Shown: positions 1-64,000 of the stretch, piece after piece | Numbering within the stretch: position 1 is the first letter of the stretch | How the letters are laid out: each line of letters starts with the position of its first letter | DNA from: Candidatus Denitrolinea symbiosum | Lineage (GTDB): Bacteria; Chloroflexota; Anaerolineae; Anaerolineales; Villigracilaceae | Direction: 5' to 3' | Length of the DNA stretch: 64,000 nt | Assembly (NCBI GenBank): GCA_017312345.1 | Contig: BLAA01000001.1 | Location: 930,001 to 994,000, forward strand | Made by a program: the position numbers and the translations under genes | Notes under the pieces: generated by a model | Databases searched by the model: none | Told to the model about the DNA's origin: nothing | The model's input: the letters and a program-made list of their open reading frames with translations, nothing else

Positions 1-1
1 T

Positions 2-571
2 ATCCTGGCCTTCGACCGCGTCAAAAGCGCAAAGACGCTGATGGACTTATTGAAACTTCTGGCATTCCAAATCGGAAGCGAAGTGTCGCTCACGGAAATC
101 GGGACTCAACTTGGCGTGGATTACAAAACCATCCAGCGTTATCTCGATTTGCTGGAAAAAGCGTTTGTGATCATTCGGCTGGGAGGGTTCAGCAGAAATC
201 TACGGAACGAGGTCACCAACAAGGCAAAATATTATTTTCTGGATATCGGCATCCGCAATGCCTTGATCGCGCAATTCAATGAGTTGGAACACAGAAATGA
301 CATTGGTCAATTGTGGGAAAACTTCACGTTTGTGGAACGGCTTAAGTATCGCAGCTATCGGTCCATCTATGCCAATATGTATTTCTGGCGGACGTACAGC
401 CAGCAGGAAATTGATCTGGTCGAGGAACGCGAGGGAAAACTGTTCGGCTATGAAGCCAAGTGGTCAACCGCCAAATCGTCCGCGCCTCCAAAAGATTGGA
501 CGAGCGCATACCCCAACGCGCGGTTTGAAATAATTACGCCTGAGAATTACCAGGACTTTATCATGCCGTGA
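2..571 (+). CDS. AAA-family ATPase with DUF4143 C-terminal domain (5' partial)
   Basis: The reading frame is open from base 2, so only the C-terminal part of the gene is in the window. It carries the pattern of the DUF4143 domain that follows an AAA_14 ATPase core: a helix-turn-helix-like stretch near VSLTEIGTQLGVDYKTIQRY, then a tract with YYFLDIGIRNALI, GQLWENFTFVERL, FWRTYSQQEIDLVEE and GYEAKW. The last motifs resemble a PD-(D/E)XK nuclease fold (D, then E-x-K). These proteins are widespread, often mobile and of uncertain function; some have been proposed to act in toxin-antitoxin-like settings. The ATPase half with Walker motifs must lie upstream. The family call is firm, the role is not. 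Confidence 0.8.
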   Translation: MLAFDRVKSAKTLMDLLKLLAFQIGSEVSLTEIGTQLGVDYKTIQRYLDLLEKAFVIIRLGGFSRNLRNEVTNKAKYYFLDIGIRNALIAQFNELEHRNDIGQLWENFTFVERLKYRSYRSIYANMYFWRTYSQQEIDLVEEREGKLFGYEAKWSTAKSSAPPKDWTSAYPNARFEIITPENYQDFIMP

Positions 572-674
572 ATTTTCTCCCTTCCCAAAATCCGTGCTTG
601 TTGGATTTGGGGGAGGTTAGGGAGGGAGCGTCTTATCCTCCCCTAATTCCCCCGATTTGAATCAGGATATAATG

Positions 675-700
675 AGCGCGCCTTCGGGCGCGTTCTTTAT
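675..700 (+). terminator. UUCG-capped hairpin with T-rich tail
   Basis: The 6-bp stem CGCGCC/GGCGCG (677-682 and 687-692) closes a TTCG tetraloop and is followed by TTCTTTATTTTTT. This has the form of an intrinsic terminator. It ends the upstream DUF4143 gene and lies just before the ribosome binding site of the protease gene, so it could also be a leader structure. Confidence 0.6.
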
Positions 701-713
701 TTTTTGGAGACAA

Positions 714-2066
714 ATGAACATTTCCGCACTTGCTGGTTTAATCTTCTTCCTCGCCTTCGCGGGGTTGATCCTCATCCATGAATTTGGACACTTCATCGTC
801 TCGCGCTGGTCGGGCGTGGAGGTGGAGGAGTTCGGCGTCGGTTTGCCGCCGCGCGGCTGGCGTTTCTGGCGCGCCAAAGGATCGCTCACGGTCGGGACGC
901 GCGCCCTCGTCATCCCCGCCAACTTCGACCTGCCCTTCGACGAAAAATCCGCCCTCGGACGCGGCGTGGACGTGACCGCGCGCCGCGCCGGCGACCGCCT
1001 CGTCCTGGACTCCATCGCGCTGGCCGCTTCCGAAGACGGTCAATTCCGCGCCTCCCATCCCGAGCCGACGGAATCCCCGGACGGCAAACTCCGCTTCGAC
1101 GGGATCCTCCAGCGCGTCTCGCAGGGGACCGAGTTCACCCTCAACTGGCTGCCCCTCGGCGGATTCGTCCGCCCGAAAGGGGAGAACGACCCCAACGTTC
1201 AGGGCGGACTCGCCGCCGCCTCGCCGTGGAAACGCCTCGCCGTCCTCTTCGCGGGTCCCACCATGAATCTCATCGCGGGACTCCTCATCTTCATCTTCCT
1301 CGTCCGCGTGGACGGGTATCACGACCTCAGCCGCGTCATGCTGGCGGAGGTCGCGCCCGGTTCGCCCGCGGCCTCGGCGGGGATGCAGGCCGGGGATGTG
1401 GTGACGCAGGCCGCGGGTCAGCCCGTGACCGACTTCGACTCGCTCAGCGCCATCATCAAAGCGCACCTCGACCAGCCCGTGCAGTTCGTCCTCCAGCGCG
1501 GCGCGGAGACGATTACCGTCACCGCCACGCCGCGCAGCAACCCGCCCCAGGGCCAGGGCGCGGTGGGAATCCGCATGAGCGAATACGTCCAGCCCGTGAC
1601 GACCTGGGGCGAAACCTTCCGCTACGCCGCGGTCAGCGTCGGCGACCAGGCGCGCGCCCTGCTGTTGCTGCCCGCCAAACTGATCCGCGGCACCCTCGCC
1701 CCCGAAGAGGGACGCTTCATCGGCTTGAAAGGCATCTACGACATTTTCAACCTGTCCGTCAGCGCGGACGTCCAAAGCCGCGAGCCAGAGCCTTCAACGC
1801 CCGCCGCGCCGCAAGGCCCCACCTACAGCACGCTCTACCTCATCGCCACGCTCACCATCTCCATCGGCCTCTTCAACCTCTTCCCGTTCCCCGCGCTCGA
1901 CGGCGGACGCATCATCTTCGTCCTCCCCGAACTCATCACGCGCCGCCGCGTGCCGCACCAATTCGAAAACGCCGTCCACGCCACGGGCATGATCGTCCTG
2001 CTGCTCTTTATGCTCTACATCAACGTGATGGACTTCGTCAACCCGATCGTCCTCCCTGCCCCATGA
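714..2066 (+). CDS. rseP: Site-2 protease, M50 family (RseP-like)
   Basis: A membrane zinc metalloprotease of 450 residues that cleaves substrates inside the bilayer; in well-studied bacteria it acts after a site-1 protease on anti-sigma factors and clears signal-peptide remnants. The zinc motif HEFGH sits at residues 22-26 in the first membrane segment. A PDZ domain follows (about residues 205-290, with LAEVAPGSPAASAGMQAGD), and the third zinc-ligand region NLFPFPALDGG is in the C-terminal membrane part. About 120 residues separate the first segment from the conserved FVRPKGE motif, longer than in E. coli RseP. The ATG at 714 is chosen over a TTG at 657 because GGAGA precedes it. It overlaps the next gene by ATGA. 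The ECF sigma/DUF5667 pair at 15 kb is a conceivable pathway partner, which is inference. Confidence 0.9.
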   Translation: MNISALAGLIFFLAFAGLILIHEFGHFIVSRWSGVEVEEFGVGLPPRGWRFWRAKGSLTVGTRALVIPANFDLPFDEKSALGRGVDVTARRAGDRLVLDSIALAASEDGQFRASHPEPTESPDGKLRFDGILQRVSQGTEFTLNWLPLGGFVRPKGENDPNVQGGLAAASPWKRLAVLFAGPTMNLIAGLLIFIFLVRVDGYHDLSRVMLAEVAPGSPAASAGMQAGDVVTQAAGQPVTDFDSLSAIIKAHLDQPVQFVLQRGAETITVTATPRSNPPQGQGAVGIRMSEYVQPVTTWGETFRYAAVSVGDQARALLLLPAKLIRGTLAPEEGRFIGLKGIYDIFNLSVSADVQSREPEPSTPAAPQGPTYSTLYLIATLTISIGLFNLFPFPALDGGRIIFVLPELITRRRVPHQFENAVHATGMIVLLLFMLYINVMDFVNPIVLPAP

Positions 2067-3088
2067 CCAAAACCCACTTCCAATCCGTGATAGACGCCCT
2101 GCTCGACTCGGGCAAACCCTTCCCGAAAAAATACCTCCCGTTCTTTTCGGACATTGACGCCGCCTCGCTCCAACTTCTGCTGGACGCCTGGCCCCGCGTC
2201 TCCCTGACCCGCAAGCGGACCCTGCTCGAGGACCTCGACCAACTCCTCGTCGAAGACAGCCTCGTCTCTTTCGACGACCTCGCCCGCGCCCTGTTGACGG
2301 ACCTCGACGCGCCCGTCCGCGCGGGAGCGACGCGCCTGCTGGCCGAATGCGGGGACCAGAAACTGCTTCCCCTGTACGAAAAGATCATCGCCGGCGACCC
2401 CAGTCCCGAGGTCCGCGCGGAAGCCGCGCACAGCCTCGGTTTCTTCGTGGCGCTGGGCGAGTTGGAACAGATCTCCGAGGCCGCGCTCCGCCGCGCCGAA
2501 GAGTCGCTCCTGGCGGCCGCGCGCGATGACAATGTCGAAGTCCGCCGCCGCGCCCTCGAATCGCTGGGCTTCTCGGCCCGCGAGGAAGTCCCCGCGCTGA
2601 TCGAGGCCGCCCTCCGCCGCGAATCTCGCGACTGGCGCGTCAGCGCCTTGATCGCCATGGGACGTTCCAGCGACGAGCGCTGGGCGGAGCCGGTCATCCG
2701 CATGTTGCTGAGCGAAGACCGCGACGTCCGTCTCGAGGCGGCGCGGGCCGCGGGCGAACTGTCGCTCCCGGCGGCGCGTCTCCCCCTCCTCCGTATGTTG
2801 GAGGAGGAGACCGATCCCGAAATTTTCTCCGCCATCGTCTGGTCGCTTTCGCAGGTCGGCGGCGAGGACGTGCGCGTCTACCTCGAAAACCTCCTCGACC
2901 AGACCGATGACGACGACGAGATTGACTTCATCGAGGACGCGCTGGCAAACCTCGCCTTCACCGAAGACCTGGGGCTCTTCGATCTCCTCGCGGTCGACCC
3001 CGAAGAGGATTGGCTCCTGTTGGAGGAAGACGAAGAAGGGGCAAAGCCCGCGCCGAAAAAAAGCAAAAAGACCGGGAAGAAGAAATAA
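2063..3088 (+). CDS. HEAT-repeat protein
   Basis: 341 residues, translationally coupled to the protease gene by a 4-base overlap. From about residue 80 onward it is built of short paired helices typical of HEAT/PBS-lyase repeats, such as DAPVRAGATRLLAECGD, SPEVRAEAAHSLGFF, NVEVRRRALESLGFS and DVRLEAARAAGELS. The tail is acidic and then lysine-rich (ending KKSKKTGKKK). Such proteins are scaffolds for protein-protein contacts; some help load prosthetic groups. No catalytic motif is seen. Its place after rseP suggests a role near that protease, but this is only context. The frame is open far upstream inside rseP; that extension is Arg/Pro-rich and is rejected. Confidence 0.85.
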   Translation: MTKTHFQSVIDALLDSGKPFPKKYLPFFSDIDAASLQLLLDAWPRVSLTRKRTLLEDLDQLLVEDSLVSFDDLARALLTDLDAPVRAGATRLLAECGDQKLLPLYEKIIAGDPSPEVRAEAAHSLGFFVALGELEQISEAALRRAEESLLAAARDDNVEVRRRALESLGFSAREEVPALIEAALRRESRDWRVSALIAMGRSSDERWAEPVIRMLLSEDRDVRLEAARAAGELSLPAARLPLLRMLEEETDPEIFSAIVWSLSQVGGEDVRVYLENLLDQTDDDDEIDFIEDALANLAFTEDLGLFDLLAVDPEEDWLLLEEDEEGAKPAPKKSKKTGKKK

Positions 3089-3108
3089 ACCCCGGCCAGA
3101 GACAGCGC

Positions 3109-3163
3109 CTTTACCCGATCTTCATGCGCGCTTCATCCGTTCTTCACTGAGACTTCATATATT
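3109..3163 (+). promoter_or_regulatory. 11-bp direct-repeat array and -10 box before the response regulator gene
   Basis: Five units start exactly 11 bases apart at 3109, 3120, 3131, 3142 and 3153, headed CTTTA, CTTCA, CTTCA, CTTCA and CTTCA. The last unit contains the -10 hexamer TATATT at 3158-3163. No good -35 box is needed, since the repeats cover that position. OmpR/PhoB-family regulators are known to bind tandem 11-bp direct repeats in this position. Autoregulation by the gene at 3249 is the simplest reading. Confidence 0.75.
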
Positions 3164-3248
3164 GGGGACGTAAACCAACCGCAACGGGAAAATCCCATCG
3201 GCAGCCGGGCGACGCGCGGCGGACAGCCAGGCGCAACAGGACTACGAC

Positions 3249-3932
3249 ATGACAAAAATTCTCGTCATTGACGACGAACCCTCGATCACCAAACTGGTCA
3301 GCGCGTATCTCCAGCCCGAAGGCTACGAGGTCCACGTCGCCGCGGACGGGCCGTCGGGGTTGAAAGCCGCGCGCGCCTTCAAGCCCGACCTCGTCATCCT
3401 CGATGTGATGCTGCCCGGCATGGACGGAATCGAACTGCTGTCGCGCCTGCGGCGGGAGTCGGACGTGTACGTCATCCTGCTGACCGCGCGCACCGAGGAG
3501 ACCGACAAGATCGTCGGGCTGTCGGTCGGCGCGGACGATTACGTGACCAAACCGTTCAGCCCGCGCGAACTGGCGGCGCGCGTCAAAGCGGCGTTGAGAC
3601 GTCTCAATGCCGGGGGAGCGGTCGGGTCCGAGCGGGACGTGTTGTCGTTCCGCCATCTCCATATGGACGCCGCGGCGCGCACGGTCGCCGTGGACGACCG
3701 TCCCGTCGAGTTGACCGCCATCGAGTTCAACCTGCTTAAAGCCCTGGCGGAAAACCGCGGCCGGGCGCTTTCGCGCGAGCAGCTGCTCGAAAAGGTCTGG
3801 GGCGGCGAATACTTCGGCGAAATGCGCGTGGTGGACGTGCATCTCGGCCACATCCGCCAAAAACTGGGACACGACGACCTGATCGCCACCGTGCGCGGCG
3901 TGGGATACCGCTTCGACGATGAGCCGCTGTAG
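3249..3932 (+). CDS. OmpR/PhoB-family response regulator
   Basis: 227 residues: receiver domain (1-120) with the acidic pair DD at 8-9, phosphoacceptor D52 in LVILDVMLPGMDG, T/S and K switch residues (LLTART, VTKPFSPRE), and a winged-helix DNA-binding domain (130-227) ending VRGVGYRF. It is followed 9 bases later by the sensor kinase gene. Five 11-bp direct repeats upstream match the way this family binds DNA, and similar arrays precede the ECF sigma gene, the MacAB-like operon and a small membrane peptide. I infer that this protein controls those promoters, as CpxR-like regulators control envelope stress genes, but no binding data exist here. Confidence 0.93.
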   Translation: MTKILVIDDEPSITKLVSAYLQPEGYEVHVAADGPSGLKAARAFKPDLVILDVMLPGMDGIELLSRLRRESDVYVILLTARTEETDKIVGLSVGADDYVTKPFSPRELAARVKAALRRLNAGGAVGSERDVLSFRHLHMDAAARTVAVDDRPVELTAIEFNLLKALAENRGRALSREQLLEKVWGGEYFGEMRVVDVHLGHIRQKLGHDDLIATVRGVGYRFDDEPL

Positions 3933-3941
3933 CGAGGAACT

Positions 3942-5066
3942 ATGATGGAATATATCCGCAGCCGCCTGGGCGCGAAACTTTTGATGTCTTACCTGGCCGT
4001 GATCCTGGCGGGCGCGCTGGCGCTGGCGGTCGCCAGTCAGTTCAGCCTGCGGGCCTCGTTCAACCGCCACATGGGAGGGATGATGAGCGGCGGCGCGGGA
4101 ATGATGACCAGCGGGCCGGGACGCGGTCCGCAACTCTATCGCGATTTCCGCGCCGGCTTCAACGAAGCGCTGATCTACGCCGCGCTGGCGGCCGTGACCG
4201 TGGGCGCGGGCCTCGGCTGGTTCTTCAGCCGCAACGTCACCGCCACCCTCGGCGCCATGTCGCGCGCCACGCAGCGGATCGCCGAGGGAAGTTACGAGGA
4301 GCGCGTCAAAGTGGAGGGCCGCGACGAACTCGCCCAACTCGCGGCGCGCTTCAACCAGATGACCGAAAAACTCGAACAGGTCGAAGCCATGCGGCGCCGA
4401 CTCATCGGCGACGTCAGTCACGAACTCCGCACGCCGCTCACCGTCATCAAAGGTTCGATGGAGGGATTGATGGACGGCGTCCTGCCCGCCACGCGCGAAA
4501 CCTACCAGCAGATCCACGCCGAGACCGACCGCCTCAACCGGCTGGTGGACGACCTGCAGGAACTCAGCCGTGTGGAAGCCAACGCCTACAAACTGGAGAT
4601 CGGCGCGGCGGACGCGGCCTCCCTCGCGCAGACCGTGTACAAGCGGCTCCTGCCTCAGTTCCAGGCCCGCGGCGTTTCGCTGGAACTCGACCTGGCCCGC
4701 GACCTCCCGCCCGTCCTCGCGGACGAAGACCGCGCCGTGCAGGCGCTGACCAACCTGGCGGGGAACGCCCTGCAATACACGCCCGAAGGCGGACGGTGCG
4801 TCGTCTCCGCCCGCAGGGTTAACGACCAGGTCCACATTTCCGTGCGGGACACGGGCATCGGGATTCCCACCGAACACCTCCCCCACATCTTCGACCGCTT
4901 CTACCGCGCGGACAAATCCCGTTTGCGCCGCGCCGGGGTCGGGAGCGGAATCGGCCTGACGATCGCCCGCGCCCTCGTCGAAGCGCAAGGCGGACGCATC
5001 TGGGCCGAGTCGGCGGGCGAAGGACAGGGAAGCGTCTTCACGTTCACGCTGCCAATCGCGAAATAG
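3942..5066 (+). CDS. Sensor histidine kinase with Met-rich periplasmic loop
   Basis: 374 residues. Two membrane segments (about 13-33 and 76-96) enclose a short extracytoplasmic loop that is unusually rich in Met, Gly and His (residues 43-58, with HMGGMMSGGAGMM). HAMP follows (97-150), then HisKA with H160 in GDVSHELRTPL, and HATPase with NALQYTPEGG, VRDTGIGIP and GSGIGLTIA. It should phosphorylate the regulator encoded just upstream. Met/His-rich loops of this kind are seen in copper- and silver-sensing kinases, so metal sensing is plausible given the copper genes of the window; envelope stress is the alternative. Either of two adjacent ATG codons (3942, 3945) could start it, behind GAGGA. 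Confidence 0.92.
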   Translation: MMEYIRSRLGAKLLMSYLAVILAGALALAVASQFSLRASFNRHMGGMMSGGAGMMTSGPGRGPQLYRDFRAGFNEALIYAALAAVTVGAGLGWFFSRNVTATLGAMSRATQRIAEGSYEERVKVEGRDELAQLAARFNQMTEKLEQVEAMRRRLIGDVSHELRTPLTVIKGSMEGLMDGVLPATRETYQQIHAETDRLNRLVDDLQELSRVEANAYKLEIGAADAASLAQTVYKRLLPQFQARGVSLELDLARDLPPVLADEDRAVQALTNLAGNALQYTPEGGRCVVSARRVNDQVHISVRDTGIGIPTEHLPHIFDRFYRADKSRLRRAGVGSGIGLTIARALVEAQGGRIWAESAGEGQGSVFTFTLPIAK

Positions 5067-5078
5067 AATCCCTGCTAC

Positions 5079-5996
5079 ATGCCCCTCTCCGAACTCCTCG
5101 TCACATTCGCCAACAACCTGCTGCCCATCCTGCTCATCGGCGCGGCGGGGTTCCTGCTTGGACGGGCGGTCTCCATCGACGCGCGCAGCCTGGGACGCGT
5201 CATCTTCTATTTCTTCAGCCCGGTCCTGGTCTTCAACCTGCTCATCCACAACAACCTGCCCTTCGGCGAGATGGCGCTCACGGTCGGGTTCTGCCTGGCG
5301 ATCTTCACGGTGATGACCGCGCTGGCGTTCATCCTCAGCAAACTCTTTCGCCTCGACCGTCCCACCACCATGGCCGTCGTATTGACCGCTTCGCTGGCGA
5401 ACACGGGCAACTACGGACTGCCGCTCGTCTCCTTTGCCTTCGGCGCGAACGCCCTCGCCCACGCCACCATCTACTACGTGGTCACTTCGATCCTGTTCAA
5501 CACGGCGGGAGTCCTCATCGCCTCGCTGGGACACCTCGACTTCAAACAGGCCGCGCTCGGCATGTTAAAAGTGCCGACGGTCTACGCCGTCCTGCTGGCG
5601 GCTTTGCTCAACCGCTTCCACATCGCCCTGCCCGTCCCGCTCGAACGCGCCGTGGAACTCGCCGCCAACGGGACCATCCCAATGATGCTCGTCCTGCTGG
5701 GCGTGGAACTGACGCGCGTCCAGTGGTCGCACAGCCTGCGCGCCCTCGGCCTCGCCACAAGCCTCCGCCTGCTGGCGGGCCCGCTGGTCGGACTCCTGCT
5801 CGCCATCCCGTTCGGGCTGACGGGCGCGGCGCGCCAGGGCAACCTCGTCCAAACCGCCACGCCGGCCGCGGTCACCAACACCGTGCTGGCGACCGAATAC
5901 AATCTGGACGCCTCCCTCGTCACTGCCATCATCTTCATCGGCACGATTCTCAGCCCTCTCACGCTCACGCCCTTGCTGGTATATTTGGGGAGGTAA
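5079..5996 (+). CDS. AEC-family transporter (auxin efflux carrier fold)
   Basis: 305 residues with about ten hydrophobic segments and the two-half inverted architecture of the AEC/Mem_trans family. Typical landmarks are LLPILLIGAAGFLLGR near the N terminus, TASLANTGNYGLPLVSFAFG in the middle and TATPAAVTNTVLATEYN in the second half. Bacterial members export or exchange organic acids such as malate or malonate; the substrate cannot be told from the sequence. It follows the kinase gene by 12 bases and the next gene starts 4 bases after its stop, so it may be cotranscribed with both. Confidence 0.88.
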   Translation: MPLSELLVTFANNLLPILLIGAAGFLLGRAVSIDARSLGRVIFYFFSPVLVFNLLIHNNLPFGEMALTVGFCLAIFTVMTALAFILSKLFRLDRPTTMAVVLTASLANTGNYGLPLVSFAFGANALAHATIYYVVTSILFNTAGVLIASLGHLDFKQAALGMLKVPTVYAVLLAALLNRFHIALPVPLERAVELAANGTIPMMLVLLGVELTRVQWSHSLRALGLATSLRLLAGPLVGLLLAIPFGLTGAARQGNLVQTATPAAVTNTVLATEYNLDASLVTAIIFIGTILSPLTLTPLLVYLGR

Positions 5997-6000
5997 ACCC

Positions 6001-7239
6001 ATGTTAACCACAAAGGACACGAAGGAACACAAAGGAAAACCCGCCTTACTCTGCGCGTTACTCGGAGCGTTGATCCTGCTTGGGTTGGCGCGGCCGGTTG
6101 AGGCGCAGGCGGGAGGCGAGGTGACCGAAACGCGGGTGGACTATCGCTTCGGGGAGGAAGTCCGCTTCTTCGCGCGCATCCAGGCCTCCGCCGCCGTCCA
6201 ATCCGCGAGCGTGACGTTCCGTCCCGAAAACGGACTCGCGCAGACCCAGCCGCTCACGGTCAACCCCGACGGGACGGCGGATTACCGCTACGACGCGCGG
6301 CTCAACCTGCTGCCGCCCTTCGCCCGCATCGTCTACTGGTTCGACGTGACGCTCGCCGACGGGACGCGCTTCGCCAGCCCGCAGCAGGATTTCATCTACG
6401 CCGACAACCGCTTCGAGTGGCGGACGCTGGAGGAGGGCGCGCTGCGCGTCCACTGGTACGACGGCGACGCGGCCTTCGGCGCGGCCGCGCTGGACGCGGC
6501 GCGGCGCGGCCTCGACTCCGCGCGCCAGTTGATCCCCGCCGCCTCCGCCGACGCGATTGATGTTTACGTCTACGCCTCGGCCAGCGACCTGCAAAGCGCG
6601 CTGACGCTGGGCGGGCAGAGTTGGGTGGCCGGGCACGCCAGCCCCGAGTTGGGCGTGGCGATGCTCTCCGTCCCGCCCGGCCTCGAGCAGAATATTTTGT
6701 TGCAGCGGCAGATGCCGCACGAACTGGCGCACGTCCTGTTGTATCAAAGCCTCGGGACGAACTACAGCCGCCTGCCCGTCTGGCTGCAGGAGGGGATCGC
6801 CACCAACGCGGAACTCTACCCGAATCCCGACATGGACGCGTCGCTGGCGGCGGCCGCGGCCTCGAACTCGCTCCTGTCTCTCGACGACCTGTGCGCGTCC
6901 TTCCCGCACGACACGGGACGCGCCTTCCTGGCCTACGCGGAATCCAAATCCTTCGTCCGCTTCCTGCTCGACAATTTCGGCGCTCCGGGCCTCTTCGCCC
7001 TCGCCTCGGCCTACGCCGACGGGATGAGCTGCGAGGAAGGGGCGCGGCGCGCGCTCAAGCAGCCGCTCAGCCAGTTGGAAGTGAACTGGCGCGAATCGAC
7101 TCTCGGCGAAAATCGAAGCCGCGTGGTGGCGGCGAATCTCTTTCCCTATCTCCTCGTGCTGGGACTGACGCTGCTGGTCCCCGTGTGGGGCGCGCTCAAC
7201 CGCCTGATCGAACGGAGGAAACATGCCGCCCGCAAATGA
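6001..7239 (+). CDS. Secreted gluzincin-like peptidase (peptidase MA-like)
   Basis: 412 residues with a hydrophobic N-terminal segment ending near ARPVEAQ, an immunoglobulin-like region (about 40-130), a zinc motif HELAH at residues 240-244 and a downstream glutamate in WLQEGIATNAE, the arrangement of gluzincin metallopeptidases. A membrane segment (LFPYLLVLGLTLLVPVWGAL) and a basic tail close the protein, so the enzyme is probably held outside the membrane by its C terminus. The ATG at 6001 follows GGGGAGG. The first dozen residues are encoded by a dispersed ACCACAAAGGACACGAAGG-type repeat, so the true start or promoter may have been altered by that repeat. It overlaps acyP by 17 bases. Confidence 0.8.
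   Translation: MLTTKDTKEHKGKPALLCALLGALILLGLARPVEAQAGGEVTETRVDYRFGEEVRFFARIQASAAVQSASVTFRPENGLAQTQPLTVNPDGTADYRYDARLNLLPPFARIVYWFDVTLADGTRFASPQQDFIYADNRFEWRTLEEGALRVHWYDGDAAFGAAALDAARRGLDSARQLIPAASADAIDVYVYASASDLQSALTLGGQSWVAGHASPELGVAMLSVPPGLEQNILLQRQMPHELAHVLLYQSLGTNYSRLPVWLQEGIATNAELYPNPDMDASLAAAAASNSLLSLDDLCASFPHDTGRAFLAYAESKSFVRFLLDNFGAPGLFALASAYADGMSCEEGARRALKQPLSQLEVNWRESTLGENRSRVVAANLFPYLLVLGLTLLVPVWGALNRLIERRKHAARK
6005..6036 (+). repeat. Dispersed ACCACAAAGGACACGAAGG-type repeat
   Basis: The stretch following the start codon is built of AACCACAAAGGACACGAAGG and a second ACACAAAGG. I recall this short sequence as a common dispersed element in environmental bacterial genomes, normally between genes. 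Here it lies in frame at the 5' end of a coding region. Confidence 0.45.
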
Positions 7240-7519
7240 CCTCGTCCGCGCGCATGTGTGGGTGAAGGGACGCGTGCAGGGCGTGGGCTTCCGCGCCTAC
7301 GTGGAATTTTCCGCGCGGCAGGCGGGCGTCGCGGGCTGGGTGAGGAACGTCGGCTACGATACGGTGGAAGCGGTCGCGGAGGGCGGACGCGCCGACGTGG
7401 AGCGCTTCGTCGAGTGGATGAAGCAGGGGCCGCGCGCGTCGCGGGTGGACGAGTCCAGGGCGGAATATGGCGAAGCGACGGGTGAATTTCAGGGGTTCGA
7501 GGTAAGGCGGAGCATGTAA
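7223..7519 (+). CDS. acyP: Acylphosphatase
   Basis: 98 residues covering the whole ferredoxin-like alpha/beta fold. The phosphate-binding loop GRVQGVGFR holds the catalytic arginine (R24) and the catalytic asparagine is N42 in GWVRN. The enzyme hydrolyses acyl phosphates such as acetyl or carbamoyl phosphate in the cytoplasm. Its ATG lies 17 bases inside the peptidase gene, behind GGAGG, so translation is coupled. Apart from position there is no reason to link it to the peptidase. Confidence 0.95.
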   Translation: MPPANDLVRAHVWVKGRVQGVGFRAYVEFSARQAGVAGWVRNVGYDTVEAVAEGGRADVERFVEWMKQGPRASRVDESRAEYGEATGEFQGFEVRRSM

Positions 7520-7523
7520 CGCG

Positions 7524-7958
7524 TCAGGCGTTTTCCTTCGAGTCGGACTCCCGTCCCGAAATAAGTCCTGCCGCCTTAAGTTTCCGCGTCCGTCCCTTCC
7601 TGATCTCGCACTCCCAAATCCTGACCACTTTCCAGCCCTTTTGGGTCAGTTCTTTCGTAACCGCCCTGTCTCTGGCTTTGTTCCGCGCGATCTTCTTCCG
7701 CCAATATTCCGCGTGTTCAGATGGGGTGACGTTCCGGCAATTGTGACCATGCCAAAAACAACCGTCCGCGAAAACCGCTATCCGTTTTTCAGGGAAGACG
7801 AAGTCCGGGCGCCCGGCGAGGGTGGAATTCCGCCGCCAGCCGGTGATGCGATGAGACTTGAAAATCTCGATCAACTTGATTTCCGTTGACCGGTTGCCCT
7901 TCGATTTCACCGCCCTCATCACGTCCGAACGCTGTTTTCTGGAAAAAGTGTCCGTCAT
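7524..7958 (-). CDS. vsr: Very short patch repair endonuclease
   Basis: 144 residues. Vsr nicks next to T:G mismatches that arise when 5-methylcytosine deaminates. The conserved N-terminal DTFSRKQRSDVMRAVKSKG, the catalytic aspartate region GRPDFVFP (D52) and FADGCFWHGH with the zinc/catalytic residues are all present, followed by the basic NKARD helix and WEC. The gene overlaps the 3' end of the C5 methyltransferase gene by 4 bases, the usual pairing of repair and modification enzymes. No restriction endonuclease gene is adjacent. Confidence 0.95.
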   Translation of the reverse strand: MTDTFSRKQRSDVMRAVKSKGNRSTEIKLIEIFKSHRITGWRRNSTLAGRPDFVFPEKRIAVFADGCFWHGHNCRNVTPSEHAEYWRKKIARNKARDRAVTKELTQKGWKVVRIWECEIRKGRTRKLKAAGLISGRESDSKENA

Positions 7959-8932
7959 TTTGCGCGCATGGATTTTGGCGGCGCGGCCGCCAGGCTGCCG
8001 TCCAGCAGGACGGGCAAAAACGATTCAAGGACCGCCCGGACGATGTTCACCGGGACCGCGTTCCCGGCCTGCCTGCGGGCCTGCCATTCCGTCACGACGA
8101 TCTTGAACGAATCAGGAAAGCCCTGCAAGCGAAGCATTTCCCGCGGGGTCAATCGGCGTTCCCCGTCAACGAGCAAATAATTGTAAGACGCGCCTGCCCG
8201 TAACGCGCACGAAAACGGATAGGAGGAGATATGCCCGGCCTTGTTCTCGTGCCAGATGGAAGGACTCACGTCCGGCGTGTGTTCGGCCCATCTTTTTTCG
8301 CGGATGTAATCGGAGGCGTAATATTTTTCGGGTACGTCTTTTTCGAGAATCTCGCTCAACGGGGTGAACGTCTCCTGCTTCGGCGGGAATTGAAACGCGG
8401 CCGGCCGGTCCAACCCGACGATGATCACCCGCTCCCGTTTTTGGGGCAAGCCGTAATCCAAAGCGTTCAGCGATTGGTAATAGACCGTATATCCTAACTC
8501 GTCGCGCAGAACGTGCAGGATCTGCTTCAACGTCTCGCCTTTGTTGTGGCCGATCAACCGCTTGACGTTCTCAAGGATAAATCCCCTCGGCTTTTTCGCC
8601 GCCAAAATCCTGGCGATGTCGAAAAACAACGTGCCGCGGGTGTCGTCGAAGCCTCTGCCGTTCCCTATGATGCTGAAGGGCTGGCAGGGAAAACCCGCAA
8701 ATAAAATGTCGTGGTCGGGGATGTCGTTTTCGTGGACCTGCGTGATGTCGCCTGAAGGATACTCGCCAAAGTTGGCGTGATAGGCCGCGCGCGCGCCGGG
8801 GTCAATATCGCTCGAAAAAACGCATCGGGAAGCCAGGCCGTATTTCGAGAAGACCTGCTCCGCGGCGATCCTGAATCCGCCGATGCCGCAGAACAAATCC
8901 ACAAAGCGGATGAGATTGTCGTCGTTTCGCAT
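7955..8932 (-). CDS. DNA (cytosine-5-)-methyltransferase
   Basis: 325 residues with the ordered C5-MTase motifs: I (DLFCGIGGF, 12-20), IV with the catalytic cysteine (GFPCQPFS, C83), VI (ENV, 121-123), VIII (QKRER, 164-168), and IX-X (LTPREMLRLQGFP and QAGNAVPVNI). The variable target-recognition region (about 200-260) is short, so the site cannot be predicted. It transfers a methyl group from S-adenosylmethionine to cytosine in DNA. Coupled to vsr by ATGA; without a partner nuclease nearby it may be a solitary methyltransferase or the remains of a restriction system. Confidence 0.95.
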   Translation of the reverse strand: MRNDDNLIRFVDLFCGIGGFRIAAEQVFSKYGLASRCVFSSDIDPGARAAYHANFGEYPSGDITQVHENDIPDHDILFAGFPCQPFSIIGNGRGFDDTRGTLFFDIARILAAKKPRGFILENVKRLIGHNKGETLKQILHVLRDELGYTVYYQSLNALDYGLPQKRERVIIVGLDRPAAFQFPPKQETFTPLSEILEKDVPEKYYASDYIREKRWAEHTPDVSPSIWHENKAGHISSYPFSCALRAGASYNYLLVDGERRLTPREMLRLQGFPDSFKIVVTEWQARRQAGNAVPVNIVRAVLESFLPVLLDGSLAAAPPKSMRAK

Positions 8933-9006
8933 TTCTATCGTCCCCGAATCCGCCGCGCAAAATGATATTTGAAAACGCGGCTGCCATGTCCGATCATGTC
9001 CGACTC

Positions 9007-9714
9007 CTACGCGAATCCCAGGCCGCGTTCCTTCAACGACGCCCAGCGTCCCTGACCGATGACCATGTGATCCAGCACCTCCACGTCCAGTATCTTCCCC
9101 GCCTGGATGATGGCGCGCGTCACGGCCACGTCGTCCGGGCTGGGAGTCGGGTCGCCGCTGGGGTGATTGTGGATGACGATCAGCGCCGAAGCGTTCTTGC
9201 GGACCGCCTCCTTGAAGACCTCGCCCACGCGTACCTGCGACGAGTTGACCGATCCCTTGTACACCTCCACCGTCTCGAGGACGCGGTTCCGTCGGTCGAG
9301 CAGGATGACGCGCAGATGCTCCTGCTCCAGCGCGGACATCTCGTACGCCACCAGCGCGGCCGCGTCCGCGGGACTGTTGATGGTCGGCCGCTCCTCGGGC
9401 GACTCCAGCGTGAGGCGGCGTCCCAACTCGATGGCGGCCTTGATCTGGGAGGCTTTGGCTTCGCCCAGTCCGTGCTGTTTTTTCAACTCCGCGAACGGCG
9501 CGCGGTGCAGTCCGCCCAGCCCGCCGAACGTTTTCAGCAGGCGCTGTCCCACCGTGACGGCGTTCTCGCCCTTGACTCCCACGCGCAGCAGGATGGCGAT
9601 CAGTTCGGCGTTGCTCAACGCCTGCGGTCCCAGCGACGCCAGCCGCTCGCGCGGACGGTCCGCTTCGTGCAGGTCGGTGATGCGATAGGCAGGTTTGGAT
9701 TCGAATTCAGCCAT
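9007..9714 (-). CDS. radC: RadC-family JAB domain protein
   Basis: 235 residues. An N-terminal helix-hairpin-helix region (LGPQALSNAELIAILLRVG) precedes a JAB1/MPN-like domain with the zinc motif HNHPSGDPTPSPDD; the C-terminal LGHPS-like part is VLDHMVIGQGRWASLKERG. Once named as a repair protein, the RadC family has no settled biochemical role. The ATG at 9714 is preceded by AGGAA on the minus strand; the frame stays open upstream, but that part lacks conserved features. It is transcribed towards the methyltransferase, 74 bases away. Confidence 0.93.
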   Translation of the reverse strand: MAEFESKPAYRITDLHEADRPRERLASLGPQALSNAELIAILLRVGVKGENAVTVGQRLLKTFGGLGGLHRAPFAELKKQHGLGEAKASQIKAAIELGRRLTLESPEERPTINSPADAAALVAYEMSALEQEHLRVILLDRRNRVLETVEVYKGSVNSSQVRVGEVFKEAVRKNASALIVIHNHPSGDPTPSPDDVAVTRAIIQAGKILDVEVLDHMVIGQGRWASLKERGLGFA

Positions 9715-10004
9715 GGCATTTTTTCCTGATGGAAGATGAATTGATTTTACAACCTTTTTCCCACAATGCCGAACTTTGTTAGCGTTTTCGCCATTCGACG
9801 GATTGCCATGTCTCAATTTGTGATCCCTGCGGACGGCCTGGCCTGTCTTCTGACGGCGGTCTTTGCGCATGCGCTTGGCCTGACGGGAGTCCCTGCGCCG
9901 AATTTGCCGATCGCGAACCGGCGGATTTCCCAGGAGCGCTTCGCGGCATTCGCGTTGAGTATCCTCTGACTTTGCTGCAGCCATGTGACGGCAGCCAATT
10001 GACC
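9715..10004. other. Non-coding stretch between radC and the cold-shock promoter
   Basis: About 290 bases without a convincing gene. Short frames exist on both strands but show no family resemblance. The minus-strand promoter of radC must be in the first part; I could not assign it with confidence. Confidence 0.5.
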
Positions 10005-10033
10005 TTGACACCTCCCAACGGTAGTGATTAAAT
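10005..10033 (+). promoter_or_regulatory. Sigma-70-type promoter of the cold-shock gene
   Basis: TTGACA at 10005-10010, a 17-base spacer and TTAAAT at 10028-10033 give a near-consensus housekeeping promoter. Transcription should begin near 10040 and leave a leader of about 70 bases, in which CGCCCG and CGGGCG can pair around a loop, as often seen in cold-shock mRNAs. Confidence 0.75.
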
Positions 10034-10109
10034 AACGCCAATGCCCGAGATCGCCCGTGCAAGCGAGACGGACGTCCGGGCGAATTTCATTTCTGTAGGA
10101 GAAAGTAGT

Positions 10110-10322
10110 ATGTCTGAGCGTTATGTCGGCACCGTCAAGTGGTTCAATGCCACGAAAGGTTATGGCTTCATTGGCCGTGAGAATGGCGAGGATGTCTTCG
10201 TCCATTTCTCCGCGTTGCAGATGGACGGCTACAAAAAGCTGGACGCGGACCAGAAGGTGGAATTCTCCATCGAAGAAGGTCCGAAAGGATTGCAGGCGGC
10301 AGAAGTAAAGCTGGTCTCATAA
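10110..10322 (+). CDS. Cold-shock domain protein (CspA family)
   Basis: 70 residues forming one OB-fold cold-shock domain. The RNA-binding motifs RNP1 (KGYGFIG) and RNP2 (DVFVHF) are intact, as is the opening [11 protein letters not shown]. Such proteins bind single-stranded RNA and DNA and melt mRNA secondary structure. The ATG follows AGGAGA, and a strong promoter and terminator flank it, so it is a single-gene unit. Confidence 0.95.
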
Positions 10323-10343
10323 ACCTTTCAAAAAGCATGAACG

Positions 10344-10375
10344 ACAGGGCTGCGGAAAGCAGCCCTGTTTTATTT
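10344..10375 (+). terminator. Intrinsic terminator of the cold-shock gene
   Basis: A perfect 10-bp stem ACAGGGCTGC/GCAGCCCTGT with a GGAAA loop is followed by TTTATTT. Confidence 0.9.
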
Positions 10376-10451
10376 GGCGCCCGGCATGGACGTTGACCGG
10401 CAGGGAAGGGACGATCGCGCAGGCAGCTAGCCGCCGCTCCCTGCTCGATTC

Positions 10452-10506
10452 GTGACAAATGTCAGTGTGTAATGCCCCTGTTTGCGAAAGAGGAAGTGGA
10501 TATAAT
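10452..10506 (+). promoter_or_regulatory. Candidate promoter with TGACA/TGTCA dyad before the redox module
   Basis: TATAAT at 10501-10506 is a clear -10 box without a good -35. The dyad TGACA-AA-TGTCA (10453-10464) is centred about 53 bases upstream of the likely transcription start, a distance used by some activators. Which regulator binds is unknown; no CRP/FNR gene is adjacent. Confidence 0.4.
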
Positions 10507-10620
10507 CCAAACAGTCCCCGCCTTTTTATCCTTCAAGAGACTTGATCGGTCGTGGCTCACGTTGCCGGGTTGCTCCGGAGGAATCCGATTCGTCTCCCGT
10601 ACATCGGATGAAGTCCAGGA

Positions 10621-10905
10621 ATGAGCCTGAAAGGAAGCATGTCGTTGTTGGGTTTGTTTCGCCATGAATCTGCGCGTCGCAAGGCGCTCAGCGCCGGACA
10701 GGTTGTGCCAGATCGGATGCGCTGCGTGCAATGCGGGATCTGTTCATACAATTGCCCGATCAACATTGACGTGCGCCGCCATGCCTGGACCGGCGAGGCT
10801 GTGCAAAACAGCCGCTGCCTGACGTGCGGCGAATGTGTGGCGCGTTGTCCGCGCGGGGCTTTGCGCTTCGAACGCACGGACCTGTTTGGGGAGACGGCTA
10901 AATGA
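10621..10905 (+). CDS. Two-cluster [4Fe-4S] ferredoxin-like protein
   Basis: 94 residues with two complete cluster motifs: C35, C38, C41 and C45 (CVQCGICSYNCP) and C66, C69, C72 and C76 (CLTCGECVARCP), each ending in CP as in 8Fe ferredoxin domains of the HdrC/GlpC type. It should carry electrons between the FAD oxidoreductase encoded next (4-base ATGA overlap) and the membrane or cytochrome components that follow. The N terminus (MSLKGSMSLLGLF) is not a signal peptide, so it is cytoplasmic. Confidence 0.88.
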   Translation: MSLKGSMSLLGLFRHESARRKALSAGQVVPDRMRCVQCGICSYNCPINIDVRRHAWTGEAVQNSRCLTCGECVARCPRGALRFERTDLFGETAK

Positions 10906-12221
10906 CGCGTTATCTCATCCTGGGCATGGGCGTGGCCGGGATCGCCGCGGCGGAGGCGATCCGCTCCACGGCGCCGGGCGCGGAAATCCTTCTGCTCAGC
11001 GACGATCCGTTCGGCTACTACTCGCGCCCAGGACTGGCTTATTACCTGACGGGGGAGATGGCCGAAAAGCAATTGTTCCCGTTTACCATAGGCGACTTCC
11101 ATAAGCTGCATAGCCGATATGTGCAAGGGCGCGCCACCGCGATTTTCCGCGGCGAACGCCAAATCGAAGTGGATGGGAAGAACCGCATCTCTTATGATCG
11201 CCTGTTGATCGCGGTTGGCGCGCGGGCGCTTCCCTTGACCGTCCCCGGCGCGCATCTCGAAGGCGTGCTTAAACTGGACCACATGGGCGACGCCCGCCAG
11301 ATCCTTCAGGCCAGCCGCAGGGCCAAACACGCGGCCGTGGTGGGAGGCGGCATCACCGCGTTGGAACTGGCAGAAGGATTGCTCTCGCAAAGAGTGAAGA
11401 CAACCTACCTTCTGCGCGGCGACCGTTACTGGAGCAGCGTGCTGGACGAGCAGGAATCGTTGATCGTGGAGGAACGCCTCAGGGAGCAGGGGGTGGAACT
11501 GATCCGCCGCGCCGAGTTGCTCGAAGCGTTCGGCAGGCGCGGCCGCGTGGAGGGAATCCGCCTGCTGGACGGGCGCGCGCTTCGCTGCGACCTGCTGGCG
11601 TACGCCATCGGCATCCAGCCACGCGTGGAACTGGCAAGGGACGCGGGCCTCGCGGTGGATAAGGGCATTCTCGTCAACGAATGCCTGCAGACCAACGATC
11701 CCGATATTTTTGCGGCAGGCGATGCGGCCCAGGCCTATGATCCTCTGACCGGCCGCTCCATCATCGACAGCCTTTGGAATCCCGCCCGTGAGCAGGGACG
11801 CGTGGCAGGCCTCAATATGGCGGGGAAGAAGACCGCCTACCTCAAGTCTGTGCCGTTCAACGTGACGCGCCTCGCGGGGTTGACGACCACCATCATCGGC
11901 GCGATCGGGCGCGGCGGACGCGACGAGGATCTGGTCGGAATCGCCCGCGGCGACAGCGAAACGTTCCGCTCGCTGCCAGACGCCATCCTGGCGCAATCGG
12001 GGTTTGACGTGAATCATTTGCGCCTGATGATCGGCAGGAAAACCCTGCTTGGCGCGCTGGTGATGGGCGACCAAACCCTGTCCATGCCGCTGCAAAAAAT
12101 GATCGCGGACGAGGCAGACATCACGCCTATTCGCAGCCGCCTGCTGGCGCGCGACACGAGGATTGCCGATGTGGTGGCGGAGTTTTGGAAGGAATGGTCG
12201 AAGACGCCGGCGGCCGCGTAA
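10902..12221 (+). CDS. FAD-dependent pyridine nucleotide-disulphide-type oxidoreductase
   Basis: 439 residues with two dinucleotide-binding folds: FAD near the N terminus (ILGMGVAGIAAAEAIRS) and NAD(P)H in the middle (AAVVGGGITALELAEG), then the FAD-contact motif DIFAAGDAAQA. It belongs to the nitrite reductase/rubredoxin reductase-like branch: there is no redox-active CxxxxC. About 60 residues beyond the usual end form a short C-terminal domain with KMIADEADIT. It probably moves electrons between NAD(P)H and the ferredoxin-like partner encoded just upstream. Confidence 0.88.
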   Translation: MTRYLILGMGVAGIAAAEAIRSTAPGAEILLLSDDPFGYYSRPGLAYYLTGEMAEKQLFPFTIGDFHKLHSRYVQGRATAIFRGERQIEVDGKNRISYDRLLIAVGARALPLTVPGAHLEGVLKLDHMGDARQILQASRRAKHAAVVGGGITALELAEGLLSQRVKTTYLLRGDRYWSSVLDEQESLIVEERLREQGVELIRRAELLEAFGRRGRVEGIRLLDGRALRCDLLAYAIGIQPRVELARDAGLAVDKGILVNECLQTNDPDIFAAGDAAQAYDPLTGRSIIDSLWNPAREQGRVAGLNMAGKKTAYLKSVPFNVTRLAGLTTTIIGAIGRGGRDEDLVGIARGDSETFRSLPDAILAQSGFDVNHLRLMIGRKTLLGALVMGDQTLSMPLQKMIADEADITPIRSRLLARDTRIADVVAEFWKEWSKTPAAA

Positions 12222-12281
12222 TTTTGAACGCCCGGCCACTTCACTGCGTGGCCGCAACTTCCAGGAAAAGAGAAAGATGAA

Positions 12282-12833
12282 ATGTTGCGAGGAAAAGAAC
12301 TGTGGATGGCCGCCCTGGCTGCGGTTTTAATTAGCGGCGTCTATGGGGCGACGGTCTTTTTGACGCGCGAAATCCCCCCTGCCGCGGACCTGTTTGGTCA
12401 TTCGTTGGGAATCCTCGGCTTCATCCTGATGCTGATGACCGAGACGCTCTACAGCCTGCGTAAACGAAGCCGCAGCGCCAAATGGGGCAGAATGTCTTCC
12501 TGGCTGGAATTCCATATCTTTACCGGCCTGGTGGGACCGTTCATGGCCTTGCTGCATACTTCCTGGAAATTCAACGGGCTGGCCGGAGCGATCACGCTCT
12601 TCACCGTCGTCATCGTGATCAGCGGGTTTGTGGGACGTTACATCTACACGCGCGTCCCGCGCACGCTGGAGGGAACCGAGATCGAAGGGACGCTTTCGGA
12701 AGCGGCATTGCGTCAGACGCGGCGCCTGATGGCGCTGTGGCACACGATCCACATCCCGATCGGCATGGCCTTGTTTGTGGCCGCGTTCGTCCACATCGGC
12801 GCGGCGCTGTATTACGCCACGTTTCTGAAATAA
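12282..12833 (+). CDS. Membrane protein, probable b-type cytochrome
   Basis: 183 residues with four hydrophobic segments. Histidines lie within or at the ends of these segments: H40, H78, H92, H154, H157 and H171. Pairs such as H78/H92 and H154 or H157 with H171 could ligate two haems, as in small cytochrome b subunits and ferric-reductase-like proteins. No named family is recognised with certainty. Between a flavin/ferredoxin pair and a multihaem cytochrome c, it is well placed to carry electrons across the membrane. Confidence 0.65.
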   Translation: MLRGKELWMAALAAVLISGVYGATVFLTREIPPAADLFGHSLGILGFILMLMTETLYSLRKRSRSAKWGRMSSWLEFHIFTGLVGPFMALLHTSWKFNGLAGAITLFTVVIVISGFVGRYIYTRVPRTLEGTEIEGTLSEAALRQTRRLMALWHTIHIPIGMALFVAAFVHIGAALYYATFLK

Positions 12834-12845
12834 AAAGGAGGGAGA

Positions 12846-13907
12846 ATGCGCAATTCGCGACTCGGTTGTTTTACCTTCAGCGGAATTATGGCCGCGCTCA
12901 TCACGGCGCTCGTCATTGGGATCGCGGCATTCACCCAGGGCGGGGTTATGTATAGCCCCGGCGCCCTCAACGCGCAGCCTGGGGCGAGACTCGGCGGCGT
13001 TACCTCCCACGCGGAAACGGGCGGAAACTGCAAAGCCTGCCATGTCGCGCCCTGGGAGACCCAGACCATGGCCGACCGCTGCATCGTCTGTCATGTGGAT
13101 GTGGCGGCGCAGATGCGCCAGGTCGCGTCGCTGCATGGGGCGATGAAGGGCAGGAATCCCAATATGAACTGTTTTCCCTGCCACCCCGACCACCGCGGCG
13201 CGCAGGCGCCGCTCACCGTCGCAGACATGGCGGATTTTCCGCATGAGAGTTTGGGATACTCGCTGAACGGCCACCGGCTCAAAGTTACGGGCGAGGCGTT
13301 TGCCTGCCGCGATTGCCACACAGACGGCGTCGCCGCGTTCCATACCGCGGCCTGCTCCGACTGTCACCGTCAAATGGACGCGGCCTTCACCGCCGCGCAC
13401 GAGACGGACTGGGGCGGCGACTGCCTGTCGTGCCATGATGGCGTGGATACTTACGGGGACGATTTCGATCACAACCGCTTCGCCTTTCCGCTCGCGGGCC
13501 GGCACATGGACGTTTCCTGCCGCGACTGCCACGCGAACGCGCGCACGATCGCGGACTTGCAGGCCGCGCCTCAGGACTGCGCGGCCTGCCACGCCGATCC
13601 TCCTTTCCATGCGGGGTTGTTTGGAACGGACTGCGTTTCCTGCCACACCGCCACAGCGTGGAGGCCCGCGTCGTTCAATGGACGACATACCTTCCCGCTG
13701 GATCACGGCGAGGGCGGGACAGTCTCGTGCGCGGTCTGCCATCCCAGCGGTTATACAACCTACACCTGTTATGGCTGCCATGAACACGATGAAGCCGAAG
13801 TGCGTTCAAAACACTTGGAGGAGGGCATCCCCGATTTCCAAAACTGCATGGAATGTCATCCCGCTGGGAACAAGGACGAGGGCGGCGGGCGCGACGATGA
13901 CGATTGA
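12846..13907 (+). CDS. Dodecahaem cytochrome c (cytochrome c3-like)
   Basis: 353 residues with an N-terminal membrane anchor or signal (about 10-30) and twelve CxxCH haem-binding motifs: CKACH, CIVCH, CFPCH, CRDCH twice, CSDCH, CLSCH, CAACH, CVSCH, CAVCH, CYGCH and CMECH. Extra histidines between them (for example SLHGAMKG and NGRHTFPLDH) can serve as distal ligands. The tail is acidic (GGGRDDDD). It lies 12 bases after the b-type protein gene, behind GGAGG. It should sit outside the membrane as the terminal or entry point of the electron chain encoded by these four genes; the partner substrate is unknown. Confidence 0.92.
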   Translation: MRNSRLGCFTFSGIMAALITALVIGIAAFTQGGVMYSPGALNAQPGARLGGVTSHAETGGNCKACHVAPWETQTMADRCIVCHVDVAAQMRQVASLHGAMKGRNPNMNCFPCHPDHRGAQAPLTVADMADFPHESLGYSLNGHRLKVTGEAFACRDCHTDGVAAFHTAACSDCHRQMDAAFTAAHETDWGGDCLSCHDGVDTYGDDFDHNRFAFPLAGRHMDVSCRDCHANARTIADLQAAPQDCAACHADPPFHAGLFGTDCVSCHTATAWRPASFNGRHTFPLDHGEGGTVSCAVCHPSGYTTYTCYGCHEHDEAEVRSKHLEEGIPDFQNCMECHPAGNKDEGGGRDDDD

Positions 13908-14036
13908 CGATTGACGAGAGACGGTCTTCCAGTCCAGGACATTACCGCGGGAAACGTTAACGGACTTCCCTTGCCGATGAACCATGCCTTCGCGCCTGGT
14001 CCCGCCCGAGACGCCATCCGGCCGCGGTGATTCTTG

Positions 14037-14948
14037 TCAGGGTCTTTTTCTTCCTCCTCTGGGGGTGGCGCTCGGATTCGGTCCGGGCCCGCGGCCGGGG
14101 CCATGAGTGGGGTTGGGCGTTGGCGTAACCCTGGGCTTCGGGCCGGGTCCGTGATCGGGCGCGCGCAGCGTGCTGGTTTGCGGCGGCTGGTCGGTCGTCG
14201 CAGGAGCGGGCGTGGCGGTCAGCGCGATGATATTTTGCCGGCGATAGAGGTTGCGGAACGCGGGCGGGTCTTCGATACCCTGCCCGGCGCTTTGCCAGTG
14301 TTGATGCAGTATGGCGCGCGTCTGCTCGAGGACCGGACGGTCGTTTTCGGGGGCGCGGCCTTGCAGGCCGATTATTTTCCGCTCCTGCGCCTCCAATTCG
14401 GATTGGATACGCAGAAGGCTGGCGTACATTCTGTCGTCGCTTTGCGCGGCGGCCAGGCGCAGGGCGGTCTCGATGTGCAGGCGCAGGCGTTGATTGACCG
14501 TTCCAGGGACGGTTTCGTCTCGCTCGACGAGAATCGATATCTCTTGAACGCGGCGCGCGGCCAGGAGCATCGAGCGGGCGAGGCGGGCAGATGGATCGGC
14601 CGTCAACCGGAGGCCGGCGTCTTCCATTTGGATCTTGACTCCATAGAGCGGCTGGCTGGGCAGGCTGTTTTGCGCGGCAAGAACAGTGGCCGCGCTGGCA
14701 AAGAGGCATAGCGCGATCAGGGCGGCAGTCACGGCTTTTAAGACCGGCCTTCGTATTCGGAAGGGAGACGCCCAGCCGCTTCGACCTTTCCCGCTTTGTG
14801 GGAACGCGGCCGCGCGCAGTTGAGCGGCCTCCGCCAGGAATCGCGCCCGGCCGCGCGCGCCCGCTTGCGGGTCGCGCGGAGAGGCGTCTTTCGCGTCCCG
14901 TATTTGCGGGATCAGAGTTTCCTCGATGTTTTTTCTGTCCATTCTCAT
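14037..14948 (-). CDS. DUF5667-type membrane protein, partner of the ECF sigma factor
   Basis: 303 residues. A cytoplasmic part of about 85 residues precedes one membrane segment (VLKAVTAALIALCLFASAAT), then AAQNSLPSQPLYGVKIQMED, the hallmark of DUF5667, a helical region and a low-complexity Pro/Thr/Gly tail. Proteins of this type follow ECF sigma genes in Chloroflexota and Actinobacteria and may act as membrane anti-sigma or sensor proteins. The ATG overlaps the sigma stop as ATGA; a second ATG six bases later has a better-spaced AGGA. Topology puts the N terminus inside and the DUF5667 region outside. Confidence 0.75.
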   Translation of the reverse strand: MRMDRKNIEETLIPQIRDAKDASPRDPQAGARGRARFLAEAAQLRAAAFPQSGKGRSGWASPFRIRRPVLKAVTAALIALCLFASAATVLAAQNSLPSQPLYGVKIQMEDAGLRLTADPSARLARSMLLAARRVQEISILVERDETVPGTVNQRLRLHIETALRLAAAQSDDRMYASLLRIQSELEAQERKIIGLQGRAPENDRPVLEQTRAILHQHWQSAGQGIEDPPAFRNLYRRQNIIALTATPAPATTDQPPQTSTLRAPDHGPGPKPRVTPTPNPTHGPGRGPGPNPSATPRGGRKRP

Positions 14949-15482
14949 TCCTGTAAATGCTTTTGCAAAGCGCTCAGGGCGCGGTGTTGGATGGATTTGA
15001 CCGCGCCGACCGGTTTGCCAAGCAGGCGGGCGATCTCTTCGTTTTCCCAATCCTGCCAGAACTTCAGCACGATCACCTGGCGCTGGTCTGGCGTGAGTTT
15101 TTCGCCGGCCTGCCGGATGCGGACGCGCTGCATGTTTTGGTCGGTCGCGTCCTCGGGGGGGGCTGGCGTCGCTGGAGATGGATTCATCCAGTTCCTCGCC
15201 GGGCGGCTCGCGGCGGTACAGGTCCGTGATCCAGTTGTGCGCGATGCGGTAGAGATACGCCCGCAGGTGGTCGCGCGGCCCCTTGCCGGCTGCCAGGACG
15301 CGCAAGAGGCGGCTGAAGGCCTCGGCGACGCAGTCTTCCGCGATGGACGGATTTCTAAGCAGGCGCATGGCGTAACGATACAGTTCGGGGCTGTATTGAT
15401 CGTAGATTTGCGCCAGCGCCCGCGAGTCGAGCTGGCGGGCAAGACGGAGGAGTTCGGTCTCGGTGGGCGTTTCCAAGTTCAT
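14945..15482 (-). CDS. ECF-type RNA polymerase sigma factor, apparent frameshift at a C8 tract
   Basis: Region 2 (RALAQIYDQYSPELYRYAMR, IAEDCVAEAFSRLLR, LRAYLYRIAHNWITDLYRR) is read from 15482. Region 4 (LTPDQRQVIVLKFWQDW, NEEIARLLGKPVGAVKS) is in another frame that ends at 14945. The frames join if the run of eight C on the minus strand (15155-15162) had seven: the junction then reads SPPEDATDQN. Read as written, region 4 becomes an Arg/Pro-rich stretch and the frame runs on into the DUF5667 gene. Either a sequencing or assembly slip or real slippage explains this. An 11-bp repeat array precedes the gene, linking it to the OmpR-type regulator. Confidence 0.85.
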
Positions 15483-15533
15483 CCTTTATGACGGGATTTG
15501 CGGCCAATCGTTACTGGCAGTAACCCTTTCATA

Positions 15534-15588
15534 ATCCTATTCCTCGAACATAAAGAACGCGTAAAGGTCTTGCGAATTTCGCCCAAAG
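15534..15588 (-). promoter_or_regulatory. 11-bp direct-repeat array and -10 box before the ECF sigma gene
   Basis: Read on the minus strand, units begin at 15588 (CTTTG), 15577 (ATTCG), 15566 (CTTTA) and 15555 (CTTTA), each 11 bases apart. The next 11-base step at 15544 carries TAGGAT (15539-15534) at the same offset, +5, that the -10 has in the other arrays. Transcription would start about 45 bases before the sigma factor ATG. Confidence 0.6.
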
Positions 15589-15651
15589 ATAAACGCGCCC
15601 ATATCTGGAACTCATTCGGTGCGTCACATTGGATAGAAAAGGAGATTTCCC

Positions 15652-16044
15652 ATGAAAAAGACTATCAGTTTGTTTCTCGCTCTGTTCATGATCGCCGTGA
15701 CGGTTCTGCCGGTCATGGCCGCTTCGGAAGCGGCTGCGGGGCCGAAGGCGCCGTTCGCGCTGGTGGGCAAGATCACGGCCATCGATTCCGCGGCTGGCAC
15801 GATCACCGTCAAGGTATATAAAGGCAACCGGGTGGTCCAGCCGTATCGCGGCCAGGAAGTGGTCTTGAATACCGCGGCAGCCACCCGTTATCTTTCCAAG
15901 ACCAGCGCGGCCGCCGTTTCAGTCCCGATCACCTTCGCGGACTTGAAGGTGGGGCAGGCGGTCAGCGCGCAAGGCCGGCTTGCCAATGGCGTCTGGACAG
16001 TCACCCGCATCACGGTCGGAGCAAAACTATCCTGCTTCCCGTAG
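15652..16044 (+). CDS. Secreted small protein (DUF5666-like)
   Basis: 130 residues with a classical signal peptide (KKTISLFLALFMIAVTVLPVMAA). The mature part holds VGKITAIDSAAGTITVKV and LKVGQAVSAQGRLANGVWTVTRI, the beta-rich pattern of DUF5666 domains, which are OB-like and of unknown function. It is transcribed away from the ECF sigma gene and may share its control region. A strong terminator follows, so it is monocistronic. GGAGA precedes the ATG. Confidence 0.75.
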   Translation: MKKTISLFLALFMIAVTVLPVMAASEAAAGPKAPFALVGKITAIDSAAGTITVKVYKGNRVVQPYRGQEVVLNTAAATRYLSKTSAAAVSVPITFADLKVGQAVSAQGRLANGVWTVTRITVGAKLSCFP

Positions 16045-16061
16045 TATATGTTTCTTGTAGG

Positions 16062-16096
16062 CGCCTCCGAATCCGCAGGGATTCGGAGGCGGTTTT
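16062..16096 (+). terminator. Intrinsic terminator
   Basis: A 13-bp perfect stem (16062-16074 with 16079-16091, arms CGCCTCCGAATCC and its complement) with a GCAG loop is followed by GTTTTG. It ends the DUF5666-like gene. Confidence 0.9.
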
Positions 16097-16220
16097 GATT
16101 GGGTGGTCAACGCTTCGCTCGGAACCGTCCGTATCGTCACAACCCCAAAGAGCAGAACGCATTACGCCGTCGGCGCGCGGCGGGACGTTGCAGCACGCCT
16201 TCCGACCCGGCGCTTCGGTT

Positions 16221-16275
16221 CTTTATCGTTTCTTTGTAAACGCATTGCATCCGCTTTACGAGAGTCATCTATAGT
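16221..16275 (+). promoter_or_regulatory. 11-bp direct-repeat array and -10 box before the MacAB-like operon
   Basis: Units at 16221 (CTTTA), 16232 (CTTTG), 16243 (CATTG) and 16254 (CTTTA) are spaced by exactly 11. The next step at 16265 carries TATAGT at 16270-16275, again at offset +5. A GCGCTTCGGTT stretch precedes the array at 16210. The GTG start of the adaptor gene is 38 bases downstream of the -10. Confidence 0.7.
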
Positions 16276-16312
16276 GTGCGGACACATCAGGAATTTGTAA
16301 CAGGAGCAAACC

Positions 16313-17728
16313 GTGGAAAAAACAAAACAATCCTCGCGCAAAGCGCGCTCGATTCGCAATTGGGCGATCTTTGCGATTGTGTCGGCGCTGGCCGGGGTGG
16401 GAGCGTATTTTGTCTGGCCCGCCTCCGAGACAACCGCCGCCGAGCCTGCCCTGCAAACGGCCAGGGCGCGCGTGGGCGACCTGGTCATTACCGCCAGTGG
16501 CGCGGGGACGGTGGTCCCCGCCGCGCAGGTGGACTTGGGATTCCGTTCCGGCGGCGTCGTGGATGAGCTGGGCGGCTCGGTGGGCGACGCCGTGAAGGCG
16601 GGGCAGATCCTGGCGCGGCTGGAAGGGAACGTCCAGGCCGAGGCGGATTTCCAGGCATTGTTTACCGCGAACGGTATTTTGCAGGCGCAGGGGGTTGTGG
16701 CCGAAACGCAGAATTCATTGGACAAAGCCGTTGAAAACCTGAAATACCTGATTAGTCCGCTGGCGTATTACTACGAAGAAAAACTGGCCGAAGCGCAGGC
16801 CGAGTTGGAGGCTTTAAGAGCCGAGTCGACCGCGACCAAAGAGGCCATTGCCGAAGCGGAGGCCGACTTAAAGCGCGCCGAAAATTCCCTGAAATACGCG
16901 CAGAATCTTTACGTCGAAGAATATGTTCCCGCGACCTTCACCTATTCTTGGAAGGATACGCAGACGATGGAAACCATGACGGAAACCATCCCGCCCAGCG
17001 ACGGCGACGTGATTCTTGCCCGCGCCAACGTGGAAGCCGCGCGGGTCGCGTTGCAGGACGCGCAAGCCGCGCTGGAAATCGTCCAGGCTGGACCGGACGC
17101 GTTGACCCGGCCCCTGGCCGCGTTGGGATCGCAGGTTGCCAAAATCGAACGGACGCGCCTCGCGATGGAATCTACCCGCCTGGTCGCTCCCTTTGACGGG
17201 ACGATCACCAGCCTGACCGCGTCGGTGGGGCAGACGGTCGGCTCCGCTCCCGTTTTGAGCGTCGCCACTACAGAGAATTTGCTGGCGCGTTTCTATCTCG
17301 ATGAAACTGACGCGGACAAGGTCGCGGCCGGCCGGCGGGCGACGTTCGTCTTTGACGCGTATCCTGAACTCTCTCTGGCCGGCGAAATCCTGCGCGTGGA
17401 ACCCGCCCTCCAGATCGTGGACGGCGCGCCCGCGCTCGTCGTCTGGGCGAAACTGACCGATACCGCCGATGTCGCCATCCTGGCGGGTATGAGCGTCGAG
17501 GTGGAAGTGACCTCAGGGGAGGCGCGCGGCGCGCTCATCGTCCCTGTCCAGGCGCTGCGCGAACTTACTCCCGGTTCGTACGCGGTCTTCGTCGTCCAGG
17601 ATGACGGCTCCTTGCAGATGACGCCCGTTACCGTCGGCCTGCGCGATTATGCCAACGCGGAGATCCTCGAGGGTTTGGAGGTCGGCGATGTGGTCAGCAC
17701 GGGGACTGTGGAAACCCGGCAGCCGTAA
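16313..17728 (+). CDS. HlyD/MacA-like periplasmic adaptor of an ABC efflux system
   Basis: 471 residues starting at GTG behind CAGGAGC. One N-terminal membrane anchor (about 18-37) is followed by a barrel-sandwich lipoyl half (GDLVITASGAGTVVPAAQVD), a long coiled coil (about 120-200, rich in AEAQAELEALRAE and EAEADLKRAEN), the second lipoyl half (RLVAPFDGTITSLTASVGQ) and a beta-barrel region ending EGLEVGDVVSTG. Adaptors of this kind connect MacB-type permeases to the cell exterior. It heads an operon with the ATPase, permease and a lipoprotein, under an 11-bp repeat promoter. Confidence 0.9.
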   Translation: MEKTKQSSRKARSIRNWAIFAIVSALAGVGAYFVWPASETTAAEPALQTARARVGDLVITASGAGTVVPAAQVDLGFRSGGVVDELGGSVGDAVKAGQILARLEGNVQAEADFQALFTANGILQAQGVVAETQNSLDKAVENLKYLISPLAYYYEEKLAEAQAELEALRAESTATKEAIAEAEADLKRAENSLKYAQNLYVEEYVPATFTYSWKDTQTMETMTETIPPSDGDVILARANVEAARVALQDAQAALEIVQAGPDALTRPLAALGSQVAKIERTRLAMESTRLVAPFDGTITSLTASVGQTVGSAPVLSVATTENLLARFYLDETDADKVAAGRRATFVFDAYPELSLAGEILRVEPALQIVDGAPALVVWAKLTDTADVAILAGMSVEVEVTSGEARGALIVPVQALRELTPGSYAVFVVQDDGSLQMTPVTVGLRDYANAEILEGLEVGDVVSTGTVETRQP

Positions 17729-17747
17729 GCGGCGGCGAGGCGTCATC

Positions 17748-18470
17748 ATGGACAAGCCTTTGATTGAAATTACGGATCTGACCAAAGTATACGGGGAGGG
17801 CGAGGCGGCGGTCTACGCGCTGGCAGGGGTGGACGTGCAGGTGGCGAGCGGCGAATTCGTCGCTATCATGGGGCCTTCGGGTTCGGGCAAATCCACGCTG
17901 ATGAACATCCTCGGCTGCCTCGACCGTCCCACCGAAGGCGCGTACATCCTCGATGGCCGCGACGTGAGCCGGCTGAGCAGGAACGAACTGGCGGAAGTTC
18001 GCAACCAGAAACTCGGCTTCATCTTCCAGTCCTTCAACCTCCTGCCGCGCCTGAGCGCGCTGTCCAATGTGATGCTGCCCCTGCTCTATGCCGAAGAAGA
18101 CGTGAGCGACGCGCAGGCCGAGGAACGCGCCATCGCCGCGCTCGCCTCGGTCGGGCTGGAAAACCGGCTGCACCACCGTCCCAACCAACTCTCCGGGGGG
18201 CAGCAGCAACGCGTGGCGATCGCGCGCGCCCTGATAAACGACCCTCCGCTGATTTTGGCGGACGAACCGACGGGCAACCTCGACTCGAAATCCAGCGTGG
18301 AAATCCTGGATATTTTAGAAACCCTTCACCAGGGCGGCGCGACCATCGTCATGGTCACGCATGCCGCCGATATTGCCGAGCGCGCCCAGCGCGTCATCTG
18401 CTTCAAAGATGGAAAGGTCCTGTCTGATGGGCGCGACGGCAAAAACCGTTGTTCAGGATCGCCGAATTAG
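17748..18470 (+). CDS. ABC transporter ATP-binding protein (MacB/LolD type)
   Basis: 240 residues with Walker A (GPSGSGKST, 42-50), Q-loop ([12 protein letters not shown]), signature LSGGQQQR, Walker B ([12 protein letters not shown]) and the switch histidine (VTHAADIAE). The type VII exporter ATPases LolD, MacB and FtsE share NLDS following the Walker B. The ATG at 17748 follows GGCGAGG. It supplies energy to the FtsX-like permease encoded next. The C-terminal tail after KVLSDG is longer than usual by about ten residues and not conserved. Confidence 0.93.
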
Positions 18471-18584
18471 TCTCAAATCGCCGCGGCGCAAATCCTTTGA
18501 GCGCGGAGACGCGTGGATTTAAAAAATCCGCGCCCGAGCGATGCGGCACGGGAATTTCCAGAAAACCAGAATTAGAGGCATTTC

Positions 18585-19796
18585 ATGAAACTCGGAAAAA
18601 TATTCCGCACCGCCTGGGAAGGCTTGATGCTCAATAAAGCCCGTTCGTTCCTCACCACTTTGGGCGTCATCATTGGGGTGGCCTCGGTCATCGTCATGCT
18701 GGCGGTCAGCGCGGGCGCGGAAGCCTCCATTGCCGACCAGATTAACGCCCTCGGCGCGGACCTGATCATCGTCTCGCCCATGCGGGGCGTGCCCGGCGCC
18801 GCGCGCACCCTGCTGCTGGAAGACGCGTACGCTATCCAGAAACAAGTGACAGGCATCACCGGCATCTCAGCCGAACAAACGCCTCCGCCGCAAAACGTCC
18901 GCGCGGGCGGACGCACGCTCGAAGCCATCGCGCTGGTCGGAACCACCTCCGACTTCCCCCATGTGCGCGATTATGCCGTCGCCGAAGGGCGTTACTTTAC
19001 CGCCGACGAAGACGACCGCAAAGCGAAGCTGGTCGTGCTGGGTTCGGGCATCGCGGCCGACCTGTTCGGCACGGAGAGCGCCCTCGGGCAGACCGTCACC
19101 GTCGGCGCGGTCAAACTTACCGTCATCGGCGTGATGGAGTCGAAAGGCATTGTCTCCGACGTGGATTACGACGGGCGTATCTACCTGCCCCTCAACCTGG
19201 TCTTCCAAAAATACATGCCCGCCGCCATGCTGCGCGCCGACGCCGTCCGCACGATCTATCTCAAGGCCGAAAACCAGGAAAAAATCCCCAGCGTCATCGC
19301 GCAGACCTCCGCCCTGCTCGTGGACCGTCACAAAGTGGACGCGGCCAAACCCGACTTTACCGTGCAGACCCAGCAGGACATCATCGCCACGCAGGAAGCC
19401 GCCACCGCCGCTTTCCGCGACCTGCTGGCATGGGTGGCGGGCGTCTCGCTGCTGGTGGGCGGCATCGGCATCATGAACATTATGCTGGTCTCCGTCACCG
19501 AACGCACGCGCGAAATCGGCTTGCGCCAGGCGTTGGGGGCGCGCCCCTTCACCGTGCTGGCTCAATTTCTCATCGAGGCGGTCATCCTCAGCCTGGCGGG
19601 CGGACTGGTCGGCGTCTTCGTCGGCGTGGGCAGCGCGTACCTTTTCGGCTCGCTCGGAGACATGCGCACCGAGATCGTCCCGTTTTCCATCCCCCTGGCC
19701 TTCGGCGCGGCGGCCATCGTCGGCATCTTCTTTGGATATTATCCCGCCACACGCGCCGCGAAACTGGATCCGATCGAAGCGCTGCGACGCGAATAA
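18585..19796 (+). CDS. MacB-like ABC permease (FtsX fold)
   Basis: 403 residues. The first membrane segment (SFLTTLGVIIGVASVIVMLAV) precedes a large extracytoplasmic MacB_PCD domain (about 40-270, with ALVGTTSDFPHVRDY and RYFTADED), followed by three membrane segments beginning LLAWVAGVSLLVGGIGIMNI. The coupling motif ERTREIGLRQALGA and the C-terminal PATRAAKLDPIEALRRE are typical of MacB/FtsX. It should work by mechanotransmission with the ATPase and adaptor. Substrates of related systems include macrolides, peptides and lipoproteins; none can be named here. Confidence 0.92.
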   Translation: MKLGKIFRTAWEGLMLNKARSFLTTLGVIIGVASVIVMLAVSAGAEASIADQINALGADLIIVSPMRGVPGAARTLLLEDAYAIQKQVTGITGISAEQTPPPQNVRAGGRTLEAIALVGTTSDFPHVRDYAVAEGRYFTADEDDRKAKLVVLGSGIAADLFGTESALGQTVTVGAVKLTVIGVMESKGIVSDVDYDGRIYLPLNLVFQKYMPAAMLRADAVRTIYLKAENQEKIPSVIAQTSALLVDRHKVDAAKPDFTVQTQQDIIATQEAATAAFRDLLAWVAGVSLLVGGIGIMNIMLVSVTERTREIGLRQALGARPFTVLAQFLIEAVILSLAGGLVGVFVGVGSAYLFGSLGDMRTEIVPFSIPLAFGAAAIVGIFFGYYPATRAAKLDPIEALRRE

Positions 19797-19827
19797 CTTG
19801 TAACTTTTCCCCGAAAGGACTCCCCCC

Positions 19828-20400
19828 ATGACTCGCACCTCCCTCCTCATCCTGACCCTCTCCCTCCTCCTCGCGTCCTGCTCAGGGACAGCGGGTTCGG
19901 TTTCGACGACCGCCGTCAACCCCGGAGCCTACGTCAGCCCAAACCTGGATACCGATTATGAAAACGCGCTCAACGCTCGTATGCAACTGACGCTTGGCTC
20001 GCTCAAACTGGCCGAGACCGCCGCTCCCATCACCGCGGAACAGGCAAGAATCATGCTTCCCCTCTGGCAGGCGCTCCAAAATATGACGCGCACCGGCAAC
20101 AGCGCGCAGGCCGAAGTCGACGCGCTGCTCGCGCAAATTGAATCTACTTTTACGGCCGAACAATTGACGGCCATACGCGGCATGAGACTCGCCTCGGCAG
20201 ACCTTCAAGCCTGGGCCGCCGCCAACAACATCACGCTCGGCAGCAACGGCGGGCAGGGAATGGGACAGGGGAGCGGCATGTCGCCCGAAGCGCGCGCCAC
20301 CAAGCAAGCCGAGATGGGCGTTACGCGCGAAAGCGGCGGCGGCGCGGCTTCGGCCCTGCTCGATTCCTTAATCGTCTACCTGCAAGGACGGGCGCAATAA
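19828..20400 (+). CDS. Lipoprotein of the efflux operon
   Basis: 190 residues with a lipobox (LLLASC, C18). The mature part is helical and contains ITAEQARIMLPLWQAL and FTAEQLTAIRGM, reminiscent of the LTxxQ repeats of Spy/CpxP-like envelope chaperones, then a Gly/Met-rich linker (GGQGMGQGSGMS). The similarity is weak and the family is not assigned. It is the last gene of the MacAB-like operon, 31 bases after the permease, and the stress-chaperone resemblance fits the proposed envelope-stress regulon. Confidence 0.7.
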   Translation: MTRTSLLILTLSLLLASCSGTAGSVSTTAVNPGAYVSPNLDTDYENALNARMQLTLGSLKLAETAAPITAEQARIMLPLWQALQNMTRTGNSAQAEVDALLAQIESTFTAEQLTAIRGMRLASADLQAWAAANNITLGSNGGQGMGQGSGMSPEARATKQAEMGVTRESGGGAASALLDSLIVYLQGRAQ

Positions 20401-20469
20401 CCCTCGGCGCCTGCGCGGCCCGATTCCCATCGCGCGGACCGGCCGCTGGCGCCGCGCCGCCGCGCAGGG

Positions 20470-21753
20470 TCAGGCGGCGGGGACCGTCCCGGCCTGAGGT
20501 TGTTTGCTGTGGTGATTCTCTTCGATGTTGTAGATCGCAGGGATGAAGAAGCCGCCGAGGCTGATGAGGGCGCAGGCGATGCCCGCGATCCAAAACCAGG
20601 CTTGCAGGCCAAGCCTGTCGGCGATGGGCCCGGCCGCCAGCAGGCTGAGCGGCATCATGGCCTGCGCCACGCTTCCCAACAGCGACATGACGCGTCCCTG
20701 CATCTCTGGCTCGACCACGGTTTGGAAGAGCGCGCCGAGCGGACCGTTTGCCATCGGGAGCATGAGGCCGATCACCGCCTGGGCCGCGACGAGAATCCAG
20801 AACATGTCGGGCGGCGCGACGGCGATCGCAATGATGGCGAGGCTGAACGTCACGATGCCCATCAGCGAGGTGACGATCTTGCGCTTGAAGCCGCCCCAAA
20901 CGCCCAGCGCGACGCCGCCGACAATCATGCCAATGCCGAACGCGGACTCGATCCCGCCCAGTTCGAGAGCGCCTTTGCCGAAATGTTGGGTCACGAGTAA
21001 GGGCATGAGCGCGCCGGTGGGGGCGAGCAGAAAGTTGAGCAGGGTAGCCATAAGACCCAGCATCAGCAGGCCGGGCCAGGAGACCATGTATTTAAAACCC
21101 GCGCCCAGGTCAGATAGAAAGCTTTTTGGCCGCGCGGCCTCTTGCGAAACGGAGCGCGGCGGTTGCGGGACGGCGAAAACCAGCAGGGGGAAAATGCCCG
21201 CCAGCGCGGTGAACACGTCGATCAGGAGAATGTTTTCGGTGTCCATCAGCGCGACGAGGAAAGCCGCCGCGGGAGGCGCGAGGATGTTCACGAGTCCCTG
21301 CACGGCCTGGTTCGCGCCGGAGACGCGCGCCAACTGTTCTTTGGGAACCATCAGCGTGGTCGAGGCGGCCATGGCCGGATAGTGGAACGCGCCGCCCAGC
21401 GAGCGGATGACCGAAATGGCGTAAATGTGCCAGATCTCCGCGCGCCCCGTCCAGAAGAGAAAGGCCAGTCCGAGCGTGGAAACCGCGATGAGCGAGTCGG
21501 ACGCGATCATGATCAGGCGTCGGTTGCCGCGGTCCACGAATGTCCCCGCGATCGGTCCAAGCAGGATCTGTGGCAGCATCGCGAACAGAGAAGCGGTCGC
21601 CAGCACTGTGGCGGAGCCCGTCTTCTGCGTCAAATACCAGATCAGCGCAAATTGCACCAGCGAAGAGCCGAAAAGGGAGATGGTCTGGCCCGTGAAGATG
21701 GTGAAAAAGCGGACAGCCCAATGTTGGGGCGGCGATTGTTCTGGATTTTTCAT
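20470..21753 (-). CDS. Major facilitator superfamily transporter
   Basis: 427 residues and about twelve hydrophobic segments. The opening (WAVRFFTIFTGQTISLFGSSLVQFALIWYL, shown only in part: FTGQTISLFGSSLVQFAL), the loop motif GPIAGTFVDRGNRRLIMIA and the second-half layout place it with the MFS_3/enterobactin-exporter-like group of drug and siderophore exporters. The substrate is unknown. An AT-rich upstream region contains the inverted pair CAATA-AT-ATTG near the start codon and could hold a regulator site. It is convergent with the efflux operon lipoprotein gene. Confidence 0.88.
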   Translation of the reverse strand: MKNPEQSPPQHWAVRFFTIFTGQTISLFGSSLVQFALIWYLTQKTGSATVLATASLFAMLPQILLGPIAGTFVDRGNRRLIMIASDSLIAVSTLGLAFLFWTGRAEIWHIYAISVIRSLGGAFHYPAMAASTTLMVPKEQLARVSGANQAVQGLVNILAPPAAAFLVALMDTENILLIDVFTALAGIFPLLVFAVPQPPRSVSQEAARPKSFLSDLGAGFKYMVSWPGLLMLGLMATLLNFLLAPTGALMPLLVTQHFGKGALELGGIESAFGIGMIVGGVALGVWGGFKRKIVTSLMGIVTFSLAIIAIAVAPPDMFWILVAAQAVIGLMLPMANGPLGALFQTVVEPEMQGRVMSLLGSVAQAMMPLSLLAAGPIADRLGLQAWFWIAGIACALISLGGFFIPAIYNIEENHHSKQPQAGTVPAA

Positions 21754-22045
21754 TTTTCCTCAATAATATTGAAGATTTGATTGAATAATTTGATTTATTA
21801 TAAGCAATTTTTTGTATATGTCAATATCAATTTTTGTAAAATTGAAGTTGCTTGCGGGGCGGGCCGGCCTGAGCGCGGAATTTATGAAACTCGGCGATTT
21901 TCGTTCGGAGCCGGGGCGCGTATTTGCGATAAAACAGAACGGCGGCGCGCCATTGGCTTTCGGACGGCCCGCCCCGCCAGCGTTCATCGAATCCCGCGCC
22001 TCCTTAAAACCTGCGCCTGGTTTTCCGGGCGCGTCGCCCGCGCCC
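21754..22045. other. Intergenic region, partly AT-rich
   Basis: The first 90 bases are strongly AT-rich against a GC-rich background and include CAATAATATTG beside the MFS start and TTATTATAAGCAATTTTTTG. The rest is GC-rich without a credible gene. The GC-rich inverted pair GGGCGCG/CGCGCCC near 22027-22045 may form a hairpin at the 3' side of the next minus-strand gene, but it lacks a T tract in that direction. Confidence 0.4.
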
Positions 22046-22438
22046 TTATTTCAACTTTCCAGATTTCGCCAGCGCCGACTTCACCGCGTCGCTGGCTTGA
22101 AAAATGCCATAAACCCTCGCCGACTCGATCACCTCGTCCGCGAGTTCCGCCGGCACATCGGATGAGATATGGAGCAAGCCCACCACGCTGATCTTCATGG
22201 TCGCGCCTTTGGCCTTGTGCCGCTCGAAATCGGCTTTGTCAAAACTCATCGCGCCGATCGCGTACGAATGCCGCGCCACCGACTGCTGCACCTCCGCCGC
22301 GTGCTTCTCCAATTGCGAGCGGATCGCCGAACGGATAAAATCAGTGCGGTTCGAGTAATGTCCCTGCTCCACCAGCAGGTCAATCTTGCCCAACTCCACC
22401 GCGTTCATATTGATGGTAATTTTCTCGGTCTCAGCCAT
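22046..22438 (-). CDS. Ribbon-helix-helix (CopG-like) transcriptional regulator
   Basis: 130 residues. The N-terminal RHH fold is visible as a beta strand (EKITINMNAVELGKIDLLV) and two helices (SNRTDFIRSAIRSQLEKH). A C-terminal region of about 80 residues (KISVVGLLHISSDVPAELADEVIES) might be a ligand or oligomerisation domain, as in NikR, but the NikR metal ligands are not evident. Its ATG follows AAAGGAGA. Two copies of ACCATCC-N4-GGATGGT lie upstream, one directly before its own gene, so autoregulation is likely; the divergent AhpD-like gene is the other probable target. Confidence 0.8.
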   Translation of the reverse strand: MAETEKITINMNAVELGKIDLLVEQGHYSNRTDFIRSAIRSQLEKHAAEVQQSVARHSYAIGAMSFDKADFERHKAKGATMKISVVGLLHISSDVPAELADEVIESARVYGIFQASDAVKSALAKSGKLK

Positions 22439-22453
22439 GTTTTCTCCTTTAAT

Positions 22454-22473
22454 CACCATCCACGTGGATGGTG
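22454..22473. promoter_or_regulatory. Palindromic operator 1 (ACCATCC-ACGT-GGATGGT)
   Basis: A perfect 20-bp palindrome, CACCATCCAC joined to its complement, lies 16 bases upstream of the RHH regulator start. The inner ACCATCC-N4-GGATGGT recurs at 22517. Confidence 0.75.
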
Positions 22474-22516
22474 AGTGGATGTTATTTTACGCATGTTTCA
22501 GGATTTGTCAAGAGAA

Positions 22517-22534
22517 ACCATCCCCCTGGATGGT
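22517..22534. promoter_or_regulatory. Palindromic operator 2 (ACCATCC-CCCT-GGATGGT)
   Basis: The same two half-sites with the same 4-base spacing as operator 1, centred 62 bases from it, between the divergent RHH regulator and AhpD-like genes. Confidence 0.75.
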
Positions 22535-22690
22535 AAACTCCGCTTCTTTCCTAACCTTTCGCGGGCCGCGCCGGCCCGGGCGTTTTCCCCCGTTCAGGTT
22601 TCCCATGCCGCGGCGGCTTCAGCCGCTGGGGACGACGGCGCTTTGCAGAGTCGTCGATGACGAAAACATACTATCTGGAGGCTTCCAACC

Positions 22691-23230
22691 ATGCAGGCGT
22701 TCATTCCCCAGCCCAAACACATCCCGCTTCTCCTCAAAATCGGAATCTGGTTTTCCGAACGCGTCACGGGTAAAGTAATGCTCCCCGCGCGCATCCTGGC
22801 CTGGTATCCCAAAGCCGCCCTCGGCTCAGGCGTGATGGAAGCGCTGGTCGCGCACGCAGACGGAGCGATGGATCGGCGCATGTTGAAGTTGATCCGCATG
22901 ACAGCCTCCATCGCCGCGGCCTGTCCCTTTTGCATTGACATGAACTCGCACGAGCATCGCCAGCACGGCATCACGGACGAGGAGGCCGCGTCCCTGCGCG
23001 GCGACGCGGAGCCGGCAGCCACGTTCAGCGAGCGCGAGAAACTGGCGATTGCGTACGCGCGCCTCGTCTCGTCCACGCCGTTGAAATTCCACCCCGAAAT
23101 TGTGGAGCGAGTCAAAGCCGCTTTTACCGAGCGCGAGTTTGTGATCCTTGTCAGCACAGCCGCGCAAGTCAATTATTGGGCGCGGCTGATTCAGGCGCTT
23201 GGAATTCCACCCGCAGGATTTGGGGAATAA
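22691..23230 (+). CDS. AhpD-like carboxymuconolactone decarboxylase family protein
   Basis: 179 residues. The redox motif C78-P-F-C81 is followed by H87 in CPFCIDMNSHEH, the pattern of the AhpD/peroxidase-related branch of the CMD family, which reduces peroxides through the two cysteines. A second helical part (FSEREKLAIAYARLVSSTP) completes the all-helical fold. It is divergent from the RHH regulator, with two shared operators between them, so that regulator probably represses it. The 3' end overlaps the convergent ferredoxin-like gene by 40 bases. Confidence 0.85.
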   Translation: MQAFIPQPKHIPLLLKIGIWFSERVTGKVMLPARILAWYPKAALGSGVMEALVAHADGAMDRRMLKLIRMTASIAAACPFCIDMNSHEHRQHGITDEEAASLRGDAEPAATFSEREKLAIAYARLVSSTPLKFHPEIVERVKAAFTEREFVILVSTAAQVNYWARLIQALGIPPAGFGE

Positions 23231-23454
23231 TTTTCCCCCATGTCTGACGCTACGATGTTGATCAACTCAATCGCCGCGAACGAACAAAAATCCACGCACA
23301 GGCTACAGTCGCGGCAGCGCTCGATATCCAAATACGGCGACTCGTCTGGATCAGGTTGCACGATCGCGCGCGTCTTGCAAGACTTGACCGCTTCATACGC
23401 GGGACAGGATTGGCATTTATCATAGTTGATGCGGATGCGAATGGGGCGAGGCAT
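23191..23454 (-). CDS. Small ferredoxin-like iron-sulphur protein
   Basis: 87 residues. The cysteines are C14, C17 and C26 (CQSCPAYEAVKSC) and C47, C50, C53 and C57 (CRDCSLCVDFC). The second set is a complete [4Fe-4S] motif; the first lacks the third close cysteine of a standard 8Fe ferredoxin, so one or two clusters are possible. The gene overlaps the AhpD-like gene tail to tail. Whether the two work together is unknown. Confidence 0.75.
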   Translation of the reverse strand: MPRPIRIRINYDKCQSCPAYEAVKSCKTRAIVQPDPDESPYLDIERCRDCSLCVDFCSFAAIELINIVASDMGENYSPNPAGGIPSA

Positions 23455-23574
23455 GGCGGCGAGTATAAATCGGTTTATACGCCTCCCTCAAATCCGTCCC
23501 GTGGATTGACCCCTGGCTGGAAGAGAGAATCTGCCCCTTGGGAAGGCATATCTGTTAGCGCTTTTCAGAATGAT

Positions 23575-25293
23575 TTAATTGCTCTGAACTCTTTTGCGTA
23601 TTTCATCTAATAGTGCGCGTTCCCTTCTTACGACAAAACCATCAAATTCATCTTTCCTCATTGCATCATTTGCGGTTTCATCAATGAAATGACTTGAGAG
23701 AATTTCAGGCACGCGATCTAATGGAATGAGATCGCGAACATATTTTGATGGGTTGGATTTACTGATTCGCCTGTTTGTCTCATCGGCAATCAGAGTTCTA
23801 TTTATTACACAATTAATTTTATCCTCCGAGATTTTTTTACCTGTCGAATCCTTTTGCTTCTTTAGGTATGCTACAGGGAAAATGTGATGATCTTCAAGAG
23901 TGTGGAACTGAATCGAGTCGTCTGCTGAAAAATCCTTTGCCCCACGCAATGCAATTAAACACATCACACCTCGATAAACAGAGTTAATACGGCTTACATC
24001 TCTTAATGAGTAGGCTTGATTGTCAATAATATTGACCCTTGCCTCTCGTAACGCATCCATTTCAAATGCTTTATCACTCACGCATCTTAAGAACTCTTGG
24101 TAATCTCGATATATGTTGCTTTCGACTGATGATGCATATCGTTCTCGAAATACTGAGGACCAATACCACCGTCTCATTATTTTGTAAGCTTTGTGATCGA
24201 ATTTGCGATCATCTATTGCCGCCAACATTCCCGCAAGGGGTGAGACCATTGTTATGTAAGGAATCCATTTTCGGTTGAATGCTCCAAAGCCATCTTGTCC
24301 AACAAGCGTCATTCGCTCTAATGCTTTTTCAATATATTTTGCTGCCTTTCGCCAATCATTTTCAAAATTATGAGGCGATAAATTGATGAGCGTCTTGCTT
24401 TTCATGTCCATACCGCGAAAGAGGGCGATTGTTCGCAATATAAAAACCCCGAAATCATCCGATTTGCCTTCGGAATGTTGATCCAACAAATGATACTCAT
24501 CAATGGCTTCTGACCAAAGTCGATGGAGATCTATCTTGTCTTTATAAAGCCTTGCAGTGAGTAAATCATAAACAGATAGTTTAACTCCCATGCTATTGAT
24601 TTTTTCAAATATTGCACAGATCTCAGCAAGTTCATTCTGATTATTAGGGGCTATTTTAGGTATGGTTAAAGTTGGAACTAGGAAATTTCGCACCTGGTTT
24701 GCGGCAGAAGACCAAAGCGGTCGCTGCTCTTTGAAGTAGGTGTTTAGATAGTAGTTTTGGTCTTTTTCCACAAGCCAGCGCTCGTATTCATTCAGCCATT
24801 CCTCCCATTTTTCAAATTCTGTCATTGGAATAATACGAGTTTCAAATTGCCTTGAACGATCAAGCATGTCAGCACAATTTATTGTGCGTTCGCTACGGAA
24901 CGCGTTCTCCCAATCTCCACTTGCAATATTGTTCAAATCCATAAAAAAGCGGTATGGGTATTTGGTGGATTTTAGAGGAATGTCAGGCGCGGCGAAAACA
25001 TAATGAAGCGATGTAAGTCTTTGTTGACCATCAAGAATCATCTTTTCAGGCCGCCGATCGGCAGACACGCTTATACCTTCTAAAGGACGATAGTCAAAAG
25101 GTACATTTTCCTTATCGACCTCAAGAATTAAAAATGAGCCAATGAAATGCCCTTGAAGTATTGAAATTAGGAGGTCAGAAATGTCATCTCGATCCCAAAC
25201 GAAATTTCGTTGAAACCGCGGCAAGACAATCAAACCTTTTCGCGCATTCTCAATGAGAGTCAGTAGTTTGTCGTTGTCAGGCGTTGTCTTCAT
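23575..25293 (-). CDS. DUF262/DUF1524 protein (GmrSD-like)
   Basis: 572 residues. The N-terminal DUF262 domain shows LPRFQRNFVWDRDDISDLL and MILDGQQRLTSLHYV; the C-terminal region carries LEDHHIFPVAYL and NRTLIADETNRRIS, the HNH-like pattern of DUF1524. In GmrSD enzymes the first domain binds nucleotide and the second cleaves modified DNA, and relatives act in phage defence. Its base composition is far more AT-rich than the flanking genes, a sign of recent transfer. No second defence gene is beside it. Motifs are firm; a defence role is inferred. Confidence 0.85.
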   Translation of the reverse strand: MKTTPDNDKLLTLIENARKGLIVLPRFQRNFVWDRDDISDLLISILQGHFIGSFLILEVDKENVPFDYRPLEGISVSADRRPEKMILDGQQRLTSLHYVFAAPDIPLKSTKYPYRFFMDLNNIASGDWENAFRSERTINCADMLDRSRQFETRIIPMTEFEKWEEWLNEYERWLVEKDQNYYLNTYFKEQRPLWSSAANQVRNFLVPTLTIPKIAPNNQNELAEICAIFEKINSMGVKLSVYDLLTARLYKDKIDLHRLWSEAIDEYHLLDQHSEGKSDDFGVFILRTIALFRGMDMKSKTLINLSPHNFENDWRKAAKYIEKALERMTLVGQDGFGAFNRKWIPYITMVSPLAGMLAAIDDRKFDHKAYKIMRRWYWSSVFRERYASSVESNIYRDYQEFLRCVSDKAFEMDALREARVNIIDNQAYSLRDVSRINSVYRGVMCLIALRGAKDFSADDSIQFHTLEDHHIFPVAYLKKQKDSTGKKISEDKINCVINRTLIADETNRRISKSNPSKYVRDLIPLDRVPEILSSHFIDETANDAMRKDEFDGFVVRRERALLDEIRKRVQSN

Positions 25294-25350
25294 GGCTAAT
25301 CCTCGACTTTTGATTTAGGCTTTGTGTCTTTGGGCGTTTGAGCGAATTAT

Positions 25351-25390
25351 AAACAAGACCTCCGAATCAACCAAGTCGGAGGTCTTGTTT
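25351..25390. terminator. Bidirectional intrinsic terminator
   Basis: A 15-bp perfect inverted repeat (25351-25365 with 25376-25390; arms AAACAAGACCTCCGA and its complement) with a 10-base loop and A/T-rich ends. It ends the minus-strand electron-transfer flavoprotein operon and separates it from the DUF262 gene. Confidence 0.85.
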
Positions 25391-25421
25391 ACCTGTGTAC
25401 GTGTGTACCTGTCTACCTCCC

Positions 25422-26411
25422 CTACTTCCCCAACCTCTTCCTCAACGCCGCCGTCAACGCGGGGACAAACACAAACAGATCGCCCACCACGCCATAGCGC
25501 GCCTGCGTGAAGATGGGGGCTTCGGCGTCCTTGTTGATGGCGACGATCAGTTTGGCGTTCCTCATTCCAACCAGGTGCTGGATGGCGCCAGAGATTCCGC
25601 AGGCGATGTACAGATCGGGGGCGACGACCTTCCCCGTCTGGCCGACCTGGTGGGCGTAGGTGATGTAGCCGCCGTCCACCGCGGCGCGCGAGGCGCCGAC
25701 CGCGCCGCCGAGCAGGGACGCCAATTCACCGATCAACTCGAAACCTTTCTGCGCGGTGGCTTTTTCGTCCAGGCCGAGCGCGGGATTGTTGCTCACGCCG
25801 CGTCCGCCCGATACGATGACCGCCGCGTCGCCGATGTTGACCGCGGCCTCGGTGGCCGAGTATCCCTCCACCGTGGACTTCGCGTCCGCTTTGGCTTCGG
25901 CTTTGGTCAAAGCGCCAGCGCGTCCCGACTCCCGCGCGGGCTTGGGGAAGGCGCGGCCGCGCAGGGTGATCAATTGCGGCCTGGCCTCGCAGACGGCTTT
26001 CTCCAACACCTTGCCCTCGTAGATCGGACGCGTCACGGTCACTTTGTCGCCGTCCACGCTGAGCGCGGAGACGTCGGTCAACACGCCGCTGTTCAGGTCC
26101 ACGGCGCACATGGCGGAAAGTTCGCGGGTGCGCGCCGTCGTCGGAAACAGGATCAGGTCGGGGGTCGAGGAAGACGCGAGCGCCGAAAGGGTGGACGCGA
26201 ACGGTTCGGCGCGATAGTCCGCGAGGGACGCGTCATCCACAACGATGACTTCGTCCGCGCCGTATTCGAACGCGGCCTGCGCGGCCGCGTCCACGCCCGC
26301 GCCCAGCACAACCGCCGTCACTGCGCCGAAAGTTTTTCCGAGGCCGAGCGCCTCCCACGAAGCCGCCTGGACTTCGCCTTTGAAATGGTCAATGTAAACC
26401 CAGGTTTTCAT
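25422..26411 (-). CDS. etfA: Electron transfer flavoprotein alpha subunit
   Basis: 329 residues. The N-terminal ETF domain ([20 protein letters not shown]) is followed by the FAD-binding C-terminal domain with [34 protein letters not shown] and [13 protein letters not shown]. It binds FAD and, with the beta subunit, carries electrons from acyl-CoA dehydrogenases to the quinone pool. It overlaps the beta gene by ATGA, and an acyl-CoA dehydrogenase is encoded 1.5 kb upstream on the same strand. Confidence 0.95.
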
Positions 26412-27181
26412 AGGATTTTCTCCGCCAGAATTTTTTCGGCCAGCGCGTCGGCGATGGCTTCGGGAGTTTCGCCCGTGATGATCTCGCAGACGGTTTCGCG
26501 CACGGGCGGATTCGAAATCTCGATTCGTTTCACGGCCGCGGCGGGCGCGCTCATCCCGAGGTCGCCCAGCGACCAGACGGGGATCTCCGCCTTCGACGCT
26601 TTGCGGATGCCCATGAACGACGGGTAGCGCGGCTCGCCGATGCTTTGGACGATGCTCAACACCGCGGGCAGATTTGCCTTGACGGTCTGACGCCCCTCCT
26701 CGAGGACGCGTTCCACCGTCACGCTTCCCGCGTCGACCTTGATCTGGCCGACCCAACCGAGCATGGGCCACCCGAGGACGCGCGCCGTCTGCGGCGGGGT
26801 GACGCCCGCGCCGTTGTCGAGCGTCTGCCGCCCGAACATGACCATGTCCGCGCCGCCGATCTTGACGATGGCCGCGGCGAGGACGCGCGCCGCCCCGACG
26901 CTGTCAATATCGTTGAGCGCGGGGTCCGAGACGAGGACGGCTTCGTCCGCGCCCATGGCGAGCGCGTGCTTGAGCGCCTCCCTGGCGGATTCGGGACCGA
27001 TGCACAGCGCGGTCACCGTCCCGCCGTTGGCTTCCTTTTGCTGGAGCGCGCCTTCGACCGCGTACTCGTCGAACGGGTTGATGACCAGCGGCGCGTCCCC
27101 CCATGTGACTTGCCCGTTCTCGGTCACTTTCACTTTCGCTTCCGAGTCTGGGACTTGTTTGATGCAGGCGATGATTTTCAA
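26408..27181 (-). CDS. etfB: Electron transfer flavoprotein beta subunit
   Basis: 257 residues, starting at TTG behind GGAGG. The ETF domain shows IIACIKQVPDSEAKVKV, NPFDEYAVEGALQ, the AMP/NADH-region GRQTLDNGAGVTPPQ and LPAVLSIVQSIGEPRYPS. The C-terminal arm contains a near-duplicate EKILAEKIL. It forms a heterodimer with the alpha subunit encoded immediately downstream. Confidence 0.95.
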   Translation of the reverse strand: MKIIACIKQVPDSEAKVKVTENGQVTWGDAPLVINPFDEYAVEGALQQKEANGGTVTALCIGPESAREALKHALAMGADEAVLVSDPALNDIDSVGAARVLAAAIVKIGGADMVMFGRQTLDNGAGVTPPQTARVLGWPMLGWVGQIKVDAGSVTVERVLEEGRQTVKANLPAVLSIVQSIGEPRYPSFMGIRKASKAEIPVWSLGDLGMSAPAAAVKRIEISNPPVRETVCEIITGETPEAIADALAEKILAEKIL

Positions 27182-27233
27182 TGCGACCTCCGTGAGGGTT
27201 TGGGATTTACGATTTTAGATTGAGGATTTGCAA

Positions 27234-27560
27234 TTACCAAGTGTCTTCCACAAGTTTTCTATGAGATTTTCTCGCTGCTTTGAAATAGGTTTGTTCTTCT
27301 GAACTCAATTCATCTGGAAGGTTTGCGTTTATCTTTTCTAATGCTTGCTGGCAAAAATTACAGATGCCTGCTTCATTTACATCTAGAGATTTGAAAAAGG
27401 TCACAAGATGTTTGCGCCCAAAAAACTTTTTTGAGACACTGGGTAAATAGCCTGTAGATTGGCAGATCGCGCATTGAACTATCCACTTTCTGATTCGCGG
27501 ATCATCCACATGCCATTCAATATTGGTTGCTTCGGTTGGAGTATTTCTTGGTTTTCGCAT
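27234..27560 (-). CDS. Hypothetical zinc-ribbon-like protein
   Basis: 108 residues, not recognised. Two CxxC pairs are visible (CAICQSTGYLP and CNFCQQALEKIN), which could bind one zinc ion. The base composition is lower in GC than the ETF genes and acyl-CoA dehydrogenase that flank it, so it may be an insertion. It has no obvious partner. Confidence 0.5.
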   Translation of the reverse strand: MRKPRNTPTEATNIEWHVDDPRIRKWIVQCAICQSTGYLPSVSKKFFGRKHLVTFFKSLDVNEAGICNFCQQALEKINANLPDELSSEEQTYFKAARKSHRKLVEDTW

Positions 27561-27621
27561 GACTACAATTTTATTTCGAGACAGAACCTTGAACTTGAAA
27601 CTTGGAACCTGAAACTTGAAA

Positions 27622-27912
27622 CTATTGCATCATTGTCTGGCTCAAAATCTTTCCTGTCTGCAAATCCAACTCGCAGGAGTGACCGTCGAGGGTGTAGGTG
27701 GACAAAGTCAGGCCGTCGTCGTTCAGGCGGACGCGGGAGTAGAGCGTGTCGGGGGTTGGCTTTTCGGCTTGCCACGCGGTCTTTCCGTTCGGTTGAACGA
27801 AATAGAGATTGGACTCCGCGCGCGGGAATCCCTTCGGGTCTTCCAGCATGACCGTCCCCGCGATCAACTGGACGATTTTCTCCACTTTGGTGTGAAGAGG
27901 CGTGATGTCCAT
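27622..27912 (-). CDS. Hypothetical small cytoplasmic protein
   Basis: 96 residues without signal peptide or membrane segment, and no family recognised. It appears to be a small mixed alpha/beta domain (VEKIVQLIAGTVMLEDPKG, SRVRLNDDGLTLSTYTLD). It starts 3 bases after the stop of the acyl-CoA dehydrogenase gene and should be cotranscribed with it, which hints at a role in the same pathway. The spacer downstream contains repeated ACTTGAAACTTGGAACCTG-type words. Confidence 0.6.
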   Translation of the reverse strand: MDITPLHTKVEKIVQLIAGTVMLEDPKGFPRAESNLYFVQPNGKTAWQAEKPTPDTLYSRVRLNDDGLTLSTYTLDGHSCELDLQTGKILSQTMMQ

Positions 27913-27915
27913 GAT

Positions 27916-29124
27916 CTATTCCTGCCATTCCTTTTCGTCGTACGCGGGCGGCTCGCAGCGCAGCGGCTTGTCGACGCGCGTCCCGAGCGCGTACCCAGCC
28001 TGGATGAGCGTCTGCACTTCGCTGGAGCCTTCGTAGATGACCGCGCCCTTCGAGTTGCGGAGGTAGCGCTCCACGTCGTATTCGTCGCTGAAGCCGTACG
28101 CCCCGTGGATCTGGACCGCCTCCGCCGCCGCGCTGAAGGAGGCCTCGGTGGCGAATTTCTTGGCGTAGGAGGTCTCGCGCGTGCAGCGTTTTCCGAGGTT
28201 CTTCAGCCAGCCCGCTTGCAGGTACAGCAGGCGGGCGATCTGGTAATCCTGCGACATTTTCGCGATCTTTTCCTGGATGAGTTGACGTTCGGCGATCGGC
28301 TTGCCGAACGTCTTGCGCGTCTTCGCGTACGAGACGCTGGCCTCGAGACAGGCGCGGATGAGGCCCGTCGCGCCCGAGGCGACGGTGTAGCGTCCGTGAT
28401 CGAAGGCGGACATGGTGACTTTGAAGCCTTCGCCCTCCTCGCCGATGCGGTTCGCAGCGGGGACTTTCACGTCGGTGAAGGAGATCCAGCCCGTCGCGCC
28501 GGCGCGCACGCCGAGTTTGCCCTTGATGTCGCCGGTCTTGACGCCGTCCGAGCGCAGGTCAACGATGAAGGCGGAGAGTCCCTCCGAAGGTTTGGGGGAG
28601 GCGGGATTCGTTTTGACGGCGACCAGCGCCAGGTCCGCTTTGGAGGCGAGGGAGATCCACATCTTCTCGCCGTTGAGGATGTAATGATCGCCGCTTCGCT
28701 TCGCGGACGCGGTCACCGCCGCGACGTCCGATCCCATTCCAGGTTCGGTGAACGCGCCGCAGCCGATCTTGATTCCTTTCGCGAGCGGGACGAGGAATTC
28801 CCGTTTCTGTTCCTCCGTCCCCCATTGGAGGAGGGTGAGCGAGCAAAGCCCGGTGTGGACCGACATCGCCACGCGCAGGGAGGTGTCCACCGCTTCGAGT
28901 TCTTCGCAGACCAGGCCGAGGGAGATGAAGTCCATGCCTGCGCCGCCGTAGCGGACCGGGATCGAGACGCCGAGGAGCCCGAGGCGGCCCATGCGTTCGA
29001 GCGCGAAGGGGATGGGTTCCTGTCGGCGGTCGTATTCCTTGACGACGGGCGCGATCTCTTTCTGGGCGAAGTCGCGCGCCATCTTTCGGGTCATTTCGTG
29101 TTCAGGGGAGAGGGAGAAATCCAC
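27916..29124 (-). CDS. Acyl-CoA dehydrogenase
   Basis: 402 residues starting at GTG behind GGAG. Family landmarks are GCGAFTEPGMGSDVAA, LNGEKMWISLASKADL, the FAD contact YAKTRKTFGKPIAERQLIQ and QIHGAYGFSDEYDVERYLR with the catalytic-base region IYEGSSEVQTL. It oxidises an acyl-CoA to the 2-enoyl form and passes electrons to the ETF encoded downstream. The acyl chain preference cannot be read. A TetR-like palindrome overlaps the -35 region of its promoter. Confidence 0.94.
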   Translation of the reverse strand: MDFSLSPEHEMTRKMARDFAQKEIAPVVKEYDRRQEPIPFALERMGRLGLLGVSIPVRYGGAGMDFISLGLVCEELEAVDTSLRVAMSVHTGLCSLTLLQWGTEEQKREFLVPLAKGIKIGCGAFTEPGMGSDVAAVTASAKRSGDHYILNGEKMWISLASKADLALVAVKTNPASPKPSEGLSAFIVDLRSDGVKTGDIKGKLGVRAGATGWISFTDVKVPAANRIGEEGEGFKVTMSAFDHGRYTVASGATGLIRACLEASVSYAKTRKTFGKPIAERQLIQEKIAKMSQDYQIARLLYLQAGWLKNLGKRCTRETSYAKKFATEASFSAAAEAVQIHGAYGFSDEYDVERYLRNSKGAVIYEGSSEVQTLIQAGYALGTRVDKPLRCEPPAYDEKEWQE

Positions 29125-29150
29125 GAGGCGGCTCCGGCGGCGTTTTGTGT

Positions 29151-29185
29151 ATTATATCGCGAATTGAATCAACCGACCGTTCGGT
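29151..29185 (-). promoter_or_regulatory. Acyl-CoA dehydrogenase promoter with TetR-type palindrome
   Basis: On the minus strand TATAAT lies at 29156-29151. The palindromic ACCGA-CCGT-TCGGT (29172-29185) sits where the -35 box would be, so a bound repressor would block transcription. Sequences of this shape are known for TetR-family regulators of fatty-acid breakdown; no such regulator gene is in the window. Confidence 0.5.
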
Positions 29186-29216
29186 AGGGAGCGCGGACAG
29201 GAACGCGTCTCACGCG

Positions 29217-30470
29217 CTAGCCGCCTGCCAGCTGGGTCTCCATTTCCCCGGGCAGGTTGACCGGCTGCCGGCAGACGAATCCCTGGCAGACGTAGGCGGT
29301 GGATTTGCCATTGAGTAGGGGACGATCATTTAGAAGCGCGGGTCTGTTTGGTGAAGGCGGATAGGCCGAGACGGCAGCCACCTGCCGCGGGCGGTAGGAT
29401 TTCCACAGCGCCTTCAGGAGCGCGTTTGTGTCGGGATGGTCTTTGTCGCCGAGGATGGCGACTTCGTGAACCGGGCCCGCGGCGAAATCGGCAGCGCACA
29501 GCCATTGCGCGAAGGCGGTCGGGTAGCGCAGCATGAACGCGTGCATCGAGGCGAGCGCCGTCTCCGCGAGATCGCGCCATTCCACGCGGTCGCCGTACGC
29601 GGACAGCGTCAGCAGGGCTGAGACGGCGAGGGCGTTCCCGGAGGGGGTGGCGTTGTCCTGCGTTTCTTTCGGGCGGACGAGGAGCGTTTCGTGGTCGTCG
29701 CGGGTGTCGAAGAATCCGCCTGCCGGGTCGGAGAAATGCGCGGCCATTTCATCGGCCAGTTTCAGCGCGGCAACATACCATTCGGGGTTGGGATCGGACT
29801 GGTACAAAGCCAGCAGGGACAGCGTCAATGCGGCGTAATCTTCGAGGTAGGCCGCGTGGTTCGCCTGTCCGTCGCGCCAGGAGCGTTGCAGACGGCTTTC
29901 GGTCATCAGGTTTTTCAGAATGAAGCGCGCGTTGCGGATGGCCGCGTCGAGATAGTCTTTTCGCTCCAGATGGCGCCCGGCTTCGGCGAAAGCCGTCAAC
30001 GCGAGGGCGTTCCACATGGTGATGATCTTGTCGTCGGTGTGAGGGCGGACGCGCGTGCTGCGGACGGACAAAAGCCGCTCGTGGCAATCGGTCAGTTTGG
30101 CGCGGACCGTTTCGAGGTCCGCGTGGAAGCGGGCGGCGAGGGAGGCGTCGTCCAGCGCGCGCTGGAGGACCGTCTTCCCTTCCCAGTTTCCCTGCGGGAC
30201 GATCCCATAGGCGGCCTTAAAAAATTCGAAGTCCGCGCCGAGCGCGGCCTCGAGTTGTTTCTGTGTCCAGACGTAGAACCTGCCCTCTTCGCCCTCCGAG
30301 TCGGCGTCGAGGCTGCTGAAGAATCCGCCCTCGGGATGGGTCATCTCCCGCAGGATGAAGTCGAGCGTCTCTTCGCAGACGCGGCGGTAGTTTTCCTGTC
30401 CCGTCACCAGAAAGCCGTGCAGGTAGGCGAGCGCGAGTTGGGCGTTGTCGTAGAGCATTTTTTCGTAATG
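29217..30470 (-). pseudogene. 5'-truncated copy of a DUF255/YyaL gene
   Basis: About 415 codons match the C-terminal 60 percent of the full-length YyaL protein encoded next, from [17 protein letters not shown] to VCQGFVCRQPVNLPGEME. The thioredoxin-like N-terminal domain with CHWC is missing. The frame stays open to 30647, but those extra residues are read across the 3' end of the neighbouring gene and have no counterpart. This copy is GC-rich like the chromosome, whereas the full-length copy is AT-richer, which suggests a native gene cut by insertion or replacement with a foreign homologue. Confidence 0.75.
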
Positions 30471-30543
30471 GTGTACCCAATCGTACAAACGGAGTTGTGT
30501 TTTCAGCACGGTTATCAGTCGGTAGTTATGGTCTGATGGCTCA

Positions 30544-32598
30544 CTAAGGATTTGAGTTGCCCGCCAGTTGGGACTCCATCTCAATTGGCGAATTGACTGG
30601 CTGTAAACAAACAAATCCTTGGCAAACATACGCTGTCGGCAGACCATTAAATAATGGTCTGTCCTTCAGCAAGGCTGGTGCATCCGGCTCCGGTGGGTAA
30701 GGCGAAATCGCGGTTACCTGTCGGGGTCGGTATGCTTTCCATAAAGTGTTCAATAATTCCCTGGTTTCGGCATGCTGTGAATCACCAATAATTGCCACTT
30801 CACGTGTCGGACCGACAGCAAAATCAGCAGCGCACAACCACTGTGCAAAGGCAGTTGGATAACGAAGCATGGCTCCATATACTGAGGAAAGCATTTCCTC
30901 GGCAATATCCCGCCATTCCGTCCGATCTCCATACGCTGCCAACTCAAGCAGAGCGGTAGCGGCAAGCGCATTCCCGGATGGAGTAGCATTGTCTTGAGTA
31001 TCCTTCGGTCGTACAAGGAGGGTTTCATGATCGTCGCGGGTATCGAAAAAACCTCCATTGGGGTCAGCAAAGTGTTCAACCATTTCATCGGCAAGTTTCA
31101 ATGCCGAAAGATACCATTCCTTATTCGGATCGGATTGGTACAACGCCAACAGCGCCAAAATCAGACCAGCATAATCTTCCAAGTAGGCGTTATGCTTTGC
31201 CTGTCCCTCGCGCCAGGATCGGTGCAACCGATTATTTGCATAAAGATTATCCAGCAGAAAGCGTGCGTTACGAATGGCAACTTGAAGATAATCCTGCCTA
31301 TTCAGATAACGTCCTGCTTCTGCGAAGGCTTTGAGCATCAGGGAGTTCCACATCACCAGCACTTTGTCATCGGTAGTGGGGCGAATGCGTGAACTTCTTG
31401 CTTCTAAAAGTCTTGCGTGACATTTGGATAATTTCTGCCAAAGTTCTTCTTGCTCCATTTTGAAGCGGGCTGAGAGTGTGGAATCATCCAGAGCACGTTG
31501 CAGGATGGTTTTACTTTCCCAGTTCCCAGATGGGGTAATGCCATATGCGGCTTTGAAAAATTCGAATTCCGAACCGAGCACTCCCTCGAGTTCGTCTTGT
31601 GTCCAGACATAGAATTTTCCCTCTTCACCTTCCGAGTCTGCATCCAGACTGCTAAAAAATCCACCTTCTGAATGAGTCAATTCGCGCATGACAAAATCCA
31701 ACGTCTCCTCGCAAATTCTGCGATAGTCGGCGTTGCCAGTAACCAAATATCCGTGTAGATATGCCAGGGCTAATTGGGCATTATCATATGTCATTTTTTC
31801 AAAGTGAGGCGTTTTCCAAAAATTATCGACACTATAACGGGAAAAACCGCCTCCGACAACATCATACATGCCTCCCCGAGACATGGCATTAAGGACATGG
31901 GTGACAGCCTTTATGATCTGTTCACGTTGAGTTGTATCCGTGGTTGCTCGGCGTAAAAGAAATTCGATGGTCATGGGTTGCGGAAACTTTGGCGCCGAAC
32001 CCCAACCTCCATACTCCCAATCGTAGGAATCAAGCAGGTTCTTTATAGCTGCTTCAAGAGCTTCTGTGGTTATTTCATTCCTGTTCTCGGGCTTGTGTAT
32101 GGGCGGACGGATATGTCCAAGTACCTGATTCCCAACCCGATCTACTTCCTGAGCATTTTCACGCCATACTTTGGCAATGTTTGACAACACTTCCTTGAAG
32201 GAAGGCATGTTAAAGCGCCGAACAGGTGGGAAGTATGTGCCGGCGTAAAACGGACGAAGGTCAGGAGTTAAGAAGACAGACATTGGCCAGCCACCAGAGC
32301 CAGTCATCGCGACTGTTGCTTGCATGTAGATGGAGTCAATTTCAGGGCGTTCTTCCCTGTCTACTTTTATGTTCACAAAATACTCGTTCATGACCGCTGC
32401 AGTCTCAGGATCTTCGAACGATTCGTGCTCCATTACATGGCACCAATGGCAAGCTGCGTATCCAATGCTGAGAAAGATCGGCTTGTTTTCAAATTTAGCC
32501 TTGCTTAATGCCTCTTCGCCCCAGGGATACCAATCCACGGGGTTGTTTGCATGTTGAAGAAGGTAAGGGGAATTTTCTGAGACAAGATGGTTAGGCAT
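30544..32598 (-). CDS. Thioredoxin-domain protein, DUF255/YyaL family
   Basis: 684 residues. The N-terminal thioredoxin-like domain has [19 protein letters not shown] (CHWC) and [12 protein letters not shown]; the rest is an alpha/alpha toroid of the six-hairpin glycosidase type ([35 protein letters not shown]). The family is widespread but its reaction is unsettled. The ATG at 32598 follows AAAGG; a TTG six bases upstream is the alternative. Compared with neighbours it is clearly lower in GC, and a truncated GC-rich paralogue follows it directly. Confidence 0.9.
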
Positions 32599-33010
32599 GG
32601 ACAACCTTTGTAGTAGATTAAAAGCGAGTTTACAGCGGATTATAGCCCATGCAAATAAGTGGTTACTGAAAATTTTGAAGAAAAATTTATGTTGGGAGTT
32701 ATTGCATACGGGTACTTATACCCATATACCAGATTTGTACCCCGTTGGTCAGATTTTTTTGAGAATATAGGATCATTCAGAACCTTTGTTGGTTGAGTAT
32801 AAGGCAGCAATTGGGCTGGTATGCCGGCAGTGTCGAATTCTGCTGCGCCTAGCAATGTTGTCTTATATACTCACACAAGGAAACCATATTTGGGTCCCAT
32901 TGATATCTGTCTTCACAAACACGATCAAGAGCGATTTCGGTTTGTCGCGAGACACTGCTCGAAGTCTTTCTCTTCAACGATTTGCCCCAAACCTGGGAGA
33001 TCGAGTCCTT
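32599..33010. other. AT-richer non-coding stretch
   Basis: About 410 bases with only short frames that match nothing known. Composition matches the neighbouring YyaL gene and differs from the chromosome, so it is probably part of the same transferred segment. The YyaL promoter should lie in its first part. Confidence 0.4.
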
Positions 33011-33687
33011 TCAACAGTCCTTTTTAAGCCATACAGAGACGGTCTTCTCCTTCACGCCACAAATTTCGGCTACTTGGGCTATCGTGAGATATTTGCCGTG
33101 AGGAATGGTAACTGCACTGGTTGGTGCCGAGTTTGTTTCCTGGACCGCGCTCGGCTTGACGGAAGCATCGCACTTCTTTCGTTCTTTTCTCCAACTCAGA
33201 ATCAGTGAATAGACTTGTCCCAATAACTTCCTTCTTTCGGCCGCTTCCACGATCACGACTTTTTTCAGATCGGACTCGTATTGTTCCAAAAAGGATATGA
33301 ATTGTTGAGCTTGAATGGGGCCAACTCAATCGTATTTGTCAAACACCAGCCATCTTCTTGCGATGGCTCCGACTCGGGTTGATCTGCAATTCTGCTTTTC
33401 GATTTCCTGTTTGAAGGATTCGTAAAGCGGTATGCAACCTTTCCCACCAATAATCCTTTCTTCTTCCATGATTTGGACTGTCGCGACTGCTCCAGAATAT
33501 GAAGCGCTTGATTGCCGTGCAAATGAGTCACTCGCTTGACCCGAGCATCCCGCACGACGACCCCGATCTTGTGCCAGTTTTCTTCCTCCCATGAACTTGC
33601 CCAATTCGGACAAGGAGGGCTGGATACGGAGAAGATGGTTTCGTTGAGGTGAAAACCCGATACACGATCTTGATCGGATTCCGTCAT
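33011..33687 (-). pseudogene. Broken gene with helix-turn-helix end (frameshift near 33310)
   Basis: The first part reads from an ATG at 33687 (MTESDQDRVSGFHLNETIFSV) through to WCLTNTIELAPFK. The frame then changes near 33310; the other frame continues naturally with QQFISFLEQYESDLKKVVIVE, EAAERRKLLGQVYSLILSW and a helix-turn-helix-like YLTIAQVAEICGVKEKTVSV. A single-base change joins them into one protein of about 220 residues. The family is not recognised. It may be a sequencing error, but the low GC content and lack of neighbours favour a decaying transferred gene. Confidence 0.55.
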
Positions 33688-34031
33688 TTAATTATTCCTG
33701 TCTGCATTCAGCAGGCAATGATGGCCAGCAATTTTGCAAGGTCTATGCCGCGGCTGGTTGGGCCGATCATCAGCACGTTATGTCCAAAAAACCGTCGCGT
33801 TTCACCTTGTAATTGGTTCGGAAATCATCGAAAAGATGCAATACGAAAACCAAACACTTCAAAGTTGGGAGAACCTACAACTCGCGCAAATAGGGGGCTT
33901 GGATAGTGCAACAAAATCTAATCCTTCAGAGTTGAAGCCATTCAAATAAAAAGAATAGCGAGTTCATATCAGGCCTGCAGCCCAATTCATGTTCTCCGTT
34001 CTTGGATGTAGCCTTCATATAACTCTCAGGC
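33688..34031. other. Non-coding stretch
   Basis: About 340 bases, moderately AT-rich, no credible gene, repeat or structured RNA seen. It marks the edge of the AT-richer segment before the copper/respiratory island. Confidence 0.4.
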
Positions 34032-35132
34032 TCATAAAGATTTATCTTCCACGCTGACGATCGTTCCGCCCGGCCACTCGACGGTGACATCCCCCGGATC
34101 ATACGGGACCTGGGGCAGGCTCCAACGAAAGATCCATTTTGCATCCTCCGGGCTGGCGTTGACACAACCGCGCGAAGATGGCTCGCCATAGTTATTGTGC
34201 CAAAATGTGGAGTGAATCGCGACTCCGGTTCCTACAAACAGGCTGACCCAGCCAACAGCCGGCAAGCTCCATCCGGCAGACGCGCTGCCCCCGCTCAATG
34301 GTAAGGATATGGCTTTACGCCAGATGGGAGATTCGCCGATCGGTGTTGCCCATGCGTCCACGCGATTACCCCAGGCGTCATACAGCGCGCCGCTCGAAAT
34401 TTTTGCGAAGTAAACTTCTTTTTCTCCCTCAAAACAGGAAAGGGTTTGATCCCAAATTCGCACGACGATTTTTTTATCCTGCGCTTCGGGGGTGAGGGGA
34501 GAAACCTCTTCCGCTGTCAGGGGACGAAACGCTTCAGCCGGACCCCAGAAAATATCTCCGGAGCCATACTTCTCATTGAGCCGATACCAAACCTGTCCCG
34601 ACTCATCCGTGCGGATCTGATCCGCCCAGACGATCTGGCTGTAGAAAAACCGCGCGGGCAATCCAATGGATTCACGATATTGCAGCCACGGCGCGCGCGA
34701 AGGCGGGTTGTCGAGGATCAAGTCCACGTAGGGGATGGTCACTTCGACCCACATTCCTGAACCGAGACTCGTCTGCGGCAGGTTTGTGACCGGAACGTTG
34801 GGTTGATTCAATACTGGTTGGACAAATCCACCCCAGACGAATCCATAAGGTGTTTCCACAAAGCGCTGATTGATGCGTCCGGGCATCGAGCCAACCGCCT
34901 CACGAATCCAGGGGAATACGTTGTCTTCATACAAAGCGCCGACGATCTGGCTGCCTGTATCGGGGCGCGCATAGACATCCATCTTGCCAACGGTGATGCG
35001 ACCCAATTTATCAGCCTCGGGAAATTCGGGTAAAGCCAGCCTTGAAATTGGACGAAATGCCAACGTACCTGCGCCGAGCGCCGCCAGTTTGAGAAAATCG
35101 CGGCGCGAGAAAGAAGGTTTGCTGCCTGTCAT
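34032..35132 (-). CDS. Tat-exported L,D-transpeptidase (YkuD domain)
   Basis: 366 residues. A twin-arginine signal (SRRDFLKLAALGAGTLAF) directs export of the folded protein. The middle has SH3-like segments (KMDVYARPDTGSQIVG), and the YkuD domain ends with HSTFWHNNYGEPSSRGCVN, where H, SRGC and the cysteine are the catalytic set. Such enzymes cross-link peptidoglycan or attach proteins to it. It is the last gene of a minus-strand operon after the Rieske gene, directly abutting it. Tat export is unusual for this family and may be connected to the other Tat protein of the operon. Confidence 0.9.
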   Translation of the reverse strand: MTGSKPSFSRRDFLKLAALGAGTLAFRPISRLALPEFPEADKLGRITVGKMDVYARPDTGSQIVGALYEDNVFPWIREAVGSMPGRINQRFVETPYGFVWGGFVQPVLNQPNVPVTNLPQTSLGSGMWVEVTIPYVDLILDNPPSRAPWLQYRESIGLPARFFYSQIVWADQIRTDESGQVWYRLNEKYGSGDIFWGPAEAFRPLTAEEVSPLTPEAQDKKIVVRIWDQTLSCFEGEKEVYFAKISSGALYDAWGNRVDAWATPIGESPIWRKAISLPLSGGSASAGWSLPAVGWVSLFVGTGVAIHSTFWHNNYGEPSSRGCVNASPEDAKWIFRWSLPQVPYDPGDVTVEWPGGTIVSVEDKSL

Positions 35133-35636
35133 TTATGAAGTTCGTTTGAGGGCTGGCAAATGAATGAGCAAATTGCCGTCTTCGATCTCTGTGACGAATT
35201 CATCCAATGGGCGCGGCGGGGGACCGCTAATGACACTCCCTTCAATATCAAAGTGCCCATCGTGGCAGGGACTGACGTAATGTTCTTGATCGGGATGCCA
35301 GGTCACACGGCAGCCCAGATGGGTGCAAATATCCGAAAAGACCCGTACTTCGCTTTCGCTTCTTCTGACAACATACATGCCGTAATTGGTTGTCGTTCGT
35401 TCCCAGCCGTTGACTTTTGTGCGGGTAAATTCAAAACGGGTCGGCACTCCGATCGGATATTTTTCGAGCGGACCCAGGTCAATCGAAGCGGAGTCTTCTT
35501 CAGCGCGCAGGGAGGGTGACAGCAGGTATGCCACGGACGGCATCCCAATGACTGCGCCGATCAAGCCGCCAATGCTGATAACCGTTGCTTTGATAAAATC
35601 ACGACGTGAGAGTTGATTCCTGCCTGAAGCAGACAT
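35133..35636 (-). CDS. Tat-exported Rieske-type protein with a substituted cluster ligand
   Basis: 167 residues with a twin-arginine signal anchor (SRRDFIKATVISIGG). Box I is intact: C104-T-H106-L-G-C109. Box II should read CPCH; here it is S122-P-C124-H125 (YVSPCHDGHFD), so the second cluster cysteine is serine while the disulphide cysteine is kept. The codon AGT differs from the cysteine codon TGT by one base. In studied Rieske proteins loss of this ligand abolishes the [2Fe-2S] cluster. Either a true change or a base-call error. The family otherwise serves quinol-oxidising complexes or arsenite oxidase-like enzymes. Confidence 0.88.
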   Translation of the reverse strand: MSASGRNQLSRRDFIKATVISIGGLIGAVIGMPSVAYLLSPSLRAEEDSASIDLGPLEKYPIGVPTRFEFTRTKVNGWERTTTNYGMYVVRRSESEVRVFSDICTHLGCRVTWHPDQEHYVSPCHDGHFDIEGSVISGPPPRPLDEFVTEIEDGNLLIHLPALKRTS

Positions 35637-35650
35637 ATTGTCTCCTGTTT

Positions 35651-36130
35651 TTATTGCAATTCCCATTCGAATGTACGAGTCGGAACATCCACGTCCGTTA
35701 TCGTGAGCGTGAGTTTGCCCGCGCCCTCCAGTACAGAAGTTCCATCCTTCATTGAGGGAAATATGAGTTTGCCTGCCACGTGGTGACCGCCGCGCGGCGC
35801 GTCCCATAAGGTCGCCTGGACGGTGATGCCGGTATCGGTTGTGAGGGTGGCGAGAACCGCCAGATCCATACTCAGGTCAACCGAGTGAGTATCCATAACC
35901 ACCTCAAATTCCAGTTGAGTGGAAGGATTATCGAGGTTCAGCGGCGTAACTGCCACGACGATCGCGCCCTGCTGGTCAATGCGGGTCAGGGGCCCTGCGT
36001 CAGCCTGGGCAGGCTCTGTCGAAACAGAGGCAGGCTTGGGATCGGTTTGAAGCGAAGCGTCTTGCGCAGGAGCGCACGCGGCGAGGATGAGGGTCAGAGT
36101 CAAAAGAAGAGGCAGGATAAGGCGTCTCAA
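35651..36130 (-). CDS. Lipoprotein of the Rieske operon
   Basis: 159 residues with lipobox ILAAC (C18). The mature part is a beta-rich domain (QLEFEVVMDTHSVDLSMDL, WDAPRGGHHVAGKLIFP, LTLTITDVDVPTRTFEWEL) like a short immunoglobulin or cupredoxin-like sandwich. GGHH and a few Met residues could bind metal. No named family was recognised. It starts within the 3' end of the preceding membrane protein gene (ATGA). Confidence 0.65.
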   Translation of the reverse strand: MRRLILPLLLTLTLILAACAPAQDASLQTDPKPASVSTEPAQADAGPLTRIDQQGAIVVAVTPLNLDNPSTQLEFEVVMDTHSVDLSMDLAVLATLTTDTGITVQATLWDAPRGGHHVAGKLIFPSMKDGTSVLEGAGKLTLTITDVDVPTRTFEWELQ

Positions 36131-36615
36131 TTTGTCTCCAAAACAGGCTGGAATTTTTGAACGGGTTGTAGTTTCCGGCGTTCACGATAAAGCACAACGA
36201 GCATAACGATGATTCCAATAATTTCCATGCCGAGACCGATCAGCATGAATGGACGCTGATATCGCGTGAGGAAAGTGGCAGCGGCGCTCACGCCGAGGAT
36301 GGGAAGCACATCGGTAACGTGATGCAAACAGCAAGCCACCATCGCCGTTACGGAGGTGCCACCGCTGGTTCCCATCACTGCGCCCGCATGACCTGTGGAT
36401 GTAGCAGGGATAAACAGGCGGAAGCGCAGAATGGAATAGAGCGCGGCTTGGATGCCAAAAGCGACCCAGATTGGCACGACATACCAGCGGTTGAGCGAGA
36501 ACTGGCTGGCGGCGTACTCCCAGCCTTGCGCCCAGGTGAGGATGCCGAAATAGATGCCCGCGATCAGCGTGGAGCCAAGCAGAAAAGCGACAAACGGAAT
36601 GAGATAGCGCTTCAT
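36127..36615 (-). CDS. Hypothetical four-segment membrane protein
   Basis: 162 residues with four hydrophobic segments. The most striking part is GTSGGTSVTAMVACCLHHVTD, a glycine/threonine loop followed by a Cys-Cys and His-His inside or at the edge of a membrane segment, a set of possible metal ligands. The tail is basic. The family was not identified. It heads the minus-strand operon with the lipoprotein, Rieske and transpeptidase genes; a dyad of the island-wide type precedes it on this strand. The ATG at 36615 follows AAGGAGA. Confidence 0.65.
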   Translation of the reverse strand: MKRYLIPFVAFLLGSTLIAGIYFGILTWAQGWEYAASQFSLNRWYVVPIWVAFGIQAALYSILRFRLFIPATSTGHAGAVMGTSGGTSVTAMVACCLHHVTDVLPILGVSAAATFLTRYQRPFMLIGLGMEIIGIIVMLVVLYRERRKLQPVQKFQPVLETN

Positions 36616-36664
36616 AATTCGTCTCCTTATCCATGCATGATAATCTTTATGTTTTTGCGTGTCT

Positions 36665-36705
36665 TGCGCCAAATCGCCAGCAAATTCATAGGCATTATTG
36701 CCTGT
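36665..36705 (-). promoter_or_regulatory. Island dyad, minus strand, before the Rieske operon
   Basis: Read on the minus strand: ACAGGC-AATAAT-GCCTAT (36705-36688), with GCGCA exactly 24 bases after the start of GCCTA (36669). Its core AGGC-N6-GCCT is a perfect palindrome. It lies back to back with the plus-strand copy at 36748. Confidence 0.65.
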
Positions 36706-36747
36706 GCAATTCATCATCGTTTTTGGATTTCTTTAGATCGAGTCGTG

Positions 36748-36788
36748 AATAAGCCAAATTGCCTATAAGTACACGCGTAATATTGCGC
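36748..36788 (+). promoter_or_regulatory. Island dyad before the multicopper oxidase gene
   Basis: ATAAGC-CAAATT-GCCTAT (36748-36765) with GCGCT at 36784, 24 bases after the start of GCCTA. The oxidase ATG is about 65 bases further on. Confidence 0.75.
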
Positions 36789-36850
36789 TGGCATGAATGG
36801 AAGGAGGTTCTTATAGTTGCCCAGACCTTAATCCAACTCAGAAGAGGAAA

Positions 36851-37936
36851 ATGATGAAGAAAATATTGTTTCCTGGCTCGATTATTCTGGCGCTTGTACT
36901 GGCTGCTTGCGCACCTGCCGCCGGACCCAACCCCAGTGAAATGTCGGGAGGAGATACGCCGATAGGCGGCAACCCGATGATGACTCCCACACCGGGCAGT
37001 ATGATGATGGACAACCCCGAAGCCGCGCACATGATGGAACCGATCAGCGCTCCGAACGTCCAGCCTGCCACGGAAACGACAGGCGGACAGCCACTGGAGT
37101 TTCGCGAGGAAAACGGCGTCAAGATTTTCGAGATCACCACGAAAGCCGTGCAATGGCCCATCATGGATGGTGTGAACGTGACCGCCTATACCTATAACGG
37201 GACCGTGCCGGGACCCATGATCCGCATCACCGAAGGTGATCAGGTTCGGGTCATTGTGAAGAATGAACTGCCCGACCCGACCACGATCCACTGGCACGGG
37301 GTCGAAGTCCCCAACGCGATGGATGGCGTGCCGGGCGTCACACAGGATCCGATCCTGCCAGGCGAGACCTTCACGTATGAGTTCGTTGCCAAGCCCGCAG
37401 GGACATTCATGTATCACTCGCACTTCGAGGGAGATGTGCAGGTGAGTGCGGGTCTGTATGCCCCATTCATCATTGACCCGAAGACGCCCGAAACCAATCC
37501 GCCTGCGGTGGATGAGACTCTGATGATCTCGGAATGGCGAATGATTGATGGACAAACCTTTGCCGCCATGCCCATGGGCGGTATGGAACCGAATTACTTC
37601 ACCATCAACGGCAAATCTTTCCCTGCCACAGAGACGATCACAGTGAAGAAGGGCGAGCGCGTACGATTGCGGTTCGTCGGGATCGGACAGTTCATTCACC
37701 CCATGCATCTGCACGGATTCCCGTTTGAGATTGTGGCAACCGATGGACATCCTGTGCCGGAGGGAGCGCGATTGATCAAGGATACGGTCAGCGTTGCGCC
37801 AGGCGAGCGATACGACATCGAATTCACAGCAACAGAAACCGGTCAATGGGTATTGCACTGTCACATCCTGCACCACACAACCAACGACAACGTCGAGCCG
37901 GGCGGCTTGATGTTGATGATCAATGTCGTTGAATAA
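36851..37936 (+). CDS. Two-domain multicopper oxidase, lipoprotein
   Basis: 361 residues with lipobox LVLAAC. A Met/Pro/Gly-rich segment (residues 30-65, with GGNPMMTPTPGSMMMD) follows the lipid anchor. All four copper motifs are present: HWHG, YHSH, HPMHLHG and HCHILHH, so type 1 and trinuclear centres can form. The length fits two-domain oxidases, which assemble as trimers. Likely activity is oxidation of Cu(I) or phenolic compounds with oxygen outside the membrane. Start is either of two ATG codons (36851, 36854) behind AGAGG. It is followed by a YtkA-like lipoprotein gene. Confidence 0.9.
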   Translation: MMKKILFPGSIILALVLAACAPAAGPNPSEMSGGDTPIGGNPMMTPTPGSMMMDNPEAAHMMEPISAPNVQPATETTGGQPLEFREENGVKIFEITTKAVQWPIMDGVNVTAYTYNGTVPGPMIRITEGDQVRVIVKNELPDPTTIHWHGVEVPNAMDGVPGVTQDPILPGETFTYEFVAKPAGTFMYHSHFEGDVQVSAGLYAPFIIDPKTPETNPPAVDETLMISEWRMIDGQTFAAMPMGGMEPNYFTINGKSFPATETITVKKGERVRLRFVGIGQFIHPMHLHGFPFEIVATDGHPVPEGARLIKDTVSVAPGERYDIEFTATETGQWVLHCHILHHTTNDNVEPGGLMLMINVVE

Positions 37937-37963
37937 TTTATTTGCCAAAGGAGATAGTACAGA

Positions 37964-38359
37964 ATGCGTTACAAGTTGATCTTTACCAGTATGCTCGTTA
38001 TGATGTCCGTCCTGTTGGCGGCTTGTGGGAGCGCAGCGACACCCGCTGCCACGACTCCGGCAAAGCTAGTCAACATCGAAGTCGAAACCAATCCCAACCC
38101 CGCCATGATGGGCGACATGGAAGTGATTTTCACGATCACTGACGCAAGCGGCAATCCCATTGAAGGCGCGACGGTGGACGTCTCTGTTGACCATACCGAT
38201 ATGACCGGGATGGGGATGAGCGGCGTCGCCACCGAACAGGGGAGCGGCAGGTATGCCATCAATGCCAACTTCAGCATGAGCGGCAACTGGAAATTGACTG
38301 TTTACCTCCGCAAGGATGGATTGGATTACAAGGAAGATATCGAGTTCCCGGTCCAGTAA
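37964..38359 (+). CDS. YtkA/FixH-like lipoprotein
   Basis: 131 residues with lipobox LLAAC. The mature part is an immunoglobulin-like YtkA domain (NPNPAMMGDMEVIFTITDAS, NPIEGATVDVSVDHTDM, GNWKLTVYLRKDG) with Met and His residues in one loop (DHTDMTGMGMSG). Such domains occur with copper-dependent oxidases and may bind or deliver copper. It lies 27 bases after the multicopper oxidase gene, behind AAGGAG, and a strong hairpin follows it. Confidence 0.8.
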   Translation: MRYKLIFTSMLVMMSVLLAACGSAATPAATTPAKLVNIEVETNPNPAMMGDMEVIFTITDASGNPIEGATVDVSVDHTDMTGMGMSGVATEQGSGRYAINANFSMSGNWKLTVYLRKDGLDYKEDIEFPVQ

Positions 38360-38367
38360 CGCCCATG

Positions 38368-38398
38368 TCTTTGGAAGTCTTAAGAAGACTTCCGAAGA
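38368..38398 (+). terminator. Strong hairpin between the lipoprotein and DUF2085 genes
   Basis: A 14-bp stem (38368-38381 with 38385-38398, one G-T pair) around an AAG loop is followed by CCCTCTTTCC. The T tract is poor, so it may only attenuate transcription or protect the upstream mRNA. Confidence 0.6.
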
Positions 38399-38419
38399 CC
38401 CTCTTTCCCGAAGGATCAA

Positions 38420-39193
38420 ATGAGCTCCAGCATTGCAAAGACTCAGACAACGAAGTTGATTTCGTTCAGCCAGTGGATTACACGTCATTGGTTCGAGGCT
38501 TTTTTGGTCGTCTACGGCTTGTGGGTATTCACTCCCTTTCTCGCGCCCGTGTTCATGCAGCTCGGCTGGACCGGCGCTGGGAAAGCCATATACTTCATCT
38601 ATTCGTTTTTCTGTCATCAATTACCGGAACGTTCGTACTTTCTGTTCGGTGAAACGGTGATGTATTCCCTGAAAGAAATTCAAGCCGCCTGGCAGGATAC
38701 CATCAATCCGTTGATCCTTCGCCAGTTCATAGGAAATGAGACCATGGGCTGGAGGATCGCCTGGTCTGATCGCATGATCTCGTTTTACACCAGTATTTGG
38801 TTGATTGCTGTTGCGTGGTATCCATTCCGCAGAAAAATCAAGCCAGTATCGTGGTGGGGATTCGTCCTGCTTCTACTGCCTCTCGTGATAGATGGCGGCA
38901 CGCACGCCACCAGTGACCTTGCAGGAATCGGGCTGGGATTTCGGGATACCAATCAATGGCTCGCCCTGCTGACAAACAACGCATTCCCCGCGACGTTCTA
39001 CGCGGGTGATGCGCTTGGCTCGTTCAATTCGTGGATGCGCCTCATCACCGGACTTCTGGCTGGTCTCGGCATCGTCTGGCTTGCTTTCCCGTACATTTTC
39101 CAGACTCAGGCCTTGAATCAGGAATTGGAAAAGTTCAATTATGAAAAAGTCCTTGAACAAATCAAAGACAAAAATTCGCGTTCTGTTGGCTGA
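38420..39193 (+). CDS. DUF2085 membrane protein
   Basis: 257 residues with about five hydrophobic segments. The DUF2085 signature is visible as FFCHQLPERSYFLFG, but the usual CARCTGIY that follows it is replaced by SDRMISFYTSIW, so the cysteine pair normally found there is missing. The function of the family is unknown. The last 53 bases overlap the response regulator gene, which suggests coupled expression with the two-component system. Confidence 0.75.
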   Translation: MSSSIAKTQTTKLISFSQWITRHWFEAFLVVYGLWVFTPFLAPVFMQLGWTGAGKAIYFIYSFFCHQLPERSYFLFGETVMYSLKEIQAAWQDTINPLILRQFIGNETMGWRIAWSDRMISFYTSIWLIAVAWYPFRRKIKPVSWWGFVLLLLPLVIDGGTHATSDLAGIGLGFRDTNQWLALLTNNAFPATFYAGDALGSFNSWMRLITGLLAGLGIVWLAFPYIFQTQALNQELEKFNYEKVLEQIKDKNSRSVG

Positions 39194-39830
39194 CGACCAT
39201 CACATCGTTCGCGCGGGGATCCGCCAACTGCTCGAAAGCGCGGGCGACCTTCAGGTCATTGCCGAGGCGGCGGACGGGGAGGAGGCGCAGACACTCATCC
39301 AGAAACACACGCCCGATGTTGCTGTGTTGGACATCCAAATGCCCAAAGCCAGCGGCATCGAGGTCACGCGCTGGGTGCGCGCTCATTTACCCGAAGTGGG
39401 TGTATTGATCCTCACCGCATATAATGACGATCCCTACGTAATGGCTGTCCTGCAGGCGGGCGCAAACGGATTTGTACTCAAAACCACCCAAGCCGACGAA
39501 CTCGTTCAATCGGTACGTGATGTGAACGAGGGCAAGTCCGCGCTCGATCCTGTGGTCACGCGCAAATTGATGTCGAATCTGTTCAAGCGCCCTGAAACGG
39601 TGGCTCCCGAGCCGCTCACGGATCGTGAACTGGACGTACTGCGTCTGGCCGCCAAAGGATACACCAACAAATCCATCGGCGTTCAATTGGGCATCAGCGA
39701 CCGCACCGTCCAGGGACACCTAGCGCACATCTTTGACAAGATGCATGCCTCCAGCCGCACCGAGGCGGTGATGCGCGCCGTCTCACTCGGCTGGATTTCA
39801 CAAGATGCCGCACAGATTTCAGACGAATAA
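39141..39830 (+). CDS. NarL/FixJ-family response regulator
   Basis: 229 residues: receiver domain with DD (18-19 region, LLADDHHIVRAG), phosphoacceptor in VAVLDIQMPKASG and the switch lysine in FVLKTTQADE, then a LuxR-type helix-turn-helix (LTDRELDVLRLAAKGYTNKS, GISDRTVQGHLAHIFDKM). Its kinase is encoded directly downstream. It is the only transcription regulator with a clear activator fold inside the copper island besides the CsoR-like protein, so it is a candidate for binding the recurrent dyad, although NarL-type proteins usually prefer differently spaced sites. Confidence 0.93.
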   Translation: MKKSLNKSKTKIRVLLADDHHIVRAGIRQLLESAGDLQVIAEAADGEEAQTLIQKHTPDVAVLDIQMPKASGIEVTRWVRAHLPEVGVLILTAYNDDPYVMAVLQAGANGFVLKTTQADELVQSVRDVNEGKSALDPVVTRKLMSNLFKRPETVAPEPLTDRELDVLRLAAKGYTNKSIGVQLGISDRTVQGHLAHIFDKMHASSRTEAVMRAVSLGWISQDAAQISDE

Positions 39831-39834
39831 ACAG

Positions 39835-41610
39835 ATGATGAAGAGGTTCCTTCCAGGCTGGCGCGGTCTTGCCCAATTATTCGCTGTTACCGTACTACCG
39901 CTTACGATCCTTCTGTTGATTATCGCGTTTGGCAGTGTAACTCTTCATCAAAGGGATATGCGGGACCTCGTCGGCGAACGCGATGAACGCGCGGTTCAAT
40001 CCGCCGCAGCCGCGCTCGAATCTGAATTGCATCATCGCCTGGCAGCGATTTCCAGCATGGTGGCATACGCTGGTGCAACCAGGGACTTGACGATTGGTAA
40101 GATCCTCACTGCGTCAACCGATCTGACGTCGGATTTCGACGGGGGAGTGGCATTCCTGGATCTGGATGGACGTTTGATAGCAAATACGAGTCATGACGGA
40201 CTTTGGGATTGGGTCGCGCAAAATCCTAGAAACCTCCGCATCGCCTCTCCACTGGATGCTTCGACTGCGCTCAGCACAAGCCTCGATCCTGTCTTCTCCA
40301 ACCCATTCATGGATCCAAACTCGAATCACACCTTCGTCATCATCTCGATTTACTCGCCATCTCTCGACGCGATCGCGGCTGGAGCGTTCTCGCCTGAAGC
40401 GCTTGCCGCGCAAACCCTGTCGGCGTCCTATCCTGCCGACAGTGAAGTCATGATTTATCTCGTGGATTCATCACGCCGTGTTCTCTTTTTCAGCGGCGCA
40501 CCTGAAGCCCAAAGCCTGTCTGCCGATCACCCAGGTGTGGCAGAGGCTTTACACGGCGAAAGCGGGACGCGTTACGTCCAGGTGGATGACGGCGAGCATG
40601 TAATCGCCTACAGCCCCATTCCCTCGACAGGCTGGGCGCTCATCACAGAGGAAGCCTGGCAGGCAGTGATCAGCCCTTCGCTGCAAATTACCCAGATGGC
40701 GCCATTGGTGCTTGTGCCTGCCTTCATCCTTGCGCTGGTTGCATTGTGGTTTGGGGCAAAGCAGATCGTCCAGCCCCTGCAACAACTGGAAGCAAAGTCT
40801 GCGGCGCTGGCGTGGGGCGACTTCGACGCCATCAAAACATCGGTGGGCGGGATTTCGGAAGTGCGTCACCTGCAAATCGAATTGAAGGAGATGGCGCGCA
40901 AGGTGCAAGCCGCCCAGGAGGGACTGCACGATTACATTGGCGCGATCACCTCCGCCCAGGAGGAGGAACGCCTACGCCTGGCGCGTGAACTGCATGACGA
41001 TACCATTCAGGCGGTCATCGCCCTCAAGCAGCGCGTCCAGCTCGCGCACAAGTCGGTCAAGACCGAGAACGGCCATCAGGCTCTCAGAGAACTCGAAACG
41101 CTTGCCGAGCAAACCATCGAAAACCTTCGGCGTTTGACGCGCGCCCTTCGCCCAATTTATCTTGAGGATTTGGGTCTTGTCACCGCGCTCGAAATGCTGG
41201 CGCGCGAGACCAGCCAGAATCATCCGGTGTATATTGGTTTCAGGAAATTGGGCGATGAACAGCGCCTCTCGCGTGAAGTGGAACTGGCGTTGTATCGCAT
41301 TGCGCAGGAAGCATTAAGTAATGTGGTACGCCATTCACAGGCGCAGCGCGCGGAACTGCTCATTTCGTTCAAAGAGAAGGAAACCAAACTGGAAGTGAGT
41401 GACAATGGCAAAGGGTTCGATATGCCAATGAGCCCCACCGATTTTGCGCCAAGTGGACATTTTGGCTTGCTTGGCATCCGCGAACGCGCGGACTTGATCG
41501 GAGCACGGCTCGAGATTGAATCCGCTTTGGGAAAGGGGACCAGACTCAGGCTTGTCCTGAGCCGTCGCACCGGATCCGTCGAATCCGAAACTGCAAGAGG
41601 CAGGTTGTGA
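39835..41610 (+). CDS. NarX/LiaS-type sensor histidine kinase
   Basis: 591 residues. A first membrane segment, a large extracytoplasmic sensor of the Cache type (about 35-275, with GGVAFLDLDGRLIANTS and IAYSPIPSTGWALITEE), a second membrane segment (MAPLVLVPAFILALVALWFG), HAMP, HisKA_3 with RELHDDTIQ, and a HATPase ending GLLGIRERADLIGARLEIES. The H-box type matches NarL-family partners. A small organic or redox ligand is probable. ATG 39835 (or 39838) follows the regulator stop by four bases; an ATG at 39805 inside the regulator gene is possible. The last residues overlap a dispersed-repeat fragment. Confidence 0.92.
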   Translation: MMKRFLPGWRGLAQLFAVTVLPLTILLLIIAFGSVTLHQRDMRDLVGERDERAVQSAAAALESELHHRLAAISSMVAYAGATRDLTIGKILTASTDLTSDFDGGVAFLDLDGRLIANTSHDGLWDWVAQNPRNLRIASPLDASTALSTSLDPVFSNPFMDPNSNHTFVIISIYSPSLDAIAAGAFSPEALAAQTLSASYPADSEVMIYLVDSSRRVLFFSGAPEAQSLSADHPGVAEALHGESGTRYVQVDDGEHVIAYSPIPSTGWALITEEAWQAVISPSLQITQMAPLVLVPAFILALVALWFGAKQIVQPLQQLEAKSAALAWGDFDAIKTSVGGISEVRHLQIELKEMARKVQAAQEGLHDYIGAITSAQEEERLRLARELHDDTIQAVIALKQRVQLAHKSVKTENGHQALRELETLAEQTIENLRRLTRALRPIYLEDLGLVTALEMLARETSQNHPVYIGFRKLGDEQRLSREVELALYRIAQEALSNVVRHSQAQRAELLISFKEKETKLEVSDNGKGFDMPMSPTDFAPSGHFGLLGIRERADLIGARLEIESALGKGTRLRLVLSRRTGSVESETARGRL

Positions 41611-41623
41611 CGGGATAAACGTC

Positions 41624-41664
41624 ATAAGCCATTTTGCCTATTCCGAGTCCCGTCATCCTGCGCT
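41624..41664 (+). promoter_or_regulatory. Island dyad before the permuted ccdA gene
   Basis: ATAAGC-CATTTT-GCCTAT (41624-41641), with GCGCT at 41660, 24 bases after GCCTA begins. TTATAC/TATACA directly overlaps or follows the box and could be the -10. Confidence 0.75.
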
Positions 41665-41717
41665 TATACAGGTGCGGGATTTTGCTTATTATCGAAACAG
41701 CAAGACCTGACATGCGA

Positions 41718-41738
41718 TGCACTGAGCCTGTCGAAGTG
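41718..41738. repeat. Dispersed repeat fragment (GAGCCTGTCGAAG type)
   Basis: ACTGAGCCTGTCGAAGTG in the leader of the ccdA gene matches a short dispersed repeat that I recall from many environmental genomes. Related words occur within the kinase gene: CTTCGACTGCGCTCAGCACA near 40259 and GGCTTGTCCTGAGC near 41548. Confidence 0.4.
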
Positions 41739-41837
41739 TCGTATCCGTGCCATCATCAACCAAAACACATCCAGGGACACGGGCCTTAATCATCAAGTAT
41801 TCGTGGAGACATGTCAGGCCTCTTGTTAGGAGAAGGT

Positions 41838-42596
41838 ATGGCAACTGAAACAACATCATTGTTCCCAAATCAAAGTGAAAGACTGAAAATCTTTTTGCAC
41901 GCCTTGTTATTTGTGTTTGGATTCTCGCTGGTTTTCGTCATCGGCTGGGGCGGATCGGTGACCGCACTCGGTCAATTGTTCGGAACGTATAAACGCGTCA
42001 TCGCACAAATCGGGGGCGTGGTCGTGATCGCATTTGGATTGGCGACGCTGGAAGTGATCCATATCCCCTGGTTCTATGCAGACACGCGCACCCAATACTC
42101 GGGTCAGCGCGGGACTTTTGGCGGCTCGGCGCTGATGGGCATTTTCTTCGCCGCAGGCTGGAGTCCGTGCATCGGCGCCACGCTGGGCGCGATCCTGACG
42201 ATGGGTCTCAGCCAGCAAACGGTTGGGCAGGCAATGTGGCTGGCATCCGGGTATTCCCTTGGGCTGGGCATTCCTTTCCTTGCGATGGCGGTGGGGCTCG
42301 AGCGCGCCTCGGGCTGGGTCAAACGCATGCGGCCATATCAAAAGTACTTCAAAATTGCCAGCGGGGTGTTTATCATCACGATTGGCATTCTACTTCTCAC
42401 AAACACAATGAGCCTGATCGCCATCTGGGCGTTCAAAAACGGACTCTATATCGAGAAGTTCACCCTCTTCGCCGCCGCACCGACTTATTTCACTGCCATC
42501 CTCGCGGGCTTGTTATCCTTCTTATCACCCTGCGTACTCCCGCTCGTACCCGCATACCTCGGTTACCTGAGTGGACACACGATACAAAAGGCATAA
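41838..42596 (+). CDS. CcdA-type thiol-disulphide membrane transporter, circularly permuted
   Basis: 252 residues. CcdA normally opens with LSFLSPCVLPLVPAYLGYL in its first membrane segment. Here the protein begins with segment 2 (HALLFVFGFSLVFVIGW), goes through segments 3 to 6, including C111 in GWSPCIGATLGAIL, and only then, at residues 217-247, has the segment-1 sequence with C232. Native CcdA has both ends outside the membrane, so joining them and opening the cytoplasmic loop leaves the topology intact. It should pass reducing power to periplasmic thioredoxins for cytochrome c or copper-site assembly. The ATG follows AGGAGAAGG. Confidence 0.85.
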   Translation: MATETTSLFPNQSERLKIFLHALLFVFGFSLVFVIGWGGSVTALGQLFGTYKRVIAQIGGVVVIAFGLATLEVIHIPWFYADTRTQYSGQRGTFGGSALMGIFFAAGWSPCIGATLGAILTMGLSQQTVGQAMWLASGYSLGLGIPFLAMAVGLERASGWVKRMRPYQKYFKIASGVFIITIGILLLTNTMSLIAIWAFKNGLYIEKFTLFAAAPTYFTAILAGLLSFLSPCVLPLVPAYLGYLSGHTIQKA

Positions 42597-42599
42597 CGA

Positions 42600-43013
42600 A
42601 TGAGAAGTCTGATTTTTGTATTATTGTCCGCCCTCCTTCTGGCAGGCTGTCAATCCAGTCAAGTGACAGGTGAAACGGTAAACAACGGGAAGGGTTCGTA
42701 TCGAAACATCTCTCCCGATGAATTGAACACCATGTTGAAGGACAAGGACTTCGTCCTTGTCAATGTTCATATCCCGTTTGCAGGGGACATTGCCATTACA
42801 GATTTGTCCATTCCCTATGACCAGATCGGGGCGGCTGAGAATCTCTCGCAACTGCCCGCAGATAAGAACGCGAAAGTCGTCCTGTACTGCCGCAGTGGGC
42901 GCATGAGCGAGATCGCCGCCGAAGAACTTGTTTCACTTGGGTATACCAATATCTGGAACCTTGTCGGCGGGATGGTGGAATGGGAACAAGCCGGTTACGA
43001 ATTGGAAAAATAA
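42600..43013 (+). CDS. Rhodanese-domain lipoprotein
   Basis: 137 residues with lipobox LLAGC (C17). The rhodanese domain contains the linker SPDELNTMLKDKDFVLVNVH and an active-site loop VVLYCRSGRMSEIAAEEL with the catalytic cysteine. It ends with the usual GGMVEWEQAGYELE. An outer rhodanese may handle sulphane sulphur or act as a thiol carrier. It begins 3 bases after the permuted ccdA gene and the next gene follows after 8 bases, so the three form one operon. Confidence 0.88.
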   Translation: MRSLIFVLLSALLLAGCQSSQVTGETVNNGKGSYRNISPDELNTMLKDKDFVLVNVHIPFAGDIAITDLSIPYDQIGAAENLSQLPADKNAKVVLYCRSGRMSEIAAEELVSLGYTNIWNLVGGMVEWEQAGYELEK

Positions 43014-43021
43014 GGTGAGAT

Positions 43022-43969
43022 ATGGAAAAGACTCGCGAACCAATGGATAAAATTCTTTCAGCAAAAAGACGAATCAGGCAGGTCGGGGCGTTTTTCGTCG
43101 TCGTCACTGTTGCTTTTCTATTCGGCGTGGGTAGCGGTTACCTGAAATGGGGACAGGATGAGACGGCGGAATCGACACAGCAAGAGGAATTGATTATGCT
43201 CTATGAGCAGGTCAACCCAAAGGACGGGTACACCCTGCCCGTCTCCTACGGGGACATTGGTCCACAACTGCTCGAGAGTGGCGTGATTGACTACGATGCA
43301 TTTGCCGCGATCTACGAAAACTCAAGCACTCCACTTTCTGAGGCACAAATTAAGGCGCTCACGCAGGGCAGCGATGAGCCAATTGTCATTAACGCTGAAA
43401 ACGCCCACTTCCTGCTCAACTATTTTTGGGCAGTTGGGCTGGTCAACAAGAACCCGATACTGACAGAGGGTCCCATTGTACAAAACAGCGGCGGACAAAT
43501 CGAGCGCTTCGCCTCCACAGGTGGATGGACGCTTGCCGCGAAACCCATCACTGAACTCTATGCAAGCGTGGACTTGATCCCATTGACTGCCGAACAACAA
43601 AAACGTGTGGAGGAAGTGGCGGCAGCGGTGTATCGTCCCTGCTGCAACAACCCCACTCTTTTTCCCGACTGCAATCACGGCATGGCGATGCTTGGTCTGC
43701 TGGAGTTGATGGCTTCACAAGGCGCGAGTACGGATGATATGTTCGAAGCCGCGAAATACGTCAACGCGTTCTGGTTCCCGCAGCAAAACCTTGAAACTGC
43801 GCTCTATCTAAAGTCAACCCAAGACATGGACTTTGAAGATGCCGATGCGCGTCTGGTCACTGGCGTCAGATTCTCTTCCGGATCAGGATTCGCCGCCGTT
43901 CACCAGCAATTGCAAGCCAGCGGTCTCCTGCCACAGGCTCCCGGTCAGGGCGGCAGTTGTGCGAATTGA
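43022..43969 (+). CDS. Unknown anchored protein with clustered cysteines
   Basis: 315 residues. One membrane anchor (about 18-38) is followed by a soluble domain outside the cell. Two regions stand out: TLPVSYGDIGPQLLESGVIDY with a repeated-looking helical part, and C207-C208-NNPTLFPDCNHGMAMLGLLE, where a Cys pair, a third Cys and a His could bind a metal or haem. The C terminus is GGSCAN. I do not recognise the family. Cotranscription with ccdA and rhodanese suggests a thiol or metal-linked function outside the membrane. Confidence 0.65.
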   Translation: MEKTREPMDKILSAKRRIRQVGAFFVVVTVAFLFGVGSGYLKWGQDETAESTQQEELIMLYEQVNPKDGYTLPVSYGDIGPQLLESGVIDYDAFAAIYENSSTPLSEAQIKALTQGSDEPIVINAENAHFLLNYFWAVGLVNKNPILTEGPIVQNSGGQIERFASTGGWTLAAKPITELYASVDLIPLTAEQQKRVEEVAAAVYRPCCNNPTLFPDCNHGMAMLGLLELMASQGASTDDMFEAAKYVNAFWFPQQNLETALYLKSTQDMDFEDADARLVTGVRFSSGSGFAAVHQQLQASGLLPQAPGQGGSCAN

Positions 43970-43975
43970 AATTGA

Positions 43976-44016
43976 ATAAGCAAAAATGCCCGCAGCGATT
44001 CGGGTAATTTTGCTCT
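43976..44016 (+). promoter_or_regulatory. Island dyad before the small YHS gene
   Basis: ATAAGC-AAAAAT-GCCCGC (43976-43993); the right half is degenerate. GCTCT stands at the +24 position (44012). The YHS ATG is 55 bases downstream. Confidence 0.6.
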
Positions 44017-44070
44017 CAACGAATACGTCCAAACAGAATGATAATCAATTGAAAGAAAGGAGAAAAAACA

Positions 44071-44250
44071 ATGACTGGCACAGTCCGCGATCCCGTTTGC
44101 GGCATGGATATTGACCCCGCCACTGCCGCAGGTACCTCCGAGTATAAAGGACAGACCTATTACTTCTGCTCACTTGGCTGCAAGAAATCCTTCGACAAGG
44201 ACCCTGAGAAATACCTTGCCAAGCCCGACGAACACGCCCACCACCATTAG
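44071..44250 (+). CDS. YHS-domain protein (59 residues)
   Basis: A single YHS domain: [17 protein letters not shown], then YKGQTYYFCSLGCKKSF, ending in a His-rich tail (DEHAHHH). YHS domains bind metal, in particular copper, through the cysteines and are found at the ends of copper ATPases. The protein is a stand-alone version of the N-terminal domain of the ATPase encoded 240 bases downstream, and may act as a small copper carrier. The ATG follows AAGGAGA. Confidence 0.85.
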   Translation: MTGTVRDPVCGMDIDPATAAGTSEYKGQTYYFCSLGCKKSFDKDPEKYLAKPDEHAHHH

Positions 44251-44287
44251 TGGATTCCCTTTCCCCTTGGGCGAGGGGCAAGTGAAG

Positions 44288-44317
44288 AAAATGGCTTATC
44301 CGACGATAAGCCATTTT
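44288..44317. terminator. Perfect 13-bp inverted repeat containing two operator halves
   Basis: AAAATGGCTTATC pairs with GATAAGCCATTTT around CGAC. It can end the YHS gene transcript (TTTT at the 3' side), but each arm is also a left half of the island dyad, one for each strand. Confidence 0.6.
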
Positions 44318-44348
44318 GCTTATATCGAATCAGGCAGGAAACCGCTCG
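44306..44348 (+). promoter_or_regulatory. Island dyad before copA1, perfect palindrome
   Basis: ATAAGC-CATTTT-GCTTAT (44306-44323) is the only fully symmetrical copy. GCTCG at 44344 is 26 bases after the right half begins, two more than at most other sites. Confidence 0.65.
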
Positions 44349-44390
44349 CACGCGTTGTCAAAGCGGCATACACTACAAGTCATCTCAAAA

Positions 44391-44473
44391 TGTCATGCTG
44401 AGCAGAGCGAAGCATCTCAACTGCGCCATATCTGAGACTCTTCGGTCGCGGGAACCGCTCCCTCAGAGTGACA
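44391..44473. repeat. Dispersed inverted-repeat element, TGTCATGCTGAG type
   Basis: The ends TGTCATGCTGAG and CTCAGAGTGACA are near-complementary, as are the inner GCGAAGCATCTCA and TGAGACTCTTCGG. This is a short (83-base) palindromic element of a type common in intergenic DNA of environmental bacteria. It fills most of the leader of copA1. Confidence 0.65.
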
Positions 44474-44486
44474 AGGTAGGTGAACT

Positions 44487-47135
44487 ATGACTGTCCGAGA
44501 TCCAGTTTGTGGAATGGAAATCGACTCCCAGAATGCGTTTGCCAAACGCGAACACATGGGACAGACATTCTACTTTTGCTCCCAATCCTGCGTCGAAAAC
44601 TTCGACGCGGATCCGCATCGCTACGCCTCGGTGGTTCCGTCAGCGACAACGGGCATCGCGGCGGATACAAGCGGACCGCTTCGCATCGCCCTCCCCGTAG
44701 GCGGACTCCAAAAATATGGCGGACCCGCGCTGGAAGGCGCGCTTCGCGCATTATCCGGTGTGAGCAAGGTGACTGCCAACGCGAAGGAGAGCCGCGTTTT
44801 TGTGGAATACGATCCGTCGTGGGTCAGTGTGGCAGATCTATTGGATGCGGTGCGCGGCGCGGGCTTCAATGTGAGCGGTCAGACCCTGCGCCTGAAGGTC
44901 AGCGGTTTGTACTGCGCCGAGTGTGTGGCGAGGATCGAAGATGCGGTCAAGGCTGTGCCCGGCGTGCTGGATGCGACCATGAACGCCGCGACCAACGAAG
45001 TGAAGGTCGAGTATTCGCCCATTATCGGCGACTTGGGTCAACTCACGAAAGCGGTTGAAAACGCGGGTCCCTACAAAGCCACGCGCGCCGCGGAAGCCTC
45101 CGAACCCGAAATGGACAAGGAGGCGGAAGCCACCGAACGGGAATACCGCTCGCTCATGCGCAAGTGGTGGTTTGGAGCGGCAGTCGGGGCTCCCACCATG
45201 ATCCTGTCTTTTCCGTGGCTGTTTCCGGTGTTGCGCGACTGGTTTCCGCGTGAAAGCCCGCAGCTTATTTACTTGTGGTATGCGATGGGCGTTGCCAGTC
45301 TGGCGGTGCTGATCTATTCCGGCAATCAGTTCTTCACGGGCGCCTGGGATGCCCTCAAACACCGCTCGGCAAACATGCACACCCTCATTGCGCTGGGCAC
45401 CGGCGTCGCCTGGCTGTACTCCACAGTTGCGTTGCTGTTCCCGCAGATCTTCCCCGAAGGAGGCTTCACCGAGGTGTACTACGATGTGACCGTGGTGGTC
45501 ACAGCCCTGGTCGTGCTCGGTCTGGCGATGGAACTCAAAGCCAAAGGACGCACGTCGGAAGCCATCAAGAAACTCATCGGTTTGCAAGCCAAAACTGCGC
45601 GCGTCGTGCGCGATGGACAGGAGGTGGATATTCCGGTTGAAGAAGTATTGGTCAACGATATTGTGGTCGTGCGCCCCGGCGAGAAGATTCCGGTGGATGG
45701 TGATGTGATCGAAGGACAATCGGCTGTTGACGAATCCATGATCACGGGTGAATCGCTTCCTGTCTCGAAGAAAGTGGGCGATGAGGTCATCGGCGCGACA
45801 ATCAACAAGACCGGCTCGTTCAAGTTCCGCGCCACGAAAGTGGGCAAGGATACGGCGCTCTCGAACATCATCCGTCTTGTGCAGGACGCGCAGGGCAGCA
45901 AGGTTCCGATCCAGCGCATCGTGGATCAGGTGTCGGCGTACTTCACACCCTCAGTCATGATCCTGGCGACCATCGGCTTCGTGATCTGGTATGACTTTGG
46001 TCCCAGCCCGGCACTGACCTATGCTCTTATCGTGGCGGTGACAACGCTCATCATCGCCTGCCCGTGCGCGCTTGGCATGGCAACGCCCATGAGCCTGACG
46101 ACCGGCATCGGTCTGGGGGCGCAGAACGGCATCCTCATCCGCTCCGGCGACGCGCTGCAAGCTGCCGAAAAATTGAACGCCATCATCCTCGACAAGACCG
46201 GGACCATCACCGTCGGCAAGCCGTCGCTCACAGACGTAGTGCTGGCTTTAGGTCAGAATGAGGCGGATGTTCTGCGTCTGGCAGCCTCCGTGGAGAGATC
46301 GTCCGAGCATCCGCTGGCGCTGGCGATTGTCGAGGGCGCACAGGCGCGCGGCATCAAGTTAAGCAATGTCGAAACGTTCGATGCCATTCCTGGTCACGGC
46401 GTCTCCGCCACCGTCGAGGGGCGGCGCGTGCTGATCGGCAATCTCAAACTGATGAACCGCGAAGGGATCGCACTTGGCGATCTGGAAGAGAAATCGAAAG
46501 CACTGGCTGACGATGGCAAAACACCAATGTATGTGGCGCTCGACAACAAAGCCGCGGGCATCATTGCCGTGGCTGACACGGTCAAGGAAGATTCAAAGAC
46601 CGCCATTGCCGCGCTGAAGAAGATGGGGCAGGAAGTGGTGATGATCACCGGCGATAACGAGCGCACTGCCAATGCCATTGCGCGTCAGGTGGGTGTGGAT
46701 CGCGTGATGGCGGAGGTCCTACCGCAGGATAAAGCCTTCAACGTTCAGAAACTGCAGCTCGAAGGCAAGAAGGTGGCGATGGTTGGCGATGGTATCAACG
46801 ACGCGCCCGCGCTTGCCCAGGCTGACATCGGCATGGCGATTGGCACCGGTACGGACGTAGCCATCGAAGCCTCGGATATAACGCTGATCAAAGGCAGTTT
46901 GATGGGCGTCGTGACAGCCATTCAATTGAGCCGCGCCACGATGCGGAACGTGTATCAGAACCTGGTGGGTGCGTTCATCTACAACACGGCAGGTCTGCCC
47001 ATTGCGCTGGGCGCGCTATACCCGTTCTTTGGAATTTTGCTCTCGCCGCTTCTCGCGGCGCTGGCGATGTCGTTCAGCAGTGTGACGGTCATCGGCAACG
47101 CCAACCGGCTCAAGAAATGGAAACCGGCAAGCTAA
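44487..47135 (+). CDS. copA: Copper-exporting P1B-type ATPase with YHS and HMA domains
   Basis: 882 residues. Order: YHS domain (1-50, [11 protein letters not shown] and [12 protein letters not shown]), an HMA-like domain without cysteines (about 68-130), a second HMA domain with C-A-E-C ([12 protein letters not shown]), then the ATPase core: TGES, the membrane CPC ([11 protein letters not shown]), DKTGT with the phosphorylated aspartate, SSEHPLA with the nucleotide-binding HP, and [16 protein letters not shown]. It pumps Cu(I) or Ag(I) out of the cytoplasm. The ATG follows AAGGTAGGTG. It is one of two copper ATPases of the island. Confidence 0.95.
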
Positions 47136-47140
47136 AGTTA

Positions 47141-47191
47141 GAAGGATGAAGGATGAAAAATGAAGTGAAAATTCTTTCATCCCTCATCCTT
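47141..47191. terminator. Long imperfect hairpin of GGATGAA words after copA1
   Basis: An 18-bp stem with one mismatch forms from GAAGGATGAAGGATGAAA (47141-47158) and TTTCATCCCTCATCCTTC (47174-47191). It can act as a terminator. The following ATTTCGACTTCGCTCAATG resembles a dispersed-repeat word. Confidence 0.55.
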
Positions 47192-47241
47192 CATCATTTC
47201 GACTTCGCTCAATGCAAGCTTTCATCCTTTGGAGATTTACT

Positions 47242-47619
47242 ATGACCCCCGATAAAATTTTCGTCACGCTTGGCGGACTGGCAGCCATCGCCTTCATCGT
47301 CTGGTTCTTCTGGATGGTGAAGAAGCCCGGCGTAAAGGCTGCCTTATCCAGCAGCGGATACCAGGAACTGATGGTGCTTGTCAAGGGCGGATACACCCCG
47401 GATGTGATCGTGGTGGAAAAGGGCAAGCCGGTGCGGCTGAATTTTGTCCGCGCAGAATCCGCCTCCTGCTCCGAGATGGTGATGATCCCGGACTTCAACA
47501 AGAGCGCGAAACTCCCCGAAGGTGAGACTGTTCCCGTTGAATTCATGGCCGACAAGGCTGGCGAATTCGAGTTCCAGTGCCAGATGGGTATGTTACGCGG
47601 CAAGTTGATCGTTGAGTAG
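47242..47619 (+). CDS. Membrane-anchored cupredoxin-like protein
   Basis: 125 residues. One N-terminal membrane segment (about 8-26) is followed by a cupredoxin_1-type domain: VLVKGGYTPDVIVVEKGKPV, C76 in ESASCSEMV, and C113-Q-M115-G-M117 (EFQCQMGMLRG) near the end. A classical type 1 site would use His, Cys, His and Met; here Cys and Met dominate, which suits Cu(I) binding. It lies after copA1 and before another YHS protein, so copper transfer between them is plausible. Confidence 0.8.
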   Translation: MTPDKIFVTLGGLAAIAFIVWFFWMVKKPGVKAALSSSGYQELMVLVKGGYTPDVIVVEKGKPVRLNFVRAESASCSEMVMIPDFNKSAKLPEGETVPVEFMADKAGEFEFQCQMGMLRGKLIVE

Positions 47620-47633
47620 GTAAAATCACGAAA

Positions 47634-47855
47634 ATGGGAAAACCAATAGTGCCTGAGACTACTGCCACTCCATCGCCCGAATATAGAACTGTTTGCGGAG
47701 GCAAACTGAAGGACCCGACGAACTATCCCAGCGCCATGCACCGCGGCGAGCGGATCTATTTCTGCACCCGCGCCTGCCTGCGCGTTTTTGAGCAGGATCC
47801 TGATCTGTTCATGTCAGGGGAGATCGATCATCCAATCCATGAAGAGGACGAGTAA
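47634..47855 (+). CDS. YHS-like small protein
   Basis: 73 residues. A shortened YHS pattern is visible: YRTVCGGKLKDPTNYPSAM, then GERIYFCTRACLRVFEQDP, and an acidic-His tail (DHPIHEEDE). The usual CGM is CGG. It is the third YHS module of the island. It starts 14 bases after the cupredoxin gene without a strong ribosome binding site, so it probably depends on coupling. Confidence 0.75.
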   Translation: MGKPIVPETTATPSPEYRTVCGGKLKDPTNYPSAMHRGERIYFCTRACLRVFEQDPDLFMSGEIDHPIHEEDE

Positions 47856-47921
47856 TGTCCTGGTTGTTGAAATGAAAGTCTCTTTCTCAGGCTCTGGTCA
47901 ACTCCAGAGCCTGACCGCTTA

Positions 47922-47962
47922 ATAAGCAAAAAAGCCTACCCTGGAATGCGATAAACGGCGCT
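47922..47962 (+). promoter_or_regulatory. Island dyad before the small membrane protein/Lgt-like operon
   Basis: ATAAGC-AAAAAA-GCCTAC (47922-47939) with GCGCT at 47958, exactly 24 bases after GCCTA begins. The next ATG is 60 bases further on. Confidence 0.7.
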
Positions 47963-48021
47963 TCATGCTTCTTGGTCCAAGGTCATAGAATCAGGCAGAG
48001 TTTAAATTCCAAGGAGTATCC

Positions 48022-48219
48022 ATGTTGAAGAGATTTGCGCTCCACTTTGACGATATGGCGCTTGCATTCCTTATTTGGCTGTGTACCCTTCCATTGATAG
48101 GTCTGCTCGTTATTCCTTTCTTTGGGTTGAAGGTCGGCCTGATCGTGGCTGTGGTCTTGTTCATCGCAGTAATGGTCGTCTGCTGGGGCGTCTGCACCTG
48201 GAAAATATTCAAATCGTGA
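48022..48219 (+). CDS. Small two-segment membrane protein
   Basis: 65 residues with two hydrophobic segments (about 13-33 and 37-56) and a single Cys pair separated by CWGVC in the second. No family recognised. The ATG follows CAAGGAGT. It is the first gene of a run with Lgt-like, HMA, cupredoxin and DsbD-like genes and follows an island dyad. Confidence 0.65.
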   Translation: MLKRFALHFDDMALAFLIWLCTLPLIGLLVIPFFGLKVGLIVAVVLFIAVMVVCWGVCTWKIFKS

Positions 48220-48232
48220 GGTTCCAAATCGA

Positions 48233-49018
48233 ATGATCACAATCTCCATTGATCCGATCATTTTCAATATTGGTCACTTTGCTGTGCGCTGGTACAGCCT
48301 GATTCTCCTGATCGCCATCGGGATCGGCATCTGGCTGACAGCCCGCGAGGCGGAACGAAGAGGTTTCAAGAAGGATGACATATACGATGCCGCCATTTGG
48401 ATTATCGTCGGCGGTTTACTTGGGGCGCGGCTTTTTCATGTTCTTGATCACTGGTCGCATGAGTACGCGGCGGATCCCATCCGCGCCCTGTACATTTGGG
48501 AAGGCGGGCTGGCGATCTGGGGCGCGCTCATTGGCGGGTTGATCACTGGCGCTCTGGTCGCCTGGCGGCGCGGCTGGCGTTTTCCAAAATTGCTGGATGC
48601 CGCGGCTCCGGGTTTGGTGCTGGCACAGGCGATCGGGCGCATCGCATGTGTGATCACGGGCGATGCGATGGGCAAGCCGACGGACGGTCCGTTCGGTTTT
48701 GCATACACCAATCCAAATGTGATGGTGCCGCAGTTGGGCGTGTACTATACGCCCATGCCCGTCTATGAACTCGTGATCAATCTTGGAATTTTCGTCGTTC
48801 TCTGGGGACTACGTAAGCGCATCGGACCCGACGGGAGGCTGTTCCTTGTCTATTTGACCCTGTACAGCCTTGAGCGTTTCTTCCTGGCATTCACCAGTTC
48901 GTATCGCATCATAGCCTTTGGGCTGACGCAATCACAGATCGTGGCGATATTTGGATTGGTCATCAGCCTGATTTTCCTGGCGCTCATACCGCGCAAACTA
49001 AACAAACAATCAATGTAA
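48233..49018 (+). CDS. lgt: Prolipoprotein diacylglyceryl transferase-like protein
   Basis: 261 residues with about seven membrane segments. The Lgt fold is clear from FAVRWYSLILLIAIGIGIWL, GGLLGARLFHVLDHW, IWEGGLAIWGALIGG and GPDGRLFLVYLTLYSLERF. The central signature, usually GRxGNFxNxE, is here GRIACVITGDAMG, and HPTQLYE is YTPMPVYE, so this is a divergent member. The enzyme transfers diacylglycerol to the lipobox cysteine of lipoproteins; the island encodes at least five lipoproteins. It could be a second, specialised copy. Confidence 0.82.
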   Translation: MITISIDPIIFNIGHFAVRWYSLILLIAIGIGIWLTAREAERRGFKKDDIYDAAIWIIVGGLLGARLFHVLDHWSHEYAADPIRALYIWEGGLAIWGALIGGLITGALVAWRRGWRFPKLLDAAAPGLVLAQAIGRIACVITGDAMGKPTDGPFGFAYTNPNVMVPQLGVYYTPMPVYELVINLGIFVVLWGLRKRIGPDGRLFLVYLTLYSLERFFLAFTSSYRIIAFGLTQSQIVAIFGLVISLIFLALIPRKLNKQSM

Positions 49019-49028
49019 GGAGAAAAAG

Positions 49029-49331
49029 ATGGACGAAAATTGTTACATCGAACCGATCTACAAAAACGCAGTAAGCAACGAAGAATTGCGCAAAGCCGAC
49101 AGCGCCCTGCTGGCGATCTGGGGAATGGGTTGCCCGAACTGCGCCACGCGCGTCCGCAACAGCCTGCTTTCGCTGGAAGGCGTCTATGGCGTGGACGTGT
49201 ACCTCAATATGGCGATGGCAGAAGTAAGTTATGACGGCAGGAAAATCACCGCGCAGGGTCTGGTCGAAGCGGTAGCCCGCGCGGGCAACGATGGACGCCA
49301 CGAATATCGGGCGCAACTGATTGCCACATGA
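49029..49331 (+). CDS. HMA-domain metal-binding protein
   Basis: 100 residues. A short N-terminal extension (MDENCYIEPIYKN) precedes a heavy-metal-associated domain with the copper motif GMGCPNCATRVRNSLLSLEG and the typical VYLNMAMAEVSYDG. Such proteins bind Cu(I) through the CxxC and hand it to ATPases. The C-terminal helix ends DGRHEYRAQLIAT. Both copper ATPases encoded in the island carry compatible HMA domains. Confidence 0.88.
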   Translation: MDENCYIEPIYKNAVSNEELRKADSALLAIWGMGCPNCATRVRNSLLSLEGVYGVDVYLNMAMAEVSYDGRKITAQGLVEAVARAGNDGRHEYRAQLIAT

Positions 49332-49361
49332 ATTCCGAACTCTTTCAAAAAGGATGAACAT

Positions 49362-49820
49362 ATGAAAAAATCTGCCCGTGCAATTCGCAAAGAAGCGCGT
49401 CTCAGAAAACAGCGCATACGCTCGACGATCTTCGCTGTGATCGTCGTCGGCGTATTGGGGCTGGCAGGCTATTTCATCAAGGAAGCCTTCTTCCGTCCGC
49501 CGCCCGAACCGATGGCTGGAAACGTGATTGACGTGGAAGCCTCCATGAGCGGATTCGACAAGACCGAGATTCGCGTCAAGGTCGGCGAACCTGTCACTCT
49601 TCGTTTGACCAGTCTGGATAACGAGTATCACACCGATGGCGGCGGAAAGCATCAATGGGCGGTGGATGAACTGGGCGTAAACGTCATTGCCCAGCCTTTG
49701 AGTTCCAATTACACCACCTTTACGCCCGATAAAGCAGGCACGTACACGTTCTACTGCGACATCTGTTGCGGCGGGAAAGCCAACCCGACCATGAATGGTC
49801 AGATCATCGTCGAGGGATAA
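49362..49820 (+). CDS. Anchored cupredoxin with a CuA-like cysteine loop
   Basis: 152 residues: basic N terminus, one membrane segment (22-38), then a cupredoxin domain. Candidate ligands are H90 and H97 (NEYHTDGGGKHQW) and the loop Y-C132-D-I-C135-C136-G-G ending at M144. The C-x3-C spacing equals that of the CuA loop of cytochrome oxidase subunit II, but the loop histidine is absent and an extra cysteine is inserted. It may hold a modified binuclear or a Cu(I) thiolate site. The gene is directly followed by a DsbD-like gene that could keep these cysteines reduced. Confidence 0.8.
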   Translation: MKKSARAIRKEARLRKQRIRSTIFAVIVVGVLGLAGYFIKEAFFRPPPEPMAGNVIDVEASMSGFDKTEIRVKVGEPVTLRLTSLDNEYHTDGGGKHQWAVDELGVNVIAQPLSSNYTTFTPDKAGTYTFYCDICCGGKANPTMNGQIIVEG

Positions 49821-49821
49821 T

Positions 49822-50646
49822 ATGGCAGTCACTTCACCGCTTCGCCGCATCGTTATTCTTTCCACGCTGGCTGTAGTGGCTTTGGGCGCAATTGCATTGA
49901 CGGGATGGTGGCATCCCAACGCGCCTGCCGAAGCCATGCAGATGTACCTGCCCAAAATCACCCTGCCTACAGTCATCGCCGCCGCCGCGGTGGACGGCAT
50001 CAATCCGTGCGCGTTCACTGTCCTGCTTCTCTTCATCACAGCCATGCTCGCAACCATGCAGGGGAGCGCGCAGAGTGTCAATGCCATTCGGGCGCGCTTG
50101 CTGGGTCAGGGCGGTATTTATATCGCCGCCATCTTTTTGACTTATCTTGCGCTGGGCGTCGGACTGCTCAAGACGCTGGACTTCTTCACGCGCCAGCATC
50201 TCCCTGCCAGGATCGGCGCGCTGGCTGCCATCCTGTTTGGATTGTGGATGCTCAAGGACTTCTTCCTCCCCGACCTGGGCTGGCGTTTGCAAGCCCCGCC
50301 CCAGGTCGGAATGATGGCACGGGAGATGGCGAAAAAAGCCACCGTCCCGGCTTTGATCGTGGGCGGCTTTCTGATCGGTCTATGCACGGTCCCGTGCAGC
50401 GGCGCGGTCTATCTCGGTGTGTTGAGTCTGCTTGCGCTTCAGCCTTCGGCTCTGCTTGGATATGGTTATCTCGTCCTGTATAACGTGATCTTCGTCCTGC
50501 CGCTGGTCGTGATCCTCATCGCCGCTTCCGCCCGCCCAACCTTGAATCGACTTGCACACTGGAACCTGCATCACAAGGAATGGGTGCGGCTGGCGCTCGG
50601 CGGAGGCGTAGTCGTGATGGGACTCTTGATCCTGGCAACGGTTTGA
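49822..50646 (+). CDS. DsbD/CcdA-like membrane protein
   Basis: 274 residues with about seven hydrophobic segments. Two cysteine motifs occupy the positions of the CcdA/DsbD pair: VDGINPCAFTVLLLF in the first core segment and GLCTVPCSGAVYLGVL in the fourth. It should move electrons from cytoplasmic thioredoxin to proteins outside the membrane. Unlike the gene at 41.8 kb it has the normal segment order. The ATG is one base after the cupredoxin stop, behind GAGGG, so the two are tightly coupled. Confidence 0.85.
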   Translation: MAVTSPLRRIVILSTLAVVALGAIALTGWWHPNAPAEAMQMYLPKITLPTVIAAAAVDGINPCAFTVLLLFITAMLATMQGSAQSVNAIRARLLGQGGIYIAAIFLTYLALGVGLLKTLDFFTRQHLPARIGALAAILFGLWMLKDFFLPDLGWRLQAPPQVGMMAREMAKKATVPALIVGGFLIGLCTVPCSGAVYLGVLSLLALQPSALLGYGYLVLYNVIFVLPLVVILIAASARPTLNRLAHWNLHHKEWVRLALGGGVVVMGLLILATV

Positions 50647-50650
50647 AAAC

Positions 50651-50715
50651 CTTTATCAATCTTCACGAGACCTTTCGCTCGCCTTTATCGCTCCTTTACG
50701 TGCGGAGTTTATATT
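50651..50715 (+). promoter_or_regulatory. 11-bp direct-repeat array and -10 box before the 31-residue peptide
   Basis: Units at 50661 (CTTCA), 50672 (CTTTC), 50683 (CTTTA) and 50694 (CTTTA) are 11 bases apart; another CTTTA at 50651 is one base out of phase. TATATT at 50710-50715 lies at offset +5 of the next step (50705), as in the other arrays. Confidence 0.7.
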
Positions 50716-50750
50716 GAAATCAAGATAAAACACGAAAGGAGTCAAATCTC

Positions 50751-50846
50751 ATGATGGGCTTCGGATTTCTCTTCATGCTTGCTTTGTTTGCTCTGCCGAT
50801 CCTTCTCGTCGTCGTGCTGGTGAGCAAACTCGGCGCAAACAAATAA
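50751..50846 (+). CDS. 31-residue single-span membrane peptide
   Basis: ATG at 50751 behind AAAGGAG opens a 31-codon frame: a Gly/Phe start (MMGFGF), then one continuous hydrophobic span rich in Leu, Ala and Val, and a polar end (SKLGANK). It has its own promoter with an 11-bp repeat array and its own terminator, so expression as an independent unit is likely. Peptides of this form often modulate membrane kinases or transporters. No family is known to me. Confidence 0.7.
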   Translation: MMGFGFLFMLALFALPILLVVVLVSKLGANK

Positions 50847-50872
50847 CAATCGAACGTTCTTCCTCTCCCGCA

Positions 50873-50900
50873 GGGCTGACCTTTTTGGTCAGCCCTTTTT
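50873..50900 (+). terminator. Intrinsic terminator of the small peptide gene
   Basis: GGGCTGACC (50873-50881), a TTTTT loop and GGTCAGCCC (50887-50895) are followed by TTTTT. Confidence 0.92.
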
Positions 50901-50932
50901 CATTCCAGTGAGAACGCAAATCACATCGCGCG

Positions 50933-50973
50933 ATAAGCGAAAATGCCTACCGTTCAATGAGGGATTTGGCGCT
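50933..50973 (+). promoter_or_regulatory. Island dyad before the CsoR-like/copA2 operon
   Basis: ATAAGC-GAAAAT-GCCTAC (50933-50950) with GCGCT at 50969, again at +24. The box continues as GCGCTATG, which may include the -10. Confidence 0.75.
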
Positions 50974-51019
50974 ATGCCCCGGCATTCTGCGCCAATATAC
51001 TAACCTCAACAGGATTCAA

Positions 51020-51415
51020 ATGAGCGCTCTCATTCCGTTTTTAGTTCTCGATCAAACCAGCGATCAGGTACAAGTGTGGGTCAAGCAGAGGCTGGCAGGC
51101 GCCGGCTTCCGCGTCGTGCAAACGTTCGATTTGCAGGATGCCCGCCTGGCTCACCCCGAATGTCCCTGCCCGCATCACGGAACGGAGAACTGCACCTGCC
51201 AGATGGTTGTTCTGCTTGTGTATCGCAAGCAGCGCGAGCCTGCCACGTTGGTGATCCATGGTCAGGATGGCAAAACTTGGATTTCGATCGCGGGATCAAC
51301 GGGACGAGGCGCCACCCAGCATACGGAGACAGCCATCCGACGCGCCCTCATCCCTCGCCTCACCAATATTCCCGCTCCCGTCGAGACGGTATATGACGCC
51401 CGATCCACACTCTGA
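51020..51415 (+). CDS. Hypothetical soluble protein with Cys/His cluster
   Basis: 131 residues, not recognised. A segment with C-P-C-P-H-H and C-T-C (HPECPCPHHGTENCTCQM) has five closely spaced thiols and two histidines, an evident metal-binding patch, flanked by alpha/beta structure (VWVKQRLAGAGFRVVQTFD, VVLLVYRKQREPATLVIHG). It is the first gene of the operon with the CsoR-like regulator and copper ATPase. The ATG at 51020 follows AGGA; an upstream ATG at 50957 lies within the promoter. A cytoplasmic copper buffer is a reasonable guess. Confidence 0.7.
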   Translation: MSALIPFLVLDQTSDQVQVWVKQRLAGAGFRVVQTFDLQDARLAHPECPCPHHGTENCTCQMVVLLVYRKQREPATLVIHGQDGKTWISIAGSTGRGATQHTETAIRRALIPRLTNIPAPVETVYDARSTL

Positions 51416-51713
51416 AATCATCCGGCGGCTGCGCTGTGCGGCAGGGCACCTGAACGCCGTGGTCGAAATGACCGAGAGCGGTAAGCCCAGTGAGCAAATG
51501 TTGCACCAACTCGATGCTGTACAAGGTGCATTGCGCGCCGCGATGAACAGGATGATTGCCAGCGAGGTTCAAGCCAGTGAGGCGATCATCTTGAACAGCC
51601 CCTCGTCCAAGGAGAGGGTCGTCGAGTTGAAACGGCTTCAATCCCTGTACACGAATTTCGTACATCGCTTCCATCACCAAAATGAGGTTTCCCATGACCG
51701 AAATACTTTCTGA
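51393..51713 (+). CDS. CsoR-family (DUF156) protein lacking the metal cysteines
   Basis: 106 residues, all helical, overlapping both neighbours. The fold follows CsoR/Frm[43 protein letters not shown]. The CsoR copper site uses a Cys in helix 2 and His and Cys at the end of the following helix. Here the first position is within KPSEQML (Ser in place of Cys) and the later ones are in IASEVQAS, so none of the ligands remains; the only cysteine, C15, is elsewhere. It may sense something else or use another site. Its position before a copper ATPase still suggests control of copper genes. Confidence 0.78.
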
Positions 51714-54285
51714 ATTGACATTGCCCATTGCGGGCATGACCTGTGCCTCCTGCGTTTCGCATGTGGAAGGCGCGCTCAAGGAATTGCCGGGCGTCTCGAA
51801 CGTGACCGTTAACCTGGCGACCAACAAAGCCAATCTTTCCTATGACCCGCAGCGCGTCAAACTGGACGATATGCGGCGCGCCATTGAAGATGTCGGCTAC
51901 GCCATCACGACCGCCGAACTGACTCTCGACGTGCGCGGCATGACCTGCGCCTCTTGTGTGGATCATGTGGAGGGCGCGCTCAAGGAACTTGATGGAGTAA
52001 CCGCCTCTGTGGTGAACCTGGGGCTGGGCACCGCGAAAGTGACCTATATCCCAGGTGTGGTTTCTACCTCTGCCATGAAGCGCGCCGTGCGCGAAGTTGG
52101 CTATGAAGCGCAGGAACGCAGTGAAGGCGCGGACGCCCTCGACCGCGAACGCCAAGTGCGTGAGGAGGAGATCAAACGCCAGGGGCGCAACCTCACCATC
52201 GCGGGAATCATCGGCTTGATTGTCATGATCGGCACGTTCTATGAGATGCTTGGACCTATTAAGGCTTTCATCCCTGAATGGCTCTCGTACAAGTGGGTGC
52301 TGGGCTTGCTGACCACGCCGGTCGTCTTTGGACCGGGGCGGCAGTTCTTCTCCAACTCGTGGCGCGGACTCAAGCACGGGGTCACTGACATGAACCTGCT
52401 GTATGCGACCGGTATCGGCGCGGCGTATGGGATCGCCGTGATCAACACCTTGTTTCCAAATGCTGGCTTCGGCGGCGAGGGAGCAACCTTTTTTGAAAGT
52501 GCGGCATTGCTGACCGGCTTCATCATCCTGGGCCGCTGGCTCGAAGCGTTGACGCGCGGAAGAACGTCAGAGGCGATTCGCAAATTGATGAAACTCCAGC
52601 CCAAGGTCGCGCGCGTGATGCAAAATGGGCGAGAGGAGGAAATCCCCGCAGATGAAGTAGAGATTGGAGAGTTGGTAATTGTCCGCCCCGGCGAGTCCAT
52701 TGCGGTGGATGGCGAAGTGATCGAGGGTTATTCCGCCGTGGACGAATCCATGCTCACCGGTGAAAGCCTGCCCGTCGAAAAGAAAGCGGGCGACGCGGTC
52801 ATCGGCGGGACGATCAACAAGACCGGCGCATTCAAGTTCAAAGCCACGCGCGTGGGCAAAGAGACCGCGCTGGCGCAGATCATCAAACTGGTGGAAGACG
52901 CGCAAGCCAGCAAAGCGCCGATCCAAAAACTGGCGGACTGGGTGGCGGGACATTTCATTTTGGGCGTTCACATGCTGGCAGTGGCGGTGTTCCTGTTCTG
53001 GTTCTTCTTTGGCTACCAGATGTTCTTCGACCCGAATTCCAGTTTCATCCTTTCGCCGTATAAACTGGGCGAGATCGGTGTGTTTGGGTTCTCGCTGCTG
53101 CTCAGCGTCACGGTGCTGGTGATTTCGTGTCCATGTGCGGTGGGTTTAGCCACACCTTCGGCGATGATGGCAGGGACGGGCAAAGGCGCGGAGCATGGCG
53201 TGCTCTTCAAAGGCGCGGAAGCCATCGAGAACACCAGCAAACTGCAAACGATCGTATTCGACAAGACCGGCACGCTGACAAAAGGTGAGCCTTCGGTGAC
53301 GGATGTGGTGAGCAGTGATCAGTTATCAGTGGTCAGTGATCAGTTGCTCCGCATCGCGGCTTCTGCCGAAAAAAACAGCGAGCATCCGCTGGGTGAAGCC
53401 ATTGTGCGCGGCGCGGAAGAGCGCGGCTTGGATGTGGTCGAACCGGATTCGTTCAACTCCATTCCCGGTCACGGGGTGGAGGCGAAAGCCGGGGGAATGG
53501 AAATCCTGCTGGGCAATCGCAAATTGATGAAAGAGCGCGGCGTGGACTTCTCCGTGTTGATGTCACAGGCGGAAGCGCTCGAAGCCGATGGCAAGACGGT
53601 CATGTTTGTGGCTGTCAATGGAGGGGCGGCGGGTTTGATCGCGGTTGCAGACACGCTGAAGGAATATTCGGTCGAGGCGGTCAAGCGACTGCACAAACTT
53701 GGACTCGAAGTCGCCATGATCACTGGCGACAACCGCCGCACAGCAGAAGCCATCGCCCGCAAGGTTGGCATTGACCGCGTGCTGGCTGAAGTCCTGCCGC
53801 AGGATAAAGCGGAAGAGATCAAGAAGCTGCAAGCGCAGGGCAGGAAAGTAGCGATGATTGGCGATGGTGTGAATGATGCGCCCGCGCTGGCGCAGGCAGA
53901 TGTTGGCATGGCAATCGGTTCCGGCACGGACGTCGCCAAGGAGACCGGAGACATCATCCTGATCAAAGACGACATCCGCGATGTGATTGTCGCCCTCGAA
54001 ACCGCCAAAGCCACCATGCGCAAGGTCAAGCAGAATTTGTTCTGGGCGTTCGTGTACAACGTGTTGGGCATCCCGCTGGGCGCGGGCTTGTTCTATCCGC
54101 TGGCTTCGCTGGTCATCAGCCCGGAACTGGCAGCGCTGCTCATGGCGGTCAGTTCGGTGTCGGTCACTTTGAACACCCTGTTGTTGAAGGGCTTCAAGCC
54201 GTCGGTGGGAGGCGAGCATAAACCCCGGCTGGGCAGCGGCAGTGAACAATTGCGTCACGCAACTGCTTCGGTGGGAAACGATTAG
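51694..54285 (+). CDS. copA: Copper-transporting P1B-type ATPase with two HMA domains
   Basis: 863 residues. Two HMA domains, both with GMTCASC (about residues 10-70 and 80-145), precede the core: TGES, membrane [23 protein letters not shown] and [16 protein letters not shown]. It moves Cu(I) across the membrane, probably outward. In the nucleotide-binding domain the segment [12 protein letters not shown] is encoded by an in-frame copy of a CAGTGATCAGTTATC-type repeat. The ATG at 51694, behind GAGG, lies 20 bases inside the CsoR-like gene. Confidence 0.95.
53313..53345 (+). repeat. In-frame dispersed repeat inside copA2
   Basis: CAGTGATCAGTT occurs at 53313 and again at 53334, 21 bases (seven codons) apart, separated by ATCAGTGGT. 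Words of this type form a dispersed repeat in many genomes. The insertion adds about ten residues between two conserved parts of the nucleotide-binding domain without breaking the frame. Confidence 0.6.
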
Positions 54286-54300
54286 GTACAAGGAGAATCT

Positions 54301-54822
54301 ATGGGAACAGTGATCGTCCTTGCCATGCATGGTGCTCCGCCAAAGGATTTCCCGGTAAAGGAAGCAGGCGAGCTATTTGGACTGCATTCCCGTCTGGAAC
54401 ATGTCTCTGGACCCGAGCGCGAAGCTCTTGAACGAAGGCACGAGGAACTGGAATTGAAAATGCGCGCCTGGCCCCGTACAGCCGGCAATGATCCCTTCCA
54501 TGCCGGTTCGCTCGAGTTAGCGGAGCAACTCAGCAAGGTCACAGGCTTGGAAGTGATCCTCGGATTCAATGAGTTCTGCGCTCCTTCGCTCGATCAGGCA
54601 ATTGAGCAGGCTGTGAAAGAAGAAGTTGAAAGAGTGATCGTGATCACGCCCATGATGACCCGCGGCGGGGAACATTCCGAAGTGGATATTCCAAACACCG
54701 TCCAAAGGGCGCAGATGAAGTATCCAAATGTAGAGATTGCCTATGTCTGGCCGTTCGATGTTGCGCAGGTGGCACAGTTTCTGGCGGCACAATTGTCAGC
54801 ATACGCTGGCAAGGAGATTTAA
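54301..54822 (+). CDS. CbiX/SirB-like chelatase family protein
   Basis: 173 residues with the class II chelatase fold. The metal/tetrapyrrole-binding histidine is H10 (VLAMHGAPP), and a second candidate is in MTRGGEHSEVDIP. A long helix rich in Glu/Arg (GPEREALERRHEELELKM) is inserted near the N terminus. CbiX and SirB insert cobalt or iron into sirohydrochlorin-type rings; in this copper/cytochrome context the protein might handle haem or another tetrapyrrole. It follows copA2 by 15 bases. Confidence 0.78.
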   Translation: MGTVIVLAMHGAPPKDFPVKEAGELFGLHSRLEHVSGPEREALERRHEELELKMRAWPRTAGNDPFHAGSLELAEQLSKVTGLEVILGFNEFCAPSLDQAIEQAVKEEVERVIVITPMMTRGGEHSEVDIPNTVQRAQMKYPNVEIAYVWPFDVAQVAQFLAAQLSAYAGKEI

Positions 54823-54825
54823 CCC

Positions 54826-55053
54826 ATGGAACATGAACAAGTTGAAAAAGAAGTCGCGCAGAAAAGCGTGTTGATTTATCTGCCAATTTCGATTGGCGCG
54901 GCATTGCTCTTTCTTTTAGCGACCACATTCGCGGGCAATTACCCGCTCGTGGCGCGCATTGGAGGCACGGTCTGGGTGGGCTTGCTCAGCCTGATCGTTT
55001 CGATGCCGATTGTCATCTCGCGGGTCAAAAAACAATTGAAGAACAAAGGTTGA
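54826..55053 (+). CDS. Small two-segment membrane protein
   Basis: 75 residues: a charged N terminus (EHEQVEKEVAQK), two hydrophobic segments (about 15-33 and 42-62), and a basic end (SRVKKQLKNKG). No family recognised. It follows the CbiX-like gene by 3 bases and belongs to the same operon. Confidence 0.65.
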   Translation: MEHEQVEKEVAQKSVLIYLPISIGAALLFLLATTFAGNYPLVARIGGTVWVGLLSLIVSMPIVISRVKKQLKNKG

Positions 55054-55072
55054 TCTTTGAAAGGAGACCGAA

Positions 55073-55339
55073 ATGAAAGCGACTCTTAGTTTTCGAGCGC
55101 TGGCAATCACATTTTTCATCGCGCTCACAGTGAGTTATCTGCTTTGCATCGCCGCCGACCTGTGGTTCGGATTTCGGACCTTGCAGGCATTGGCTCCCTT
55201 CCTGCCCGGTTTCACCTGGCCCCTGACTTTTAGCGGGTTCCTGGTGGGCTTATTGTGGATCGCGGTTTGCAGTGCATACAGCGCGGCGATGATCGCTTTC
55301 CCGTACAACTATCTGGTGAAGTGGGAGCAGGCGATCTGA
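55073..55339 (+). CDS. Small membrane protein (DUF5676-like)
   Basis: 88 residues with two long hydrophobic segments. The pattern of an N-terminal span, a loop with LAPFLPGFTWPLTFSGFLVG and a second span ending in PYNYLVKWE resembles DUF5676, a small membrane family often found beside heavy-metal genes. The assignment rests on pattern only. The ATG follows AAAGGAGA. Confidence 0.65.
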   Translation: MKATLSFRALAITFFIALTVSYLLCIAADLWFGFRTLQALAPFLPGFTWPLTFSGFLVGLLWIAVCSAYSAAMIAFPYNYLVKWEQAI

Positions 55340-55366
55340 GCCTGCGATAACCAAGGAGTTACACAA

Positions 55367-55657
55367 ATGATCGGTACCGAACATCTGGCTCAAATCAAGA
55401 AAGCGGAACTCTTGTCCTCCGTTGGCGCTGGCGTATTGGGCGCTGGGATTGCGCTCCTCATGGCAAATTTCCTGGCGGCTTACGCCATTCCGATCCTTCT
55501 GCTGGGTCTCCTTTCCCATGCCGCGGGCATGTCCCGTAAACATAACCTGGAACGGGAAAGCCAAAGCGTTCGCCTGGGATGGGCGGAAGCGTTGTATTGG
55601 TTCTGCTGGCTGGCGTTGGCAGGACTGCTCATATTCATTGTTTTCCGACAGTTCTAA
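55367..55657 (+). CDS. Small membrane protein
   Basis: 96 residues with an amphipathic start (EHLAQIKKAELL) and three hydrophobic segments, the middle one followed by the basic HAAGMSRKHNLERES. No family is recognised with certainty; similar proteins accompany heavy-metal ATPases. It continues the operon of copA2, after CAAGGAG. Confidence 0.6.
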   Translation: MIGTEHLAQIKKAELLSSVGAGVLGAGIALLMANFLAAYAIPILLLGLLSHAAGMSRKHNLERESQSVRLGWAEALYWFCWLALAGLLIFIVFRQF

Positions 55658-55749
55658 TGCAGACCGTGATATGAATAGCCGAGGCGCCGCCTGACTCAAC
55701 AACTCATTGAAGATCACTTTCATGCAGTTGATCTCAATCAGGAGAAAAT

Positions 55750-55986
55750 ATGAGGAAAATCAGAGTATCAAGAACCATGTCAAAGAATGAGAAAGGGAAA
55801 AGCAGGGAATGGCCCGCCGTCGTTTACTTGTGGGCGATGGGCATGGCTTTGTTTGGTTACATGTTTGCCAGGCTTGCCTTCGATACTTATCCCCATCCCT
55901 ATCATTGGTTATCCGCGCTTCTCGGCGGAATTGCAGGGATCCCGCTGGGCTGGTTGTGGTATCGCTGGCGCGGCGATATTTTCTAG
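55750..55986 (+). CDS. Small two-segment membrane protein
   Basis: 78 residues: a basic, polar N terminus of about 22 residues, then two hydrophobic segments joined by TYPHPYHWLSA and ending WYRWRGDIF. No family recognised. The ATG at 55750 follows CAGGAG; an internal ATG at 55786 would remove part of the basic region. It is the last plus-strand gene before the convergent ccm operon. Confidence 0.6.
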   Translation: MRKIRVSRTMSKNEKGKSREWPAVVYLWAMGMALFGYMFARLAFDTYPHPYHWLSALLGGIAGIPLGWLWYRWRGDIF

Positions 55987-56087
55987 CCGCGCTGGCAAGG
56001 CTTTCTTGACCCAGAAGAGCGGCGGGCAATATTGCCTGCCGCTTCGTGATTCCATCGCGTTTCAATCCTTGGCGTTTCTGAAGTTCA

Positions 56088-57371
56088 CTATGGCTCGACG
56101 CCCATTTGATCGAGTTGCATTGCTGCCGGCTCGAAATCGGGATGAACCTTCAAAGCAGATCGAAGGTCTTTGATCGCTCCCTCGGTATCGCCCAGAGCCT
56201 CGCGCGCCAGGGCGCGCCAGTAATAACTTTCCTCCAGGACAGGCTCGCTCATCGCTTCCAGCGTTGTGGTTGCCAGGTTGATCACGTCCTGATAACGGCC
56301 CGTATAGTAATACGCCCAATAGGGTCCGGTCTGGTACCACATCATCCGCCAGGGTCGCTCTTTCTCCGGGATGGTTGGGTAAAGCGCAAATGCCTGATCG
56401 TAGGCTTCCGCCGCGCCCGCATAATCCTGTAAGCGCACCAGGTTGGTGCCGCGGTTGAACCACGCGAAGAACTGATCCCGGCCTGTAAGCGTGAAAATAT
56501 CGTCGGAGGCTCTTTGAGCGGCGTAATGGTTGTTGTATTCTTCATCCACGTGAGTTCCCAAAATGGACTCGATCTCCGCCCGGCGTTCATCGGGAAAAAC
56601 CACAAGGTAGGTGAAATTAAACGCCCGCCAGTAGGATTCCAAGTCCTCATATCCCATGACTTGATCGGGACCGTAATAAGAATCCTGCAAGATGAAGCGC
56701 TGTTCCGAATCGTCGTAGCCGGTCACAAGCACGTAATGACCCATCCATCCATCGAAGTCGGGTCCCTCGAATCCTTTTTCGATGATGACCGGTAACTTAG
56801 AAGCAAGGAAGCGTTTGAGCAGATCCACATCGCCGCCCACGCGATACACAATTTCAAGATCGGTCTCCTCTTCCACGTAAGCCGTCATTTCGTAAGGCAT
56901 GACGTTCTTGTCACGTGAGTTGGGCTTGGTGAAAGCGGCAATGGGGCGCTGGTCGCCTTCCCATCCCCAATAGGAAAGCGCCATGGACAGGGTGGCGGGT
57001 CCACAATTGTTCCAGGTCTGATACTCATGCCTGAAGCCGGCAAGGTTGATGCTTTGGGGTATTTTTGTAGGTGTTTTGGTGGGGGTGGATAACACGGAAG
57101 GAGCGGCGGGAGGGGTGACCGTTATTTTGTTACCAGCGGGAGGTGCGGACGATGTTGGCGGGGCGGTTTTCGCAGGTAATATGGACGCCTCCTGAGGGAT
57201 AAAGATGGACTCCTCGGGAGGCGAAATCGAGTATTTGACGCGCGCCATTAATTCAGCCACCCTCCAGCCCACCCGTTCTTGAACTGGGGGCAGGTTATAG
57301 ATGGCGAATGCGCCCAGGAAAAATATCGCCAGTGAGGCGATAACCGGGCGGGTAAATTTGGGTCTTTTCAT
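56088..57371 (-). CDS. C39-like peptidase with TPR domain
   Basis: 427 residues. An N-terminal membrane segment (PVIASLAIFFLGAFAIYNL) and a Pro/Thr-rich linker lead to a C39_2 domain: the catalytic cysteine in TWNNCGPATLSMALSYWG and the histidine in GWMGHYVLVTGYDDSEQ, with LQDSYYGPD. TPR helices follow (FAWFNRGTNLVRLQDYAGAA, YYWRALAREALGDTEGA). It probably cleaves or binds peptides outside the membrane. It is the last gene of the ccm operon. ATG 57371 is chosen; a TTG at 57392, one base after the previous stop, is the alternative. Confidence 0.82.
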   Translation of the reverse strand: MKRPKFTRPVIASLAIFFLGAFAIYNLPPVQERVGWRVAELMARVKYSISPPEESIFIPQEASILPAKTAPPTSSAPPAGNKITVTPPAAPSVLSTPTKTPTKIPQSINLAGFRHEYQTWNNCGPATLSMALSYWGWEGDQRPIAAFTKPNSRDKNVMPYEMTAYVEEETDLEIVYRVGGDVDLLKRFLASKLPVIIEKGFEGPDFDGWMGHYVLVTGYDDSEQRFILQDSYYGPDQVMGYEDLESYWRAFNFTYLVVFPDERRAEIESILGTHVDEEYNNHYAAQRASDDIFTLTGRDQFFAWFNRGTNLVRLQDYAGAAEAYDQAFALYPTIPEKERPWRMMWYQTGPYWAYYYTGRYQDVINLATTTLEAMSEPVLEESYYWRALAREALGDTEGAIKDLRSALKVHPDFEPAAMQLDQMGVEP

Positions 57372-57393
57372 CCTTTCACATCTTCCTGCCAAA

Positions 57394-57816
57394 CTAACTC
57401 GCTTCGGCGGTCATGACCTCCAGCCTGCTCCCGCACGAGGTGCAGAAGAGGTCGCCGACGATGACTGGCTTGCCGCAGTGCGGACAATACGCGGTGGACG
57501 ACTTGCCTTGCGTCCGCTTGCGCGCCTGGATGCGGGCTTCGATGTCCGCTTCGTTTGCCTCCTCTTGTTGGATATATCGAGCCGCCTCAGCCAGAAGCCG
57601 GACGCGGAGAGATGGGTAATCCTCCTCGCTCACCTTGCCGGTTTTGAAATCAAAATCGAGATCGCGCAATGCTGCAAGCGCGGCGGCTCGTTCTGCAGCG
57701 GGATTCGCCGCCGCAGGTTTTACCTTTTTCCTCTTCCCCGGCTTGAACGGCGCCATGAGGAACAGCAGGGAGAGGATCAAAATTACCAGACCGATCAAAA
57801 TTGCTCCAAGTTCCAT
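57394..57816 (-). CDS. CcmI-like anchored protein with C-terminal zinc ribbon
   Basis: 140 residues. A membrane span (LGAILIGLVILILSLLFLM) is followed by a CcmI-type helical stretch (ALAALRDLDFDFKTGKVSEE, DYPSLRVRLLAEAARYIQQ) and a zinc ribbon with CPHCGKPV and CTSCGSRL. CcmI normally helps bring apocytochrome c to the haem lyase. The fusion to a zinc ribbon in place of TPR units is notable. It lies between ccmH and the C39 peptidase gene in the ccm operon. Confidence 0.75.
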   Translation of the reverse strand: MELGAILIGLVILILSLLFLMAPFKPGKRKKVKPAAANPAAERAAALAALRDLDFDFKTGKVSEEDYPSLRVRLLAEAARYIQQEEANEADIEARIQARKRTQGKSSTAYCPHCGKPVIVGDLFCTSCGSRLEVMTAEAS

Positions 57817-57831
57817 GTCCTATACTCCAGG

Positions 57832-58320
57832 TCAATCCATTTCACGTAATTCACGTTCGATCTTTTCCAGCACCTCCGGCGCGATCTGCGGTGGCGCAGT
57901 TGCCCGAGGCGCGAGCCGTTGTGCGCGCCAGCCTTTCAATATCTCGTACACAATCCCTGCCCCCACCAGGATGGCGATCAACGGCAGGAACCACACCAGT
58001 GAGGTAAACCCTTTGCGCTGCGGTTCAGCCAACACACGTTCACCATACTGGGCAACAAAATAATCAATGACCTGCTGATCCGTCCAACCCCACGATAGCT
58101 GATCGCGAATCTGCGCGCGCCAGTCTTCGCAGGCTTTGGTCTCGCACACGTCCAGTGGGGTGTTGGGGCAGACCGGACAGTAGAGTTGCTTGGCAATGCG
58201 GTTGACATCGTCGTCGGTGGGATAGCCTGTGCCGTCCTGCGCGGAAACGGTCGAGACCGCGTACAGACTCATCACCAGGATCAACAACACGGACATCAGT
58301 TTGCGTCTCATGGTTTGCAT
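57832..58320 (-). CDS. ccmH: CcmH-type thioredoxin-like cytochrome c maturation protein
   Basis: 162 residues with a signal peptide, the CcmH motif LYCPVCPNTPLDVCETKAC, the three-helix region DWRAQIRDQLSWGWTDQQV with YFVAQYGERVLAEP, and a C-terminal membrane span. Its CxxC pair reduces or holds the haem-binding thiols of apocytochromes c before ligation by CcmF. Two further cysteines follow the CPVC. The gene begins one base after the ccmF stop. The many CxxCH motifs of the 12-haem cytochrome elsewhere in the window would need such a system. Confidence 0.9.
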   Translation of the reverse strand: MQTMRRKLMSVLLILVMSLYAVSTVSAQDGTGYPTDDDVNRIAKQLYCPVCPNTPLDVCETKACEDWRAQIRDQLSWGWTDQQVIDYFVAQYGERVLAEPQRKGFTSLVWFLPLIAILVGAGIVYEILKGWRAQRLAPRATAPPQIAPEVLEKIERELREMD

Positions 58321-58321
58321 A

Positions 58322-60394
58322 TCAGCCTTCCTGCGGGACAGGTTGCGTGGTCAACACTTCGGGGCGGATGACATACGTGGCTTCACGCTGAGCAGGGTTG
58401 CTCCACGCGGCGATGATCGTCCCGAGGATCATCATCACACCGCCGATCCAAACCCAGTTGATGAGCGGGTTGACGTAAATCCTGAACGTGGCAGACTTCC
58501 CCGTATCATCCCAGCCAACCAGCAGGACGTACACATCCTTGCCCGGCGTGGAATAGACGCCTGGTATTGTGACCGGCTGCTGCTGGACGACGAAATAGTC
58601 GCGGCGCGGGTTGAGATTGCGTATCGCCTCACCACCCTGACTGAGGGTTGTTACCGCTTCGACGATTTCGCGGCCGTCCGAGCCGTGGTAGCCGCGCAAT
58701 TGCTCGAACCGCAATTGATAATCGCCGACTGTGAGCGATTCTCCCGAAGAAACCGTCCCTTGGGTTTCCATCTTGAAGTTCGCGTCCCCGATGAATCCCA
58801 GCGCGATCAGCACGACGCCGATGTGAATGATGTAGCCTCCGTAGCGGCGGTGATTGCGCCCAATGAGATTGAACAGCGCGGTGAGGGGATTCTCTCCGCG
58901 TGCCGCGCAGCGCGCCTGGACGCCTTTCCAAAATTCAGCCAGGATCAGGCTCAGGGTCAACGTGACCAACCAAAGTCCAAGAATCGAGGCGGGGTGCATC
59001 CGATGGACGTATCCCCACAGGGCGGTGATTCCCAGCGATCCCGCAAACGGAATCCAGATGGCTTTTCCGAGCGCGCGCATGGCTTGTTTGCGCCAGGCAA
59101 AGAGCGGGGCGACGCCCATCAACAAGACCAGTACGAAGAAAAGCGGACCGGTGGCTTTTTGGAAATACGGCGGTCCGACGGTGATCTTGGTGCCTGTGAC
59201 CAGTTCGCTGATCAGCGGGAAGACGGTGCCCCAGAACACGGCGAAGGTGATCGCAAGGAAAAGCATGTTCTGGAGAACGAAGGCTGATTCGCGCGAGATG
59301 AAACTCTCCAGCGTATGCTCGGATTTCAGCGTGTCCCAGCGCAGGTAGAGCAGGGTCACCGAGCCGAGGAATGTAAGACCGATGAAAGCAAAGAAGGCGG
59401 GACCCAATGCGGATTTTGAGAAGGCATGGACGGAACTGATGACTCCTGTGCGTGTGATGAACGTGCCAAACAGTGAAAGCGAATAGGTCAGGATGATCAG
59501 GATCATGTTCCACTTTTTCATCATGCCGCGCTTTTCGGTCATCATCACCGAGTGAAGGAAGGCTGTGCCTGTGAGCCAGGGCATGAGCATGGCGTTCTCG
59601 ACCGGGTCCCAGCCCCAGAAGCCGCCCCAGCCCAGCACGTCATAAGCCCAGCGCCCGCCAAGGATCAAACCGATGGAGAGGAAGATCCACGCCACCAGCG
59701 TCCAGCGGCGCGTGGTGCGGATCCATTCATCGCCGCGCGAATGACCCGTGATCAACGCCGCGATGGCAAACGAAAAGGGGATGACGAATCCTGTGAAACC
59801 CAGATACGTGGTCGGCGGGTGACCGATCATGCCGAAGTGACGCAGGAGCGGATTCAAGCCGCCGCCATCTTCGGGAAAGTAGGGCATCGAGTTGGCTGGC
59901 TGGAAGAGGGCTTTTGTCAGTTCATCCGCGCCTTCGATGTGCCAGAGGCGCATGAACGGATTGGTGATGAACAACACCACGCCCACAAAGAAGGTCGTGG
60001 TGAGCATGGCGGTTGCGATGAAATAAGGCATCATCTCGCGGTCGCGCTCCCACTTCCGCACCAGGACGACCGCGACGAAACCAGCCATCATCCACGCCCA
60101 GAAAAGCACCGAGCCTTGCTGTCCACCCCACAGGGCGGTGACGCGTAGGAAGGGTGACATTGCCTGGCTGGAAACATCGTACACATAAGCCAGTGAGAAA
60201 TCGAGCGTGTAGAGGGCATACACCACTATGACGACCGAAATTGTGAGTAGAGGGAAGACAAGCAACACCGCGTTGCGCGCACTTTCAACCCATGCTTCAT
60301 ATCCGCGCCAGCCGCCATAAGCGGAGACGAAAGTGGCGTAGAGGCTGAAGGTGAACGCAATGGTCAGGGTAATCAAGCCGATGTCTTCGATCAT
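58322..60394 (-). CDS. ccmF: Cytochrome c haem lyase CcmF
   Basis: 690 residues with about fifteen membrane segments. The haem-handling WWD motif reads WGGFWGWDPVENAMLMPWL, and the C-terminal large periplasmic loop ends in NPLINWVWIGGVMMILGT. CcmF with CcmH attaches haem to cysteine thiols outside the membrane. The ATG at 60394 is preceded by GGAG; the frame continues upstream through a dispersed repeat and is not coding there. The other Ccm proteins (A, B, C, E) are not in this window. Confidence 0.93.
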   Translation of the reverse strand: MIEDIGLITLTIAFTFSLYATFVSAYGGWRGYEAWVESARNAVLLVFPLLTISVVIVVYALYTLDFSLAYVYDVSSQAMSPFLRVTALWGGQQGSVLFWAWMMAGFVAVVLVRKWERDREMMPYFIATAMLTTTFFVGVVLFITNPFMRLWHIEGADELTKALFQPANSMPYFPEDGGGLNPLLRHFGMIGHPPTTYLGFTGFVIPFSFAIAALITGHSRGDEWIRTTRRWTLVAWIFLSIGLILGGRWAYDVLGWGGFWGWDPVENAMLMPWLTGTAFLHSVMMTEKRGMMKKWNMILIILTYSLSLFGTFITRTGVISSVHAFSKSALGPAFFAFIGLTFLGSVTLLYLRWDTLKSEHTLESFISRESAFVLQNMLFLAITFAVFWGTVFPLISELVTGTKITVGPPYFQKATGPLFFVLVLLMGVAPLFAWRKQAMRALGKAIWIPFAGSLGITALWGYVHRMHPASILGLWLVTLTLSLILAEFWKGVQARCAARGENPLTALFNLIGRNHRRYGGYIIHIGVVLIALGFIGDANFKMETQGTVSSGESLTVGDYQLRFEQLRGYHGSDGREIVEAVTTLSQGGEAIRNLNPRRDYFVVQQQPVTIPGVYSTPGKDVYVLLVGWDDTGKSATFRIYVNPLINWVWIGGVMMILGTIIAAWSNPAQREATYVIRPEVLTTQPVPQEG

Positions 60395-60430
60395 GAAGGA
60401 CTCCAGTTTTTGTAAGATCACTTTTGTATT

Positions 60431-60519
60431 TGTCATTGCGAGGGTGCTCTTCCCAAAGCAATCCCCAACCCGATGCAGGAGATTGCTTCGTCGGGAAATA
60501 CACCCTCCTCGCAATGACA
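60431..60519. repeat. Dispersed inverted-repeat element, TGTCATTGCGAGG type
   Basis: TGTCATTGCGAGG and CCTCGCAATGACA form perfect 13-bp terminal inverted repeats; GCAATCCCC and GGAGATTGC lie inside. The 89-base element fills the gap between tlpA and ccmF in the operon. It belongs to a type of palindromic element common in environmental bacteria. Confidence 0.75.
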
Positions 60520-60526
60520 GTGGATT

Positions 60527-61102
60527 TTACGGATATTGTTCTGCCAGTAATTCGTCAATCTTTTCGTCGAGTTGCGGGTATTTCATCGGACCGATGTGGA
60601 CGCCGCGCAGTTCTCCATTCTTGGCGACGAAGAACGTCTCCGGCACGCCCTGAATGTTATATGCCTGGGCAATGCGCGTGCCGATATCGGGACCGTTGAT
60701 GTAGGTGATGTCGAATTCGTCAATGTAAGCGAACGCTTCTTTTTCCGTATCCACCCAATCCACGCCGATGAAGATCACACCCTTGCCCTCGTACTTGCGC
60801 CATGTTTCTTCCAGGTATGCCGCCTCTTCGCGGCAGGGGGGGCACCACGAAGCCCAGAAGTTGATGATGACCACCTGTCCACGCAGTTCGCTCAATGTGA
60901 CGGTTTTGCCATCGAAGCCGGTGATGGTGAAATCGGGCGCCAACCCCTTGTCCAAAGGACCCGCCTGCGCCCTTTTCAACCCCCATGCCATCAAAGCCAG
61001 GAAGGTCAGGATGATGGTAAAGGTGATGGTAACTCCGAATTTTTTGCGCCCAGGAGTCGGAGGCGGTTGCGCTCCCTGTTCATTCATTGGCGCCTGGGTC
61101 AT
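60527..61102 (-). CDS. TlpA/ResA-like thioredoxin of the ccm operon
   Basis: 191 residues: a Pro-rich cytoplasmic start, one membrane anchor (about 22-43), and a TlpA-type thioredoxin domain with FWASWCPPCREEAAYLEE (C87, C90), LAPDFTITGFDGK and the cis-proline region GVPETFFVAKNGELRG. It should reduce apocytochrome c thiols outside the membrane, using electrons delivered by a CcdA protein; the island encodes two candidates. It overlaps the next upstream gene by 4 bases. Confidence 0.92.
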   Translation of the reverse strand: MTQAPMNEQGAQPPPTPGRKKFGVTITFTIILTFLALMAWGLKRAQAGPLDKGLAPDFTITGFDGKTVTLSELRGQVVIINFWASWCPPCREEAAYLEETWRKYEGKGVIFIGVDWVDTEKEAFAYIDEFDITYINGPDIGTRIAQAYNIQGVPETFFVAKNGELRGVHIGPMKYPQLDEKIDELLAEQYP

Positions 61103-61347
61103 GATGGCTTCTCTTGTGTGGGCGCCGCTGCCGGGGCGGAATGATGTTGGTGTTGGGAGTGTTGATCCGCGGAAGAATGCTCATGTCCCATATATTTCAT
61201 CATCAGCAGGTGGGAGAGCGGGCAGAGCAATATCAAGCCGTAGAGCAGGACGCTGCTCAACGGTATGTTGAACAAAAATACCGCCCCCAGCGCGACGATC
61301 GGAATCAGACAGCATAGGATCATGATCCAAAGATGCGATTTTTTCAT
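61099..61347 (-). CDS. DUF2933-like small membrane protein with His-rich tail
   Basis: 82 residues: two hydrophobic segments, the second ending LLCPLSHLLMMKYMG, followed by a His-rich hydrophilic tail (HEHSSADQHSQHQHH). The cysteine-proline and Met-Met next to the His cluster suggest metal binding at the membrane surface, as described for DUF2933 proteins found beside copper genes. It is coupled by ATGA to both neighbours in the operon. Confidence 0.75.
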   Translation of the reverse strand: MKKSHLWIMILCCLIPIVALGAVFLFNIPLSSVLLYGLILLCPLSHLLMMKYMGHEHSSADQHSQHQHHSAPAAAPTQEKPS

Positions 61348-61850
61348 GGGAATGCCTCCAGGGTTTGTTGAATGGCGGTATCGGCAACGGCTGGGTCAGC
61401 CGCCAGCCAGATGACCAGATTTTGGGATTGGAAGTAATAATGCCTTTGCCCCATGCCTTCCAGAACATACACGATTCGGTTGCTATCATTAAATTCGCTC
61501 ACGGGGGTAAACGGGGAATTTCCCTTTGCGATCTTCTCACGCATGGCGTCCACCATCTGCGAAGCCATGAAATTCAACGGCGCGCCTGCCGCCCACACGG
61601 TGATTTGATTGTCGCCATAGATGCCGATTGCGCCGGACGTCAGGGGGAATTGTTTTCCGTGCAGCTGCTCGAACTCCGCCGCGGCTTGAGCGCCGGTTCT
61701 GCGGACGGTGATTTGCAGACCGGCGATCTCGTCCGGCAATGAAACGGCTGCCGGGCGGCTGATCAAACCATCGAAATACAGCCAGCCTGCGGGTCCCAAA
61801 ACCAGCAGGATACCCAGCCCAATCAGGAATAAGGGAAGAATCCGTTTCAT
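61344..61850 (-). CDS. Hypothetical anchored protein, first gene of the ccm operon
   Basis: 168 residues with an N-terminal membrane segment (LFLIGLGILLVLGPAGWLYF) and an extracytoplasmic alpha/beta domain (ITVRRTGAQAAAEFEQLHGK, GAIGIYGDNQITVWAAGAP, IVYVLEGMGQRHYYFQSQN). The family is not recognised. As first gene of the ccm operon, behind an island dyad, it is probably part of the same process. Confidence 0.7.
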   Translation of the reverse strand: MKRILPLFLIGLGILLVLGPAGWLYFDGLISRPAAVSLPDEIAGLQITVRRTGAQAAAEFEQLHGKQFPLTSGAIGIYGDNQITVWAAGAPLNFMASQMVDAMREKIAKGNSPFTPVSEFNDSNRIVYVLEGMGQRHYYFQSQNLVIWLAADPAVADTAIQQTLEAFP

Positions 61851-61886
61851 CCCCGCTGATTATCAAATCGCGCGCGCCTTCTCACA

Positions 61887-61928
61887 AGCGCTAAAAGGCG
61901 CATGGGGTCGGTAGGCAATTTAGCGTAT
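61887..61928 (-). promoter_or_regulatory. Island dyad, minus strand, before the ccm operon
   Basis: On the minus strand: ATACGC-TAAATT-GCCTAC (61928-61911), with GCGCT from 61891, 25 bases after GCCTA begins. The ccm operon starts about 40 bases further. Confidence 0.65.
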
Positions 61929-61958
61929 TGGTCAAATTCGGGGCAGTGGAGTTCACAC

Positions 61959-62027
61959 AAAAATCAAATTGCCTATATCGGGATGCGTCAATTGGCGGAT
62001 TTTGGATAATGGGTCCGGCGCTATAAT
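61959..62027 (+). promoter_or_regulatory. Island dyad and TATAAT before the LysM/M23 gene
   Basis: AAAAAT-CAAATT-GCCTAT (61959-61976; left half weak), with GCGGA at +24 (61995). A second box, GGCGCTATAATG, stands 23 bases further and holds a perfect TATAAT at 62022-62027. No -35 box is visible, which fits activator dependence. Confidence 0.6.
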
Positions 62028-62059
62028 GATTTGCTGATAATCCCTGTCTGGCAAAATCC

Positions 62060-63454
62060 ATGCAACACACCGAAATGCGATTCCCGCGATTGCTTTTTCG
62101 ATCGTTGATCCTCTTTCTTCTCCTGACCCTCTATTCGCCTGTAGGCGCCCAGGATGAAGGGGAAGATAAACCATACTACATCGTCCAGGAAGGCGATTCG
62201 CTCTGGGGCATCGCGGCGCGTTTTGGGGTGACCCTTGAAGATTTGCAGGAAGCCAATCAAATCAGCGATGCGGGACAGGTGGCGATCGGCGCTCGTCTGA
62301 TCATCCCGGGACTGCAGGGTGTAAGCGGACAATTGGATACAACCACGGTCGCTTACGGCGAAACTCTTCGCAGTTTGAGTCGTCAATATGGCGTTTCGGA
62401 AACGACGTTCGCCCGCTTGAACCGCCTCCTCAGCCCGGCGGAGTTATATGCCGGCGCAACCCTGATTATTCCGGTAACGGACAATCAGAGCTCCTCCATT
62501 GCAGGACGCGCCAACTTGTCGCCGGGTCAATCGCTGCTGGAATTGGCTGTGCTGCGCAATGCAGGTGCCTGGTCGCTGGTTTTGGGGAACAATCTGCCTG
62601 GCACATGGGCGGGGTTGCCAGGCGATCCAATCGGCGCACCAACCGGTTTGCCGGAAGCAATTACAAAGGTCGAGGTGGAGCCGCTGGAGATGGTTCAGGG
62701 CGGGACGACCGTCGTCAAAGTCTATGCGCCTCCGGGCTTGACCCTGCGCGGGTCGCTGTCCAAATGGAATCTCAATTTCTTCCCGCAGGATTACGGCTAC
62801 GTTGCCTTGCAGGGAATCCATGCCATGACCCCGCCCGGTCTCTATCCACTGACCCTGGAAGGTGAACTACCCGATGGAGAACGATTCGCCTTTTCGCAAA
62901 ACGTACTCATTCGGGATGCAAACTTCCCGTATGATCCAAGCCTGGATGTGAATCCCGCAACCGTTGACCCTGCCGTGACGGAACCCGAAAGCGAATTGTG
63001 GGCTTCACTGGGGCAGCCGGTCACGCCTCAGAAAATGTGGGACGGCTTGTTTGCCAGCCCCGTCCCGCCGGACTTCACAAGTTGTTGGACTTCGTTTTTC
63101 GGCAACCGCCGCTCGTATAACGGCGGACCTTATGATTCCTTCCACAGTGGGCTGGATTTCTGCGGCAGGGTCGGGACGGAACTCTACGCGGCTGCGCCCG
63201 GCAGGGTGGTTTACACGGACATGCTCATCGTGCGCGGCGGGGTGGTGGTGATTGATCACGGCTGGGGCGTTTATACGGCTTACGATCACCTGTCCGAGAT
63301 CCTTGCCCAGCCCGGCGACATGGTTCAACCCGGACAACTGATCGGGCTGGGTGGGGCGACAGGGCGCACAACCGGTCCGCACCTGCACTGGGAAGTGTGG
63401 GTGGGAGGCGTACAGGTCAACCCGGTGGAATGGTTGATGCGCGCCTATCCCTGA
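62060..63454 (+). CDS. LysM and M23 domain peptidoglycan hydrolase-like protein
   Basis: 464 residues: signal peptide, two LysM domains (YYIVQEGDSLWGIAARFG and VAYGETLRSLSRQYGVS), a linker domain of about 150 residues, and an M23 metallopeptidase with zinc ligands in HSGLDFCGRVG and GPHLHWEVW. M23 enzymes cut peptide cross-links of peptidoglycan. The linker contains one immunoglobulin-like part (TTVVKVYAPPGLTLRGSLSK). The stop codon overlaps the next island dyad. Its role in a copper island is unclear; wall remodelling for surface complexes is possible. Confidence 0.9.
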   Translation: MQHTEMRFPRLLFRSLILFLLLTLYSPVGAQDEGEDKPYYIVQEGDSLWGIAARFGVTLEDLQEANQISDAGQVAIGARLIIPGLQGVSGQLDTTTVAYGETLRSLSRQYGVSETTFARLNRLLSPAELYAGATLIIPVTDNQSSSIAGRANLSPGQSLLELAVLRNAGAWSLVLGNNLPGTWAGLPGDPIGAPTGLPEAITKVEVEPLEMVQGGTTVVKVYAPPGLTLRGSLSKWNLNFFPQDYGYVALQGIHAMTPPGLYPLTLEGELPDGERFAFSQNVLIRDANFPYDPSLDVNPATVDPAVTEPESELWASLGQPVTPQKMWDGLFASPVPPDFTSCWTSFFGNRRSYNGGPYDSFHSGLDFCGRVGTELYAAAPGRVVYTDMLIVRGGVVVIDHGWGVYTAYDHLSEILAQPGDMVQPGQLIGLGGATGRTTGPHLHWEVWVGGVQVNPVEWLMRAYP

Positions 63455-63494
63455 TAAGCAAAACCACCTATTCCAGAACGGGCAAATCCGCGCT
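63454..63494 (+). promoter_or_regulatory. Island dyad before the DUF1461 gene
   Basis: ATAAGC-AAAACC-ACCTAT (63454-63471), with GCGCT exactly at +24 (63490). Its first base is the last base of the M23 stop codon. Confidence 0.7.
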
Positions 63495-63500
63495 TCGTTT

Positions 63501-63522
63501 TTCCACACAGACTTCATACAAT
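63501..63522 (+). promoter_or_regulatory. Weak 11-bp repeat pair and -10 box before the DUF1461 gene
   Basis: TTCCACACAGA at 63501 and CTTCATACAAT at 63512 are in 11-base register, and TACAAT (63517-63522) has the same +5 offset as the -10 boxes of the other arrays. The match to CACTGAGACTTCATATATTG before the response regulator gene is close. Only one unit is well conserved. Confidence 0.45.
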
Positions 63523-63572
63523 TGAATAAACATCAACTCTAAAAAAGAACATCTCCCATCATTGTGCGAGGC

Positions 63573-64000
63573 ATGATGCCAGGTCAATTGATCAAAATTC
63601 TGAAATGGCTCATCACGCTGCTCATCCCCATCCTGGTGATCGGCGGCGCGGTGAATCTGTTAGCCACCGATTCCTATCTGTCGTTCGAATACGGCAAGGA
63701 TACCTTCCCGCCCGACCCCTATGGTTACAACCTGCGGCAGCGTTTCGTCCTTGCCTCCACGAACATTCATTATGTGCGCGCTCACCTTCCCGGGGATGAA
63801 CTTGCAAAGCAGACCCTGTACGGTGTGCCGGTGTACACCTCGCGTGAAGTATCGCACATGGCGGACGTACAGGCGGTCTTCCAATTGGTATTCCGCGTTT
63901 GGCGGATTTCGTTGATTCTGCTTCTTTTGCTGGGTATCCTCCTGTGGCGCGGCAGGGACCGGGCGGCGCTTGCCGCCGCGATCCAATCCGGGGGACTTCT
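63573..64000 (+). CDS. DUF1461 integral membrane protein (3' partial)
   Basis: The first 142 codons are in the window. After a short basic start there is a membrane span (WLITLLIPILVIGGAVNLL), an extracytoplasmic part with YLSFEYGKDTFPPDPYG and VYTSREVSHMADVQAVF, the latter typical of DUF1461/TIGR01906, and a second span (LILLLLLGILLWRG). The function of the family is unknown. Either of two adjacent ATG codons may start it. It follows one island dyad and one 11-bp repeat site. Confidence 0.8.
   Translation, partial: MMPGQLIKILKWLITLLIPILVIGGAVNLLATDSYLSFEYGKDTFPPDPYGYNLRQRFVLASTNIHYVRAHLPGDELAKQTLYGVPVYTSREVSHMADVQAVFQLVFRVWRISLILLLLLGILLWRGRDRAALAAAIQSGGL

Follow-up and report, generated by a model that had tools for sequence, protein, structure and literature searches.

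The window analyzed here is a 64,000-nucleotide stretch of DNA (930001-994000) from a 3.7 Mb genome of the Anaerolineales (Chloroflexota). We detected in it four consecutive genes, encoding a ferredoxin, a flavoprotein, a small membrane protein and a multihaem cytochrome (Table 1), that are separated by only -4, 60 and 12 bases and form one operon. A terminator-like hairpin sets the four genes apart from a cold-shock gene upstream, and a TATAAT box follows the hairpin, both being consensus matches only in a region where hairpins are no more numerous than expected by chance. Many relatives of the ferredoxin are only 85-88 aa long, and its start may for this reason be at M7 (10639) instead. An earlier sequence-only reading had the coordinates, gene order, haem count and six membrane-protein histidines right, according to the ORFs, the 12 CXXCH motifs and the histidines at 40, 78, 92, 154, 157 and 171.

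Table 1. Features of the four-gene operon and the region upstream of it, in window coordinates
Feature	Position	Strand	Description
Terminator-like hairpin, 3' of upstream cold-shock gene	10343-10369	+	suggestive by position only
TATAAT, -10-like box	10501-10506	+	read off sequence; 115 bases upstream of ferredoxin gene
8-iron ferredoxin	10621-10905	+	94 aa; two CX2CX2CX3CP motifs; Fer4_7 38.1 bits, E 2e-9
FAD/NAD(P)H oxidoreductase	10902-12221	+	439 aa; Pyr_redox_2 165.8 bits
Five-helix di-haem b-type membrane cytochrome (predicted)	12282-12833	+	183 aa; PF01292 32.7 bits
12-haem c-type cytochrome	12846-13907	+	353 aa; exactly 12 CXXCH; Cytochrome_C7/Cytochrom_CIII

Histidine pairs and family of the membrane protein

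The AlphaFold2 model of the membrane protein (pLDDT 86, built from 59 family members) predicts five helices, at residues 5-28, 37-62, 71-91, 99-123 and 140-180, in place of the four membrane segments claimed previously. Close relatives retain all six histidines, and H78, H92, H157 and H171 are the only four kept family-wide. They form two HX13H pairs, H78/H92 in helix 3 and H157/H171 in helix 5, an arrangement arising in 0.8% of shuffles of the window's membrane protein alone. Both pairs were kept in 12 of 12 remote Chloroflexota homologues and were also detected in plasmid-borne homologues from other phyla, namely those of Glaciecola, Emticicia, Bradyrhizobium, Roseomonas and Alteromonas. The other two histidines, H40 and H154, are absent from some homologues; H40 is missing from Ktedonobacterial-type and several proteobacterial homologues, being dispensable in remote homologues, and could be a helix-1-type b561 ligand in the close relatives.

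The loops after helices 2 and 4 would face the cytoplasm according to the positive-inside rule, because they are Arg/Lys-rich. By their depth in the helices, H78 and H157 share a level at the Arg/Lys-rich side, and H92 and H171 share one at the opposite side, so that, given this orientation, H78/H157 are the candidate ligands of an inner b haem and H92/H171 of an outer one. Haems of the c type are joined to their proteins on the outer side of the cytoplasmic membrane. In the relative L120, c-type haem motifs are fused directly after helix 5 of the b-cytochrome, which places the end of this helix outside and supports the predicted topology.

The membrane protein had been described as fitting no family. 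It narrowly passed the cut-off of 30.1 bits for PF01292 (prokaryotic cytochrome b561), and its remote homologues score under this cut-off. Its ligands, however, are laid out as in the ferric-reductase domain. PF01292 was matched at E <=1 in 58 of 59 relatives, while PF01794 (ferric reductase domain) was matched at this level in only 6 of the 59 and was not reached by the window's protein (11.2 versus a cut-off of 28 bits). The MsrQ/FRE/NOX proteins (PF01794) hold two haems between two helices, each with a spaced histidine pair, the E. coli MsrQ having two HX12H pairs. In the b561-type E. coli proteins CybB, FdnI and YodB, in contrast, HX13H occurs only once, towards the C-terminal end. In the CybB/FdnI ligand layout as we take it, helices 1 and 2 each contribute one His and the last helix contributes the HX13H pair; the window's protein departs from this layout. 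The two pairs on helices 3 and 5 fit two stacked b haems, as in ferric reductases, NOX and MsrQ.

The comparison with solved structures gave only modest fold matches, the best being CybB, superposed on helices 2-5 of the model (VIA-align, best Z 9.8 over 135 residues). The b-type cytochromes among the VIA-align matches (CybB, b561, FdnI, HyaC, SpNOX) were intermixed with unrelated helical bundles of similar Z, and CybB alone was used, cautiously. The placing of H40, H78 and the other histidines on CybB/FdnI by alignment is unreliable, and the comparison therefore relies on motif spacing. A Foldseek search of the PDB returned nothing significant for the membrane protein, and the profile search of solved structures gave no relative of it or of the 12-haem cytochrome. 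We describe the membrane protein as an unnamed subfamily between b561 and the ferric-reductase domain, filed under neither.

The histidine layout of ferric reductases, NOX and MsrQ, together with the likeness to the superoxide oxidase CybB, would also suit a reductase of ferric iron (or of another metal or siderophore) for iron assimilation, or an enzyme of superoxide/oxidative stress, instead of respiration or electron disposal. We consider such a function very improbable, since 12 to 33 haems per cytochrome are excessive for assimilation and no recognisable iron-uptake genes adjoin the operon in the window, as judged by eye.

Electron input and the multihaem cytochrome

Both Cys motifs of the ferredoxin are conserved among 72 aligned relatives, and the protein appears to be soluble and cytoplasmic. 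The nucleotide site of the FAD protein has GGGxxA and the invariant R172 (73 of 73), presumably the pattern typical of NADPH binding, and this predicted site type suggests that the nucleotide is probably NADPH. PadH is the nearest NCBIfam model of the FAD protein and AorC (8c0z chain E) its nearest solved structure, both being NAD(H)-linked flavoprotein subunits, and the ferredoxin gene matches include a PadF model. Neither Pad cut-off was reached (PadH equivalog, 164 versus 475 bits; PadF, 32 versus 150 bits). The operon differs from the Pad and AorC systems by having no 2-oxoacid or tungsten catalytic subunits and by Arg at the nucleotide-specificity position, where AorC has Glu matching R172. 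The assignment to Pad (NADH-dependent phenylglyoxylate dehydrogenase) or to an AOR complex was dropped because of the missing catalytic subunit. A disulphide/persulphide reductase identity was also dropped, as the active-site Cys of CoA-disulphide reductase/NADH oxidase (near residue 43) is absent, with YSRPGLAYY found there; C229 is the sole conserved cysteine in the alignment. In Emticicia, the 2x[4Fe-4S] and Pyr_redox parts are in a single chain, beside the b-cytochrome and 23- and 18-haem cytochromes, and this fusion supports the cooperation of the ferredoxin and the FAD protein.

The operon has no substrate-specific catalytic subunit, in agreement with the sequence-only reading, and no quinone-linked subunit. 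The four proteins gave no match over cut-off that would make them members of a known nitrite, sulphur or tetrathionate reductase complex; neither a catalytic subunit of these enzymes nor an NrfH, NrfD or TtrC partner was found among them or in the operon.

The 12-haem cytochrome has an N-terminal signal/anchor helix, suggesting that it is exported and anchored outside. Its AlphaFold2 model (pLDDT 63, pTM 0.37) is too poor for a fold search. The cytochromes of relatives vary in length and carry 14-33 haems, and in many of the relatives another cytochrome, with as many as 47 haems, lies in tandem. The 12 haems of the window's protein are at the low end among intact copies, and it is the shortest intact cytochrome seen and may not reach far.

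Conservation of the gene order and exchange of partners

The same gene order was sought elsewhere, as had been proposed, and was found in most of the 79 other Anaerolineales contigs carrying the membrane protein, so that the grouping is not a product of chance. The complete four-gene set was together in 63 of the 68 loci with enough flank (~93%) from these contigs of other genomes. Over-extended ORF calls explain two of the five exceptions (L046 and L099); the remaining three (L074, L098 and L102) either truly depart from the arrangement or are truncated. The flanking genes are variable, with the commonest upstream family at 27 of 63 loci and the commonest downstream family at 23 of 67, and generic synteny was dropped as the cause of the linkage for this reason. 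The module is common, not universal, within the host's family (about two thirds of 37 genomes), and the membrane protein is patchy across the phylum (34 of 301 genomes). Taken together, the module is real, conserved, widespread and unnamed; no account of the operon was found in the open-access literature searched.

Several distant relatives have other dehydrogenase modules and other cytochromes, one such module being a FAD/NAD/2Fe-2S protein of the ferric-reductase type. In L114 and Glaciecola a single chain combines FAD_binding_6, NAD_binding_1 and Fer2, and in Alteromonas an equivalent 2Fe-2S protein of 644 residues takes its place; in all three, the b-cytochrome and then a 7-haem cytochrome come next. 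The same three parts are split over two adjacent genes in Roseomonas, with no cytochrome gene annotated adjoining. The NAD_binding_1/Fer2 protein of Bradyrhizobium is shorter, perhaps because the neighbouring transposase has truncated it, and it too precedes the b-cytochrome and a cytochrome with 7 haems. L111, L115 and L121, which we take to be of Ktedonobacterial type by their general appearance, retain the FAD protein, ferredoxin and b-cytochrome with no multihaem gene nearby, so the output is not necessarily extracellular. These swaps identify the b-cytochrome as the constant element, with exchangeable input and output.

The Glaciecola and Alteromonas homologues are directly upstream of [NiFe] hydrogenase genes. 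The A. macleodii/Glaciecola plasmid order (b-cytochrome homologue, 7-haem c, 407-residue protein, hydrogenase protease, HupH-type protein, then the small and the large subunit) is that of the published HynSL cluster, orf1/cyt/orf2/hynD/hupH/hynS/hynL (PMC3102683), and the Orf1 counterpart carries both histidine pairs of the window's b-cytochrome. The Alteromonas cluster differs from the operon by its FAD_binding_6/NAD_binding_1/Fer2 module and by its hydrogenase linkage. According to the same source, the hydrogenase reached its maximal activity in E. coli without the help of Orf1 and Cyt; no role for the two was found there (PMC3102683).

The periplasmic partner in Alteromonas and Glaciecola is probably the hydrogenase, and hence the direction of the electron flow could be inward. 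An extracellular donor (a partner cell, Fe(II), or H2 via hydrogenase) would then reduce NADP+ or ferredoxin; the components are reversible in principle and the Alteromonas linkage fits H2 uptake. Such a flow, however, opposes the membrane potential and, for most extracellular donors, the redox potential, and the operon has no energy-coupling subunit, making the inward direction very doubtful for the window's operon.

The main alternative, which we consider unlikely but better than these, is that electrons from the conduit go to a separate reductase or hydrogenase in the periplasm (exoplasm) and not to an extracellular acceptor, the 12-haem cytochrome being a local electron hub. The hydrogenase linkage agrees with it, as do NrfAH, molybdopterin oxidoreductases and an octahaem protein, encoded elsewhere in the host genome and not in the operon (the multihaem genes were located by a paired-CXXCH pattern, which can miss some). 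No catalytic gene, however, is linked in the window or is a constant neighbour in about 70 Anaerolineales loci, and the 14-33 haems in relatives, with tandem cytochromes of up to 47 haems, are far beyond the need of a short hub.

A candidate NADPH-to-exterior electron conduit

We favour, with some reservation, the operon as a quinone-independent transmembrane conduit for electrons from NADPH to the exterior, probably used for extracellular electron disposal, with the acceptor and the direction being inferred. In the cytoplasm, the FAD protein would oxidise NAD(P)H, probably NADPH, and pass electrons to its partner ferredoxin, which would reduce the five-helix cytochrome at its inner b haem (H78/H157). 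The electrons would then cross the membrane to the outer b haem (H92/H171) and reach the exported, externally anchored 12-haem cytochrome, the predicted donor to an acceptor outside the cell (minerals, humics or a partner cell) or, in relatives, to the second cytochrome. The sequence-only reading had drawn a path from NAD(P)H to the cell surface. Its chain from NAD(P)H through flavin/Fe-S and two b haems to the multihaem c-cytochrome is supported by the gene order, the histidine layout, the topology, the fusions and the input swaps, while its cell-surface end, with the outward direction, is still a conjecture. The mechanism is plausible, with good comparative support from sequence data. Outward electrons without a proton would dissipate the membrane potential, as NADPH oxidases do, and for this reason the benefit would probably be redox disposal (NADP+ regenerated without H2) and not energy coupling.

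The MsrQ/FRE/NOX systems resemble the predicted conduit in having cytoplasmic NAD(P)H/flavin input and an acceptor outside, but the output of the operon is a multihaem cytochrome, and its flavin and Fe-S clusters are on separate proteins. CymA, ImcH, CbcL and Ndh2/EetAB are known entry proteins of extracellular electron transfer, leading from metabolism to exported carriers, and draw on quinones or on a dedicated NADH dehydrogenase with demethylmenaquinone. In contrast, the b-cytochrome of the operon is apparently fed directly by pyridine nucleotide. In two Anaerolineales genomes, a bioanode study found large multihaem cytochromes but not a porin-cytochrome complex, a lack attributed to the non-Gram-negative envelope (PMC7399161); we count these cytochromes in favour of the conduit. 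The study of Ardenticatena maritima described other cytochromes and no such operon (PMC5808234).

More tentatively, and at slightly less than even confidence, we suggest a cross-phylum family of quinone-independent conduits, in which the b-cytochrome with two HX13H pairs would join multihaem c-cytochromes to NAD(P)H dehydrogenase modules that can replace one another, and which in Anaerolineales would be a general route of extracellular or interspecies electron disposal by fermenters. The module also suggests what Orf1 and Cyt might do in the hydrogenase cluster of Alteromonas. It is present in the cultured species Levilinea saccharolytica KIBI-1 (locus L097), which makes direct testing possible. 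A defined path from metabolism to the Anaerolineales multihaem cytochromes was not found in the open-access literature, and the operon is a candidate for such a path, starting at NADPH and bypassing quinones. Digesters and sediments harbour Anaerolineales in abundance, and the operon could be the way in which these bacteria dump electrons outside.

The multihaem cytochrome and its larger counterparts

The Leu6-Gly7-Cys8 motif of the window's 12-haem cytochrome c (12846-13907) was invariant in all 32 aligned cytochromes and lies immediately ahead of the N-terminal hydrophobic helix; Cys8 belongs neither to a CXXCH c-haem motif nor to an ordinary lipobox. A second, tandem cytochrome with 36-47 CXXCH motifs was detected at four related loci (L038, L048, L026, and L087), that of L038 having 1155 residues and, by CXXCH count, 47 haems.

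Other genes and possible repeats

Genes detected outside the four-gene operon
Feature	Location	Remark
Putative very-short-patch repair endonuclease and DNA cytosine methyltransferase genes	window 7524-8932	read by eye
Subtilase/multihaem open frame	L128 1-5738 (contig C3 of the window's own genome, G000)	1911 residues
NrfA and NrfH-like genes	L126 2686-4548 (G000 contig C1)	

The probable repair endonuclease gene adjoins the probable methyltransferase gene. G000 has its own ammonia-forming nitrite reductase (NrfA, NrfH-like), apart from the four-gene operon. In the L128 frame, MtrC/MtrF-like domains and 15 CXXCH motifs share one chain with a subtilase domain and fibronectin III, so that it is possibly a secreted protease-cytochrome fusion.

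Identical matches in reversed orientation, containing ferredoxin-domain genes and one CXXCH gene, were found at ~2383-2389 kb and ~2944-2950 kb of C1, suggesting either that a large segment is duplicated in inverted, near-identical form or that the assembly is at fault here. Two module copies with identical match scores (L092, L093) face each other on contig JANJTV010000076.1, possibly representing an assembly palindrome.

Remote homologues beside putative regulatory domains

The remote b-cytochrome homologues at L118, L119, and L120 neighbour an 800-residue FAD protein and a protein uniting cyclic-nucleotide-binding and 4Fe-4S domains; at L118, the FAD protein also has FHA domains. At L120, the b-cytochrome and a c-haem domain form one chain, followed by a Ser/Thr kinase. 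The arrangement at these three loci looks like a signal-controlled form of the conduit.
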